In this document: positions 1 to 48,342 of the stretch, one piece after another
Layout: each line of letters starts with the position of its first letter
How positions within the stretch are numbered: position 1 is the stretch's first letter
The notes under the pieces: model-generated
Seen by the model: the letters and a program-made list of their open reading frames with translations, nothing else
Database searches by the model: none
What the model was told of the DNA's origin: nothing
Position numbers and translations under genes: made by a program
Origin: Acidobacteria bacterium RIFCSPLOWO2_12_FULL_66_21
Lineage (GTDB): Bacteria; Acidobacteriota; Vicinamibacteria; Vicinamibacterales; 2-12-FULL-66-21
DNA: 48,342 bases
Direction: 5' to 3'
Assembly (NCBI GenBank): GCA_001767455.1
Contig: MELC01000065.1
Coordinates: forward strand, 1 to 48,342

Positions 1-24
1 CTTTCTCCATCAGACCGCGTAGCC

Positions 25-891
25 ATGATTGTCCTGAAGCTGCTCTCGATCCTGCTCCTGCTCGGCGCCGTGATGCTGTTCGTGTCCTCGTTGTACGGGG
101 AGCTGACGACCTGGTGGACGTCGCGGATCCGCGGGTACGCCCAGTGGATGAGCGTCGAGTTCGAGGGGATGTTCGAGGAGATGCCGCTCGCCCGGGCCGA
201 GCGGCTGATCACCATCACGCTGATCGGGTCGTTTGTCATCGGCTTCATGCTCGGCAGCAGCCTCATGCACCGCGTGTTCGTCGGCCTCGTGTTCGCGGCC
301 GGCGGGTACTTCGGTCCGTGGTTCCTGGTGAAGTACCGCCGCTCGAAGCGGATCGACACCATCGACAATCAGTTCATCGACGCGCTGCACCTGATGTCCA
401 ACGCGCTCAAGTCGGGCCTGAGCCTCCAGCAGGCGCTCGAGCTCGTCGTGCGCGAGATGAAGCCGCCCATCGCGGACGAGTTCGGCCGGCTGGTGAAGGA
501 GATTCATCTCGGCCGGCTCACCGACGACGCCTTGCGGCGGTTCGCCGAGCGGCTGGCGCTCGACGACGTGCAGCTCGCGGTGGATTCGATCCTCACGCTG
601 CGCGAGACGGGCGGCAACCTGAGCGAGACGTTCCAGGTCATCGCCAACACGATCGTCGAGCGGAAGAAGGTGCAGGGCAAGATCAAGGCGATGACGGCGC
701 AGGGCATGACGCAGGGCATGGTCGCGTGCGCGATGCCGATCTTCATGATGCTGATGTTCTCGCTGATCGATCCCGGCTTCATGACGCCGTTCTTCACGAC
801 GCCGCTCGGGTGGATGCTGCTCGTGATGGTGTTCGTGCTCGACGCGATGGGGATGTGGCTGATGTTCAAGCTCGTGAAGGTCGACGTATGA
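25..891 (+). CDS. tadB: Tad pilus inner-membrane platform protein TadB (T2SSF family)
   Basis: A 288-residue membrane protein of the type II secretion F family. Hydrophobic segments lie near residues 2-24, 61-80, 84-102, 230-249 and 260-284. The cytoplasmic T2SSF domain (about 115-235) contains the typical FIDALHLMSNALKSGLSLQQ stretch, closer to TadB than to GspF. TadB is known to pair with TadC to form the platform of the Flp pilus assembly machine. The gene is cut off from its upstream neighbours by the window edge, so the ATPase TadA and secretin genes, if present, lie outside. Its stop codon overlaps the next ATG (ATGA), implying translational coupling. Family call firm; TadB rather than TadC inferred from the central motif. 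Confidence 0.88.
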   Translation: MIVLKLLSILLLLGAVMLFVSSLYGELTTWWTSRIRGYAQWMSVEFEGMFEEMPLARAERLITITLIGSFVIGFMLGSSLMHRVFVGLVFAAGGYFGPWFLVKYRRSKRIDTIDNQFIDALHLMSNALKSGLSLQQALELVVREMKPPIADEFGRLVKEIHLGRLTDDALRRFAERLALDDVQLAVDSILTLRETGGNLSETFQVIANTIVERKKVQGKIKAMTAQGMTQGMVACAMPIFMMLMFSLIDPGFMTPFFTTPLGWMLLVMVFVLDAMGMWLMFKLVKVDV

Positions 892-2060
892 GGCTTCGCG
901 GCGAGCGCGGGCAGACGACGACCGAGTACGTGATGATCGCCGGGCTGATCACGGCCTGCGCGATCGCGCTGCTCGGATTCATGTATCCGTCGTTGAGGAC
1001 TTCGCTGCGCAACGCCGCCGAGTGCGTGATGGGCGACGTGTGCGAGGAGGGGCCGTCGAGCGGAGGTCCTTCGTTCGGCGGCGTCGGCGGCGGGTCCGGC
1101 GCGTCCGGCGGATCCGGCTACACCTACCCCATTCCGGTCCCGGTCCCCGGCGGCACGTCCGTGGGCGCCGCGAATCCGAAGTTCGGCGATGTCGGCAGGG
1201 GCTTCTTCGACAGCATCTATTACTGGCTCCGCCCTGACAAAGCCTGTGACGATGCAAAGAAGAGCGGCGATTCCAATGCGATAGCCGTGGCTTGCGGCAG
1301 CTACGCAGCTGTTCCCGGGGTCCCGTTTGCGAAGGGGACGGGCGACAGTTGCTGCATTGCCGCGAACGACGTCGAACAGGGGGGGATTGGTGACTGCTAT
1401 CTCATGGCCGGGCTGATGGCGGTCGCGAATCAGAATCCGGGATTGATCAACGATGCGATCACAGACAACGGCGACGGGACGTACAAGGTCAGGCTTTACG
1501 TCAGGGACTTCTTTGGGCGCCTCAAGCCCGTGTACGAAACAGTGGACGCGAACTTCCCGACCTATAACGGCCAGAGCGTGTTCGCGCAATCGGGAGATAC
1601 CGCCGGCGGAAAGGCCGAATTGTGGCCGATGCTCATCGAAAAGGCGTATGCGCAGAATCAGGGAGGCTACTCGGATATCGAGGGGGGCTTCGCGGGAGAC
1701 GCAGTCGAGCTCCTGACCGGGAAGCCGGCGGATCATTACTCCGGCGGTCAGAAGGACCTCACCGCAGAATGGCTCGCGGCGCAGCAGCAGAAAGGCGCCA
1801 CGATCACGCTCGGGAGCCTTCCGAAGTCGAAAGCGGCAAAGAACCCTCTTTATTCGAGCTCGCGGCCCGAGAATCAGCGGTTGTTCGCCGGCCACGCGTA
1901 CGTCGTCAGCGCCGTGGATCCCAAGACGGGAATGGTGACCATTCAGAACCCGTGGGGCTGGGACCAGTTTTCGATGACGATCAGCTGGAAGGATTTCCAG
2001 TCAGCATTCGAGGACGTTTACGTGAATGACATTCCAAAGGACTCCAAATGTCCGTGCTGA
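888..2060 (+). CDS. Flp-type prepilin N-terminus fused to a calpain-like (C2) cysteine protease
   Basis: A 390-residue fusion. Residues 1-47 form a class III (Flp/type IVb) prepilin signal: a short basic leader ending at Gly8, then QTTTEY with Glu at +5 and Tyr at +6, then a hydrophobic helix (about 14-33). A Gly/Ser-rich and Pro-rich linker (about 55-90) follows. Residues about 155-385 resemble the calpain protease core. Gln164 and Cys170 sit in QGGIGDCYL, an ELWPMLIEKAYAQ block lies at 244-256, His336 is in GHAYVV and Asn354 in IQNPWGW, so the full catalytic set is visible. The start is the ATG overlapping the tadB stop; longer upstream reading is a tadB shadow. The protease part looks less GC-rich at third positions than its neighbours, suggesting the domain was acquired. 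Predicted role (inference): a protease displayed on, or exported by, the Tad pilus. Domain assignments are firm by motif; the function is not. Confidence 0.85.
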   Translation: MRLRGERGQTTTEYVMIAGLITACAIALLGFMYPSLRTSLRNAAECVMGDVCEEGPSSGGPSFGGVGGGSGASGGSGYTYPIPVPVPGGTSVGAANPKFGDVGRGFFDSIYYWLRPDKACDDAKKSGDSNAIAVACGSYAAVPGVPFAKGTGDSCCIAANDVEQGGIGDCYLMAGLMAVANQNPGLINDAITDNGDGTYKVRLYVRDFFGRLKPVYETVDANFPTYNGQSVFAQSGDTAGGKAELWPMLIEKAYAQNQGGYSDIEGGFAGDAVELLTGKPADHYSGGQKDLTAEWLAAQQQKGATITLGSLPKSKAAKNPLYSSSRPENQRLFAGHAYVVSAVDPKTGMVTIQNPWGWDQFSMTISWKDFQSAFEDVYVNDIPKDSKCPC

Positions 2061-2455
2061 GATTCTCCATGGTCGCCGCGTTCCTGCTCGCCCTCGGCTT
2101 CGGCGGGGCGATCGCTGCCTGCGCCTCGGACGAAACGGCGGACGGTCGCACCCAACCCGAGGACAACACGATCACCGTCCGCGAAGGGACGAGGGCACCG
2201 TACGGCGATCTCATGATCGGCGTATCGAATGTCTGGGAGGACGACTACACGGGCACGGACGGGAAGAAGCACCGCGGCTTGACGGCAGTGCTGACGATTA
2301 CTGATCGGCGGGATCGCGCGAAGAGCCGGATGGTGACCGCCTTCGTCGGGTTCAGCGTTGCGATATCGGACTATCGCATCGGCGTGCTGGACATCACACC
2401 GGGCGAGCGTGGGTCGGTCAAAATGCGCATCCAGAAGACGAAGGCGGTGTCATGA
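2048..2455 (+). CDS. Small putative lipoprotein of unknown function, overlapping the pilin-protease gene
   Basis: A 135-residue protein with a hydrophobic N-terminus (about 5-22) ending in IAAC, an acceptable lipobox with Cys24, followed by a polar stretch rich in acidic residues. The rest (about 40-132) looks beta-rich, with alternating hydrophobic residues, but I recognise no family. The ATG lies 13 bases inside the end of the protease gene, and its own stop overlaps the tadC ATG, so it is tightly coupled to both. Its position beside a secreted cysteine protease would suit an inhibitor, chaperone or anchor, but nothing in the sequence proves this. It could equally be a minor Tad accessory lipoprotein. 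Confidence 0.7.
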   Translation: MSVLRFSMVAAFLLALGFGGAIAACASDETADGRTQPEDNTITVREGTRAPYGDLMIGVSNVWEDDYTGTDGKKHRGLTAVLTITDRRDRAKSRMVTAFVGFSVAISDYRIGVLDITPGERGSVKMRIQKTKAVS

Positions 2456-3333
2456 CGTCAATTGCGTTCGTGTTGTCGTACGCGCTGATGTTCGCGGCGG
2501 TGTCGGTGTTGATGTACAACCTCGCGCCCACGGGCGTGCGGAGTCTCGCGGTCCGCGGGCTGCAGGTGCGGCGCGTCGATTCGTCCAAAGTGCCGTCGCT
2601 GTGGTTCCGGCTGCTGTACCCACTGCTCGACAAGATGGCGCCGCTCTTCAAGGGGCTGCGCCTGACCGGCTACCGCGCGAAAATGGCGGTCGAGCTGCAG
2701 CGCGCGGGCATCGGCGAGTACGTGACCGTCGATCACCTGCTCGCGATGAAGGCGGTGACCGCGCTCTTCGCGCCGCTGTTCCTCTCGCGCTTCCTCGCGG
2801 CGTTCACGAACCCTGCGATCTTCCTGCTGGGCGCCGTCGGCGGCGCGTTCCTGCCGGATCGGCTCGTGACCGATCTCCGGAAGAACCGCGAGCGGCAGAT
2901 TCTCCGCGCGCTGCCCGGATCGGTCGACGTCCTGTCGCTGTCGGTTGAAGCGGGCCTCGAGTTCCTGATCGCGATGCAGCGGCTGGTCGAGCGGGGCGCG
3001 GTCGGTCCGCTTCGCGACGAGCTGGCGACGATCCTCAACGACATCCGCCTCGGCAAGTCGCGCTCGGAAGCGCTCAAGGGATTCGCCTCCCGCGTGGCGA
3101 TTCCCGAGGTGTCCTCGTTCGTGTCGATGCTCGTGCAGGCCGACATGCTCGGCGCCTCGATCGGCCCCGTGCTGCAGCAGCAAGCGGAGCGGATGCGCGT
3201 CGAGCGGTTCCAGCGCGCCGAGAAGGCGGGCGCGCGCGCGACGCAGAAGATTCTCGTGCCGCTGGCGTTCTTCATCTTCCCGGCGGTGCTGATCGTGATC
3301 ATGGGCCCCGTGGCGCTGCAGTTCCTGAAATGA
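2452..3333 (+). CDS. tadC: Tad pilus inner-membrane platform protein TadC (T2SSF family)
   Basis: A 293-residue protein with an N-terminal membrane helix (about 4-23), a hydrophobic central pair (about 96-140), a T2SSF domain (about 155-265) and a C-terminal helix (about 266-290). The motif LPGSVDVLSLSVEAGLEFLI is typical of TadC, with an acidic residue following the conserved Val. It is the expected partner of TadB, although here two non-canonical genes have come between them. It starts at an ATG overlapping the lipoprotein stop and ends with an ATGA overlap into the DUF192 gene. Confidence 0.87.
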   Translation: MTSIAFVLSYALMFAAVSVLMYNLAPTGVRSLAVRGLQVRRVDSSKVPSLWFRLLYPLLDKMAPLFKGLRLTGYRAKMAVELQRAGIGEYVTVDHLLAMKAVTALFAPLFLSRFLAAFTNPAIFLLGAVGGAFLPDRLVTDLRKNRERQILRALPGSVDVLSLSVEAGLEFLIAMQRLVERGAVGPLRDELATILNDIRLGKSRSEALKGFASRVAIPEVSSFVSMLVQADMLGASIGPVLQQQAERMRVERFQRAEKAGARATQKILVPLAFFIFPAVLIVIMGPVALQFLK

Positions 3334-3704
3334 CCGTACGGGCGTCACCCGGCGTTCGCGTGAAGGTGCGGGTCGCAGCGACCGGCCGGGTGCTCGCGCG
3401 CGCGGAGCTCGCGGCGACGCCGCTGCGCCGGCTGCGCGGCCTTCTGGGCCGCGACGGGCTCGCGGCGGGCGACGGCCTCGTCATCGATCCGTGCTCGTCG
3501 GTGCACACATGTTTCATGCGGTTCCCGATCGACTTGCTCTTCATCGACCGCGACGGGCGCGTCCTGCGTGCGGCCGAAAATGTCGGGCCGTTCCGTTTCG
3601 TGTCCGGCGGACGCGGCGCCAGGCGCACGATTGAACTGCCCGCGGGCACCATTGCGAATGCGAAGGTCGCGCCGGGTGCGACCCTCGCGCTGGATCCGGC
3701 ATGA
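3330..3704 (+). CDS. DUF192 family protein
   Basis: A 124-residue protein matching DUF192. The conserved core includes RRLRGLLGR near residue 33, then SSVHTCFMRFPIDLLFIDRDG (about 57-77), and a C-terminal IELPAGTIANAKVAPG segment. The biochemical role of the family is unknown. Members often have a signal peptide; this one shows no clear one, so it is probably cytoplasmic. It is coupled to tadC and to the following FHA gene by overlapping start and stop codons. Confidence 0.82.
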   Translation: MTVRASPGVRVKVRVAATGRVLARAELAATPLRRLRGLLGRDGLAAGDGLVIDPCSSVHTCFMRFPIDLLFIDRDGRVLRAAENVGPFRFVSGGRGARRTIELPAGTIANAKVAPGATLALDPA

Positions 3705-5326
3705 GCCGCAGACTTCTCGTCCACGACGGGCATGCCGAGCGCGAGCTCCTGCTCGTGGGGACGATGGCCGTCGGCCGCGACCCGCGCTGCGACATCAGCG
3801 ACGCGGACCCGCTGCTGTCGCGGCGTCACGCGGAGTTCATCACGGATCGCGCCACGGTCCGCGTGCGCAACCTGCAGAGCCGGAACGGCGTCGAGGTCAA
3901 CGGCGTCAACGTTACGGATGCGGTGCTGCATCCCGGCGATGTCATCCGGATTGCGAACCTGACGATGCGGTACGTGGCCGACGAGGACACCGTCACGCCC
4001 ACCCGCATTTCCGCGGCGGATGCGGACGGCGATGCCGACAAGACCGTCCTCGTGCCGCCGCCCGTCGCGCCGGGTGGAGGGCCGTCCGCGGCAGCGGAGC
4101 GCCCGCAGCCGGCCGGTGAAGAGGAAGACGATGCGACGCGGTTGGTGGCGCCGCCGGCAGCCGGGCGCCGCGACCGCGTGGAGGCGAGGCCGATGCGCAG
4201 GCCGCCGTCGGCGGCGCCGAAACGGCCGCAGCCGGTGCCGCAACCTGCCGGCCGCCCATCGCAGAAGCCGCGCACCGCGTGGAGCACCCGGATCACCGTG
4301 CGCGTCGTGGCGCTCGCGACGGGCGTGTTTCTCCTGGCCGCGGTGCCCTTGTGGGTGTGGCAGCAGGGCGTGATGAACCGCGCGGCGGTCGTGCGCGCCA
4401 CCGCGATGGCGCAGTGGCTCGCCGCCGATGCCGCCGCCGCCGATGAGGCGGGCGTCATCCAGGATGCGGCCAACGCCGTCGGACGCGAGCCCGGCGTCGT
4501 CGCGGCGCTCGTGCTCGGCCCGGAGGGACAGGTGCTGTCGCCGTCGGCGCGCGCCGCCGAGGCGTTCAGGACGATCCCGGGCATCCCGGTCGCGGTGCCG
4601 GACATCGGCCGGCTGCGCGCGGGATGGAACGGCTCGTTGGTGGAGGTCGCCGCGCCCGTCGTCTCGCGGCGCCGAGGACGGGTTGGCGTCGCGTGGGTCA
4701 CGGTGCATCCGCCGTCGCTTCCCGACGCGGGGGCGGGCGCGGTGGTCATCCTGGCGCCCGCGCTCCTCATCGCATTGGCCGCCGGGTTCGGCGTGGCCGT
4801 GAGCATCCGCCGCGTCACCGATGCCGGAGTGAAGGCGCTCAACCAGGACATCGAGCTGGCGTTGAGCGGCCACGTGGCGTCGGTCGTCGACACGCTTGGG
4901 TCGCGGCCGCTGCGGGATCTCACCGACACGCTCAACTATCTCATCACGCGACTGCGCTACGAGTCGGACGAGGGAGCAAAGGCCGCGGAGGCGCCGCCGC
5001 CCGCGTCCGATGCGGCCCCGCCCAGCGGATATCAGCGCGCGCGCATCGTCAGCGACGGCGCGTTCCGCGTCAGCGAGGCGAGTCCCGGCTGCCTGGATCT
5101 GCTCGGACTGAAACCGGCGGCCCTCGTCGGGCAGCACCTGCTCGACGGCCTGTCGGACGGCGCCATCGGCGACGCGATGCTGAAGTGCCTCGCTGACGTG
5201 CAGCCGGGGTCGGATGCCCATGCCGTCGTCCCCGGCCGCGGACTGCGGGTGTCGGTGGCACGGCCGGTGAAGGATGGGCCGGTCACGATCACGTTCACGC
5301 GCGATCACTCGGTGATGCCCACATGA
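3701..5326 (+). CDS. Membrane sensor with N-terminal FHA domain and C-terminal PAS-like domain
   Basis: A 541-residue protein. The FHA domain covers about 1-95 and has the phosphothreonine-binding signature: Gly25-Arg26, Ser40 with Arg41 and His43, Asn62-Gly63 and Asn67-Gly68. A Pro/Ala/Arg-rich linker (about 100-195) leads to a membrane helix near 196-220, an extracytoplasmic region of about 125 residues, a second helix near 346-370, a HAMP-like stretch, and a PAS-like fold at about 445-540. No kinase, cyclase or response domain is present. It probably reads a phosphorylated partner on the inside while sensing something in the periplasm. Overlaps with both neighbours (ATGA) place it firmly in the operon. 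Confidence 0.8.
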   Translation: MSRRLLVHDGHAERELLLVGTMAVGRDPRCDISDADPLLSRRHAEFITDRATVRVRNLQSRNGVEVNGVNVTDAVLHPGDVIRIANLTMRYVADEDTVTPTRISAADADGDADKTVLVPPPVAPGGGPSAAAERPQPAGEEEDDATRLVAPPAAGRRDRVEARPMRRPPSAAPKRPQPVPQPAGRPSQKPRTAWSTRITVRVVALATGVFLLAAVPLWVWQQGVMNRAAVVRATAMAQWLAADAAAADEAGVIQDAANAVGREPGVVAALVLGPEGQVLSPSARAAEAFRTIPGIPVAVPDIGRLRAGWNGSLVEVAAPVVSRRRGRVGVAWVTVHPPSLPDAGAGAVVILAPALLIALAAGFGVAVSIRRVTDAGVKALNQDIELALSGHVASVVDTLGSRPLRDLTDTLNYLITRLRYESDEGAKAAEAPPPASDAAPPSGYQRARIVSDGAFRVSEASPGCLDLLGLKPAALVGQHLLDGLSDGAIGDAMLKCLADVQPGSDAHAVVPGRGLRVSVARPVKDGPVTITFTRDHSVMPT

Positions 5327-6219
5327 GGACGACGACATACGGAGCGGCGATCGAGCGGCCGGCGATTGTCTGGGAACGTGCGGGCGGTGCGGTGGAGTAC
5401 GGGATCTGGCCGGAGCGGCCGGTCACGATCGGACGCGAGTCGACCAACACGATCGTCATCGAATCGCCGTTCGTGTCCAAGGCGCACGCGATCCTGCAGT
5501 TCCAGAACGGGCAGTACATCCTGGAGGATCTCGGGAGCGCGAACGGCACGCGGGTCAACGGCCAGCCGATCGAATCGGCGGTGCTGCGCCCCGGAGACGC
5601 CATCGAGTTCGGCGACCAGCGACTTATGTTCGTGGACCGATCGGCCGCCGCGGCCACGGCCGGAGGCGGGCTCTCGAAAGGGACGAAGCTCGCGCTGGTG
5701 GCCGGTGGAACGGCGGTCGTCATGATCGTGCTGCTCGGGCTGCTCGTGAGCTCGGTCGAGCCGAAGAAGGCCGACGGAAAGGGAACGGGGGCGGCCACGG
5801 AAAAGGCAGCGATCGCCACCGGCCATTTGTCCGCGACGGTGACGGTGTCGGGCATCGTGGCGGAAGTCGTCGCCCGCGCCGGCCGCGCGGGGGTCAAGCC
5901 GACCGACGCACTGTACGACGAGGCGCAGGTGCAGTTCCGCGTGGGACGCCTGCGCGAAACGCGGGAACTGCTCGCCGCGGTGGTCGCGCGCGACCCGTCG
6001 CATGAGCTCGCGGCGAACCGGCTGCACGCCGTCGAGGGGCTGCTGTCCCAGTCGATCACGCAGTTCGGCGGCGAGGCGGATCGCGCCTTCGCGCAGCTTC
6101 GCTTTGACGCGGCGATTGCCGCGTGGGAACAGGTGCTGCTGCTGGCCGAGCCGGACGATCCGCGGTACGCGACCGCGCAGCAGGGACTCACGCGCGCACG
6201 CGCGCGCCTTACGAGGTGA
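5323..6219 (+). CDS. FHA-domain membrane protein with C-terminal TPR-like region
   Basis: A 298-residue protein. The FHA domain (about 15-105) has Gly37-Arg38, Ser52 with Lys53 and His55, and Asn74-Gly75, so phosphothreonine binding looks intact. A single membrane helix (about 122-144) is followed by a helical, Ala/Arg-rich C-terminal half (about 165-298) that resembles degenerate TPR repeats and would lie outside the inner membrane. Its start overlaps the preceding stop. It is likely a target or reader of the Ser/Thr kinase encoded further down the operon, which is inference from context. Confidence 0.78.
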   Translation: MRTTTYGAAIERPAIVWERAGGAVEYGIWPERPVTIGRESTNTIVIESPFVSKAHAILQFQNGQYILEDLGSANGTRVNGQPIESAVLRPGDAIEFGDQRLMFVDRSAAAATAGGGLSKGTKLALVAGGTAVVMIVLLGLLVSSVEPKKADGKGTGAATEKAAIATGHLSATVTVSGIVAEVVARAGRAGVKPTDALYDEAQVQFRVGRLRETRELLAAVVARDPSHELAANRLHAVEGLLSQSITQFGGEADRAFAQLRFDAAIAAWEQVLLLAEPDDPRYATAQQGLTRARARLTR

Positions 6220-6225
6220 ACGAGG

Positions 6226-7737
6226 GTGGCGACACTTGTGGTCTACCGCGGCGATACGCTGGTCACGCGCGTCGAGCTCGGCCAGCAGGACATCCGCATC
6301 GGGCGCGCGCAGGACAACGATCTTGCGCTTGAGGACCCCGGGAAGGCGGTCTCGCGCTTCCACGCCGAGCTGCGGCACGAGAACGGACAGTACATCCTGC
6401 TCGATCTGAACAGCCAGAACGGCGTGTGGATCGACGGCCGGCGCATCCAGCGCGAGGCGCTCAACGACGGGTCGGCGGCCACCGTCGGTCCGTACCGGCT
6501 CGTCGTCGAGGGCCTCGCGGCGCAGGGTTCGCCTGGCGCGGCCCAAGCGCCCCAGCCGGCGGCGCAGAGGACGTCTGACACGATCGTGGCCGGCCAGCGG
6601 AGGCCGCCGGCGGCGGACGTGCGTCCATCCCCATCCGCATCGCGCCGCCCGCCCGTCAAAGCTTCAAACCGCGCCGGCACGGCCGCACCCGCGCCGGGAT
6701 TCATCGGATGGCTCCTGCAGTTGCCGCGGCCTGTGCTCTTCGGGGGGTTCGGCGGGGTGATGCTGCTCATCATCATCGCCGGGCAAATCTTCAGGCGAAG
6801 TCCCTCGGCGCCGCCGCCGGTGACGAGCACGACGGCCGACACGGGCGCGCCCCAGCCTGCGACTCCAGGCAACACCGATCTGATCGCGGAGCATTTGACC
6901 GCCGGCAAACTCGCGTTGCAGGAGCATCGGCCCGCCGACGCCGTCGAGCAGTTCAATCAGGTCCTGCTCATCGACAAGGAGCACGCCGAGGCGCTCGAGC
7001 TAAAGGCGAAAGCCGAGGAGGCCGTGCGGCAGGCGTCCTCGGCGGCGGCGCAGGCTCCAGTGCCACCGAGGCTGCCGAAGGCGACGACGCCGGCGCCGGT
7101 GAGCGCTCCGGCCGAGAAGGCGAGCGCCCCGGCAGAGAAGATGAGCGCTCCGGACAAGGCAAAACCTGTCCCTGCCGTCCAGACGGCCAACACGGGAGGA
7201 ACGGTGCCGCCGCGACCGCAGCCGGCGGGCGGGCGGAGAGGCGGCCGCGAGCAGGCGCAGGCGCAGTACGCGTCGGCGAAAGCCGCCCTCGATCGCGGCG
7301 ACTGGGCGGAGGCCCAGCGCCAGCTGACGGTGCTCATCAAGGACGATCCCGGATTCCTCGACGCCGCCACGTTGCTCGAGCGGGCACGCGAAGTCGAAAT
7401 ACAGGCGCAGCGGCAGCAGGCGGCGCAGGTGGTGGCCGAGGCGAAGAAGCTCGACGCCTCCTCGGAATGGAAGCCGGCGATCGAGGCGTACCAGCGCGCG
7501 CTCAAGCTGGATCCCTCCCTCGACGCGACCGTGTCGGCGGCCATCGGCCAAATCCGGCAGAAGATGCGGCAGGCGGGTGAGGACGCGTTCAAGCGCGCGC
7601 GTCAGTACGACGCGGTCGGCCGCGCACCCGAGGCGCTCGCACTCTACGAGCGCGCCGTCCAGCTTCTCGCCGAGGACCACCCGAGCCGCGCGACGGCACA
7701 GGATCGCGCGGCCACGCTGAGGGCGGCGATTCGATGA
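6226..7737 (+). CDS. FHA-domain membrane protein with TPR repeats
   Basis: A 503-residue protein starting with GTG, six bases after the previous stop, with a purine-rich ACGAGG element just upstream. The FHA domain (about 1-95) carries Gly26-Arg27, Ser43-Arg44, His46 and Asn65-Gly66. A low-complexity Pro/Ala linker precedes a membrane helix (about 168-189). The C-terminal part holds TPR-like units separated by a Pro/Ala/Lys linker (first near 220-265, several more from about 345 to the end). This is the third FHA protein in a row with the same overall plan (FHA inside, helix, protein-interaction repeats outside), which suggests duplication followed by divergence. Confidence 0.8.
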   Translation: MATLVVYRGDTLVTRVELGQQDIRIGRAQDNDLALEDPGKAVSRFHAELRHENGQYILLDLNSQNGVWIDGRRIQREALNDGSAATVGPYRLVVEGLAAQGSPGAAQAPQPAAQRTSDTIVAGQRRPPAADVRPSPSASRRPPVKASNRAGTAAPAPGFIGWLLQLPRPVLFGGFGGVMLLIIIAGQIFRRSPSAPPPVTSTTADTGAPQPATPGNTDLIAEHLTAGKLALQEHRPADAVEQFNQVLLIDKEHAEALELKAKAEEAVRQASSAAAQAPVPPRLPKATTPAPVSAPAEKASAPAEKMSAPDKAKPVPAVQTANTGGTVPPRPQPAGGRRGGREQAQAQYASAKAALDRGDWAEAQRQLTVLIKDDPGFLDAATLLERAREVEIQAQRQQAAQVVAEAKKLDASSEWKPAIEAYQRALKLDPSLDATVSAAIGQIRQKMRQAGEDAFKRARQYDAVGRAPEALALYERAVQLLAEDHPSRATAQDRAATLRAAIR

Positions 7738-9572
7738 CCCACCAGGAGCTCGAGCAGCGGCTGAGCGAGTTGCTCGTCGAGCGCGGCCTGCTCTCGGCGC
7801 GCGCGGTGGAGCGCGCGCGCGAGTTCCAGGCGTCGCGGCGGTCCACCTTGGCGGCCGCCCTCGTGCACCTGCATCTCGTGCCGGACGATCGGCTGCGGCT
7901 GGCGCTCGAGGAGCTGACTGGCGTCCGGGCCGTCGACCCTTCGCTGATTTCCGTGTATCCGGAGTTCGTCGAGCGGATGAACCTGCTCATCCCCCCGCCG
8001 ATCGCCCAGCGGCTGCTCGTGTTTCCCGTGCAGATGGAAATCAACGCGATCCACGTCTGCATGCTGAACCCGACCGACGGCATCACGCGCCGCGTCCTGG
8101 AAGCGATCTCCGGCTGCCAGGTGAAACCGCTGGTGTCGTACGAGCCCGCGGTGATCGCGGCGCTCGAGAAGTACTACGCGCCGCAGGCGCAGGGCGCCAT
8201 CACGTACCAGCCGCTCGATCCGGCGGAGGTCGTGGGCGAGGTGTGGCGCGCGCTGCTGGCGCGGCCGCTCGAAAGCTACGCGGACGCGGCGATAGGCCTG
8301 ATCAACCGGAGCCGCGACGCCATCATGCGCGACCCGGGCGCGCTCGAACAGCTCGTGCGGGATCCGATCATGATCCGGTTCGTGCAGCAGATCCTCTGCC
8401 GCGCCGTCGAAAGCGGAGCGAGCGACGTGCACATCGAACCGGGCAATACGTGCCTGCGCGTCCGGCTGCGGATCGACGGCGCGATGCAGGTGATGTGCAC
8501 GCTCCCTCCCGCGGCCGGCCCGGCGGTGCTCGCGCGGCTCAAGGCGATGGCGGAGCTGCCGCTCGAGACCGCGTCCACGCCGCAGGACGCCAGCATCGGC
8601 TACGACCTGATGCTGAACCGCGCGATCGATCTCCGTTTCTCACTTGTGCCATCGGTCGCCGGCGACACGGTCGTGCTCCGCGTGCTCGATCGCGGGACAA
8701 CGCGGCGCACGCTCGTGGAGCTCGGCGCGGACGAGCGGTCGCGCGCCGCGATCGAGGCGGCCATCGACCTGCCGAACGGCCTGCTGCTCGTCACCGGCCC
8801 GACCGGGAGCGGCAAGAGCTCGACGCTCTACGCGCTGCTCGATCGCCTCAACGCGGAAGACGCCAGCGTGATCACCGCCGAGGATCCGGTCGAGTCCCGG
8901 ATTGAAGGGGTGACCCAGGTGCAGTGCGACCAGGCGACGCTGACCTTCGCCTCCGCCCTGCGCAGCTTCCTCCGCCAGGATCCGGACGTCGTCATGGTCG
9001 GAGAAATCCGCGATCTGGAGACGGCCGACGTGGCGCTGAAGGCCGCGCTGACCGGCCACCTCGTGCTGTCCACGCTGCACACGAACGATGCGGCCGGCGC
9101 AATCCTGCGGCTCGTGAACATGTCGCTCGAGCCGTTTTTGATCGCATCCGCCCTCCGGCTGGTGATCGCGCAACGTCTCGTGCGGCGCCTGTGTGCCTCG
9201 TGCAAGCGGCCGACGCCGCAGGCGCAGGAGCGGCTGATCGAGGTGTGCGCCGCGTCCGAGCTCGCGGTGCCCCCGGATGCCTGCGCGTACGAGAGTGTCG
9301 GGTGTCCGTCGTGCCGCGGTACGGGCTACCGCGGGCGCACCGGTATTTTCGAAGTGTTGCGCGTGACGGAACGGATCGAGGACCTGATTCTCTCGCGCGC
9401 CAGCGCTACGACGATCCGCGAAGCGGCGCGCGGCGAGGGGATGCACACGCTGCGCGACGCCGCGCTCCTCCGAGCCGCCGCGGCGGAGACCTCCCTCAGC
9501 GAAGTGCTGCAGCACACCATCGCTCCCACTTCGGCCGCCGAGATCAACGAATCGAGGACGGTCCATGTCTAA
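7734..9572 (+). CDS. GspE/PilB-family secretion or pilus assembly ATPase
   Basis: A 612-residue AAA-type ATPase. An MshEN-like N-terminal region (about 1-150) precedes the T2SSE core. The Walker A motif is GPTGSGKS with Lys361, followed by AEDPVESRIEGV (Asp box), the Walker B region DPDVVMVGEIRD, and a His-box stretch GHLVLSTLHTND. Two CxxC pairs (CASC and CPSC) form the zinc knuckle found in PilB and GspE but not in the CpaF/TadA family. It is therefore an extension ATPase of the T2S/T4P class lying in a Tad-type operon. Its ATG overlaps the preceding stop and its stop overlaps the next start by eight bases. Confidence 0.9.
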   Translation: MTHQELEQRLSELLVERGLLSARAVERAREFQASRRSTLAAALVHLHLVPDDRLRLALEELTGVRAVDPSLISVYPEFVERMNLLIPPPIAQRLLVFPVQMEINAIHVCMLNPTDGITRRVLEAISGCQVKPLVSYEPAVIAALEKYYAPQAQGAITYQPLDPAEVVGEVWRALLARPLESYADAAIGLINRSRDAIMRDPGALEQLVRDPIMIRFVQQILCRAVESGASDVHIEPGNTCLRVRLRIDGAMQVMCTLPPAAGPAVLARLKAMAELPLETASTPQDASIGYDLMLNRAIDLRFSLVPSVAGDTVVLRVLDRGTTRRTLVELGADERSRAAIEAAIDLPNGLLLVTGPTGSGKSSTLYALLDRLNAEDASVITAEDPVESRIEGVTQVQCDQATLTFASALRSFLRQDPDVVMVGEIRDLETADVALKAALTGHLVLSTLHTNDAAGAILRLVNMSLEPFLIASALRLVIAQRLVRRLCASCKRPTPQAQERLIEVCAASELAVPPDACAYESVGCPSCRGTGYRGRTGIFEVLRVTERIEDLILSRASATTIREAARGEGMHTLRDAALLRAAAAETSLSEVLQHTIAPTSAAEINESRTVHV

Positions 9573-10527
9573 GAGGGTTCTCGCTTGTCTGCTTGCGGCG
9601 TTGCTCGCGCCCATTCCCGGAGGGGCGGCGCAGCGTCCGCGCTGGCTGCTCGGCAGCGGCAGGGGAGTCGAATACCAGCGCTTCGAGGCGCCGGGCAAGG
9701 GGTTCTCGCTGGAGTACCCGAAAAAAGAGTGGCAGGTGGTATCCGGCGCCGGGTCCATCGTGGTCGTGTTCGCGCAATCGAAGAGCGAAGCGTCCGTCGC
9801 GATCGACCACACGCTCCTCAAGACCGCGCTCGCCCCCGAGGAAATCACGCAGTTGTTCGCGGATCTCGAGGTCGAGCATGTCAAGCAGCGGGATTCCGGC
9901 GTGCAGGGCATTCGCACGGCGCTGCAGACCGACACGGACGGTCGCCGGATCATCGTGATCGACTACACGCGTGTCGGGCTCAAAGGGCAGGAGCAGGTCC
10001 GGCAGTACTCGCTGCCGTTCGGTGCCGATCTGTTCCGACTGATCTGCAATGCGCAGGCCGCGAGCTTCGCCAAGCACGAACCGGTGTTCGAGCACATGGC
10101 GCAGACGTTCCGCGGAGGTGCGCCAATCACAGCAACCGCCGACGAGCCCAAGCCGGCGGGCGCATTGGTCGGGACGGCCCCGGCGGCTCCGGATGCCTCC
10201 GTCGGCATGGATCTCACGACGGCGGCGCCTCCGCAGGGGGCCAAGGTAACTCCGCCGAAGCTCGTCAAGCAGGTACCGCCGCAGTATCCAGCCCGCGCCC
10301 TGGCATCTCATATCGAAGGTGTTGTGACGGTTCGTGCGAGCATCGATCCTGCGGGATCCGTGGTCGGCGTTGAGGTTGTCAAGTCCATGCCGTCAGATCC
10401 CGATATGGTCCAAGCCGCTCTGAGAGCCGTTCGACAGTGGAAGTTTTCACCGGCACTGGTGGATGGCGTTCCGACCTCGGTGGTTCTTACGGTGAATGTT
10501 GCATTCCGTCTCGAAGGGCGTGTCTAG
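9565..10527 (+). CDS. Secreted protein with C-terminal TonB domain
   Basis: A 320-residue protein with a signal peptide (about 1-22, ending PGGAAQ). The middle (about 30-185) starts with FEAPGKGFSLEYPKKEW and resembles the PsbP-like or DUF1795-type fold. After a flexible Pro/Ala segment, residues about 235-317 form a TonB C-terminal domain: PPQYPARAL, a repeated strand pattern and VRQWKFSPALVDGVP. Unlike a classical TonB it has no N-terminal membrane anchor, so it is probably periplasmic and may serve as an adaptor rather than an energy transducer. It overlaps the upstream ATPase gene. Confidence 0.78.
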   Translation: MSKRVLACLLAALLAPIPGGAAQRPRWLLGSGRGVEYQRFEAPGKGFSLEYPKKEWQVVSGAGSIVVVFAQSKSEASVAIDHTLLKTALAPEEITQLFADLEVEHVKQRDSGVQGIRTALQTDTDGRRIIVIDYTRVGLKGQEQVRQYSLPFGADLFRLICNAQAASFAKHEPVFEHMAQTFRGGAPITATADEPKPAGALVGTAPAAPDASVGMDLTTAAPPQGAKVTPPKLVKQVPPQYPARALASHIEGVVTVRASIDPAGSVVGVEVVKSMPSDPDMVQAALRAVRQWKFSPALVDGVPTSVVLTVNVAFRLEGRV

Positions 10528-10531
10528 TCCG

Positions 10532-12355
10532 ATGCTGGATGACAGCCTCCGCAAGATCGGCCGGTACGAAATCCTCGAACGCGTAGGCCGGGGTGGCATG
10601 GGAGTGCTCTATCGCGGCCGTGACACCGTGCTCGATCGGGAGGTCGCGATCAAAGTGATGTCGGGCGACTTCGCGGAGGACGAGACGGCACACAGCCGCT
10701 TCTTCCGCGAGGCGAAGGCCGCCGCCCGGCTGCAGCATCGCAACGTCGTCACGGTCTTCGAGTTCGCGGAACACGACGAGACACCCTACATCGTCATGGA
10801 ATTCCTCCGCGGGCGCAGCCTGGCGACGCGCCTGAAGGACGGCACCCCCCTCAAGCTGCCCGAGACGCTCGACATCGTGATCCAGTTGTGCGCGGGGCTC
10901 GAGTTCGCTCACCGCGAGGGGGTCATCCACCGCGATGTGAAGCCGGGAAACATCTGGCTGTGCGAGGACGGCACGGCGAAGCTGCTGGACTTCGGCATCG
11001 CCAAGTCGGCTGCCTCCACCGTCACCAAGGCCGGCGACGTCATGGGCAGTCCCTCCTACATGTCTCCAGAGCAGATCGGCGGGCGCGAGCTCGACGGCCG
11101 CTCTGATGTGTTTTCCGCCGGCGTCGTCCTCTACGAGCTGCTCTCAGGCCGCAAGCCGTTCGAAGCCGATTCCCCTACGGCCGTGATGATGAAGATCGTG
11201 CAGGAGACCGCCCGTCCGCTGCAGGAGCTCGCGCCGGACGTGCCGCCGGCGCTCGCCGCCGCCACCTCCCACGCGCTCGAGAAGGATCCGGACGCGCGCT
11301 ACGCGCGCGCGGCCGACTTCGCGGCGGACCTCCAGCTCGTGCGCCTGGCGCTCGAGGATGGCGCGGGCCTCGATCAGAGCGTGCTGCTCGCCGAAACGAT
11401 GTACGCCGAGGACCTGCGCCGCCAGACAGGGCCGTCCATCGCGGGTGCGACGTCGCTGTTGACGCCCCCGGGCGGCCGGCGCGGAATCCGCGGGGCCGAG
11501 CCCGTGGCGCCGCCAGCCCTCTGGCGGCGGCCGGCGGTGCTGGGCGTGGCCGCGCTCGTCGTGCTGATCGTCGCCGCCCTGGGAACGGCGATGTGGTGGC
11601 AGAAGCCGCCTGCGATCGACGACACCAGCGAACCGACGGCGGCGCCGTCAGCCCTTCCGGCGAAAGAGGCCACGCTTCCGCCACCAGCCCCGGTGACGCC
11701 GCTGACCGCCGAGCATCCGCGCGCGCTGGAGATCACGTCCGATCCGCCCGGCGCGGCCATCATCGTTGACGGCCGCGACACGCACAAGGTGACGCCGGCG
11801 GAGATCCCCCTTGAGGGGTCGAAGCGTCCGCGACGCGTGCGCCTGACGAAACGCTCGTTTGAACCCCGCGACGTCATCGTGAGCGACGACGTGCTTCAGC
11901 AGGGCAAGCTAACTGTGACGCTGGATCCGGCGAACACGTCCCCGGTCACGGTCGATGTGGCGCCGGCGAGCGAGGGGTCCTACCCGTTCGAGGTGCTCGA
12001 CGGCAGTCGCGTCATTTCCGCCGCCGCGACGAGCCATCACCTGACGGTGTCGGGCCGGCGCTCGCTGCGCCTGCGCGCACCGGAGTACTTCCTCGACCAG
12101 AGCGTCACCGTCGATCCGGCGTCTGGACGGCAGGCGCATTTCCAGGCCCCCGGCCTGGGACGGCTGACCGTCCGGACACCGCTCGAGACCTGCACCGTGA
12201 TGATTGCCGGCCGGTCGCTCGGCTTTCCACCGATCGTGAACGTGCCGATCGCGGCCGGCAAGTACACGGTCCAACTCAAATGTCAATCCGAACCCAACCG
12301 CCAGGCCGCCGTGACGATTTCGGCCCGCCAGGATTCCGTGGAGATCATCCGATGA
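10532..12355 (+). CDS. Hanks-type Ser/Thr protein kinase with membrane helix and PEGA domains
   Basis: A 607-residue kinase. The catalytic domain (about 10-280) shows the Gly-rich loop GRGGMG, Lys41 in VAIKVM, the HRDVKPGN catalytic loop with Asp135 and Asn140, DFG at 153-155, and SPEQI after a Thr-rich activation loop, so it should be active. A membrane helix lies near 333-356. The extracytoplasmic part has PEGA-type beta repeats (LEITSDPPGAAIIVDGRD near 395). I chose ATG 10532 (MLDDSLRKIGRYEI), five bases after the previous stop; an in-frame ATG at 10496 would overlap the TonB-domain gene by 32 bases. It is the obvious source of phosphothreonine for the three FHA proteins of the operon (inference). 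Confidence 0.9.
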   Translation: MLDDSLRKIGRYEILERVGRGGMGVLYRGRDTVLDREVAIKVMSGDFAEDETAHSRFFREAKAAARLQHRNVVTVFEFAEHDETPYIVMEFLRGRSLATRLKDGTPLKLPETLDIVIQLCAGLEFAHREGVIHRDVKPGNIWLCEDGTAKLLDFGIAKSAASTVTKAGDVMGSPSYMSPEQIGGRELDGRSDVFSAGVVLYELLSGRKPFEADSPTAVMMKIVQETARPLQELAPDVPPALAAATSHALEKDPDARYARAADFAADLQLVRLALEDGAGLDQSVLLAETMYAEDLRRQTGPSIAGATSLLTPPGGRRGIRGAEPVAPPALWRRPAVLGVAALVVLIVAALGTAMWWQKPPAIDDTSEPTAAPSALPAKEATLPPPAPVTPLTAEHPRALEITSDPPGAAIIVDGRDTHKVTPAEIPLEGSKRPRRVRLTKRSFEPRDVIVSDDVLQQGKLTVTLDPANTSPVTVDVAPASEGSYPFEVLDGSRVISAAATSHHLTVSGRRSLRLRAPEYFLDQSVTVDPASGRQAHFQAPGLGRLTVRTPLETCTVMIAGRSLGFPPIVNVPIAAGKYTVQLKCQSEPNRQAAVTISARQDSVEIIR

Positions 12356-13884
12356 AGCCGTTCTGCCGACTCACCGGCGTCAGGGTCGTTGTGGTGGCCG
12401 GCGCGCTCGTGCTCTTCGTCGCATCGCGTGCCGCGTGGGGCCCGGTCCTCGCCGCGCAGAGCCAGGACGAGTACGCGCGCCGTCAGTACGAGAGCGGCCT
12501 CGCCTTCCTCGCGGCGCACAAGTACACAGAGGCGCTCAAGGACTTCGACGCCGTCGCGTCGAGCTACCCGAACAGCGCGGTTGCCGACGATGCGCTCCTG
12601 GAGATTATTCGCTATCAGTTGGAGGTTGCCGACAACGTCCCGGCGGCGCAGGCGAGCACCGACACGCTGCTCAAGATGTACCCGTCCTCCGATTCGGCGC
12701 CCATGGCGCACATCATGGCCGGCCGCATCGTGCTCGCGAGGGGACGCTCGGCGGGCGAGGTCGACACGGCGCTCGCCAGTTTCGAACGGGTGCCGCGGTT
12801 GTTTCCCGGCACGGCTGCCGTGCCGGTGGCAATTTACTACGCCGGGGAGGCGCTGCGGCTTGGGAAGAGACCCGCAGACGCGCTCTCGCGTTTCCGCCAG
12901 GTCGCGACCGACTACCCGCGCTCGCCGTGGGCGGCCCGCGCACTGCTCGGCGCGGGCCGGTGCCTCGTGCTGATGGAGCAGCCGCTGCGCGCGCTGGAGG
13001 ATTTTCAGCGGGTGAGGTTGCGGTTCCCAGCGATGCCGGAAGCTGAGACGGCGCGTAACTGGAACACCATTTTGTATCGCCTGTATGTGCGCAACCCGAC
13101 GCAGTCTCCCTTCACGTTCAACGGACGCGGCCTGGTAGGGCCGGGGGGAAAGCTCAAGGACGTGATCGCGATCGGCGTCGCGCCTGATGACACGGCGTTT
13201 GTCGCGAACAAGAACGCCGTGTTGCGATTCGATCGCAGCGGTACGCTCGGTGGCACGCTGCCGGCGTCCGGTCCGCGCGGCATCTTCTTCAATCGCCGCT
13301 GGGAACCCGTCATCACTCTGAAGGGCGCCATCCAGGTTCCTGGCGAAACCCGGCCCATGTCGCTGTCGGTGCCGAAAACAGACGGCACGCCGCGCCTGCT
13401 CGAGGAGATCGATGCCGGTGTCACGCTCTCGAACGGCGATTACGTCGTGATGGATCAGGGGGCAAAGTCCCTCGGACGGTTCGCGCGTGACGGGAAGTAT
13501 CTCGGCATGTTCGCTCAACTCGAGGCGGATCGGCTCGCGATCGACGTGTTCGACGACGTGGCCGTTTTGCCGAAGGACCACAACAGCATCGCGATCCTCG
13601 ACCGTACGGGGCGCATCACGACGCGGATCGCCGAGCGCGGCAACGGCTACGAGCTGAAGAACCCGGTGGGTCTCGCGTACGACCCGCTCGGGCATCTCTA
13701 TGTCCTCGACCGCGGGCGGGGCGCCGTCCTGGTCTTCAACGCGGCGCTGAAGCTGATTGCGACGTTTGCCCCGCCTGAGAAGCAGCCGGGGGCGCTCCGC
13801 GACGCCGAGGCGCTCGGCATCGACTCCGGCGGACGGTTGTTCGTCTACGACGGCCGCGCCGAGCGCGTGCAGATTTTCCAGTAG
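12352..13884 (+). CDS. TPR protein with C-terminal NHL-type beta-propeller
   Basis: A 510-residue exported or membrane-anchored protein. Residues about 12-35 form a signal or anchor helix. Residues about 38-245 are TPR-like repeats of the BamD/CpoB kind (YESGLAFLAAHKYTEALKDF and similar). From about 265 to the end, repeated strands with motifs such as NPVGLAYDPLGHLYVLDRG are typical of NHL or SMP-30-like propellers. The start is the ATG overlapping the kinase stop; the open frame extends 72 bases further up inside the kinase gene but that is unlikely to be used. Such proteins usually act as periplasmic scaffolds. Specific function unknown. Confidence 0.78.
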   Translation: MKPFCRLTGVRVVVVAGALVLFVASRAAWGPVLAAQSQDEYARRQYESGLAFLAAHKYTEALKDFDAVASSYPNSAVADDALLEIIRYQLEVADNVPAAQASTDTLLKMYPSSDSAPMAHIMAGRIVLARGRSAGEVDTALASFERVPRLFPGTAAVPVAIYYAGEALRLGKRPADALSRFRQVATDYPRSPWAARALLGAGRCLVLMEQPLRALEDFQRVRLRFPAMPEAETARNWNTILYRLYVRNPTQSPFTFNGRGLVGPGGKLKDVIAIGVAPDDTAFVANKNAVLRFDRSGTLGGTLPASGPRGIFFNRRWEPVITLKGAIQVPGETRPMSLSVPKTDGTPRLLEEIDAGVTLSNGDYVVMDQGAKSLGRFARDGKYLGMFAQLEADRLAIDVFDDVAVLPKDHNSIAILDRTGRITTRIAERGNGYELKNPVGLAYDPLGHLYVLDRGRGAVLVFNAALKLIATFAPPEKQPGALRDAEALGIDSGGRLFVYDGRAERVQIFQ

Positions 13885-13914
13885 GTGCGGCTGGTGCCGC
13901 TCGAGGGTGTGCAT

Positions 13915-16143
13915 ATGCTGCGGATCATCAGAACGGCATTGGTTTGTCTTCTGGCCGTGCTTCCGGCGCGGGCCATGGCGTCCGGACCGACGGCGCAGGC
14001 CGCGCCGCCCCCGCCCCAGACCGCCGCGAACGTGGACGAGACGATCCTGCAGGACGCACGGCGGTACTTCGATTCGCTCGATTACGAACGTGCCGTGGCG
14101 GCGCTCGACATCGCGATCGGCGTGCTCCAGGCGCGGCCCGCGAGTGACGCGGCGGCGCGCCATCTGCTCGTCTCCGCGTACGAGATGCGCGCCCGGTCGC
14201 GCTTCGGCATGGGGAACCAGGCCGGCGCGTCGGAGGATTTCCAGGCGTTGCTCAGACTCGCGCCGCAGTTCCGCCTGTCGGCCAAGGTCTCGCCTCGCGT
14301 GGTCACGCTGCTCGAGGACATGCGCAAGATCGCGGTGGGCCAGATCGTGCTGACCGTGTCGCCCGAGGACGCGGCGCTCCAGCTCGATGGCGCCCCCTGG
14401 GCCTTCACGCAGGGGACGATCCCGTTGGGGGCCGGCGCGCACACGATCACCGCCGAGCGGCCGGGCTACCGGCCCTTGTCCCTGCCCTTCACGGTGCCGG
14501 CCGGCGCAAGTCAGGATCTCGCGGTCACGCTCGAGCGGGTCTCGGCGAGCCTCTCCTTCGTCGTGTCCCCGGCCGACGTCGAGGTCTTCGTGAACGGCGT
14601 GTCGCGCGGCCGGACCGAACCGATGCCGGTGCAGGAGGCGGGGGAGCTTGCCGCCCAGTTAAAGGTGCCGCCGACCGCCGTGTCGAAACGGTTCGTCATC
14701 GCCGATCTTCCCGCCGGCGCGCACACCCTCGAGCTGAAGCGCGATTGCTACACGAACGTGGAGCGGCGGATTGCGATCGAGAAGCTCCTCGACTATCGCC
14801 TCGAGCCCCTCAAGCTCGAGCCCGCGGTGGCAACCGTTCGCGTCAGCAGCCCCGCGCCTGGCGCCGCCGTGTTCCTCGACGACACCTTGAAGGGCAGCGC
14901 CCCGACCAGCCTCACCGACGTCTGCGAGGGGCCGCACGTGGTCGAAGTGCGGTCGCCGTACGGGCGTTTCGTCAAGCGCTTGAACCTGAAAGCCGGGGAC
15001 AAGGCGACGGTCGAAGGGACCCCGAAGCCGGCGTTCGCCATTCTGTCCGTCTCGGGGTTGCCGGAAGGACTGCGGGGCGCCGCGGACGTGCGGCTCGCCG
15101 CCGAACGCGCGCTCGGCGGGACGTCGAGCGTGCTGCTCTTCGCGCCCTCGGCCGAGCGTAGCGAGCAGGTCCTGCGCAGCCAGGGGCTCGGGGCCGGCTG
15201 GCTTGCCTTCGACAAGCTGAAGCGGCCGATCGGCGACGTCGCCTCGAACATCGCGCCGCAGGCGAGGCAGGAGCTGTCGGCGCAAATCGCGAAGACGCTT
15301 GACGTCCAGGGGCTGGCGGCCGTGACCGTGCTCCCCGGAGCGGACAGAAACGACGTGCTGGTCTCGCTGCTCGCCTCCGGCAGCAGCGAGCCGGATGTGA
15401 TCGAGCTGAAGGTGGACAGTCCGGAATCCGCCGCCCGCGCGCAGGCGCAGCTCGACGTGGCGATGCAGCTGCTGCGGCCGTCGATCGGCCTCGTGGCGAT
15501 CGACATTCTCGACAGCACCGGACCGGTCGTGGCCCGGGTCGACAAGGCCGGACCGGCCGCGGCGGCGGGACTCTCACCGGGGGACACGATCGTGGCGGCT
15601 AACGGAAAGCCCGTCCCTGACGTCGGTGCGCTGACCAACGCGCTGACCTCGCTGGCGCCCGACGCGCGGCTCATGCTCGACACCAAAGACCGCGCGGGGC
15701 TCGCAAAGCGCCCGGAATTGAAGCCGGTGCTGGCGGCGCGTGCCCTCGCGCTGACGGACCAGACGGTGCTGTTCAACAAGCACCTGCTCGATCTGCGGTA
15801 CCGCCTGGCCTCGGCAGGGAGCACCCCGGAAGAGCCCGTGGTGCGGCTGAACATCGCCATCGCCCTGATGCGCCTGGGCAACTGGACGGATGCCCGCGCG
15901 GAGCTCGACAAGGTCCGGCTGCCCGACGGACCCGGCGTCTCGGGCGGCACCATCCAGTATTTAGTGGGCCTCTGTTACGAGGCAGCCGGGCAGTTCGGCG
16001 AGGCTGAAAAGGCATGGGCGCTGGCAGCCCAGCAGAAGGAAGCCATCCTCAGCGAAGACGGTCCCCTCATCACCGAGATGGCCGCGGCCAAGCTCGACCG
16101 TCTCAAGAAGGCCCGAGGCAGCCAGTCTCCGCGCCCGAACTAG
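13915..16143 (+). CDS. Exported PEGA, PDZ and TPR domain protein
   Basis: A 742-residue protein with a signal peptide (about 1-24). It shows a TPR-like helical region (about 40-135), several PEGA-type beta modules from about 142 (LTVSPEDAALQLDGAPW and later copies near 215 and 310), a divergent middle segment, a PDZ domain at about 535-590 (AGPAAAAGLSPGDTIVAANG), and C-terminal TPR units. I chose ATG 13915, preceded by GAGGG at a seven-base distance, rather than the GTG directly after the previous stop. No protease domain accompanies the PDZ. It ends the first operon; the next gene starts about 400 bases downstream. Confidence 0.78.
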   Translation: MLRIIRTALVCLLAVLPARAMASGPTAQAAPPPPQTAANVDETILQDARRYFDSLDYERAVAALDIAIGVLQARPASDAAARHLLVSAYEMRARSRFGMGNQAGASEDFQALLRLAPQFRLSAKVSPRVVTLLEDMRKIAVGQIVLTVSPEDAALQLDGAPWAFTQGTIPLGAGAHTITAERPGYRPLSLPFTVPAGASQDLAVTLERVSASLSFVVSPADVEVFVNGVSRGRTEPMPVQEAGELAAQLKVPPTAVSKRFVIADLPAGAHTLELKRDCYTNVERRIAIEKLLDYRLEPLKLEPAVATVRVSSPAPGAAVFLDDTLKGSAPTSLTDVCEGPHVVEVRSPYGRFVKRLNLKAGDKATVEGTPKPAFAILSVSGLPEGLRGAADVRLAAERALGGTSSVLLFAPSAERSEQVLRSQGLGAGWLAFDKLKRPIGDVASNIAPQARQELSAQIAKTLDVQGLAAVTVLPGADRNDVLVSLLASGSSEPDVIELKVDSPESAARAQAQLDVAMQLLRPSIGLVAIDILDSTGPVVARVDKAGPAAAAGLSPGDTIVAANGKPVPDVGALTNALTSLAPDARLMLDTKDRAGLAKRPELKPVLAARALALTDQTVLFNKHLLDLRYRLASAGSTPEEPVVRLNIAIALMRLGNWTDARAELDKVRLPDGPGVSGGTIQYLVGLCYEAAGQFGEAEKAWALAAQQKEAILSEDGPLITEMAAAKLDRLKKARGSQSPRPN

Positions 16144-16210
16144 TCGCGCTGCGGCTCGGCAGGCAGGCGCGCGGCCGGACTGATCTGCGCCGCCATCGCG
16201 CCGGCCTCGC

Positions 16211-16240
16211 TTGCGTTCAACCGCGCGTTTCTGCTACGCT
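16211..16240 (+). promoter_or_regulatory. Possible sigma-70 promoter for the str operon
   Basis: TTGCGT, an 18-base spacer and TACGCT, the latter preceded by TGC as in an extended -10 element. The match is partial, and it is the best candidate I see in the leader. Confidence 0.35.
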
Positions 16241-16405
16241 TGCAAGGTTCTGGTCGGCTCCGGGACACCCTATCTGGAGCCGAGACACTGTGGACTCGCA
16301 CTTCGCCGACGGCCTGCGGGCCTTTCGGACGAAGGGGCGGCGTGCCGGAGCGCCGTATCACGCCCTCGCGGGCCTGAGCCAATAACCTTATAGGGTAAGT
16401 CAGTT

Positions 16406-16442
16406 CCAGGTGCCGGACCGCTTTGCGGTGCCCTAGGCCTGG
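16406..16442 (+). promoter_or_regulatory. Structured leader hairpin upstream of rpsL
   Basis: CCAGG pairs with CCTGG at the base, and ACCGC pairs with GCGGT around a TTT loop at the tip. It lies about 100 bases ahead of rpsL without a T-run, so a regulatory leader structure is more likely than a terminator. No known motif recognised. Confidence 0.35.
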
Positions 16443-16539
16443 GACAACCAACCGACTGCGTGCGACGCGCTCGCGCGCCGCTGCCGGCGTTTCCTTGTTT
16501 GCGCACGTCTTTTCGCGTGCGTGAGGAGTGGTCCAACAC

Positions 16540-16914
16540 GTGCCGACGATCAGCCAGCTCGTTCGAAGAGGGCGGGACAAGGTCATCACGAAGACGAAGA
16601 GCCCGGCGCTGCAGGACAGCCCGCAGAAGCGCGGCGTCTGCGTGCGCGTCTTCACGCAGACGCCCAAGAAGCCGAATTCCGCGCTCCGCAAGGTCGCGCG
16701 GGTGCGCCTCACCAACGGGATCGAGGTCACGACCTACATCCCGGGCGTCGGGCACAACCTGCAGGAACACTCGCTCGTGCTGATCCGCGGCGGCCGCGTC
16801 AAGGATCTGCCCGGCGTGCGGTATCACGTCGTTCGCGGCACGCTCGACGCGGTGGGCGTCGCGGGGAGAAAACAGGGCCGCTCGAAATACGGAGCCAAGA
16901 GGCCAAAACAATAG
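16540..16914 (+). CDS. rpsL: 30S ribosomal protein S12
   Basis: A 124-residue protein, the usual bacterial length, starting [11 protein letters not shown] and containing [11 protein letters not shown] (the lysine linked to streptomycin response in other bacteria is wild type) and LPGVRYH. I set the start at GTG 16540, giving the family-typical MPTISQL, with GAGGAG 11 bases upstream; GTG 16528 would add four unusual residues. S12 sits at the decoding centre. It opens the str-type gene order rpsL-rpsG-fusA. Confidence 0.95.
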
Positions 16915-16950
16915 AAGCTCGCGCGGGATGAACGCCGCGCGCACCGGCTT

Positions 16951-16974
16951 GTAGGGCGGGGCTTCAGCCCCGCC
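16951..16974. repeat. TAGGGCGGGGC palindrome in the rpsL-rpsG spacer
   Basis: GGCGGGGCT and AGCCCCGCC form a 9-bp stem with a two-base loop, preceded by GTA. A close copy lies at 28599-28623 and a related one at 24739-24767, so this is a dispersed element. No T-run follows. Confidence 0.8.
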
Positions 16975-16995
16975 GGTTCAGCAGAGACGACTGAT

Positions 16996-17469
16996 ATGCC
17001 CCGACGAAGAGAAATCGCCAAGCGTGAGATTCCGCTCGACCCGCTGTACAGCAGCACGCTCGTGACCAAGTTCATCAGCACGCTGATGCGCGACGGCAAG
17101 CGCAGCACCGCGGAACGGATCATGTACGGCAGCCTGGCGACGATCCAGGAGAAGACCGGCGACGATCCGCTCAAAGTGTTCAAGAAGGCGGTCGAGAACG
17201 TGAAGCCGGCGCTCGAAGTGAAATCGCGCCGCGTCGGCGGCTCGAACTACCAGGTGCCGGTGGAGGTCAACCCGAACCGGCGGCTGTCGCTCAGCATCCG
17301 CTGGCTGGTCGGCTTCGCGCGCTCGCGCGGCGACGGCAAGACGATGACCGAGAAGCTCGCCAACGAGCTGCTCGACGCGGCGAACCTGCGCGGCGGGGCC
17401 GTGAAGAAGCGCGAAGACACGCACCGGATGGCGGAGGCGAACAAAGCTTTCGCCCACTATCGATGGTAG
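16996..17469 (+). CDS. rpsG: 30S ribosomal protein S7
   Basis: A 157-residue protein with the family start [11 protein letters not shown], the [12 protein letters not shown] motif and the C-terminal [20 protein letters not shown]. It nucleates assembly of the 30S head. The 3' end of the gene takes part in an inverted repeat that crosses the stop codon (see 17431-17487), which may matter for expression of fusA downstream. In other bacteria S7 is the autoregulator of its operon. Confidence 0.97.
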
Positions 17470-17487
17470 CGCTTTGTTCGCTTCCGC
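17431..17487. repeat. Inverted near-copy of the rpsG 3' end across its stop codon
   Basis: Bases 17431-17447 (inside rpsG) and 17471-17487 (after the stop) are reverse complements at 16 of 17 positions. The mRNA could fold a long hairpin with the stop codon in its loop. A further GCTTTGTTC copy sits at 17500-17508. Confidence 0.75.
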
Positions 17488-17601
17488 TGGCGGAAGCGGG
17501 CTTTGTTCAAACGGCCTGCCTGACGGCAGGCCTGGGGCGTTCGCGCCGCATCGCTGGAAGCTGGAAGCTGGAAGCTGGTAGCTGAAAACTGATTTGTAGC
17601 A
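17470..17601. repeat. rpsG-fusA spacer: two hairpins and a one-armed GGAAGCT heptad array
   Basis: Two perfect 8-bp hairpins (17479-17498 with loop CTGG; 17513-17532 with loop TGAC) precede four units of the heptamer GGAAGCT or variants at 17553-17592. The complementary TTCCAGC arm seen in other spacers is absent here. Confidence 0.8.
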
Positions 17602-19722
<2,121 letters not shown>

Positions 19723-19858
19723 GAATAGCTGGCAGCAGGCAGCTGGCAGCTGGCAGCTTGGGTTGGAGTAACGGCAGAAGGTAGAGGCACCGCAGGCCAG
19801 GCAGGATTCACTGCCCGCTGCCGGCTGCATGCCGCCTGCTGACAAGGATCGATAAGAG
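19723..19858. repeat. fusA-rpsJ spacer: inverted heptad arrays of GGCAGCT type
   Basis: The left arm (about 19728-19760) repeats CAGCTGG/CAGCAGG units with period 7. The right arm (about 19811-19840) is its complement (GCTGCCG, GCTGCAT, GCCGCCT). The GACAAGGATC module follows at 19841-19850. No tuf gene is present. Confidence 0.85.
19841..19850 (+). promoter_or_regulatory. GACAAGGATC ribosome-binding module (rpsJ)
   Basis: Contains the AAGGA core about 11 bases before the rpsJ ATG. The identical decamer stands before rplB, rpsS and rpsM. Confidence 0.7.
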
Positions 19859-20194
<336 letters not shown>

Positions 20195-20287
20195 AGCTCC
20201 CAGTTCCCGGCTCCCAGCTTCCAGCTGGAGAGCGGGACGCTGGAAGCTTGACGCTGCTGGAAGCTGGCAGCTGGAAGCTGGAAGCTC
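20195..20287. repeat. rpsJ-rplC spacer: inverted heptad arrays of GGAAGCT type
   Basis: Left arm of TTCCAGC/CTCCCAG units (20195-20229), loop, and right arm of GGAAGCT units running to the rplC ATG. The arms are complementary and can pair in several 7-nt registers. Confidence 0.88.
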
Positions 20288-20995
20288 ATGGTTACAGGCA
20301 TCATCGGCAGAAAAGTCGGCATGACGCAGGTCTTCGCCAAGGATGGCACCGCAACGCCGGCCACCGTCATCAAGGCGGGCCCGTGCGTCGTCGTGCAGGC
20401 GAAGACGGCCGCGACCGACGGGTACGAGGCGGTGCAGATCGGACTCGTCGAGGAGCGCCCGGCGCGCGTGCGCAAGCCGCTCGCGGGGCACTACAAGAAG
20501 GCCGGCGTGCCGCCGACCCGGGTGCGCCGCGAGGTGACGGTGGCCAAGGGGGCCGAGTCGCCGAAGGCCGGCGACCAGGTGCTCGTCAACGGCGTGTTCG
20601 CCGACGGCGATCGCGTGGACGTGATCGGGATCAGCCGCGGCAAGGGCTTCCAGGGCGTCATGAAGCGCCACAACTTCCGGGGCGGCGCGGCCACGCACGG
20701 GTCGATGTTCCACCGCGCGCCCGGTTCGATCGGCGCCTCGTCGTACCCCTCGCGCGTCGTCAAGGGCATGCGCGCGGCGGGCCGGATGGGAGGCGACCGC
20801 GTCACCGTCCGGAATCTCAGGGTGATGCAGGTCGACACCGAGAACAACCTGCTCATCCTGCGCGGCGCGGTGCCCGGCGCGCCGGGGACCTACCTGGTCG
20901 TGCGCAAGGGCATCACGGTGAAGCGCGTCGCGGCCCCGCAGCCCGAGAAGCCGACCAAGGGCGCGGTGAAGAGCGCGGTGAAAGCCAAGAAATAG
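20288..20995 (+). CDS. rplC: 50S ribosomal protein L3
   Basis: A 235-residue protein with the typical start [16 protein letters not shown], the central [15 protein letters not shown]-like segment, and the [16 protein letters not shown] tip. The Lys-rich C-terminal tail (about 215-235) is longer than in most relatives. Among the earliest proteins in 50S assembly. The heptad array runs directly into its ATG with no classical Shine-Dalgarno sequence; GGAAG in the array may serve instead. Confidence 0.96.
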
Positions 20996-21088
20996 TTCCC
21001 AGCTTCCAGCTCCCGGCGTCCAGCGGTGATTCCGCTGGCACCTGACGTTCCGAGCTGGAAACTGGAAACTGGCAACTGGATGCTATTT
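20996..21088. repeat. rplC-rplD spacer: inverted heptad arrays of GGAAGCT/GGAAACT type
   Basis: Left arm TTCCAGC/CTCCCGG units (20997-21025), right arm GGAAACT units (about 21054-21080). The array is open in frame with rplD and can mislead start prediction. Confidence 0.87.
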
Positions 21089-21712
21089 ATGCAAATCGAC
21101 ATCGTGAACGGCAATAACGAGAAGGTCGGCGCCATCGAGCTGAGCGACGACGTCTTCGGCGGCCGGATCAAGACCGACTTGATCTGGGAGTCGGTCGTGC
21201 AGGAGCAGGCGGCGAAGCGCCGCGGCACGCACGCGACGAAGAACCGCGCGCTCGTCAGCGGCGGCGGCAAGAAGCCCTACAAGCAGAAGGGCACGGGACG
21301 GCCGCAGGTCGGCTCGAGCCGCACCCCGCTCTGGCGGAAGGGGGGCACGGTGTTCGGCCCGCAGCCGCGCACCTACGAGTTCAGCCTGCCGAAGAAGGTC
21401 GTGGTCGGCGCCGTGCGGGCGGCGCTCGCGCAGAAGCTGAGCGACGGCGCGGTGGTCGTGGTCGATCGGCTGGAGGCGCCGGAGGGCGGGAAGACGAAGG
21501 GGACCGCCGAGATGCTCAAGCGGCTGGGCGCGACCGGCAAGACGCTGGTCATCGACGTCACGCCGGCCGACGATTTCGCGGTGACGGCCCGGAACATCGC
21601 CGGCGTGCGGCTCGTGCCGAGCGCCCGCGTGACCGCGCGCGACATCATGGACACCACCCGCGTCATCGCGACGCGGGAGGCGATCGAGAAGCTGCAGGAG
21701 TCGCTGGGATAG
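21089..21712 (+). CDS. rplD: 50S ribosomal protein L4
   Basis: A 207-residue protein with the L4 loop motif KKPYKQKGTGRPQVGSSRTP. In other bacteria L4 also represses its own operon. I set the start at ATG 21089 (MQIDIVNGNNEK). ATG 21080 adds three residues and cannot be ruled out. Any longer start would translate the heptad repeat (WKLETGNW), which is not L4. Confidence 0.94.
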   Translation: MQIDIVNGNNEKVGAIELSDDVFGGRIKTDLIWESVVQEQAAKRRGTHATKNRALVSGGGKKPYKQKGTGRPQVGSSRTPLWRKGGTVFGPQPRTYEFSLPKKVVVGAVRAALAQKLSDGAVVVVDRLEAPEGGKTKGTAEMLKRLGATGKTLVIDVTPADDFAVTARNIAGVRLVPSARVTARDIMDTTRVIATREAIEKLQESLG

Positions 21713-21824
21713 TTTCCAGCTCCCAGTCACCAGCTTCCAGCTCGGAGAGAGCACGGAAGCATGGCTGGAGACTGGAAGCTGGCAACTCAGGCTGGCAGCT
21801 GGAAGCTGGAAACTGGAAGCTGTT
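21713..21824. repeat. rplD-rplW spacer: inverted heptad arrays of GGAAGCT type
   Basis: Left arm TTCCAGC/TCCCAGT units (21714-21743), then a long right arm of GGAAGCT, GGCAACT and GGAAACT units up to 21821, interrupted by a CAGG slip. Mixed units show ongoing heptamer divergence. Confidence 0.88.
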
Positions 21825-22115
21825 ATGAAACTGACTGACGTGATCCGCCGCCCGCTCATCACGGAAAAGACGACGGTGCTGCGCGAGGACGGCCGGACGC
21901 TCGTGTTCGAGGTGGCGACCGGGGCGACGAAAGTCGACATCAAGCGCGCCGTCGAGAAGCTGTTCGGGTCGAAGGTCGAGCTCGTCCGCACCGCGATCTC
22001 CCACGGCAAGATGAAGCGCCAGGGGCGGTTCGTGGGCCAGCGTTCCGACTGGAAGAAGGCCTACGTGAAGCTGCGCGAGGGACAGAAGATTCCCGAATTC
22101 TTGGAGGGAGCCTAG
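21825..22115 (+). CDS. rplW: 50S ribosomal protein L23
   Basis: A 96-residue protein of normal length. It has the family start LTDVIRRPLITEKT and the VDIKRAVEKLFGSKV helix. L23 lies at the peptide exit tunnel and docks trigger factor and SRP in other bacteria. Start ATG 21825 directly follows the heptad array. Confidence 0.96.
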   Translation: MKLTDVIRRPLITEKTTVLREDGRTLVFEVATGATKVDIKRAVEKLFGSKVELVRTAISHGKMKRQGRFVGQRSDWKKAYVKLREGQKIPEFLEGA

Positions 22116-22198
22116 GCAACTCCAAACCTCAAACTTCAAACTCCAAAGAACTTTGGAGTTTGGAATTTGGAATTTGAAGTTGACAAGGATCAACTGCA
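22116..22198. repeat. rplW-rplB spacer: inverted heptad arrays of TTTGGAA type
   Basis: Left arm AACTCCA/AACCTCA/AACTTCA units (22118-22147); right arm TTTGGAG/TTTGGAA units (22152-22180). An AT-rich heptamer unlike its neighbours, but the same period and inverted layout. The GACAAGGATC module follows. Confidence 0.9.
22182..22191 (+). promoter_or_regulatory. GACAAGGATC ribosome-binding module (rplB)
   Basis: Same decamer as before rpsJ, rpsS and rpsM, although the adjoining heptads here are of a different (TTTGGAA) type. Confidence 0.7.
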
Positions 22199-23023
22199 AT
22201 GCCAATTCGCAAATACAACCCGACATCGCCGGGCCGCCGGTTCCAGACGGTGCAGGTGTTCGACGAGATCTCCACGAGCGAGCCGTACAAGCCGCTCGTC
22301 GAACCGCTGCGCAAGTCGGGCGGCCGCAACAACCACGGGGAGCTGACGTCGTGGTGGCGTGGAGGCGGGCACAAGCGCAACTACCGCGTCATCGACTTCA
22401 AGCGCGACAAGGCCGACATCCCGGCGAAGGTGACGACGGTCGAGTACGACCCGAACCGGTCGGCGCGCATCGCGCTGCTGACCTATGCCGACGGCGAGAA
22501 GCGCTACATCCTGCAGCCGGCCGGGCTGAAGGTGGGCGACACGATCGTCTCGGGGCCGAACGTCGACATCCTGCCCGGGAACGCCCTGCCGCTGAAGAAC
22601 ATTCCGCTCGGCACGCAGATCCACAACGTGGAGCTGAAGCCGGGCAAGGGCGGGCAGATCGCGCGCAGCGCGGGCTCCTCGGTGCAGCTCGTCGCCAAGG
22701 AAGGCGAGTACGCGTCGGTGAAGATGCCCTCGGGCGAGATCCGCAAGATCAACGTGGAATGCCTCGCGACGATCGGGCAGGTCGGCAACGTCGACCACGA
22801 GAACGTCTCGGTCGGCAAGGCCGGGCGCAGCCGCTGGCTCGGCAAGCGGCCGCACGTCCGCGGCGTGGCGATGAACCCGGTGGACCATCCGCTGGGCGGC
22901 GGTGAAGGCAAGACCTCGGGCGGCCGCCACCCGGTGTCGCCGTGGGGACAGCCGGCCAAGGGATTCAAGACGCGCAACCGGAAGGCGACGGACCGGTTTA
23001 TCGTGCAGCGCAGGACGAAGTAG
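22199..23023 (+). CDS. rplB: 50S ribosomal protein L2
   Basis: A 274-residue protein. It has the conserved N-terminus [14 protein letters not shown], the [19 protein letters not shown] block, and the [10 protein letters not shown] motif carrying the histidine near the peptidyl-transferase centre. Needed for subunit association. Standard length and no unusual insertions. Confidence 0.97.
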
Positions 23024-23125
23024 GCAGCAGGCAGCATGCAGCAGGCAGAGAGACACGGCGAGACGGTGGAGGCGGGACACACTGCCAGCTGCCGGCTGCG
23101 TGCCGCCCGCTGACAAGGATCAGAT
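23024..23125. repeat. rplB-rpsS spacer: inverted heptad arrays of GGCAGCA type
   Basis: Left arm GCAGCAG/GCAGCAT units (23024-23048); right arm CTGCCAG, CTGCCGG, CTGCGTG, CCGCCCG (about 23083-23110); GACAAGGATC follows. Closely related to the rpmJ-rpsM spacer. Confidence 0.87.
23112..23121 (+). promoter_or_regulatory. GACAAGGATC ribosome-binding module (rpsS)
   Basis: Exact copy of the decamer; the AAGGA core ends about seven bases before the ATG. Confidence 0.7.
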
Positions 23126-23452
23126 ATGTCCAGATCACTGAAGAAAGGTCCCTTTGTGGACGTCCCCCTTCTCGAGAAGGTGGAGATCATGAATCGCGGC
23201 GGCGAGAAGAAGGTCATCAAGACCTGGTCGCGCCGCTCGACGGTGATCCCCGAGATGGTGGGACACACCATCGCGGTGCACAACGGGCGCAAGTTCATTC
23301 CCGTGTACGTCACGGAGAACATGGTCGGCCACAAGCTGGGTGAGTTCGCCCCGACGCGGCAGTTCAAGGGGCACACCACCAAGAGCGACAAGGCGGCCTC
23401 CGTCGCGCCGCCGGCCGCCGCGGCGGCGGCGGCGCCGAAGGCGGGTGCGTAA
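23126..23452 (+). CDS. rpsS: 30S ribosomal protein S19
   Basis: A 108-residue protein. The core [19 protein letters not shown] and [27 protein letters not shown] is canonical. The last 20 or so residues are an Ala-rich tail not found in most S19 proteins (usual length about 92). The stop codon is immediately followed by the rplV ATG, one of the few closed junctions in the block. Confidence 0.96.
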
Positions 23453-23962
23453 ATGGCGGTTCACGCTCAGGCCACGGCGAAATACGTCCGCACCTCGGCG
23501 CAGAAGGCCGGGCTCGTGCTCGACCTGATTCGGGGGCGCGACGTGAATGCCGCGCTGGCGACGCTGCGCTTTGCGCGCAAGGGCGTTGCGCGAGACATCG
23601 AGAAGGTCCTGCGCTCGGCGATCGCCAACGCGCAGCAGCGGGAAGGGTTCGGCGGCGATGTCGAGCGGTTGATGGTCAAGGCGTGCTACGCCAACCAGGG
23701 GCCGTCGCAGAAGCGGATCCGTCCCGCCCCGATGGGACGCGCGTTCCGCGTCGTGAAGCGCACCGCGCACCTGACGGTCGAGGTGGTCGAGCGGCCGACG
23801 ATCGTGAAGGCGGCGCCCGAAGGCGAGGCCAAGGCCGGGCAGCCGAAGCGCGCGCGCGGCGCCGCGCCGAAGGCGAAGAAGGCGGCCGGGACGACGAGGC
23901 GCAAGCCGGCGGCACGGAAGACAAGCGGCGGACGAGCCCGGAAGGCCGCCGCCAAAGACTAA
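23453..23962 (+). CDS. rplV: 50S ribosomal protein L22 with long basic C-terminal tail
   Basis: A 169-residue protein, where about 110 is usual. Residues 1-118 are a normal L22 (TAKYVRTSAQKAGLVLDLIRG and the tunnel hairpin region RIRPAPMGRAFRV). Residues about 120-169 are a Lys/Ala/Arg-rich tail, probably disordered. The tail could contact rRNA at the surface. The start directly abuts the rpsS stop. Confidence 0.95.
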   Translation: MAVHAQATAKYVRTSAQKAGLVLDLIRGRDVNAALATLRFARKGVARDIEKVLRSAIANAQQREGFGGDVERLMVKACYANQGPSQKRIRPAPMGRAFRVVKRTAHLTVEVVERPTIVKAAPEGEAKAGQPKRARGAAPKAKKAAGTTRRKPAARKTSGGRARKAAAKD

Positions 23963-24050
23963 CGACCGTGACCAGCCGACTGGCGACCAGCGAATAGCGA
24001 TTTTGACTATCGACTATCGACTATCGACTGACAGCGAAGAGAGCATGTAA
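23963..24050. repeat. rplV-rpsC spacer: GACTATC/GACTGGC heptad array
   Basis: A run of period-7 units: GACTGGC, GACCAGC, GAATAGC, then three exact GACTATC copies (about 24005-24028). The arms are only weakly complementary, so this is mainly a direct array. Confidence 0.85.
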
Positions 24051-24734
24051 ATGGGACAGAAAGTTCATCCACACGGGTTTCGGCTCGGCTTCAACAAGAC
24101 GTGGCGCTCGCGGTGGTTCGCCGACAAGGACTACGCGAAGCTGCTCCACGAGGATCTGAAGCTGCGCGACACGCTGAAGACGCGCTTCGCGCACGCCGGC
24201 GTCTCGAAGATCGAGATCGAGCGCGCCGCCAACAAGCTGAAGATCGACATCCACACCTCGCGCCCCGGCATCATCATCGGGCGCAAGGGGACCGAGGTGG
24301 ACAAGCTGAAGCAGGAGATCCAGAAGAAGACCAACCGCGAGGTCTTCATCAACATCCAGGAGATCCAGAAGCCCGAGCTCGACGCGCAGCTGATCGGCGA
24401 GTCGGTCGCGATGCAGCTCGAGAAGCGCGTGGCGTTCCGCCGCGCGATGCGCAAGGCGGTCGAATCCGCGCTGCGGTTCGGCGCGCGCGGCATCAAGGTC
24501 CGCGTCTCGGGGCGGCTGAACGGCGCCGAGATCGCGCGGTCCGAGTGGTACCTGCACGGGCAGCTGCCGCTGCAGACGCTGCGCGCCGACATCGATTACG
24601 GCTTCGCGGAAGCCAGCACGACCTACGGCCAGATCGGCGTGAAGGTGTGGCTCTACAAGGGCGAGCGCCTCGTGCCGCGGGTCGGCCGGGAAGAGGATTA
24701 TCGCGCCCCCAGGCGACCGGCAGGGCGCGCGTAA
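24051..24734 (+). CDS. rpsC: 30S ribosomal protein S3
   Basis: A 227-residue protein starting [13 protein letters not shown], with the KH motif region [16 protein letters not shown] and the C-terminal domain motif [16 protein letters not shown]3 lines the mRNA entry channel and has helicase-related function in other bacteria. Normal length and organisation. Confidence 0.97.
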
Positions 24735-24738
24735 CGAT

Positions 24739-24767
24739 GTAGGGGCCGTTCGCGAACGGCCCCTGCC
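24739..24767. repeat. Palindrome in the rpsC-rplP spacer
   Basis: Bases 24742-24763 are a perfect 22-bp palindrome (half GGGGCCGTTCG) preceded by GTA, like the TAGGGCGGGGC elements at 16951 and 28599. It occupies most of the 48-nt gap. Confidence 0.8.
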
Positions 24768-24782
24768 AGGGGAATCGCAATC

Positions 24783-25208
24783 ATGTTGATGCCGAAGAAG
24801 GTGAAGTACCGCAAGCAGCAGCGCGGCCGGATGCGCGGGAAGGCGTGGCGCGGGTCCGACGTGTCGTTCGGCGACTACGGCCTCAAGGCGCTCGAGCCCT
24901 GCTGGCTGACGGACCGGCAGATCGAGGCCGCCCGCGTCGCCATGACGCGCTTCATCAAGCGCGGCGGGAAGATCTGGATTCGGGTGTTCCCGGACAAGCC
25001 GATCACCAAGAAGCCGCAGGAAACGCGCATGGGCAAGGGCAAGGGGGCCCCCGAACAGTGGGTCTGCGTCGTCCGGCCCGGCCGCATCCTGTTCGAGATG
25101 GAGGGAGTCAACGAGGTCGAGGCGCGCAAGGCGATGCGCCTGGCGTCGGCGAAGCTCCCGATCAAGACGAGGTTCGCGACCCGGTTCGCGGAGGAGAGGG
25201 CGTCATGA
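24783..25208 (+). CDS. rplP: 50S ribosomal protein L16
   Basis: A 141-residue protein with the standard start [17 protein letters not shown] and the conserved [19 protein letters not shown] segment. It sits near the A-site tRNA. Its stop overlaps the rpmC ATG (ATGA), so this junction has no repeat insert. Confidence 0.96.
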
Positions 25209-25396
25209 AGGTGGCGGAGATCCGCGACCTCGCGGTCGACGAGCTGCGGCAGCGCGAGAAGGACATGGACGATCAGCTGTTCCGGCTGCGCATCCAGAAG
25301 TCGATGGGGCAGCTCGAGGCGGCGCAGAAGCTCAAGACGCTGCGGCGCGACCTCGCGCGCGTGAAGACGGTGCTGCGCGAGAAGGAGACGGCGTAA
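25205..25396 (+). CDS. rpmC: 50S ribosomal protein L29
   Basis: A 63-residue helical-hairpin protein, [20 protein letters not shown]..., with the usual [31 protein letters not shown] pattern split here across two helices. It overlaps rplP by four bases and ends four bases before rpsQ. Located at the exit tunnel beside L23. Confidence 0.95.
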
Positions 25397-25400
25397 CGAC

Positions 25401-25655
25401 ATGGCCACCAAAGCTGAAATCACCGGCGTCATCGTGAGCGACAAGATGGACAAGAGCGTCGTCGTCGCCGTCGAGCGCCAGGTCCGCGACCCGCTCTACG
25501 GGAAGATCCAGCGCCGGACGTCGAAGTTCCTCGCGCACAACGAGGCGAACGACGCGAAGGTGGGCGACCGCGTGGCGATCGTCGAGAGCCGGCCGATGAG
25601 CCGCCGCAAGCGGTGGGTCGTCACGCGAGTGGTGGAGAAGGCCAAAGAGATCTGA
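25401..25655 (+). CDS. rpsQ: 30S ribosomal protein S17
   Basis: An 84-residue OB-fold protein with [27 protein letters not shown] and the later [21 protein letters not shown]. Standard length. Four bases separate it from rpmC; a heptad spacer follows. Confidence 0.96.
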
Positions 25656-25758
25656 CCGAGACAACTCTAAACGCCAAACTTCAAACTCCAAAGTCGGAAG
25701 TTTGAGGTTTGAGATTTGGAGCTTGGAGTTGGCAGTTGGGAGTTTGTAGGAGCGGACC
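25656..25758. repeat. rpsQ-rplN spacer: inverted heptad arrays of TTTGGAG type
   Basis: Left arm AACTCTA, AACGCCA, AACTTCA, AACTCCA (25664-25691); right arm TTTGAGG, TTTGAGA, TTTGGAG, CTTGGAG, TTGGCAG, TTGGGAG (25699-25745). GTAGGAGCG provides the Shine-Dalgarno sequence. Confidence 0.88.
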
Positions 25759-26127
25759 ATGATTCAGATGCGTTCGATTCTCGACGTCGCGGACAACTCG
25801 GGCGCGCGCAAGATCGCGTGCATCAACCCGATCGGCGGCTCGACCGGGCGCTACGCGCGGCTGGGGGACATCATCACCGCGTCGGTGAAGGAAGCCACCC
25901 CCGACTCGACCGTCAAGAAGGGGCAGGTCGTCAAGGCCGTGATCGTCCGGACGCGCAAGGAGCAGCGCCGCAAGGACGGGAGCTACATCCGGTTCGACCG
26001 GAACGCCGCGGTGCTCATCAACGACCAGAAGGAACCGATCGGCACGCGCGTGTTCGGGCCGGTGGCCCGCGAGCTGCGCGACCGGAAGTTCATGAAAATC
26101 ATTTCGCTGGCTCCTGAAGTGCTATAG
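25759..26127 (+). CDS. rplN: 50S ribosomal protein L14
   Basis: A 122-residue protein of exact family length. It begins [19 protein letters not shown] and contains [18 protein letters not shown] and [13 protein letters not shown]. It forms an inter-subunit bridge. A good GGAG ribosome-binding sequence lies just upstream. Confidence 0.97.
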
Positions 26128-26207
26128 GACAGCTCCCAGTTCCCAGCGTCCAGCTTCCAGCTGGACGCTGCTGGGAGCTGGAAACTGGAAACTGAAAGCT
26201 GATATCG
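26128..26207. repeat. rplN-rplX spacer: inverted heptad arrays of GGAAGCT type
   Basis: Left arm TCCCAGT/TCCCAGC/GTCCAGC/TTCCAGC, right arm GGACGCT/GCTGGGA/GGAAACT. The core CAGCGTCCAGC pairs perfectly with GCTGGACGCTG, giving a strong hairpin. Confidence 0.88.
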
Positions 26208-26540
26208 ATGTCCAGATTACAGACCCCAATCCGGAAGAACGACAACGTGGTCGTCCTGACCGGCAAGGACCGCGGCAAGCGCGGCCGCGTCCTCAAGGTG
26301 CTGCCCGACAAGAACCGGGTGCTCATCGAAGGCGTGAACATCATCAAGCGCCACACGAAGCCGAACCCCCAGCGCCAGATCAAAGGGGGGCTCGTCGAGC
26401 GCGAGGCGGCGCTGCACGCCTCGAACGTCCAGATCGTCTGCCCGGAATGCGGCCGTCCCACGCGCGTCGGACGCAAGATCCTCGGCGACGGGCGCAAGGT
26501 CCGCGTCTGCCGGAAGTGCGAGGGAGTGGTAGACAAATGA
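26208..26540 (+). CDS. rplX: 50S ribosomal protein L24
   Basis: A 110-residue protein with the KOW motif ([20 protein letters not shown]) near the N-terminus and a C-terminal zinc-ribbon-like part with two CxxC pairs (CPEC and CRKC). It initiates 50S assembly. Its stop overlaps the rplE start by four bases (ATGA). Confidence 0.96.
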
Positions 26541-27079
26541 GCCGCCTGAAGGAACGCTACGAGCAGGACGTCGTGCCGGTGCTGAAGAAGGAATTCGGCT
26601 ACCGCAACGTGATGGCCATCCCGAAGATCGAGAAGATCGTCGTGAACATGGGCCTCGGCGAAGCGACGCAGAACGCGAAGATCGTCGAGACCGGCGCCGA
26701 CGAGGTCGCGCGCATCACGGGGCAGAAGCCGGTGACGACGCGCGCCAAGAAGTCGATCGCGCAGTTCAAGGTCCGCCAGGGCATGCCGATCGGCGCCATG
26801 GTCACGCTGCGCGGCGAGCGCATGTGGGAGTTCCTCGACCGCCTCATCTCGGTGGCGCTGCCGCGCGTTCGCGATTTCCGCGGGGTCTCGCCCAAGGGTT
26901 TCGACGGCCGCGGCAACTACACGCTGGGCCTCAAGGACCAGTTGCTGTTCCCCGAGATCGACTACATGAAGGTCGACAAGGCGCGGGGCATGAACATCTC
27001 GGTGGTGACGACGGCGAAGAGCGACGAGGAGTCCCGCAAGCTCCTCCAGCTTCTCGGCATGCCGTTCCGGACTCAGTAG
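26537..27079 (+). CDS. rplE: 50S ribosomal protein L5
   Basis: A 180-residue protein starting [20 protein letters not shown], with [13 protein letters not shown] and the conserved [20 protein letters not shown]. It binds 5S rRNA. The open frame runs 90 bases further upstream inside rplX, but the ATG overlapping the rplX stop is the family-consistent start. Confidence 0.96.
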
Positions 27080-27206
27080 CTGGCAGCTGGCAGCTGGCAG
27101 CAGGCAGGAAGTCGATGGGTAACGTAAACGCGTAGAGGCCATGCCGGGGCTGGCAGATTCCACTGCCAGCCGCCCGCTGCATGCTGCCTGCTACAGGAAG
27201 ACACGA
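27080..27206. repeat. rplE-rpsN spacer: inverted heptad arrays of GGCAGCT type
   Basis: Left arm CTGGCAG x3 then CAGGCAG (27080-27106); right arm ACTGCCA, GCCGCCC, GCTGCAT, GCTGCCT (about 27160-27191). The ribosome-binding element is a variant, ACAGGAAGAC, instead of GACAAGGATC. Confidence 0.86.
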
Positions 27207-27392
27207 ATGGCCACGACCGCGAAGATCGCCAAGGAAGCTAAGACGCCGAAATACAAGATCCGGCTGCGCAACCGGTGCCACCGTTGCGGCCGGCCGCGCG
27301 CCTACATGCGCAAGTTCGCCCTGTGCCGCCTCTGCTTCCGCAAGCTGGCGCTCGAGGGGGACATCGCGGGTGTGACAAAGAGTAGCTGGTAG
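27207..27392 (+). CDS. rpsN: 30S ribosomal protein S14, zinc-binding type
   Basis: A 61-residue protein of the short, zinc-binding class: Cys24-x2-Cys27 (CHRC) and Cys40-x2-Cys43 (CRLC), with [20 protein letters not shown] at the end. The ATG at 27207 follows AGGAAGAC; an upstream in-frame ATG would translate repeat sequence. No zinc-free paralogue is seen in the window. Confidence 0.95.
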
Positions 27393-27497
27393 AAGTCAGT
27401 TCCCAGCCTCCAGTTTCCAGCTTCCAGCAGGAGCTGCGGGGCGGAAGGCTGGAAGCTGGCAGCTGGTAACTGGAAGCTGACATCAAGAGCGAGCAAT
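27393..27497. repeat. rpsN-rpsH spacer: inverted heptad arrays of GGAAGCT type
   Basis: Left arm TCCCAGC/CTCCAGT/TTCCAGC (27401-27428); right arm GGAAGCT/GGCAGCT/GGTAACT/GGAAGCT (27448-27479). Confidence 0.88.
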
Positions 27498-27902
27498 ATG
27501 ACAGATCCCATTGCAGACATGCTGGCGCGGCTCCGCAACGCCACCATCGCGCGGCACACCCGCGTGGACATGCCGTCGTCGCGGCTGAAGGTGGAAATCG
27601 CGCGCATCCTCGAGAGCGAGGGGTACGTGCAGGGCTTCAAGGTCCTCGAGCCGAAGCCGGGCGAAGGGGTGCAGGCCATGCTCCGGGTGATCCTCAAGTA
27701 CGGGCCGCGCGGCGAGCGGCTCATCACCGGCATCGAGCGGGTCAGCCGGCCCGGCCGCCGGGTGTACTTCGGGCGCGACGACGTTCCGCCGGTGCTGGCG
27801 GGGCTCGGCACGAGCATCCTGACGACCTCGCGCGGCGTGATGACCGGCCGCGAAGCGGTCAAGGCCGGCGTCGGCGGCGAAGTGCTCTGTAACGTGTGGT
27901 GA
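27498..27902 (+). CDS. rpsH: 30S ribosomal protein S8
   Basis: A 134-residue protein with [20 protein letters not shown] and the C-terminal [19 protein letters not shown] signature. S8 organises the 30S central domain and represses the spc operon in other bacteria. Length and motifs are canonical. Confidence 0.96.
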
Positions 27903-28018
27903 ACCGTGAGCTCCCAGTTCCCAGTTCCCGGTTTCCAGCTCACAGGGCCACTGCGAGCTGCTCAAATCTGGAAGCTGGAAGCTGGAAGCTGGTAACTGGT
28001 AACTGGAAACTTAAGATC
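27903..28018. repeat. rpsH-rplF spacer: inverted heptad arrays of GGAAGCT/GGTAACT type
   Basis: Left arm CTCCCAG, TTCCCAG, TTCCCGG, TTTCCAG (27909-27940); right arm GGAAGCT x3, GGTAACT x2, GGAAACT (27970-28011). The array has no stop in frame with rplF and adds a false 41-residue extension. Confidence 0.9.
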
Positions 28019-28558
28019 ATGTCTCGAATTGGCAAGAAACCAATCGCCATCCCCAAAGGGGTCAAGGTCGACGTGCAGCCGGGGGCCGTCGAAATCCAGG
28101 GGCCGAAGGGCAAGCTGCGCCAGCTGCTGCCCGCGGGCATCGGCTTCGATGTCGCCGGCAGCGAGCTGCACGCCCGCACGCTGCGCGAGGACCCCGATCT
28201 CGGCAAGTTCCACGGTCTCGCCCGCAGCCTCGTGGCCAACGCGGTGCGCGGCGTCACCGAGGGCTTCCGCAAGGACCTCGACATCGTCGGCGTCGGCTAC
28301 CGCGCGGAGGTCAAGGGCAAGCAGGTCGTGTTCGCCCTGGGCTACTCGCACCCGGTCGTGTTCGACATCCCGGCGGGGATCGACATCGCGATCGACAAGC
28401 AGACGCACATTACGGTGACCGGCATCGATCGGCAGGCGGTGGGGCAGGTCGCGGCGAACATCCGCCGGCTGCGCAAGCCGGACCCCTACAAGCAGAAGGG
28501 CGTCCGCTACACCGGCGAAGTGCTGAAGAAGAAGGCGGGAAAGACGGGGGCGAAATAA
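28019..28558 (+). CDS. rplF: 50S ribosomal protein L6
   Basis: A 179-residue protein, family-typical start [15 protein letters not shown] and the C-terminal [16 protein letters not shown] signature. The frame stays open 123 bases upstream, but that part encodes only heptad-repeat peptide ([13 protein letters not shown]), so ATG 28019 is the real start. L6 supports the sarcin-ricin loop region. Confidence 0.96.
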
Positions 28559-28633
28559 ATAGAGGTTGGCGCGCCTGAACGGCGCGCCCTACAAGCAGGT
28601 AGGGCGGGGCTTTTAGCCCCGCCAGCATTGATT
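28559..28633. repeat. rplF-rplR spacer: two adjacent palindromes
   Basis: GGCGCGCC occurs twice (28568-28575 and 28581-28588) around a short loop, ending in CCCTAC. Then comes a TAGGGCGGGGC palindrome (28599-28623) nearly identical to the one at 16951. No heptads here. Confidence 0.82.
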
Positions 28634-29008
28634 ATGAAGATCAAGACGACGAAAGATCGACGCACCCGCATTGCGCTGAGGCAGCGCAAGCGGATCGCGG
28701 GCACGCCCGAACGGCCGCGCCTGCGGGTGTTCCGCAGCGTGTCGCACATCTACGCGCAGGTCATCGACGACATGACCGGCACGACGATCGCCTCGGCCGC
28801 GAGCACGGAGCCGGCGGTCAAGGGCGCGATGGGCGGCGGCGCGCGTCCCGGCAACAGGCTCGGGGCGCAGGCGCTCGGCAAGACGATCGCCGAGCGGCTG
28901 ATCGCCAAGGGCATCAAGCAGGTCGTGTTCGATCGCGGCGGGTTCCTCTATCACGGGCGCGTGCGCGCGGTCGCGGAAGCGGCGCGCGAGGCGGGGTTGG
29001 AATTCTAA
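28634..29008 (+). CDS. rplR: 50S ribosomal protein L18
   Basis: A 124-residue protein with [13 protein letters not shown] near the N-terminus, [18 protein letters not shown], and the C-terminal [26 protein letters not shown]. It binds 5S rRNA with L5. I chose ATG 28634; an in-frame TTG at 28628 would add two residues. Confidence 0.95.
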
Positions 29009-29095
29009 AGAAAGTTTCCAGTTGCCAGCTCCCAGTTGCCAGCTAGGCATGGGAACCGGGGACTGGAAGCTGCTGGAAGCCGGAAGCTGGAAACT
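29009..29095. repeat. rplR-rpsE spacer: inverted heptad arrays of GGAAGCT type
   Basis: Left arm TTCCAGT/TGCCAGC/TCCCAGT/TGCCAGC (29015-29043); right arm GGGGACT, GGAAGCT, GCTGGAA, GCCGGAA (about 29057-29093). Confidence 0.87.
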
Positions 29096-29623
29096 ATGAT
29101 TGAAACACGAGAAAAGATCGACGCCTCGCAGCTCGAGCTGAAGGACACCGTGGTGAACATCAGCCGCGTGACGAAGGTCGTCAAGGGCGGCAAGAACCTG
29201 AGCTTCAGCGCGCTGGTCGTCGTCGGCGACGGCCAGGGCGTCGTGGGTTTCGGCGTCGGCAAGGCGAAGGAAGTGCCCTCGGCGATCAAGAAGGGCATCG
29301 AGGCGGCGAAGAAGTCGCTCATCCGCGTGCCGCTCGCCGGCACGACCGTCCCGCACCCGGTGCTCGGCCGGTTCGGCGCGGGGCAGGTGCTGCTCAAGCC
29401 GGCGCCGGAAGGCACGGGCATCATCGCGGGCGGCGCCGTCCGCGCCGTGGTGGAGTCGTGCGGGATCCAGAACGTGCTGACCAAGTCGCTGGGCTCGGAC
29501 AACTCGCACAACGTCGTGCGGGCGACCTTCGCCGGTCTCAAGGATCTGCGGGATCCGGGCGCCGTGCGCAAGCTGCGCGGCAAGGAACAGGAACCGGGAG
29601 ACCTGGCGGCGACCACCAGATAA
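29096..29623 (+). CDS. rpsE: 30S ribosomal protein S5
   Basis: A 175-residue protein with the [20 protein letters not shown] double-stranded RNA-binding start and the domain 2 motif [15 protein letters not shown]. Start ATG 29096 chosen because upstream in-frame sequence is heptad repeat. S5 contributes to decoding accuracy. Three bases separate it from rpmD. Confidence 0.96.
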
Positions 29624-29626
29624 GCC

Positions 29627-29833
29627 ATGGCCAAGACAACGAAGAAGAAGAAGAGCGACGCGCCGAAGGTGAAGATCACGCTCGTGCGGAGCCCCATCGG
29701 CTTCAACCGGACGCAGGCGGCGACGGTGCAGGGCATGGGCCTGCGGCGCATCGGCCACACGGTCGAGCTCGTCGACACGCCGGCCACGCGCGGCATGATC
29801 CTCAAGGTGCGGCATTTGGTGAAAGTGGATTAA
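29627..29833 (+). CDS. rpmD: 50S ribosomal protein L30
   Basis: A 68-residue protein, with a short Lys-rich N-terminal extension ([11 protein letters not shown]) before the conserved [30 protein letters not shown]. It follows rpsE after three bases. Confidence 0.95.
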
Positions 29834-29937
29834 CTCCAAATCTCAAACTTCAAACGCCAAAGCGTCACCGTTTGGAGTTTGGCCTTTGAGGTTTGGAGTT
29901 TGGAATTTGTAGTTTGTCGTTGACAGGTACAAGAATC
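29834..29937. repeat. rpmD-rplO spacer: inverted heptad arrays of TTTGGAG type
   Basis: Left arm CTCCAAA, TCTCAAA, CTTCAAA, CGCCAAA (29834-29861); right arm TTTGGAG, TTTGGCC, TTTGAGG, TTTGGAG, TTTGGAA (29870-29906). GACAGGTACAAGAATC resembles the GACAAGGATC module with an insertion. Confidence 0.88.
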
Positions 29938-30381
29938 ATGGATCTCTCAAATCTGCGTCCCCCCAAGGGGATGAAGCACTCGAAGAAGCGGGTCGGCCGC
30001 GGCCAGGGCTCCGGCCAGGGCGTGCAGGCGGGACGCGGGCACAAGGGTGCGAAATCGCGGTCCGGGTTCAAGCACAAGCGCGGGTTCGAGGGCGGCCAGA
30101 TGCCGCTGCACCGCCGCGTGCCGAAGCGCGGATTCCACAACCCGTTCCGCGAGGAGTTCGAGGTGGTAAACCTCGACACGCTGAGCGAGCGGTTCGACGC
30201 GGGCTCGGACATCACGCCGGACGTGCTGCGCGAGCGCGGGCTCGTCAACCGCGCCGGCCGCATCAAGGTGCTCGCGCGCGGCGACGTGTCGAAGGCACTG
30301 ACCGTGCGGGCGCACAAGTTCAGCGGCAAGGCGGCCGAGAAGATCGCGGCGGCCGGCGGCACCGTAGAGGTCCTCGCGTAA
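29938..30381 (+). CDS. rplO: 50S ribosomal protein L15
   Basis: A 147-residue protein with [20 protein letters not shown], a Gly-rich basic N-terminal arm ([18 protein letters not shown]) and the [18 protein letters not shown] motif. Start ATG 29938; earlier in-frame starts lie in the repeat. Ten bases separate it from secY. Confidence 0.95.
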
Positions 30382-30391
30382 GGGTCCCCCA

Positions 30392-31783
30392 ATGATCGAA
30401 AGTCTCAAGAATATCTTCGCCGTCGCCGACCTTCGCAAGCGCGTGCTGTTCACGCTGGGTCTGCTCGCGGTGTACAGGGTGGGCGGCCACATCCCGACGC
30501 CGGGCATCAACCCCCAGGCGCTCGCGATTCTGGTCGAACAGGCCAAGGGCACGATGTTCGGCCTCTACGACATGTTCTCCGGCAACAACCTGTCGCAGAT
30601 GACGATCTTCGCGCTCGGCATCATGCCCTACATTAGCGCGTCGATCATCCTGCAGCTCCTCACGGTCGTCTGGCCGTACCTCGAGCGGCTCTCGAAGGAA
30701 GGGGAGCTCGGCCGGCGCAAGATCACCCAGTACACCCGCTACGGGACGATCCTGCTGAGCGTCGTACAGTCGCTCGGGATCGCGTATTTCCTCGAGAAGA
30801 ATACCGGCATCGCGGGCGGCCTGCCCCTCGTCTACGACCCGGGCTGGTCGTTCCGGCTGATGACCGTGTTGACGCTGACGACCGGCACCTGCTTCATCAT
30901 GTGGCTCGGCGAGCAGATTACCGAGCGGGGCATCGGCAACGGCATGTCCCTCATCATCTTCGCCGGCATCGTCGTCGGGCTGCCGGCGGGGGTCCTCGTC
31001 ACGATCGATCAGCTCCGCACGGGACAGATGGGGCCGTTCCGGCTGATCTTCCTGATCGTGCTGATGGCGGTCGTCATCGCCGCGATCGTGTTCGTGGAGC
31101 GCGGACACCGGCGTGTGACGGTCCAATACGCGAAGCGCGTCGTGGGGCGCAGGATGTACGGCGGGTCGAGCACCCATATCCCGCTCAAGGTGAACACCGG
31201 CGGCGTCATCCCGGTCATCTTCGCCTCGTCCATCCTCGCGTTCCCGGCGACGCTGACGTCGCTCGTGCCGGAAGGGACGTGGCTCAGACGCGCGTTCGAT
31301 CAGATCGCGCCCGGCATGCCGCTGCACGATCTGCTGTATGTCCTGGGCATCATCTTCTTCTGCTACTTCTACACGGCGATCATCTTCAACCCGGATGACG
31401 TCGCCGAGAACATGCGGAAGTACGGCGGGTTCATCCCGGGCATCCGGCCGGGCAAGCGGACGGCGGAGTACATCGACACGATCCTGACGCGCATCACGCT
31501 CGTCGGCGCCATCTACCTGGCCATCGTCGCGATCCTGCCGCAGTTCCTGATCAGCGGGTTCAAGGTCGCGCCGATCCCGTTCATCGGCGAGCGGCTCGAC
31601 GCCGCGCTGCCGCGGTTCATCACCGAGGGCATGAACGTGCAGTTCTACTTCGGCGGCACCTCGCTGCTCATCATCGTCGGCGTCGCGATGGACACGGTGC
31701 AGCAGGTCGAGTCGCAGCTCATCATGCGTCACTACGACGGCTTCATGAAGAAGACGCGCATCCGCGGACGGCGGGGGCAGTAG
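30392..31783 (+). CDS. secY: Protein translocase subunit SecY
   Basis: A 463-residue membrane protein with the expected ten hydrophobic segments. It includes the plug-domain region after the first helix and signatures such as GIMPYISASIILQLL and the cytoplasmic loop VQYAKRVVGRRMYGGSSTHIPLKVN. It forms the Sec channel with SecE and SecG. GGGTCCCCC precedes the ATG, so its ribosome-binding site is weak; coupling to rplO is likely. Confidence 0.97.
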   Translation: MIESLKNIFAVADLRKRVLFTLGLLAVYRVGGHIPTPGINPQALAILVEQAKGTMFGLYDMFSGNNLSQMTIFALGIMPYISASIILQLLTVVWPYLERLSKEGELGRRKITQYTRYGTILLSVVQSLGIAYFLEKNTGIAGGLPLVYDPGWSFRLMTVLTLTTGTCFIMWLGEQITERGIGNGMSLIIFAGIVVGLPAGVLVTIDQLRTGQMGPFRLIFLIVLMAVVIAAIVFVERGHRRVTVQYAKRVVGRRMYGGSSTHIPLKVNTGGVIPVIFASSILAFPATLTSLVPEGTWLRRAFDQIAPGMPLHDLLYVLGIIFFCYFYTAIIFNPDDVAENMRKYGGFIPGIRPGKRTAEYIDTILTRITLVGAIYLAIVAILPQFLISGFKVAPIPFIGERLDAALPRFITEGMNVQFYFGGTSLLIIVGVAMDTVQQVESQLIMRHYDGFMKKTRIRGRRGQ

Positions 31784-31784
31784 C

Positions 31785-32459
31785 GTGGCCGCCCGCGACG
31801 GCGCCTGTGAGGCACTGAACGTCGTGATGCTCGGCCCGCCAGGCGCGGGGAAGGGGACCCAGGCGGAGCGGCTCGCCCGCACCCGATCGCTGCCCAGGAT
31901 CTCGACCGGCGACATCCTGCGCGAAGCGGTGCAGGCCGGGACGTCGATCGGGCGCGTCGTCCGCGCGACGATGGAAGCCGGCAACCTGGTGAGCGACGAC
32001 GTGATGATCGCGATCGTGCAGGCGCGGCTGGATCGGGATGATGCGCGGCACGGGTTCATCCTCGACGGATTCCCGCGCACCGTGGTGCAGGCCTCCGCAC
32101 TCGATCGGATGGTGGACGGCCGGGGGCCGCTCGTCGTGCTCGACATCGTCGTGCCGGAGGACGTCCTGGTGCGCCGGTTGGCGACGCGCCGGATCTGCAG
32201 CCGGTGCGGCGTGAACGCCGCGCCCGACTGGACGCGCTCGTGCGGACGCTGCGGCGGCGAGCTGGTCACACGCATGGACGACGGCGTCGACATCGTCCGC
32301 GAGCGCCTGGCGGTGTACGAACGGCAGACCAAGCCGCTCGTCGACTACTATTCGGCGCGCCCGTCGTTCCGGGCGATCGACGGCAACCAGCCGCCCGACG
32401 TCGTGACCGGGGCCATCGATGACGCCGTGGGCGCGGCCGTGAAGGGCGCCACGCTGTGA
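31785..32459 (+). CDS. adk: Adenylate kinase with zinc-type LID
   Basis: A 224-residue kinase. It has the P-loop GPPGAGKGTQ, the AMP-binding region ISTGDILREAV and DGFPRT. The LID carries two CxxC pairs (CSRC and CGRC), the zinc-binding form. It converts ATP and AMP to two ADP. The GTG start at 31785 lies one base after the secY stop and gives about ten residues before the usual start point; a later start near residue 11 is possible. Its stop overlaps the map GTG. Confidence 0.93.
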   Translation: MAARDGACEALNVVMLGPPGAGKGTQAERLARTRSLPRISTGDILREAVQAGTSIGRVVRATMEAGNLVSDDVMIAIVQARLDRDDARHGFILDGFPRTVVQASALDRMVDGRGPLVVLDIVVPEDVLVRRLATRRICSRCGVNAAPDWTRSCGRCGGELVTRMDDGVDIVRERLAVYERQTKPLVDYYSARPSFRAIDGNQPPDVVTGAIDDAVGAAVKGATL

Positions 32460-33226
32460 TCGTCTGCAAGTCGCCGGCGGAGCTCGCCCGCATGCGGGCC
32501 GCCAACGTCCTGGTCGCCGACGTGCTCGCGGCGCTGGCGGCACTGGTCGCGCCCGGGGTGACGACGGGCGATCTGGACGCGGAGGCGGAGCGGCTGGTGC
32601 GGGAGGCCGGCGCGGTGCCGGCGTTCAAGGGCTACCGCGATTACCCGGCGACGCTCTGCGCGTCGGTGAACGAGCAGGTGGTGCACGGCATCCCCTCGCC
32701 GCGCGCGCTGGCCGCGGGGGACATCGTCTCGCTCGACATGGGCGTGAAGCTGAACGGGTTCTACGGCGACGCGGCGGTCACCGTGCCGGTCGGCCGCGTG
32801 TCGGACGGGGCGGCGACGCTGCTGCGCGTGACGCGCGAGGCGCTCGAGAAGGGGATCGAGCAGGCGCGGATCGGCGGGCGGATCTCGGACATCGGCCACG
32901 CGATCCAGCGGCACGTCGAGGCGCACGGGTTCTCCGTGGTCCGCGAATTCGTCGGACACGGGATCGGCGCGGCGCTCCACGAGGAGCCGCAGATTGCCAA
33001 TTACGGCGAGCCCGGACGCGGGCCGCGGCTGGCCGAGGGAATGACGCTCGCGATCGAGCCGATGGTCAACGTCGGCCGGCCCGGAGTGAAGGTGCTGGCG
33101 GACGGTTGGACCGCGGTGACGCGGGACGGCAGCCTGTCGGCCCACTTCGAGCACACGGTGGCGGTGACGAAGGACGGACCGCTGGTGCTGACGCGGCGGA
33201 GCGTACCGGCCCGCCTTCGCGCGTAG
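32456..33226 (+). CDS. map: Methionine aminopeptidase, type I
   Basis: A 256-residue metalloprotease. Likely metal ligands are visible: the two Asp in SLDMGVKLNGFYGDAAV, His in FVGHGIG, Glu in IEPM, and Glu in EHTV. It removes N-terminal Met from new proteins. GTG start overlaps the adk stop. The last codons and stop lie within a CCGCCTTCGCG repeat copy, so the C-terminal end (ARLRA) is repeat-encoded. Confidence 0.95.
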   Translation: MIVCKSPAELARMRAANVLVADVLAALAALVAPGVTTGDLDAEAERLVREAGAVPAFKGYRDYPATLCASVNEQVVHGIPSPRALAAGDIVSLDMGVKLNGFYGDAAVTVPVGRVSDGAATLLRVTREALEKGIEQARIGGRISDIGHAIQRHVEAHGFSVVREFVGHGIGAALHEEPQIANYGEPGRGPRLAEGMTLAIEPMVNVGRPGVKVLADGWTAVTRDGSLSAHFEHTVAVTKDGPLVLTRRSVPARLRA

Positions 33227-33300
33227 CGCTACGGCGAGGCATCCGCCTTCGCGAAGACGCTTCGGCGGGACCCGCCTTCGCGAACGCTTCGGCGGGGCAG
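33209..33300. repeat. Three degenerate CCGCCTTCGCG hairpin units at the map-infA junction
   Basis: Units start near 33209 (overlapping the map stop codon), 33243 and 33271. Each reads CCGCCTTCGCG, a short centre, then CTTCGGCGGG or CTACGGCGAGG, and can fold on itself. GGGGCAGGCT precedes infA. Confidence 0.75.
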
Positions 33301-33303
33301 GCT

Positions 33304-33540
33304 ATGTTTGAGAAGGATCCGCGCGAGGAAGACCGGCGCGGGATCTCGGTCGAGGGGATCGTGCGCGAGGCGCTGCCATACGCGCAGTACCGCGTGGAGA
33401 TCGACGGCGGGCGGCAGGTGATCGCGCACGCGCCCGGCGGACCGGGAAGAAACTTCATCCGCGTGCTCATCGGGGATCGCGTGCGGCTCGAGCTCGCGCC
33501 GCGGGATCTCACGCGCGGGCGGATCGTGGAGAAGCTGTGA
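33304..33540 (+). CDS. infA: Translation initiation factor IF-1
   Basis: A 78-residue OB-fold protein, alignable to IF-1 from VEGIVREALPYAQYRVEIDGG through LAPRDLTRGRIVEKL. The N-terminus (MFEKDPREEDRRGI) is longer and more charged than the usual MAKED. The loop normally reading GKMRKNYIR is GGPGRNFIR, losing basic residues. Function probably retained. Start ATG follows the CCGCCTTCGCG repeat. Confidence 0.9.
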   Translation: MFEKDPREEDRRGISVEGIVREALPYAQYRVEIDGGRQVIAHAPGGPGRNFIRVLIGDRVRLELAPRDLTRGRIVEKL

Positions 33541-33659
33541 AGTTGTGAATTGCGAGTTGTGAATTGACTGCCACTTTGCCGGAGCCGTCCGGATGGACGA
33601 TTTCAGCAAGCTGCCCTCAACTCACAATTCAGAATTCGCAATTTCGTTCGCGAGGGATC
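33541..33659. repeat. infA-rpmJ spacer: inverted heptad arrays of AATTGTG/CACAATT type
   Basis: Left arm AGTTGTG, AATTGCG, AGTTGTG, AATTGAC (33541-33568); right arm ACTCACA, ATTCAGA, ATTCGCA, ATTTCG (33620-33647). Period 7 again, with an AT-rich unit unique to this spacer. Confidence 0.88.
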
Positions 33660-33773
33660 ATGAAGGTCAGAGCATCGGTGAAGAAGATCTGCGACAAGTG
33701 CAAGATCGTGCGGCGCCAGGGCGTCGTGCGCGTCATTTGTCCGAACCAGAAGCACAAGCAGCGACAGGGATAG
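33660..33773 (+). CDS. rpmJ: 50S ribosomal protein L36
   Basis: A 37-residue zinc-ribbon protein, [21 protein letters not shown]..., with Cys11, Cys14, Cys27 and His32 as ligands (the C+ form). Too short for many predictors but unmistakable. GAGGGATC precedes the ATG. Confidence 0.95.
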
Positions 33774-33871
33774 CATGCAGCAGGCAGCATGCAGCAGGCA
33801 GCGGGAGGCGAGACGTCCTGCCAGCCGCCAGCTGCCAGCTGCCGGCTGACTACTGACAAGGATCAAGAAAC
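33774..33871. repeat. rpmJ-rpsM spacer: inverted heptad arrays of GGCAGCA type
   Basis: Left arm CATGCAG/CAGGCAG alternating (33774-33802); right arm CTGCCAG, CCGCCAG, CTGCCAG, CTGCCGG (33820-33847); GACAAGGATC follows at 33855-33864. Confidence 0.88.
33855..33864 (+). promoter_or_regulatory. GACAAGGATC ribosome-binding module (rpsM)
   Basis: Fourth exact copy of the decamer, seven bases before the rpsM ATG. Confidence 0.7.
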
Positions 33872-34246
33872 ATGGCACGAATTGCTGGCGTCGATCTTCC
33901 GCGCACGAAGCGCATCGAGATTGGCCTGACCTACATCTACGGCATCGGGCGGAAGCGCTCGACGGACATCCTGACCGCGGCCGGCGTGGGGCCGGACGTC
34001 CGCGTCAAGGACCTGTCGGAGGACGACGTCCGGAAGATCAGCCGGGTGATTGAAGAGCAGGGGGGCGTCGAAGGGGATCTCCGCAAGGAGATCTCGATGA
34101 ACATCAAGCGCCTGATGGAGATCGGCAGCTACCGCGGGCTGCGGCACCGCCGGAACCTGCCGGTGCGCGGCCAGCGGACCAAGACCAACGCGCGGACGCG
34201 CAAGGGCCCGCGCAAGGGCGCGGTTGCGAAGAAGAAGACGGTTTAG
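33872..34246 (+). CDS. rpsM: 30S ribosomal protein S13
   Basis: A 124-residue protein with [27 protein letters not shown] and the C-terminal [28 protein letters not shown]. It contacts the P-site tRNA and bridges the subunits. First gene of the alpha-operon part. Confidence 0.97.
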
Positions 34247-34351
34247 ATCAGCGCCCAGCTCCCAGTTGCCAGTTTCCAGCACGCGTGGAACGGCACCTGA
34301 AGCTGGAAGCTGGAAGCTGGAAGCTGGAAGCTGGAAACTGGAAACTGATTT
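34247..34351. repeat. rpsM-rpsK spacer: inverted heptad arrays of GGAAGCT type
   Basis: Left arm CTCCCAG/TTGCCAG/TTTCCAG (34258-34280); right arm five or more GGAAGCT units then GGAAACT (34302-34346), the longest uninterrupted right arm among the ribosomal spacers. Confidence 0.9.
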
Positions 34352-34807
34352 ATGGCCAAGAACGACCCGATCGACGCATCGGCGCCGCCAGAGGGCGGAG
34401 CCAAGAAGGCCGGACGCCCTGTCAAGAAGAAGGCGTTCAAGAAGCGGGGTGAAAAGCGGATCGTGCACCACGGGTTCGCGCACATCCAGGCCTCGTTCAA
34501 CAACACGATCATCACCATCACCGATCCCGAAGGGGCGGTCGTGGCCTGGTCGAGCGCCGGGGGCATCGGCTTCAAGGGCTCGCGGAAGGGGACGCCGTTC
34601 GCGGCGACCCAGGCGGCGATTGCCGCCGGCAACGCGGCGAAGGCCTTCGGGATGCGCAGCGTTGAAGTGCGCGTGAAGGGGCCGGGCGCCGGACGCGAGT
34701 CGGCGATCCGCGCGCTGCAGACGATCGGCATCGACGTGAAATCGATCCGCGACGTCACGCCGATTCCGCACAACGGCTGCCGCCCACCCAAGCGGCGCCG
34801 AGTGTAA
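34352..34807 (+). CDS. rpsK: 30S ribosomal protein S11
   Basis: A 151-residue protein. The first 35 residues are a Lys/Pro-rich extension (usual length about 129). The core [39 protein letters not shown] and the [20 protein letters not shown] end are canonical. It lies on the 30S platform. Confidence 0.96.
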
Positions 34808-34922
34808 GAGGGGCGCCGTCTGTCAGTTTCCAGCTCCCAGTCGCCGGCTTCCAGCCGGGGCGCGGCGAACGGGGAGCTGGGAGCTCGTAACTGGTAACTG
34901 GAAACTAGAAGGAACAGAGAGA
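34808..34922. repeat. rpsK-rpsD spacer: inverted heptad arrays of GGAAGCT/GGTAACT type
   Basis: Left arm TTTCCAG/CTCCCAG/TCGCCGG/CTTCCAG (34826-34855); right arm GGGAGCT, CGTAACT, GGTAACT, GGAAACT (34878-34906). AAGGAACAGAGAG provides the ribosome-binding site. Confidence 0.87.
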
Positions 34923-35552
34923 ATGGCCCGTTACATAGGTCCGGTCTGCCGGCTCTGCCGGCGCGAAGGCATGAAGCTCTTTCTGAAGGGGGAGCGCTGC
35001 TACACGGAGAAGTGCGCGATCGAGAAGCGCAACCTCCCGCCGGGGCAGCACGGCAAGCTGCGCAAGGCGAAACTGGTCGGCTACGGCCTGCAGCTGCGCG
35101 AGAAGCAGAAGGTCAAGCGCATCTACGGCGTGCTGGAGAACCAGTTCCGGCGCTACTTCGAGATGGCGGACCGGACGCGCGGGATCACGGGCGAGACGCT
35201 GCTCCAGCTGCTCGAGCGGCGGCTCGACAACGTGATCTACCGCCTCGGGCTGGCCACCTCGCGCGCGCAGGCGCGGCAGCTCGTGCGCCATGGCCACTTC
35301 CTCGTGAACGGCCGCAAGGTCGACGTGCCGTCCTTCTCGGTCAAGGCGGGCGACGTGGTGTCGGTGCGCGGCGGCAGCGCGCAGAACGCGACGATCGTGC
35401 ATGCGATGGAGGAAGTGAAAGGCCGCGGCATTCCCGAGTGGCTGTCGTTCGACGCGGGCCAACTGGCCGGCCGCGTCTCGTCGCTGCCGACGCGCGAGCA
35501 GATCAACCTGCCCGTGCAGGAGCAGCTGATCGTGGAGTTGTACTCGAAGTAG
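34923..35552 (+). CDS. rpsD: 30S ribosomal protein S4, zinc-binding type
   Basis: A 209-residue protein of standard length. The N-terminus has Cys9, Cys12, Cys26 and Cys31, the zinc-binding form. The S4 RNA-binding domain ([33 protein letters not shown]) follows. S4 starts 30S assembly and is an autoregulator acting on mRNA pseudoknots in other bacteria, which is relevant to the structure seen downstream at 35657-35718. Confidence 0.97.
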
Positions 35553-35656
35553 TCAATTCCGAACTTCAAACCACAAACTCCAAAGGTCGTTTGGAATTTG
35601 GACTTTGGAGTCCTTTGAAGTTTGGAATTTGGAATCTGGAGTTTTCTTAGAAGTAG

Positions 35657-35718
35657 TCCGCCGCCCGCAGCCAAACCAGACCTGCGGTGGGAGGCGGCGG
35701 ATGAACCGGCAGGTCTGG
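35657..35718 (+). promoter_or_regulatory. Pseudoknot-like interleaved stems upstream of rpoA
   Basis: Stem 1 is TCCGCCGCC (35657-35665) with GGCGGCGGA (35693-35701). Stem 2 is CCAGACCTGC (35676-35685) with GCAGGTCTGG (35709-35718). The order is A-B-A'-B', the layout of an H-type pseudoknot. Both stems are perfect. No known RNA family recognised. Confidence 0.5.
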
Positions 35719-35774
35719 CAGCGCAACACTGATGCTGCGCCGAAATTGCACCGCGGACGGACACGGAAGGTCAA

Positions 35775-35836
35775 CCACGGAAAGACACAGAAAAACACGG
35801 AACGAAAATTCTGTGTTCTTCCGTGTTCTTCAGTGG
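35775..35836. repeat. Period-10 CACGGAAAGA inverted repeat
   Basis: Left arm CACGGAAAGA, CACAGAAAAA, CACGGAA (35776-35802); right arm TTCTGTG, TTCTTCCGTG, TTCTTCAGTG (about 35809-35835). Same two-arm layout as the heptad spacers but with a 10-nt unit. Confidence 0.82.
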
Positions 35837-35881
35837 TTGTGATTGCAGTGTCCGTCAGTGGTCTCGAAAGGACAGAGAGTA

Positions 35882-36862
35882 ATGCTGTGGAAGGGTTTTC
35901 AGCGGCCGAAGCGGCTCGAGTTCGAGCGCGAGACGCTCACGGATCGGTTCGGGCGCTTCTACGCGCAGCCGTTCGAGCGGGGGTTCGGGACGACGATCGG
36001 CAACGCCATGCGGCGCGTGCTGCTCTCGTCGATCGAGGGAGCGGCGGTGACCGCGGTGAAGATTGACGGCGTGCTGCACGAGTTCTCGCCGATTCCCGGC
36101 GTGGTCGAGGATGCGACCGACATCATCCTCAACCTGAAGCAGGTGCCGCTCAAGATGCACGTCGACACGACCAAGACCCTCTACCTGCGGATCGACCGCG
36201 GCGGGGAGGTCCGGGCGCGCGACATCGAGACCGACGCCGACGTCGAGATCCTCGAGCCGGACGCGCACATCGCGACGGTGGCCGAGGGCGGACGGCTCCA
36301 CATGGAGATGCGCGTGAAGCGCGGCCGCGGGTACGTCTCGGCGGACAAGAACTTCGACGAGGACCTCGGCATCGGGTGGATCCCGATCGACTCGGTGCAC
36401 TCGCCGGTCAAGAAGGTGAACTACCTGGTCGAGGCGGCGCGGCTCGGGCAGACCACCGACTACGACAAGCTGACCGTCGACGTGTGGACCAACGGGTCCG
36501 TCACGCCGCGCGATGCCGTCTCGCTGTCGTCGAAGCTGATTCGGGATCACCTGAACATCTTCATCAACCTCGAGGACGTCGGCGACCTGCAGCTCGACGC
36601 CGCGGCCGACCAGCCGCGCGCGGCGCTCAACGAGAACCTCGACAAGAGCGTCGAGGAGCTGGAGCTCTCGGTGCGGTCGTACAACTGCCTCAAGAACGCG
36701 AACATCCGCACGATTCGCGAGCTCGTTCAGAAGACCGAAGGGGAGATGCTGAAGACGAAGAACTTCGGCCGCAAGTCGCTGAACGAGATCAAGGAAATCC
36801 TGTCGGGCATGGGGCTGAGCCTCGGCATGCGGCTCGATCAGCCCAGCCAGCCGGTTGAATAG
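35882..36862 (+). CDS. rpoA: RNA polymerase alpha subunit
   Basis: A 326-residue protein. The N-terminal dimerisation domain contains [22 protein letters not shown] split by the usual motifs. The C-terminal DNA- and activator-binding domain (about 255-315) has [22 protein letters not shown] and [14 protein letters not shown] chose ATG 35882 ([12 protein letters not shown]), preceded by AGGACAGAGAG; an earlier in-frame ATG adds thirteen residues unlike the family. Confidence 0.97.
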
Positions 36863-36980
36863 ATCGTGATCGGCGCGCGGGGCTCGGGGCTCGGCGCTCG
36901 AAGAAGGCCCGGCATGTGCCGGCCATCACGAACGCCAAACGCCGAACGCCGAGCGCCGGCAACGTGAGGAACAGACGACC
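36863..36980. repeat. rpoA-rplQ spacer: inverted heptad arrays of GGGCTCG/CGAACGC type
   Basis: Left arm GGGCTCG, GGGCTCG, GCGCTCG (36880-36900); right arm CGAACGC, CAAACGC, CGAACGC, CGAGCGC (36929-36956). A GGCATGTGCC centre forms the tip. GTGAGGAA supplies the rplQ ribosome-binding site. Confidence 0.88.
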
Positions 36981-37610
36981 ATGCGTCATAGAGTCAGCCA
37001 CCGGAAACTGGGCCGCGTCACGGAGCATCGCATCGCGATGCTCCGCAACCAGGCCGAAGCGCTGATCCGCCACGAGCGGATCGAGACGACCGTGCCCAAG
37101 GCGAAGGAGCTGCGCCCCTTCGTCGAGCGGATCATCACCATCGCGAAGCGCGGCCTGGCCGCCGGCGACGCGAACGGCCGGATGCTGCACGCGCGCCGCA
37201 TGATCCTCGAGGACATTCCCAACCGCGAGGTGGTCGGGAAGCTGTTCGACACGATCGCGCCCCGCTTTGCCGCGCGCCCCGGCGGGTACACGCGCATCCT
37301 CCGTGTCGGCTACCGGCGCGGGGACAGCGCCGAAGTCGCCCAGATCGAGCTGGTCGGCAGCGAGTTCAACGCGAACGCGGAGGCGGAAAAGACCGCCGCC
37401 GCCAAGCCGAAGCCGAAGGGGATGGGCGGCCGGCTGCGCGCCGCCGCCGAGCGGCTCCGCGGCAAGAAGGGCGAGGAGCCGACCGAGGAGGGCGCCGCCC
37501 CCGACAAGGCCGCCAAGCCCGCACGCGGCAAGGGCGCCAAGACCGGGAAGACCGACACGCACGGCAAGGCCAAATCGGTCAGCACACCCAGAAAAGCGGG
37601 CGGTGCCTGA
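36981..37610 (+). CDS. rplQ: 50S ribosomal protein L17 with long C-terminal tail
   Basis: A 209-residue protein, where 115-130 is common. Residues 1-120 are canonical ([24 protein letters not shown] and [26 protein letters not shown]). The remaining 85 or so residues are Lys/Ala/Gly-rich and probably disordered, ending in a [12 protein letters not shown] tail. Last gene of the ribosomal block, before the terminator. Confidence 0.95.
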
Positions 37611-37854
37611 TTATTGCCGATTGGCGATTGGCGGCTGCCGATTGACGGATTGGCGACTGACGATTGGCGGTCGACGCATTGACGATTGCCGAGTGGCGTG
37701 AGGATGGAAAAGGCCGGATCCCTCTGGGGATCCGGCCTTTCGTTTCTGCGCAGGGCGTGGGTTTCCCACAATCTTCAATCGCCAATCCGTCGATCGGCAA
37801 TCGGCAATCGCCAACCCGTCAATCGGCACTCGCCAATCGGCAATCGGCAATGAC
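37611..37854. repeat. rplQ spacer: GATTGGC heptad arms enclosing the terminator
   Basis: Left arm GATTGGC, GGCTGCC, GATTGAC, GACTGAC units (37618-37690). Right arm complementary CAATCGC, CAATCCG, CAATCGG units (37772-37850). Period 7. The intrinsic terminator sits in the loop between them. Confidence 0.88.
37709..37746. terminator. Bidirectional intrinsic terminator between rplQ and the EF-G paralogue
   Basis: AAAGGCCGGATCC (37709-37721) pairs perfectly with GGATCCGGCCTTT (37728-37740) around a 6-base loop, followed by CGTTTCT. The flanking A and T runs make it usable from both converging genes. Confidence 0.88.
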
Positions 37855-39954
37855 TCAGACTTCTTCTGCCTCTTCCTGCCCGCGTTCGGCCTTCGATTGC
37901 GCAATGATCTTGCCGTGCAGGTGGGCGGGGACTTCCTCGTAGTGCGAGAACTCCATGTGGTACGAGCCGCGGCCGCCCGTGGCTGACGTGAGCTGCTGCT
38001 CGTAGGTCAGCATCTCCGCCATCGGCACCTTCGCGCGGATGATCGTCGTGGCGCCGCGTGTGTCCATGCCGCCGATGCGTCCGCGCCGGCTGTTGAGATC
38101 CCCCATCAGGTCTCCGGCGTAGTCGCTCGGCGCGTACACCTCGACGTCCATCACCGGCTCGAGCAGCGTCGGCCGCGCGCGCGACATGCCGTCCTTGAAC
38201 GCCAGCGAACCGGCCATCTTGAACGACAGCTCGTTCGAGTCCACCTGGTGGAACGACCCGTCGAACAGCGTCGCGCGGAAGTCCACCATCGGGTACCCGG
38301 CGAGGAAGCCGCGCATCCGCGCGTCCTGGAGCCCTTTTTCAACCGCCGGGATGAACTGCCGCGGGATCGAGCCACCGAAGATGTCGTCAACGAACTCGAA
38401 GTCGCTGCCCCTCGCCAGCGGCTCGAACTTGACCTTGCAGTCGCCGAACTGCCCGTGGCCGCCCGTCTGCTTCTTGTGCCGGCCGTGCGCCTCCGTGGAG
38501 GCGGTGATCGTCTCCCGGTACGGGATGCGCGGCAGCTTCAGGGTGACCTCGACGCCGAACCGCCGCTTCAGCTTCGCGACCGTCACCTCGATGTGCGACT
38601 GACCCTGGCCGGCGAGCAGCAGCTCCTTCGTCTGCTGGTCGCGCGTGTAGTTGATCGTGGGGTCCTCTTCCTGCAGGCGGTGGAGCGCCGTGCTGATCTT
38701 CTCCTCGTCGCCGCGGCTCTTCGGCTCGATCGCGTACGAGATCACCGGTTCGGGGAACTTGATGGCCGCCAGCCGGAACGGCGTCGCCTTGTCGCCAATC
38801 AGGTCGCTCGTCTGCGATTCCTTCAGCTTCGCGACCGCGCCGATGTCCCCCGCCTTGATCTCCGGAACGTTCGTCTGCGCCTTGCCCTGCAGGAGCACGA
38901 GATGTCCCAGCCGCTCGGGCACGTCCTTCGTCAGGTTGTGCACCGTCGAGTCGGCCTTCAGCGATCCGGTGACGACGCGGAACATCGTGATCCGGCCGGC
39001 GAACGGGTCGGCGACGGTCTTCCAGATGAACGCGGCGACACCGCCGGCGTCGGAGGGAGCCACCCTGGTTTCCTCGCCGTCCTTCGCGTCGACCGCCTTC
39101 ATCGGCCGCTCGGCCGGCGACGGCACGTAGGACACGATGGCGTCCAGGAGCGGCTGCATGCCCATGTTCGCCGACGCCGACGTGCACACCACGGGGAACA
39201 CGCGGCCGGCCGTGAAGCCGCGCTTCAACCCGGAGACCAGCTCGTCCTGGGCGAGGGTGCCCGCGTCGAAGAACTTCTCCATCAGCGTGTCGTCCGCCTC
39301 CGCGACCATTTCGATCAGCGCCTCGCGCGCCTCGCCGGCGGCGCTCTCGAGCTCGGGAGGAATCGGTGCTTCGGTCGGTTTCCCGCTCTCGTCCGAGGCG
39401 AACGTCCACGCCTTCATCGCGACGAGGTCCACCACGCCGCGGAATCCCTTTTCTTCGCCGATAGGCAGCTGGATGGGGACGACCGTGCGCCCGAACACGC
39501 CGCGCAGCGACTCAATCGATCGTTCCAGGCTGGCGCGCTCGCGATCGAGCCGGTTCAGCACGATCAGGCGCGGCACGTCGAGCTCCTCGGCGACCGTCCA
39601 GATCTTCTCGGTCGAGACCTCGGCTCCGGCGACGCCGTCCACCACCACGAGCGCGGCATCCGCCACGCGCAGCGCGGCGCGCGCATCGCTCAGGAAGTTG
39701 GCCATCCCTGGCGTGTCGATGAAATTGATCTTGTGCTTGTTCCACTCGGCGCAGGCGAGGCTGCACGCCAGGGTGTGCTTGCGGGCGATCTCTTCTTCGT
39801 CGTAGTCGGTCACCGTGGTCCCGTCGTCCACGCGACCGAGGCGGTTGACGGCGCCGGCATCGAACAGCAGGGCGGAGACCAGCTGTGTCTTGCCGGCGCC
39901 GCTATGGCCGACCAGGGCGACATTTCTGATGGTTTGAGCGTCGTAGACTTTCAT
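37855..39954 (-). CDS. EF-G-like translational GTPase (paralogue of fusA)
   Basis: A 699-residue protein with all five EF-G domains. G1 is GHSGAGKT (residues 16-23) instead of AHIDAGKT, G3 is DTPG without the usual HVDF (DTPGMANF), and G4 is NRLD rather than NKMD. These changes mark the EF-G-2 or EF-G-like group (Thermus TTHA1498 type), whose role is unclear and may be in ribosome recycling or stress. A strong Shine-Dalgarno sequence (GGAGG at 39963-39967, complement strand) lies eight bases before the ATG. Confidence 0.92.
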   Translation of the reverse strand: MKVYDAQTIRNVALVGHSGAGKTQLVSALLFDAGAVNRLGRVDDGTTVTDYDEEEIARKHTLACSLACAEWNKHKINFIDTPGMANFLSDARAALRVADAALVVVDGVAGAEVSTEKIWTVAEELDVPRLIVLNRLDRERASLERSIESLRGVFGRTVVPIQLPIGEEKGFRGVVDLVAMKAWTFASDESGKPTEAPIPPELESAAGEAREALIEMVAEADDTLMEKFFDAGTLAQDELVSGLKRGFTAGRVFPVVCTSASANMGMQPLLDAIVSYVPSPAERPMKAVDAKDGEETRVAPSDAGGVAAFIWKTVADPFAGRITMFRVVTGSLKADSTVHNLTKDVPERLGHLVLLQGKAQTNVPEIKAGDIGAVAKLKESQTSDLIGDKATPFRLAAIKFPEPVISYAIEPKSRGDEEKISTALHRLQEEDPTINYTRDQQTKELLLAGQGQSHIEVTVAKLKRRFGVEVTLKLPRIPYRETITASTEAHGRHKKQTGGHGQFGDCKVKFEPLARGSDFEFVDDIFGGSIPRQFIPAVEKGLQDARMRGFLAGYPMVDFRATLFDGSFHQVDSNELSFKMAGSLAFKDGMSRARPTLLEPVMDVEVYAPSDYAGDLMGDLNSRRGRIGGMDTRGATTIIRAKVPMAEMLTYEQQLTSATGGRGSYHMEFSHYEEVPAHLHGKIIAQSKAERGQEEAEEV

Positions 39955-40080
39955 TGACGGTACCTCCGTAGCTCCCAGTCTCCAGCTGCCAGCTCGCAGC
40001 TTGCAGCTTCCAGCCAGATTCGAGCCTTCACCTGGCCGCGTCCAGCTCGCAGCTGGTCGCTGGTAGCTGGAAACTGGAAA
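39955..40080. repeat. Heptad palindrome upstream of the EF-G paralogue, GGAAGCT type
   Basis: On the + strand: left arm CTCCCAG, TCTCCAG, CTGCCAG, CTCGCAG, CTTGCAG, CTTCCAG (39970-40013); right arm GCTCGCA, GCTGGTC, GCTGGTA, GCTGGAA, ACTGGAA (40047-40080). This is the same layout as the ribosomal spacers, here on a minus-strand transcript. Confidence 0.88.
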
Positions 40081-40435
40081 CTACGCTTTCGTCTTCTCAA
40101 TAAGGCCAGTCAGCATGCGCCGCACCTCTTCCACTTGGCCCGCGAGCGGCGTATGTAGCGCGGGAGGCAGGAACCGGAGGTCCCGCGTAAGAAGCAGATC
40201 ATACTCAAGTTCGTTGCAGGAACCCAAGGAGTGCCACAAAAACCGCCGAAAGTCCGGATCGGTTCCACGGCCCGTTCCTTCCGCGATGTTGGAGGGAATC
40301 GAAATCGCTGCCCTGAGCACCTGATCGCGCCAGGGGCCACGCGTCGGGGCGTTGCAGGTGTGCAGAAATGGCGTACGTGTCGAGCGCCAGTTGGTGAGCT
40401 TTCTGCCACACGAACAGCTTTCGATAATCCTGCAT
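40081..40435 (-). pseudogene. Four-helix-bundle protein (S23/23S rRNA IVP family), frameshifted
   Basis: Read from ATG 40433-40435, the frame encodes MQDYRKLFVWQKAHQLALDTY, a typical four-helix-bundle start, then loses the family pattern near residue 33. The rest (RDQVLRAAISIPSNIAEGTGRG and the C-terminal helices) is in another frame. Removing one C from the C4 tract (GGGG at 40333-40336 on the + strand) restores a single protein of about 118 residues, the family length. It could be a real inactivation or a sequencing error in a homopolymer. These proteins are found in rRNA intervening sequences and as chromosomal cassettes. It lies between two heptad arrays. Confidence 0.8.
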
Positions 40436-40551
40436 CGAGATCCTCCTGTGAAGGTGTCTCGATCGTCCTGCAAGAATCGCGCTTAGGCTGGAAACTGGAA
40501 ACTGGAAACTGGAAACTGGAAGCTGGAAGCTGGAAACTGGAAACTGGAAGC
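40436..40551. repeat. Heptad array between the four-helix-bundle gene and the ABC permease gene
   Basis: About ten GGAAACT/GGAAGCT units in one direction (40487-40550 on the + strand), ending two bases before the permease stop. No complementary arm. On the transcribed (-) strand it reads TTCCAGC. Confidence 0.87.
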
Positions 40552-41844
40552 TTATTCGTATCTCAGCGCTTCGATCGGATCCAGCCGTGCGGCCTTGAAG
40601 GCGGGATAGAGCCCGAAGAAGATGCCGATGGTCGCGGAGAAGCCGATGCCAATGGCGAACGACCACCACGGGAGCGAGACGGGAAACCCGGACAGCCAGT
40701 GGATGGTGAGTCCGAGCGAGCTGCCGAAGACGATGCCAAGCAGCCCGCCGAGCGACGTGAGGAACACCGCTTCCAGCAGGAACTGCCACAGGATTTCGAC
40801 GCGCCGGGCGCCGAGCGCCTTCCGCACGCCGATCTCGCGCGTGCGATCGGTGACGCTGATCATCATGATCGCCATCACCCCGATGCCGCCGACCATCAGC
40901 GCGATGGACGAGATCACGACGAGCGCGAGCACGGCCGCCTGGGTGATCTGATCGAACACCTTGATCGCCGCCTCCTGCGTCCCGAGGTCGAAGTCGTTCT
41001 CCTGATCGAGATGCAGGCCGTGCCGCGCGCGCATCACCCGCTCGATTTCCTCCATCGCCTGCTTCACCGTGGCGTTCTCGCTCGGCACCACCGCCATCGT
41101 GACCGGGCGCAGCTCGCCGCGCCCGACGGTGAAGCCGCGGATGCCGTACTGCTTCTGGTACCGCGTGTGGGGGATGACCACGAAGTCGTCCTGGCCCGCG
41201 GAGAGCCCGCCGGGACTCGGCCTCTTCGCGAACACGCCGACGACGGTGTACTGTGAGGCGCCGAGCCGGACGACTTTGCCGACCGGATCGGTGTGCGGGA
41301 AGACGGCTTTCGCCGGGCCCTGCCCGAGCACCACGACCGGGCGGCGGTGCTGCACCTCGCCCGAGTTGAAGAACCGGCCGTTCTCGAGATTCAACTGCCC
41401 GATGAAGGGGAACTTCTCGGTCGTGCCGAGCACCGGGACGCGCTTGGACTTGAGCCCCTTGTAATAGACCTGCGCGGTCACGTTCGCGCCGGGACCGTTG
41501 CCGAACTGCACGTCCACGATCGCCACCGACGGGCAGTCCCGCTCGATCGCCTCGGCGTCCTGCGGCGTGATGTTGGGCCGCATGATGAGGTCCTGGAAGG
41601 TCTTGCCGGACGTCACGCTCGCGAAGCTGAACTTCGACACGAAGATCGTGGTCGGCCCAATCTCTCGGAACAGGTCGTAGACCGATTCCTGGAACCCGCG
41701 AATCAGCGACGTCATGCCGACGATCGACGTGATGCCGATGACGACGCCGAGCACCGTCAGGGCGGACCGCAGCTTGTTCGAGCGCAGCGTATCCACCGCC
41801 ATGCTGACGATCTCGACGAACAGGCCGCCGCGGATCCTGGCCAT
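40552..41844 (-). CDS. MacB-like ABC transporter permease (first of two)
   Basis: A 430-residue protein with an N-terminal membrane helix (SALTVLGVVIGITSIVGMTSL), a large MacB periplasmic core domain (about 45-270) and a C-terminal FtsX domain with three helices (from about 300), ending in RLDPIEALRYE, the usual permease tail. No nucleotide-binding domain is fused. Three bases separate it from the upstream permease. It probably works with the adaptor encoded upstream in a tripartite exporter. Confidence 0.9.
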   Translation of the reverse strand: MARIRGGLFVEIVSMAVDTLRSNKLRSALTVLGVVIGITSIVGMTSLIRGFQESVYDLFREIGPTTIFVSKFSFASVTSGKTFQDLIMRPNITPQDAEAIERDCPSVAIVDVQFGNGPGANVTAQVYYKGLKSKRVPVLGTTEKFPFIGQLNLENGRFFNSGEVQHRRPVVVLGQGPAKAVFPHTDPVGKVVRLGASQYTVVGVFAKRPSPGGLSAGQDDFVVIPHTRYQKQYGIRGFTVGRGELRPVTMAVVPSENATVKQAMEEIERVMRARHGLHLDQENDFDLGTQEAAIKVFDQITQAAVLALVVISSIALMVGGIGVMAIMMISVTDRTREIGVRKALGARRVEILWQFLLEAVFLTSLGGLLGIVFGSSLGLTIHWLSGFPVSLPWWSFAIGIGFSATIGIFFGLYPAFKAARLDPIEALRYE

Positions 41845-41847
41845 GGC

Positions 41848-43071
41848 CTACTCGCGCCTCAACGCTTCGATGGGATCGAGGCGCGCGGCGCGCATCGCCG
41901 GATACAGGCCGAAGAAGAGACCGACGACGGCCGTGATCCCGACGCCGATCATCACCGACCAGGCCTGCACGGCGGCGGGCAGCGGCGTGAGCTTGGCGAT
42001 CGTCAATGCCAGCAGGAAGCCGAAGCCCGTCCCGACGATGCCGCCGAAGGTGGACAGCGTCACCGATTCGGTGAGGATCTGCCACACGATGTCGCGGCGC
42101 CGTGCGCCGAGCGCTTTCCGCAGGCCGATCTCGCGCGTCCGCTCCGTGACGACCATCAGCATGATGTTCATGATCACGATGCCGCCGACGACGAGCGACA
42201 GGGCGACGACGCCGACGAGCACGGCAAAGATGTTCTTCGTCGCCGTCTCGTACAGCTTCATGAACGTATCGGCCGCGAAGACCCCGAAGTTGTCCTTGTC
42301 CTTGGGCCGGAGCCTCCGCTGGATGCGCAATGCCGTCGTCGCTTCGTCCATGGCGGGACGCACGAGGCCCGGGTCGGTGGGCCGCACGAGAATGGAGAGC
42401 GAGGGGCGCGATCCGAACAGCTTCCTGAACACGCCGAGCGGGATGATCGCGAACTCGTCCTGCGAGCGGCCGAAGACGGTCCCCTTCCGCTCGCTCACGC
42501 CGACGACGCGGAAGTGCATGCCGGCGATCCGGACGACCTTGTCGATCGGATCCGCCCCTTTGAACAGCTTGTCCGCCGTGTCGTATCCGAGCACGGCGAC
42601 GGGGCGGTTGCGATCGAATTCCGTGGCGCTGATCAGCCGTCCGCGCGCCGCGGTGAACGCAGGAAAGTAGATGTAGTCGCGCGTGAAGCCCTGGATCTGC
42701 ACGTTGTCGAGCGACTCGTCGCGGTGGACGATCGAGCCGGAGGCGTCGGATTCCGCGGCGACGAACCGGATGAGCGAGCCGTAGCGCTTGACGGCCGCCG
42801 CGTCGTCGAGCGTGACGCGCGGGTTGGCCTGTGCGCGCTCGGCCTCCTCCTGCGTCCGCGTGATGGGCATGCGCTGGATCTGGAACGCGTCGGCGCCGAT
42901 CTCCGACACGATCGCGTTCGACACCGCCCCGTTCAACCCCTGGATCAGCGACACCACGGCGATGATCGACGTCACCGCCACGATGTTGCCGAGCACGGTC
43001 AGCAGCGATCGCAGCTTGTTCGACCAGATCGCGCTCAGGGCGATGCCGATGGCTTCGATGAACTTGTTCAT
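41848..43071 (-). CDS. MacB-like ABC transporter permease (second of two)
   Basis: A 407-residue protein with the same plan as its neighbour: N-terminal helix (LLTVLGNIVAVTSIIAVVSL), MacB periplasmic core domain and C-terminal FtsX helices, ending RLDPIEALRRE. The two permeases are clearly paralogous and may form a heterodimer. The ATPase that should drive them is not encoded in this operon. Confidence 0.9.
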   Translation of the reverse strand: MNKFIEAIGIALSAIWSNKLRSLLTVLGNIVAVTSIIAVVSLIQGLNGAVSNAIVSEIGADAFQIQRMPITRTQEEAERAQANPRVTLDDAAAVKRYGSLIRFVAAESDASGSIVHRDESLDNVQIQGFTRDYIYFPAFTAARGRLISATEFDRNRPVAVLGYDTADKLFKGADPIDKVVRIAGMHFRVVGVSERKGTVFGRSQDEFAIIPLGVFRKLFGSRPSLSILVRPTDPGLVRPAMDEATTALRIQRRLRPKDKDNFGVFAADTFMKLYETATKNIFAVLVGVVALSLVVGGIVIMNIMLMVVTERTREIGLRKALGARRRDIVWQILTESVTLSTFGGIVGTGFGFLLALTIAKLTPLPAAVQAWSVMIGVGITAVVGLFFGLYPAMRAARLDPIEALRRE

Positions 43072-43092
43072 GTGACGGGCGGCGCGACCCGC

Positions 43093-44484
43093 TTACGTCT
43101 TGTCGGTGGCGCCGGGTTTCTGCGCCTCCGGCTTGACGGGGTCGCCGTCGGCCAGGTCGCGCACGGAATTGAATGGTCCGACGATGACCTGATCCCCTTC
43201 CTTCAGGCCCGAGAGCACCTCGAAGTACTTGTCGCCCGCGATACCGGTCTTCACCGGGACGAATTCGGCCGCCCCGTTGCGGACGACGAACACGCCCTCG
43301 GTCTCTTTCTTGTTGCCCGGCTTGGCCGAACCGGCGGCCGCCGCGGTGCCATCGGCCGCCTGGGCGGTGCCCGACGCGTCCGGCGCCGCCGCCGCGGCCG
43401 CCCGGCGGCGCCGATCCGTTTTCGGCTCGTGGACGACGTTGCCCTTCGCGTCGAGCGTCACTTCGCGGACGGTCGTCGCCTGGATCGGCACGGCCACGGC
43501 GTTGTCGCGGATGGCCGTCGTGATCTCGGCCGTGCACGTGAAGCCCGGGCGCACGTCCGGCACTTCGGTGTCGAGCGTCACCACCACCTTGAAGTTGGTG
43601 TTCTGCCGCTGCGCGGCCGCCGCGCCCGTCGCCTGGATCGGGCTGTTCCCGATCTCGGTCACCTTGCCCGTGAACTTCTTGTCGGGCAGCGCGTCGATCG
43701 TGACCTGCGCCTTCTGGCCGAGCGTCACCGTCGGGATGTCGGTCTCGTCCACTTCGACTTCAGCCTCGATCACCGACATGTCGGCGACCGTCAGCAGCAC
43801 CGTGCCCGCGTTGTTCATCGTGCCGATGACGACGGTTTCGCCTTCCTCGATGTTGCGGCGCGTGACGATGCCGGTGATCGGGGATTCGATGCGCACCTTG
43901 CTCAGGTCGAACCTCGCGCTCTCGGCCGTCGCGCTCTCCTGCCGCATGCGCAGCTCCTGCGTCCTGACCGACTGCGTGGCGCTCCGCAAGTCCGACTGGC
44001 GCATCTTCAGGTCGTTCTCCGCGCGCTCGTACTGCTCGCGCGTGGTCAGGCCGCCCTTCATCAGCTCCTGCTGCCGCCTGAACGCGTCCTCGGCCTGTTT
44101 CACGGCGACCTGGGCGCTGTCGAGCGCGAGGCGGCCTTGTTCCATCTGCGACTTGGCCGCCGCGAGCGACGCCTCGGTCCGCGTCACATTGGTCCGCAGG
44201 ATGCGCGGATCGATCTGGAGCAGGAACTGTCCCTTCTCGACGCGCTGGCCTTCCTCGACAGCCAGGTTCGTGACGCGCCCCATCGTGTCGGCGCTGATGT
44301 TGACGGAGGTCTTCGGCTGGATCTTGCCCGACGCGGAGACGATCGCCTCGAGGCGGCGCTTCTGAATCCCCTCGGTCGTGACGGTGACCCCCGGGGTCCG
44401 TTTGTACCTGAAGTTGGCGAACGCGATCGCGCCGAGCAGGACGACGATCGCGACGCCAATGAGAATCTTCCTGTTCCGGCTCAT
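43093..44484 (-). CDS. MacA/HlyD-family periplasmic adaptor protein
   Basis: A 463-residue membrane fusion protein. It has a membrane anchor at about 6-25, a split lipoyl (biotinyl-lipoyl-like) domain, a coiled-coil hairpin (about 95-190), a beta-barrel domain, and a membrane-proximal end (LSGLKEGDQVIVGPFNSV). An Ala/Asp-rich low-complexity insert (about 340-385) interrupts the C-terminal part. It links the inner-membrane permeases to an outer-membrane channel. Its ATG overlaps the stop of the Yip1 gene. Confidence 0.9.
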   Translation of the reverse strand: MSRNRKILIGVAIVVLLGAIAFANFRYKRTPGVTVTTEGIQKRRLEAIVSASGKIQPKTSVNISADTMGRVTNLAVEEGQRVEKGQFLLQIDPRILRTNVTRTEASLAAAKSQMEQGRLALDSAQVAVKQAEDAFRRQQELMKGGLTTREQYERAENDLKMRQSDLRSATQSVRTQELRMRQESATAESARFDLSKVRIESPITGIVTRRNIEEGETVVIGTMNNAGTVLLTVADMSVIEAEVEVDETDIPTVTLGQKAQVTIDALPDKKFTGKVTEIGNSPIQATGAAAAQRQNTNFKVVVTLDTEVPDVRPGFTCTAEITTAIRDNAVAVPIQATTVREVTLDAKGNVVHEPKTDRRRRAAAAAAPDASGTAQAADGTAAAAGSAKPGNKKETEGVFVVRNGAAEFVPVKTGIAGDKYFEVLSGLKEGDQVIVGPFNSVRDLADGDPVKPEAQKPGATDKT

Positions 44485-45206
44485 GCGGCCCCCCGGCCGA
44501 AGAACGCGGCAATGACGATCGCGATCACGGCGTAAATTCCGAGCAGCGTGATGGCGATCGGGCGGGTCTTGCGGCGGTACAGCACCGACAGGCCGATTGC
44601 CAGCACGACGATCTGCCAGATGAGAAAGAGGTCGATGGCTCCCAGCAGCCGTGCCGGGAACGACCCTTCAGGCAGCATCGGCAGCAGCACCGCGAGATTG
44701 GTCGCGCTCGTCATCGTTCCGCGCGCGTAGTTCATCGGAACGGTGAACAGCGCCGAGAGCACCCCGATGGGCCCGGCGTGGACGATCACCGTGCACATCT
44801 GCTTGAAGGTGGCCGTGCCTCCCAGCGCCGCGTTGAAGATCGCGAACAGGATGCCGGCGAGGATCACCAGCACGATCGGCACCGCCACGATCATGTAGGC
44901 TGCGGTGATGTAGCCGACGTATGGCGCGATCTTCTCCATCATCTCGACCGACTGCGCATTGGCGCGTCCGGTGATGGGGCTGTTGGTCGTCGCGTCGAGC
45001 CAGGCGTCCTGCCCGACCTGCGTCGAGAGGAATCCTCCCATGAGCAGCGCCATGGCAACGGCAGTGAGCGCGAGCATCCCGAGCCATTTCGGCTTCGCGA
45101 CGATGCTTTCGTAGGTCGAACGCGGAGAGGTGATCACGCCGAGGAAGCGCGCGACGAGGTTCTTCGGGGCAGGGGGGGGCCCCGCCGTAACAGTTGTGGT
45201 GGCCAT
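44481..45206 (-). CDS. Yip1-domain membrane protein
   Basis: A 241-residue protein with a short cytoplasmic N-terminus (FLGVITSPRSTYESIVAKPKW, a Yip1 family mark) and about five membrane helices from residue 43 to the end. Function in bacteria is unknown. It is the first gene of the minus-strand operon and is coupled to the adaptor gene by an overlap. I chose ATG 45206; the open frame runs far upstream but has no family similarity there. Confidence 0.83.
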   Translation of the reverse strand: MATTTVTAGPPPAPKNLVARFLGVITSPRSTYESIVAKPKWLGMLALTAVAMALLMGGFLSTQVGQDAWLDATTNSPITGRANAQSVEMMEKIAPYVGYITAAYMIVAVPIVLVILAGILFAIFNAALGGTATFKQMCTVIVHAGPIGVLSALFTVPMNYARGTMTSATNLAVLLPMLPEGSFPARLLGAIDLFLIWQIVVLAIGLSVLYRRKTRPIAITLLGIYAVIAIVIAAFFGRGAA

Positions 45207-45371
45207 ATGTGTGTCGTTGGATGAAAGTCCTGCGGCAATCGGGCCGCAGATACGACCGAGTTTACCGCACACTAGATACGACAGCCAGTGCTTCGAAGTT
45301 TCGCCCCGCCGGTCCGAAGTGGTGCCATGCGTGAAGGTTACAGGGGCGCGGCGTACGGTAAGCTCAGCGCC
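45207..45371. promoter_or_regulatory. Divergent intergenic region, likely promoters both ways
   Basis: The 165 bases lie between two divergent genes. I see no sigma-70 match strong enough to place, and no repeat array. GGTAAACTCGG on the minus strand is the best -10-like sequence. Confidence 0.4.
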
Positions 45372-46310
45372 ATGACGACGATGCTGCGGAGGGTCGCCCT
45401 GGTCGTCGTCCTGGCCGCCTCGCCGTCCCCCTCCCTCGCGCAGGGGTTCGGCGAGGTGGGAACCAGGGCGGCCGGCATGGGCGGGGCATTCGTCGCGGTG
45501 GCCGACGACGCGTCGGCGGTCTACTGGAACCCGGCGGGTCTGGCGTTCGGGTCGTACGTGACCCTGGTAGGGGACCGGCTGGCGATGCGGGCGGGCGCCT
45601 CCGGCCAGGCCCGTTCCAGCCTGTTTCTGGGCCTTGGTCTGCCGCCACTCGGCGTGTCGTATTACCGCCTCCGGGGCGTGGCGGTGACCGCTCCGGGTCC
45701 TACAGCCGGGCCGTTGCAGGACCGAAACGATGCAGGAACGGGAGATCTGCGTCTCGACAGCCTCGTTACGCACAACGCGGGGGTGACGCTCGTGCAGTCG
45801 GTCGTCGCCGGCGTGGCGATCGGGTCGACGCTGAGATACGTACGCGGGATGGCGGCCGGGAAATTTGACGCGGACGTAGGGGTAATGGCTACCCGTGGGC
45901 ACGTCAAAGCCGGTCTGACGGTCAGGAATCTCACCGCGCCGGCGTTCGAGACGATGGAGGGGGATCGGCTGCTGAAGCTCCAACGTCAAGCCCGTGTGGG
46001 GATTGCGGTGGCTGTCGGTCCCGGGTGGATTGTCGCCGCGGATCTGGACGTCGGCCGGACGGCCGGACCGCTCGGCCCGAAGGTACGCGAGAGCGCCCTC
46101 GGCGCGGAAGGTCATATTACGAAGAGTGTCGTGGTCCGTGGCGGCGTTCGGCGTCAATCAGAGCAGGTCTCGGGCAGCTCCGCGCACTCCGTGGGCGTGG
46201 GAGCGACCTACGCCGTGACCTCAGGATTTCTGGTAGACACCCAAATCACCGCGGGCGGCGATCGCGCGGCCCGCAGCTGGGGGATATCAGGTCGTTTTGT
46301 GCTGTATTAA
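45372..46310 (+). CDS. Outer-membrane beta-barrel protein (PorV/FadL-like)
   Basis: A 312-residue protein with a signal peptide (about 1-24, ending SLAQ) followed by GFGEVGTRAAGMGGAFVAVADDASAVYWNPAGLA split by the usual motif, the mark of PorV, PorQ and FadL-like barrels. The rest shows alternating strands and ends in a Phe-Val-Leu-Tyr terminus suited to BAM insertion. I chose ATG 45372; upstream in-frame starts would bury the signal peptide. Substrate unknown. Confidence 0.8.
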   Translation: MTTMLRRVALVVVLAASPSPSLAQGFGEVGTRAAGMGGAFVAVADDASAVYWNPAGLAFGSYVTLVGDRLAMRAGASGQARSSLFLGLGLPPLGVSYYRLRGVAVTAPGPTAGPLQDRNDAGTGDLRLDSLVTHNAGVTLVQSVVAGVAIGSTLRYVRGMAAGKFDADVGVMATRGHVKAGLTVRNLTAPAFETMEGDRLLKLQRQARVGIAVAVGPGWIVAADLDVGRTAGPLGPKVRESALGAEGHITKSVVVRGGVRRQSEQVSGSSAHSVGVGATYAVTSGFLVDTQITAGGDRAARSWGISGRFVLY

Positions 46311-46323
46311 GCGCTGGACGGTC

Positions 46324-46351
46324 TTGACAAAAAGTGTCCATAATGTACGAT
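46324..46351 (+). promoter_or_regulatory. Sigma-70 promoter of pilB
   Basis: Consensus TTGACA (46324-46329), a 16-base spacer and TACGAT (46346-46351). Transcription would start near 46358, about 30 bases ahead of the ATG. The best promoter match I noticed in the window. Confidence 0.75.
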
Positions 46352-46389
46352 CTTCGTCTCCCCACAGAAACCGGGTCAGAGCCTGAACG

Positions 46390-48174
46390 ATGCCCGTCCG
46401 CATAGGCGAGCTATTGCTCAAAGAACGCCGCATTACACCTGCCCAGTTGCAGGAGGCGTTGAACTATCAGAAAGCCAACGGCGGCAAGCTCGGGTTCAAT
46501 CTCGTCAAGCTCGGATTCGTCAAGGATGAGGAGATCACCGCGCTCCTCAGCAAGCAGTACGGCGTTCCCTCCATCAATCTCGCGCAATTCGAGATCGATC
46601 CCGGCATCGTCAAGCTGATTCCCGCCGAGACGGCGCACAAGTACCAGATTGTGCCGCTCAGCCGCGCCGGGGCCACCCTGACGATTGCGATGACCGATCC
46701 GACCAACGTGTTCGCCATGGACGACATCAAGTTCATGACGGGCTACAACGTCGAGCCGGTGGTCGCGTCGGAGACCGCGGTCCTGGAGGCCATCCGCCGC
46801 TACTACCCGGCGGCGGCCCCCGCCGCGCGCGCCCAGAAGGCCGGCGCGTCGTCGCCGCAGCAGGGGAACCTGAGCAACGTGGCGACGCTCGAGATGGTCA
46901 GCAAGGCCCTCGAAGAGCAAGCCGCGATCGTCGACGACGACGTGGAAGTGCTCGAGGAGCTCGAGCAGATCGACGTGGCGTCGCTCGAGCGGCAGGGGGG
47001 CGAGGCGCCGGTCATCCGGCTCGTGAACCTGATGCTGATGTCGGCGATCCAGAAGGGGGCGAGCGACATCCACATCGAGCCGTACGAAAAGGAATTTCGC
47101 GTCCGGTTCCGCATCGACGGCATCCTGTACAACGTCATGGCGCCGCCGATGAAGTTCCGCGACGCGATCACCTCGCGCCTCAAGATCATGTCGAAGCTCG
47201 ACATCGCCGAGAAGCGGCTCCCCCAGGACGGGCGCATCAAGATCCGCTTCGCCGCCGAGGATGCGACCAAGGAGATCGACTTCCGCGTGTCCTGCCTGCC
47301 GACGCTCTTCGGCGAGAAGATCGTCATGCGTCTGCTCGACAAGGACAAGCTGATGCTCGACATGACGAAGCTCGGGTTCGAGCCGGACTCGCTGAAGAAG
47401 CTCGAGGCCGCCATCGCGCGGCCGTGGGGCATGGTGCTCGTCACGGGGCCGACGGGCAGCGGCAAGACGAACACGCTCTATTCGTCGATCGCCAAGATCA
47501 ACACGTCCGAGACCAACATCATGACCGCCGAGGACCCGGTCGAATTCAACCTGGTGGGGGTCAACCAGGTGCAGGTCCGCGAGAACATCGGGCTGAACTT
47601 CGCGGCGGCGCTGCGGTCGTTCCTGCGCCAGGACCCGAACATCATCCTGGTCGGCGAGATCCGCGACTTCGAGACGGCGGAGATCGCGGTCAAGGCGGCG
47701 CTGACGGGCCATCTCGTCCTGTCCACGCTGCACACCAACGACGCGCCGAGCACGATCAACCGCCTCATGAACATGGGCATCGAGCCGTTCCTCGTGGCGA
47801 GCTCGGTCAACCTGATTTGCGCGCAGCGGCTCGTGCGCCGCATCTGCACGCAGTGCAAGCAGGACCATCCCCATGCCGAAAAGGCGCTGGTCGACGCGGG
47901 GTTCACGCCCGAGGAGGCCAAGCGCGTGATCCCGAAGAAGGGCACCGGCTGCGACCGCTGCAACAACACGGGGTACAAGGGTCGCGTGGGCCTCTACGAA
48001 GTGATGGAGATCGGCGAGGAGCTGCGAGAGCTGATCCTGGTGGGCGCGTCGGGGCTGGAGCTCCGGCGCAAGGCGATCGACGAGGGGATGATTACGCTGC
48101 GGCGCAGCGGTCTCCACAAGGTGATGGACGGCGTGACGACGATGGAAGAAGTCGTCAGGGAGACGGTGAAATAG
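46390..48174 (+). CDS. pilB: Type IV pilus assembly ATPase PilB
   Basis: A 594-residue extension ATPase. The MshEN N-terminal domain (about 1-140) starts VRIGELLLKERRITPAQLQEAL. The core has Walker A GPTGSGKT (Lys359), AEDPVEF, Walker B region DPNIILVGEIRD, His box GHLVLSTLHTND, and two CxxC pairs (CTQC, CDRC) for zinc. It hydrolyses ATP to build type IVa pili. It is distinct from the ATPase at 7734-9572. A heptad array follows, so the next pilus gene, if any, is outside the window. Confidence 0.94.
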   Translation: MPVRIGELLLKERRITPAQLQEALNYQKANGGKLGFNLVKLGFVKDEEITALLSKQYGVPSINLAQFEIDPGIVKLIPAETAHKYQIVPLSRAGATLTIAMTDPTNVFAMDDIKFMTGYNVEPVVASETAVLEAIRRYYPAAAPAARAQKAGASSPQQGNLSNVATLEMVSKALEEQAAIVDDDVEVLEELEQIDVASLERQGGEAPVIRLVNLMLMSAIQKGASDIHIEPYEKEFRVRFRIDGILYNVMAPPMKFRDAITSRLKIMSKLDIAEKRLPQDGRIKIRFAAEDATKEIDFRVSCLPTLFGEKIVMRLLDKDKLMLDMTKLGFEPDSLKKLEAAIARPWGMVLVTGPTGSGKTNTLYSSIAKINTSETNIMTAEDPVEFNLVGVNQVQVRENIGLNFAAALRSFLRQDPNIILVGEIRDFETAEIAVKAALTGHLVLSTLHTNDAPSTINRLMNMGIEPFLVASSVNLICAQRLVRRICTQCKQDHPHAEKALVDAGFTPEEAKRVIPKKGTGCDRCNNTGYKGRVGLYEVMEIGEELRELILVGASGLELRRKAIDEGMITLRRSGLHKVMDGVTTMEEVVRETVK

Positions 48175-48342
48175 GGGACGGTCTCCAGTTTCCAGTTCCC
48201 AGCTTCCAGCAGGGGGCTGAAACCAGGAACTGGTGCTCACACCTGGAAGCTGGAAGCTGGTAACTGGAAGCTGGTAACTGGAAGCTGGTAACTGGAAGCT
48301 GGTAACTGGAAGCTGGTAACTGGAAGCTGGTAACTGGAAGCT
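48175..48342. repeat. Heptad palindrome after pilB with a 14-bp dimer expansion, cut by the window edge
   Basis: Left arm CTCCAGT/TTCCAGT/TCCCAGC/TTCCAGC (48182-48209). The right arm (48243 to the end) alternates GGAAGCT and GGTAACT as a 14-bp dimer repeated about five times without change. The array reaches the last base. Confidence 0.9.

What the first reader, a model, noticed from the sequence alone, without database searches (positions are those of the whole stretch)
888..2060. Flp prepilin N-terminus fused to a calpain-type cysteine protease inside a tad locus
Seen: a perfect class III prepilin signal (Gly8, then QTTTEY and a hydrophobic helix) followed by a linker and a C2 peptidase with Gln164, Cys170, His336 and Asn354. 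Known: Flp prepilins are cut by a prepilin peptidase at that Gly and polymerised or extruded by TadA/B/C, and calpain-family proteases are cytoplasmic in eukaryotes but varied in bacteria. Inferred: the Tad machine displays or exports a protease as a pilin-like subunit. I know of no description of this architecture.
Basis: partly seen in the sequence, partly recalled or inferred. Interest (0 to 1): 0.87.

Follow-up and report, generated by a model that had tools for sequence, protein, structure and literature searches.

The report
Pilus subunit carrying a calpain protease
A bacterium has a calpain-like protein-cutting enzyme fused onto one of the tiny building blocks of its adhesive Tad pilus, which suggests that a pilus could carry an enzyme to whatever it touches.

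Summary
ORF 888-2060 is one gene of 390 aa. Residues 1-55 are a Flp-type (Tad) prepilin: a profile of the nine equivalent pilins of related genomes scores them 82.8 bits, against at most 6.7 for 5000 shuffles. Residues 158-375 are Peptidase_C2 (E=2.5e-28) with Gln164, Cys170, His336 and Asn354 in place.

The tad locus continues on contig C56, whose last 82 bases equal the window start. Ten of 162 genomes of the order have this locus. In all ten a fourth flp gene follows tadB: seven are short; three are extended, by calpain here, about 360 residues with a GHSEG motif in G015, and about 95 residues in G024. In G000 and G015 the passenger has lower GC3 than the pilin part. Peptidase_C2 was found in 1 of 396 sampled genomes of the phylum, this one.

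Best reading: a Tad 'modular pilin' displaying a protease, probably at the pilus tip. Modular pilins, some with peptidase modules, are published for pilins with the N_methyl motif; I found no Flp-calpain case in print. Export, activity and target are untested.

The parts
25..891 (+). tadB (T2SSF domain protein)
   Evidence: Pfam T2SSF E=2.6e-20; 10 of 162 genomes of the order have it at E<=1e-40
888..2060 (+). the fusion gene: Flp-type prepilin plus calpain-type protease, 390 aa
888..1052 (+). Flp prepilin module, aa 1-55; predicted cleavage after Gly8 (codon 909-911), Glu at position 5 of the mature pilin, CX5C at Cys46/Cys52
   Evidence: leave-one-out profile 82.8 bits; alignment of ten slot pilins
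1053..1358 (+). linker and uncharacterised stretch, aa 56-157; aa 56-100 are 29 of 45 Gly, Ser or Pro
   Evidence: no Pfam match here
1359..2012 (+). Peptidase_C2 (calpain) domain, aa 158-375; Gln164, Cys170 (1395-1397), His336 (1893-1895), Asn354 (1947-1949)
2048..2455 (+). 135-aa exported protein with a lipobox-like IAAC (recalled rule); predicted beta-sandwich; possible partner or inhibitor of the protease
   Evidence: no Pfam match; single-sequence model, 8 strands, mean pLDDT 69.3 for the best of five models; no confident PDB fold; 2 of 158 other genomes match at E<=0.01
2452..3333 (+). tadC-like gene (T2SSF)
   Evidence: Pfam T2SSF E=5.5e-17; relative found downstream of the slot in 8 of the 9 other loci, the ninth contig (G037) ending first
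3701..7737 (+). three FHA-domain proteins of the same locus (context)
   Evidence: Pfam FHA
7734..9572 (+). GspE/PilB-like ATPase with MshEN domain (context)
   Evidence: Pfam T2SSE E=2e-115, MshEN E=8.6e-9

Best explanation
The gene encodes a modular Tad pilin. The fourth Flp subunit of a Tad locus has gained a C-terminal calpain-type cysteine protease behind a Gly/Ser/Pro-rich linker. Expected route: insertion into the inner membrane, cleavage after Gly8 by a prepilin peptidase, and incorporation by TadA/B/C as a minor subunit. The protease would lie outside the cytoplasm, most likely at the pilus tip, and act on surfaces or cells that the pilus touches. Shown here: the fusion, the homology of both halves, the locus, the conserved slot and the replaceable C-terminus. 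Inferred: processing, assembly, tip position, proteolytic activity, target, and a role of the 135-aa protein as partner or inhibitor.
For: Both halves significant. The equivalent gene after tadB is a plain short Flp in seven of ten loci, so the pilin part is a resident pilin. Two other genomes have other C-terminal extensions on the same pilin. The rest of the machine is in the genome: TadE, Tad/TadG-like, CpaB, secretin and TadZ-TadA type protein on the overlapping contig, two Peptidase_A24 genes. Catalytic Gln/Cys/His/Asn present. Published Tad work: the pilin C-terminus points outward; filament about 4.5 nm in a pore of about 5 nm, so a 25-kDa domain (about 4 nm across by a recalled rule) could go ahead of the filament but hardly beside it.
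Against: No experiment; the protein was found once. The single-sequence structure model was uninformative (pLDDT 40.7). Pfam Flp_Fap does not report it. The published secretin gate opening is 31 A and would have to open further; a fused domain might instead block assembly. The catalytic Cys would have to stay reduced outside the cytoplasm.
Confidence: 0.55

Rival explanations
1. Contact-dependent effector: the Tad machine delivers the calpain domain to neighbouring cells as a toxin, and the overlapping 135-aa lipoprotein-like protein protects the producer. The tadB-tadC slot is then an exchangeable effector cassette.
For: Constant pilin part with different C-termini, and a different neighbour gene, in G000 and G015. 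Lower GC3 of both passengers. A Tad-like machine kills prey on contact in Myxococcus (PMC8460266, passages). Calpains fused to WXG100 domains are called likely T7SS toxins by a reviewer in PMC4631099 (passages).
Against: The relative of the 135-aa protein in G046 is the end of a 302-aa protein without a protease beside it in the 3.3 kb read, so it need not be an immunity protein. In G015 the neighbour is an FGE-sulfatase-type protein. In G024 tadC follows the extended pilin directly. No toxicity data.
Confidence: 0.22
2. Inner-membrane-anchored periplasmic protease: the pilin-type N-terminus only anchors it, and it trims pilins or other envelope proteins without being polymerised.
For: A fused domain may not pass the published conduit. 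Co-located with the tad genes.
Against: The pilin part keeps the conserved Gly, Glu5 and Tyr6 and is replaced by a plain pilin in seven of ten loci that have no protease there, so the machine does not need the protease.
Confidence: 0.15
3. Misassembly or a chance join of two genes.
For: No second genome has the same fusion; composition changes along the gene; no reads available.
Against: One open frame of 390 codons with 4- and 13-base overlaps to its neighbours and a 4-base overlap of the next pair. G015 and G024 show other extensions of the same pilin.
Confidence: 0.05

Closest known systems
Modular type IV pilins (PilB and PilC of Streptococcus sanguinis; PMC8179133, passages)
   Same: A pilin module with a class III signal, a linker and a functional domain foreign to pili; a survey of 264 architectures, with S74 and M26 peptidase modules; tip position proposed
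   Different: The survey started from the N_methyl motif IPR012902. Here the pilin is Flp-type, in a tad locus, and the module is a calpain
Bacterial calpains (PMC4631099, passages; relatives)
   Same: Peptidase_C2 domain at the C-terminus, catalytic residues kept, N-terminal part variable; rare and scattered
   Different: N-termini there are signal peptides, WXG100, discoidin, PPC and others; the word pilin does not occur in that paper; none of the five relatives aligned here is a Flp fusion
Kil Tad-like apparatus of Myxococcus xanthus (PMC8460266, passages)
   Same: Tad-type machine with several pilins, acting at cell contact
   Different: No enzyme fused to a pilin appears in the passages read; the paper says it is unclear whether Kil secretes a toxin
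Flp pilins of Bdellovibrio (PMC5430801, passages)
   Same: Four flp genes, a motif GXXXXEY, a tad locus
   Different: No enzyme fusion appears in the passages read; three of the four were reported essential for predation

Membership tests
Calpain family (Peptidase_C2, MEROPS C2) | Significant match to the catalytic domain | tested here: met
   E=2.5e-28, profile positions 46-259 of 297
Calpain family (Peptidase_C2, MEROPS C2) | Catalytic Gln, Cys, His, Asn | tested here: met
   Q164, C170, H336, N354
Calpain family (Peptidase_C2, MEROPS C2) | Proteolytic activity; calcium dependence | not testable with these tools
   needs an assay; calcium-site residues were not examined
Flp (Tad, type IVc) prepilin | Short leader ending in Gly, then XXXXEY and a hydrophobic helix | tested here: met
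   MRLRGERG/QTTTEY; profile 82.8 bits
Flp (Tad, type IVc) prepilin | Pfam Flp_Fap match above cut-off | tested here: not met
   not reported at E<=0.1; also not reached by four short flp genes of such loci, so this does not separate them
Flp (Tad, type IVc) prepilin | Lies in a tad locus with motor, platform, secretin and a prepilin peptidase in the genome | tested here: met
   the peptidase is outside the window
Flp (Tad, type IVc) prepilin | Cleaved and polymerised | not testable with these tools
   needs an experiment
Modular pilin (sense of PMC8179133) | Pilin module plus a domain not specific to pilus biology in one protein | tested here: met
Modular pilin (sense of PMC8179133) | IPR012902 (N_methyl) pilin motif used in that survey | tested here: not met
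   the Pfam scan shows no N_methyl match; so an analogue in the Flp family rather than a member of the surveyed set
Polymorphic toxin system | Constant delivery part with variable C-termini | tested here: inconclusive
   three different extensions on the pilin in ten loci; toxic activity unknown
Polymorphic toxin system | Adjacent immunity gene | tested here: inconclusive
   a 135-aa gene in G000, an FGE-type gene in G015, none between slot gene and tadC in G024

The most novel reading that the evidence does not exclude
The place between tadB and tadC in this Tad lineage is an exchangeable cargo site: a resident fourth Flp pilin receives different C-terminal domains, in two of three cases with a different envelope protein beside it, so that the Tad pilus works as a contact-dependent enzyme or effector delivery system.
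Probability: 0.25. Interest if true: 0.85.

Novelty: new variant of a known kind. Interest (0 to 1): 0.62.

Why it matters
Tad pilins are tiny and lack the globular head of other type IV pilins (PMC11067988, passages). A Flp subunit with a protease on it would carry the modular-pilin principle into the Tad family and give a bacterial calpain a plausible workplace outside the cell. It also gives a testable case for what a Tad pilus can do beyond sticking: carry an enzyme, or an effector, to the point of contact. Whether Tad-like machines deliver a toxin is stated as unclear for the Kil system (PMC8460266, passages).

Tried and rejected
Structure of P0001: the single-sequence AlphaFold2 model had mean pLDDT 40.7, so I made no fold search with it. 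For the 135-aa protein the best of five models had pLDDT 69.3, the others 38.7-53.2; its fold search gave nothing at E<=0.001 and a PDB sequence search nothing at E<=10. NCBIfam had no match above cut-off for P0001 or the 135-aa protein and PADLOC none at E<=0.01. Viral contigs: no relative of P0001. A further G015 match (C13:34291) proved to be a short Flp without passenger. Regions from G303, G261, G025, G039 and G023, read by my gene caller, showed no extended pilin among the genes it marked; the caller reads the low-GC G303 regions badly. Calpains elsewhere: six plasmid records at 26-32% identity, four of which I opened; and 1 of 267 genomes sampled from the phylum of G545, with a hydrophobic N-terminal stretch and no Flp. 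P0001 gave no match in 8 genomes behind 8 of the TadB loci, where the tool warns that an empty answer shows nothing.

I considered the 135-aa protein as a dedicated immunity protein and kept this only as a possibility. Misassembly was judged unlikely, not excluded.

Limits: gene calls in related genomes come from my own scripts. The caller missed the slot pilin and tadC of G017; the pilin was seen by motif search and tadC by tblastn. In G037 the contig ends before tadC. The paper searches cover an open-access library only.

Full report
WHAT IS THERE. The window is bases 1-48342 of contig C65 of a 6.48-Mb genome in 91 contigs. Bases 888-2060 encode one 390-aa protein, P0001. Its ATG lies 4 bases inside the end of tadB (25-891); the next gene (2048-2455) starts 13 bases before the end of the fusion gene; tadC (2452-3333) overlaps that gene by 4 bases. 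The four look like one translationally coupled run (inference).

THE TWO HALVES. Pfam finds Peptidase_C2 at residues 158-375 (E=2.5e-28), and solved calpains align there (calpain-9, E about 1e-14). Against five other bacterial calpains, Gln, Cys and His are kept in all five and Asn in four; Calothrix has Ser. Residues 1-55 match pilins in other genomes of the order (G069 E=2.5e-10, G027 2.2e-9, G055 3.6e-9). A profile of the nine other slot pilins, without the window sequence, scores 82.8 bits; the best of 5000 shuffles of residues 1-60 scores 6.7. Pfam's Flp_Fap model was not reported for P0001 at E<=0.1. Of four short flp genes of such loci it stayed below its cut-off in two and was not reported in two, so the model is simply weak for this lineage.

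THE LOCUS. The last 82 bases of the fetched end of contig C56 equal the first 82 of the window. C56 (L047) carries three further flp genes, a TadE-like protein (22.5 bits, just under the cut-off of 22.9), a Tad/TadG-like protein, a further gene without Pfam match, CpaB/RcpC, a secretin and a TadZ-TadA type protein, preceded by a PP2C phosphatase and a protein kinase. After tadC come a DUF192 protein, three FHA proteins and a GspE-like ATPase. Two Peptidase_A24 (prepilin peptidase family) genes exist, one at C65:60324, outside the window.

THE SLOT IN RELATIVES. A TadB match at E<=1e-40 occurs in 10 of 162 genomes of the order; with a profile at E<=1e-50 in the same 10 of 193 in the class. I fetched the loci of the other nine. 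In all ten a fourth flp gene follows tadB. A tadC relative lies beyond it in 8 of the 9 others; in G037 the contig ends first. Seven slot pilins are short, 45-50 residues after the cleavage site. Three are extended: G000 by calpain; G015, 411 residues after the site, about 360 of them beyond the pilin part and including GHSEG; G024, 143 residues, about 95 beyond the pilin part, a proline run and then a Cys-rich stretch.

THE G015 PASSENGER. It has only a weak, sub-threshold Pfam match (DUF900, E=0.22), no convincing PDB match, no plasmid relative and one marginal match in the 148 other genomes searched (E=0.005). 'Hydrolase-like' therefore rests on the motif. Its pilin part has Gln where Glu5 is expected. 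The gene after it is an FGE-sulfatase-type protein (E=3.3e-46), where G000 has the 135-aa gene; tadC follows.

ORIGIN OF THE PASSENGER. Peptidase_C2 occurs in 1 of 162 genomes of the order and 1 of 396 sampled from the phylum, each time this genome. GC3 falls from 0.93 in the pilin part to 0.77 in the calpain part, against a median of 0.90 for 47 called window genes; in G015 from 0.85 to 0.61, its slot gene being the lowest of 18 called genes. Three of the 47 window genes are lower than the fusion gene as a whole, and the G024 extension shows no drop (0.93 against 0.86). Composition thus supports, but does not prove, a later gain of the passenger in two of the three cases.

THE NEIGHBOUR. The 135-aa protein begins with a hydrophobic stretch ending in IAAC, a lipobox-like motif (recalled rule). 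Its best single-sequence model shows eight strands with pLDDT around 80 in the core, while the other four models were poorer; no confident PDB match was found. Two of 158 other genomes match it; the better match is the end of a 302-aa exported-looking protein. It may bind or inhibit the protease; nothing shows this.

HOW IT MAY WORK. Published Tad work says that the pilin C-terminus points outward (PMC11067988, passages), that the filament is about 4.5 nm and the RcpC ring pore about 5 nm (PMC12307814, passages), and that the secretin has a 31 A gate opening and a 62 A lumen (PMC10499894, passages). Residues 156-390 weigh 25.4 kDa, about 4 nm across if compact (recalled rule). The domain should fit ahead of the filament but hardly beside it, so I favour a tip subunit. 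The alternatives are a contact-delivered effector and a membrane-held periplasmic protease.

COMPARISON WITH WHAT IS KNOWN. PMC8179133 (passages) defines modular pilins, counts 264 architectures with the N_methyl motif and names S74 and M26 peptidase modules. PMC4631099 (passages) describes bacterial calpains, some with signal peptides and some with WXG100 domains; the terms pilin and Acidobacteria have no occurrence there. Searches for calpain with Tad pilus, calpain with prepilin, Flp pilin with protease domain and fusion, and modular pilins with type IV and domain architectures found no paper. Tad with polymorphic toxin and prepilin found only the Kil paper. Calpain with polymorphic toxin found three papers, of which I read passages; none describes a pilin fusion in those passages. 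A broader search listed 20 of 422 papers, of which I opened PMC8179133 and PMC10499894.

VERDICT. Real and well formed; as far as searched, undescribed as an architecture; a new variant of the modular-pilin idea in the Tad family.

Noticed in passing
L058, L060, L062, L063, L064, L065, L066, L067, L068, L070 (just after tadB): In 10 of 15 more distant tad loci examined (records titled Bdellovibrionales, Bacteriovoracaceae/-ales/-ia, Oligoflexia, Deltaproteobacteria and others; L061 not examined), the gene after tadB encodes an RHS/YD-type protein, in most with a Sec-like N-terminus. Pfam DUF6531 and RHS_repeat confirm 6 of the 8 post-tadB genes scanned; the two without (L055, L069) are small other genes; four of the ten were judged by reading alone. 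Another lineage thus keeps exported cargo-like genes beside tadB.
   Followed up: partly
L040:8462-9721 (genome G015): The slot pilin of G015 carries about 360 extra residues with a GHSEG motif and has Gln in place of Glu5; the next gene is an FGE-sulfatase-type protein.
   Followed up: partly
L038, reverse strand, 1167-1595 (genome G024): The slot pilin of G024 has a proline run and then a Cys-rich stretch without a Pfam match above cut-off.
   Followed up: no
L083, L084, L085, L086 (plasmid records): Calpain-type genes occur on six plasmid records, whereas PMC4631099 (2015) says none are on plasmids. The one on a Mycolicibacterium plasmid lies beside a small membrane-like gene and an FtsK/SpoIIIE-domain gene, as expected for a type VII substrate (inference).
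   Followed up: no
window 3701-12355 and L047:5792-9242: The tad locus is framed by a PP2C phosphatase, two protein kinases, three FHA proteins and a second, GspE-like ATPase with MshEN domain, which hints at phosphorylation control of the pilus.
   Followed up: no
window 1-82 and L047 end (C56:36170): Contigs C56 and C65 share 82 identical bases at the point where they meet, inside the tadA-tadB junction.
   Followed up: yes
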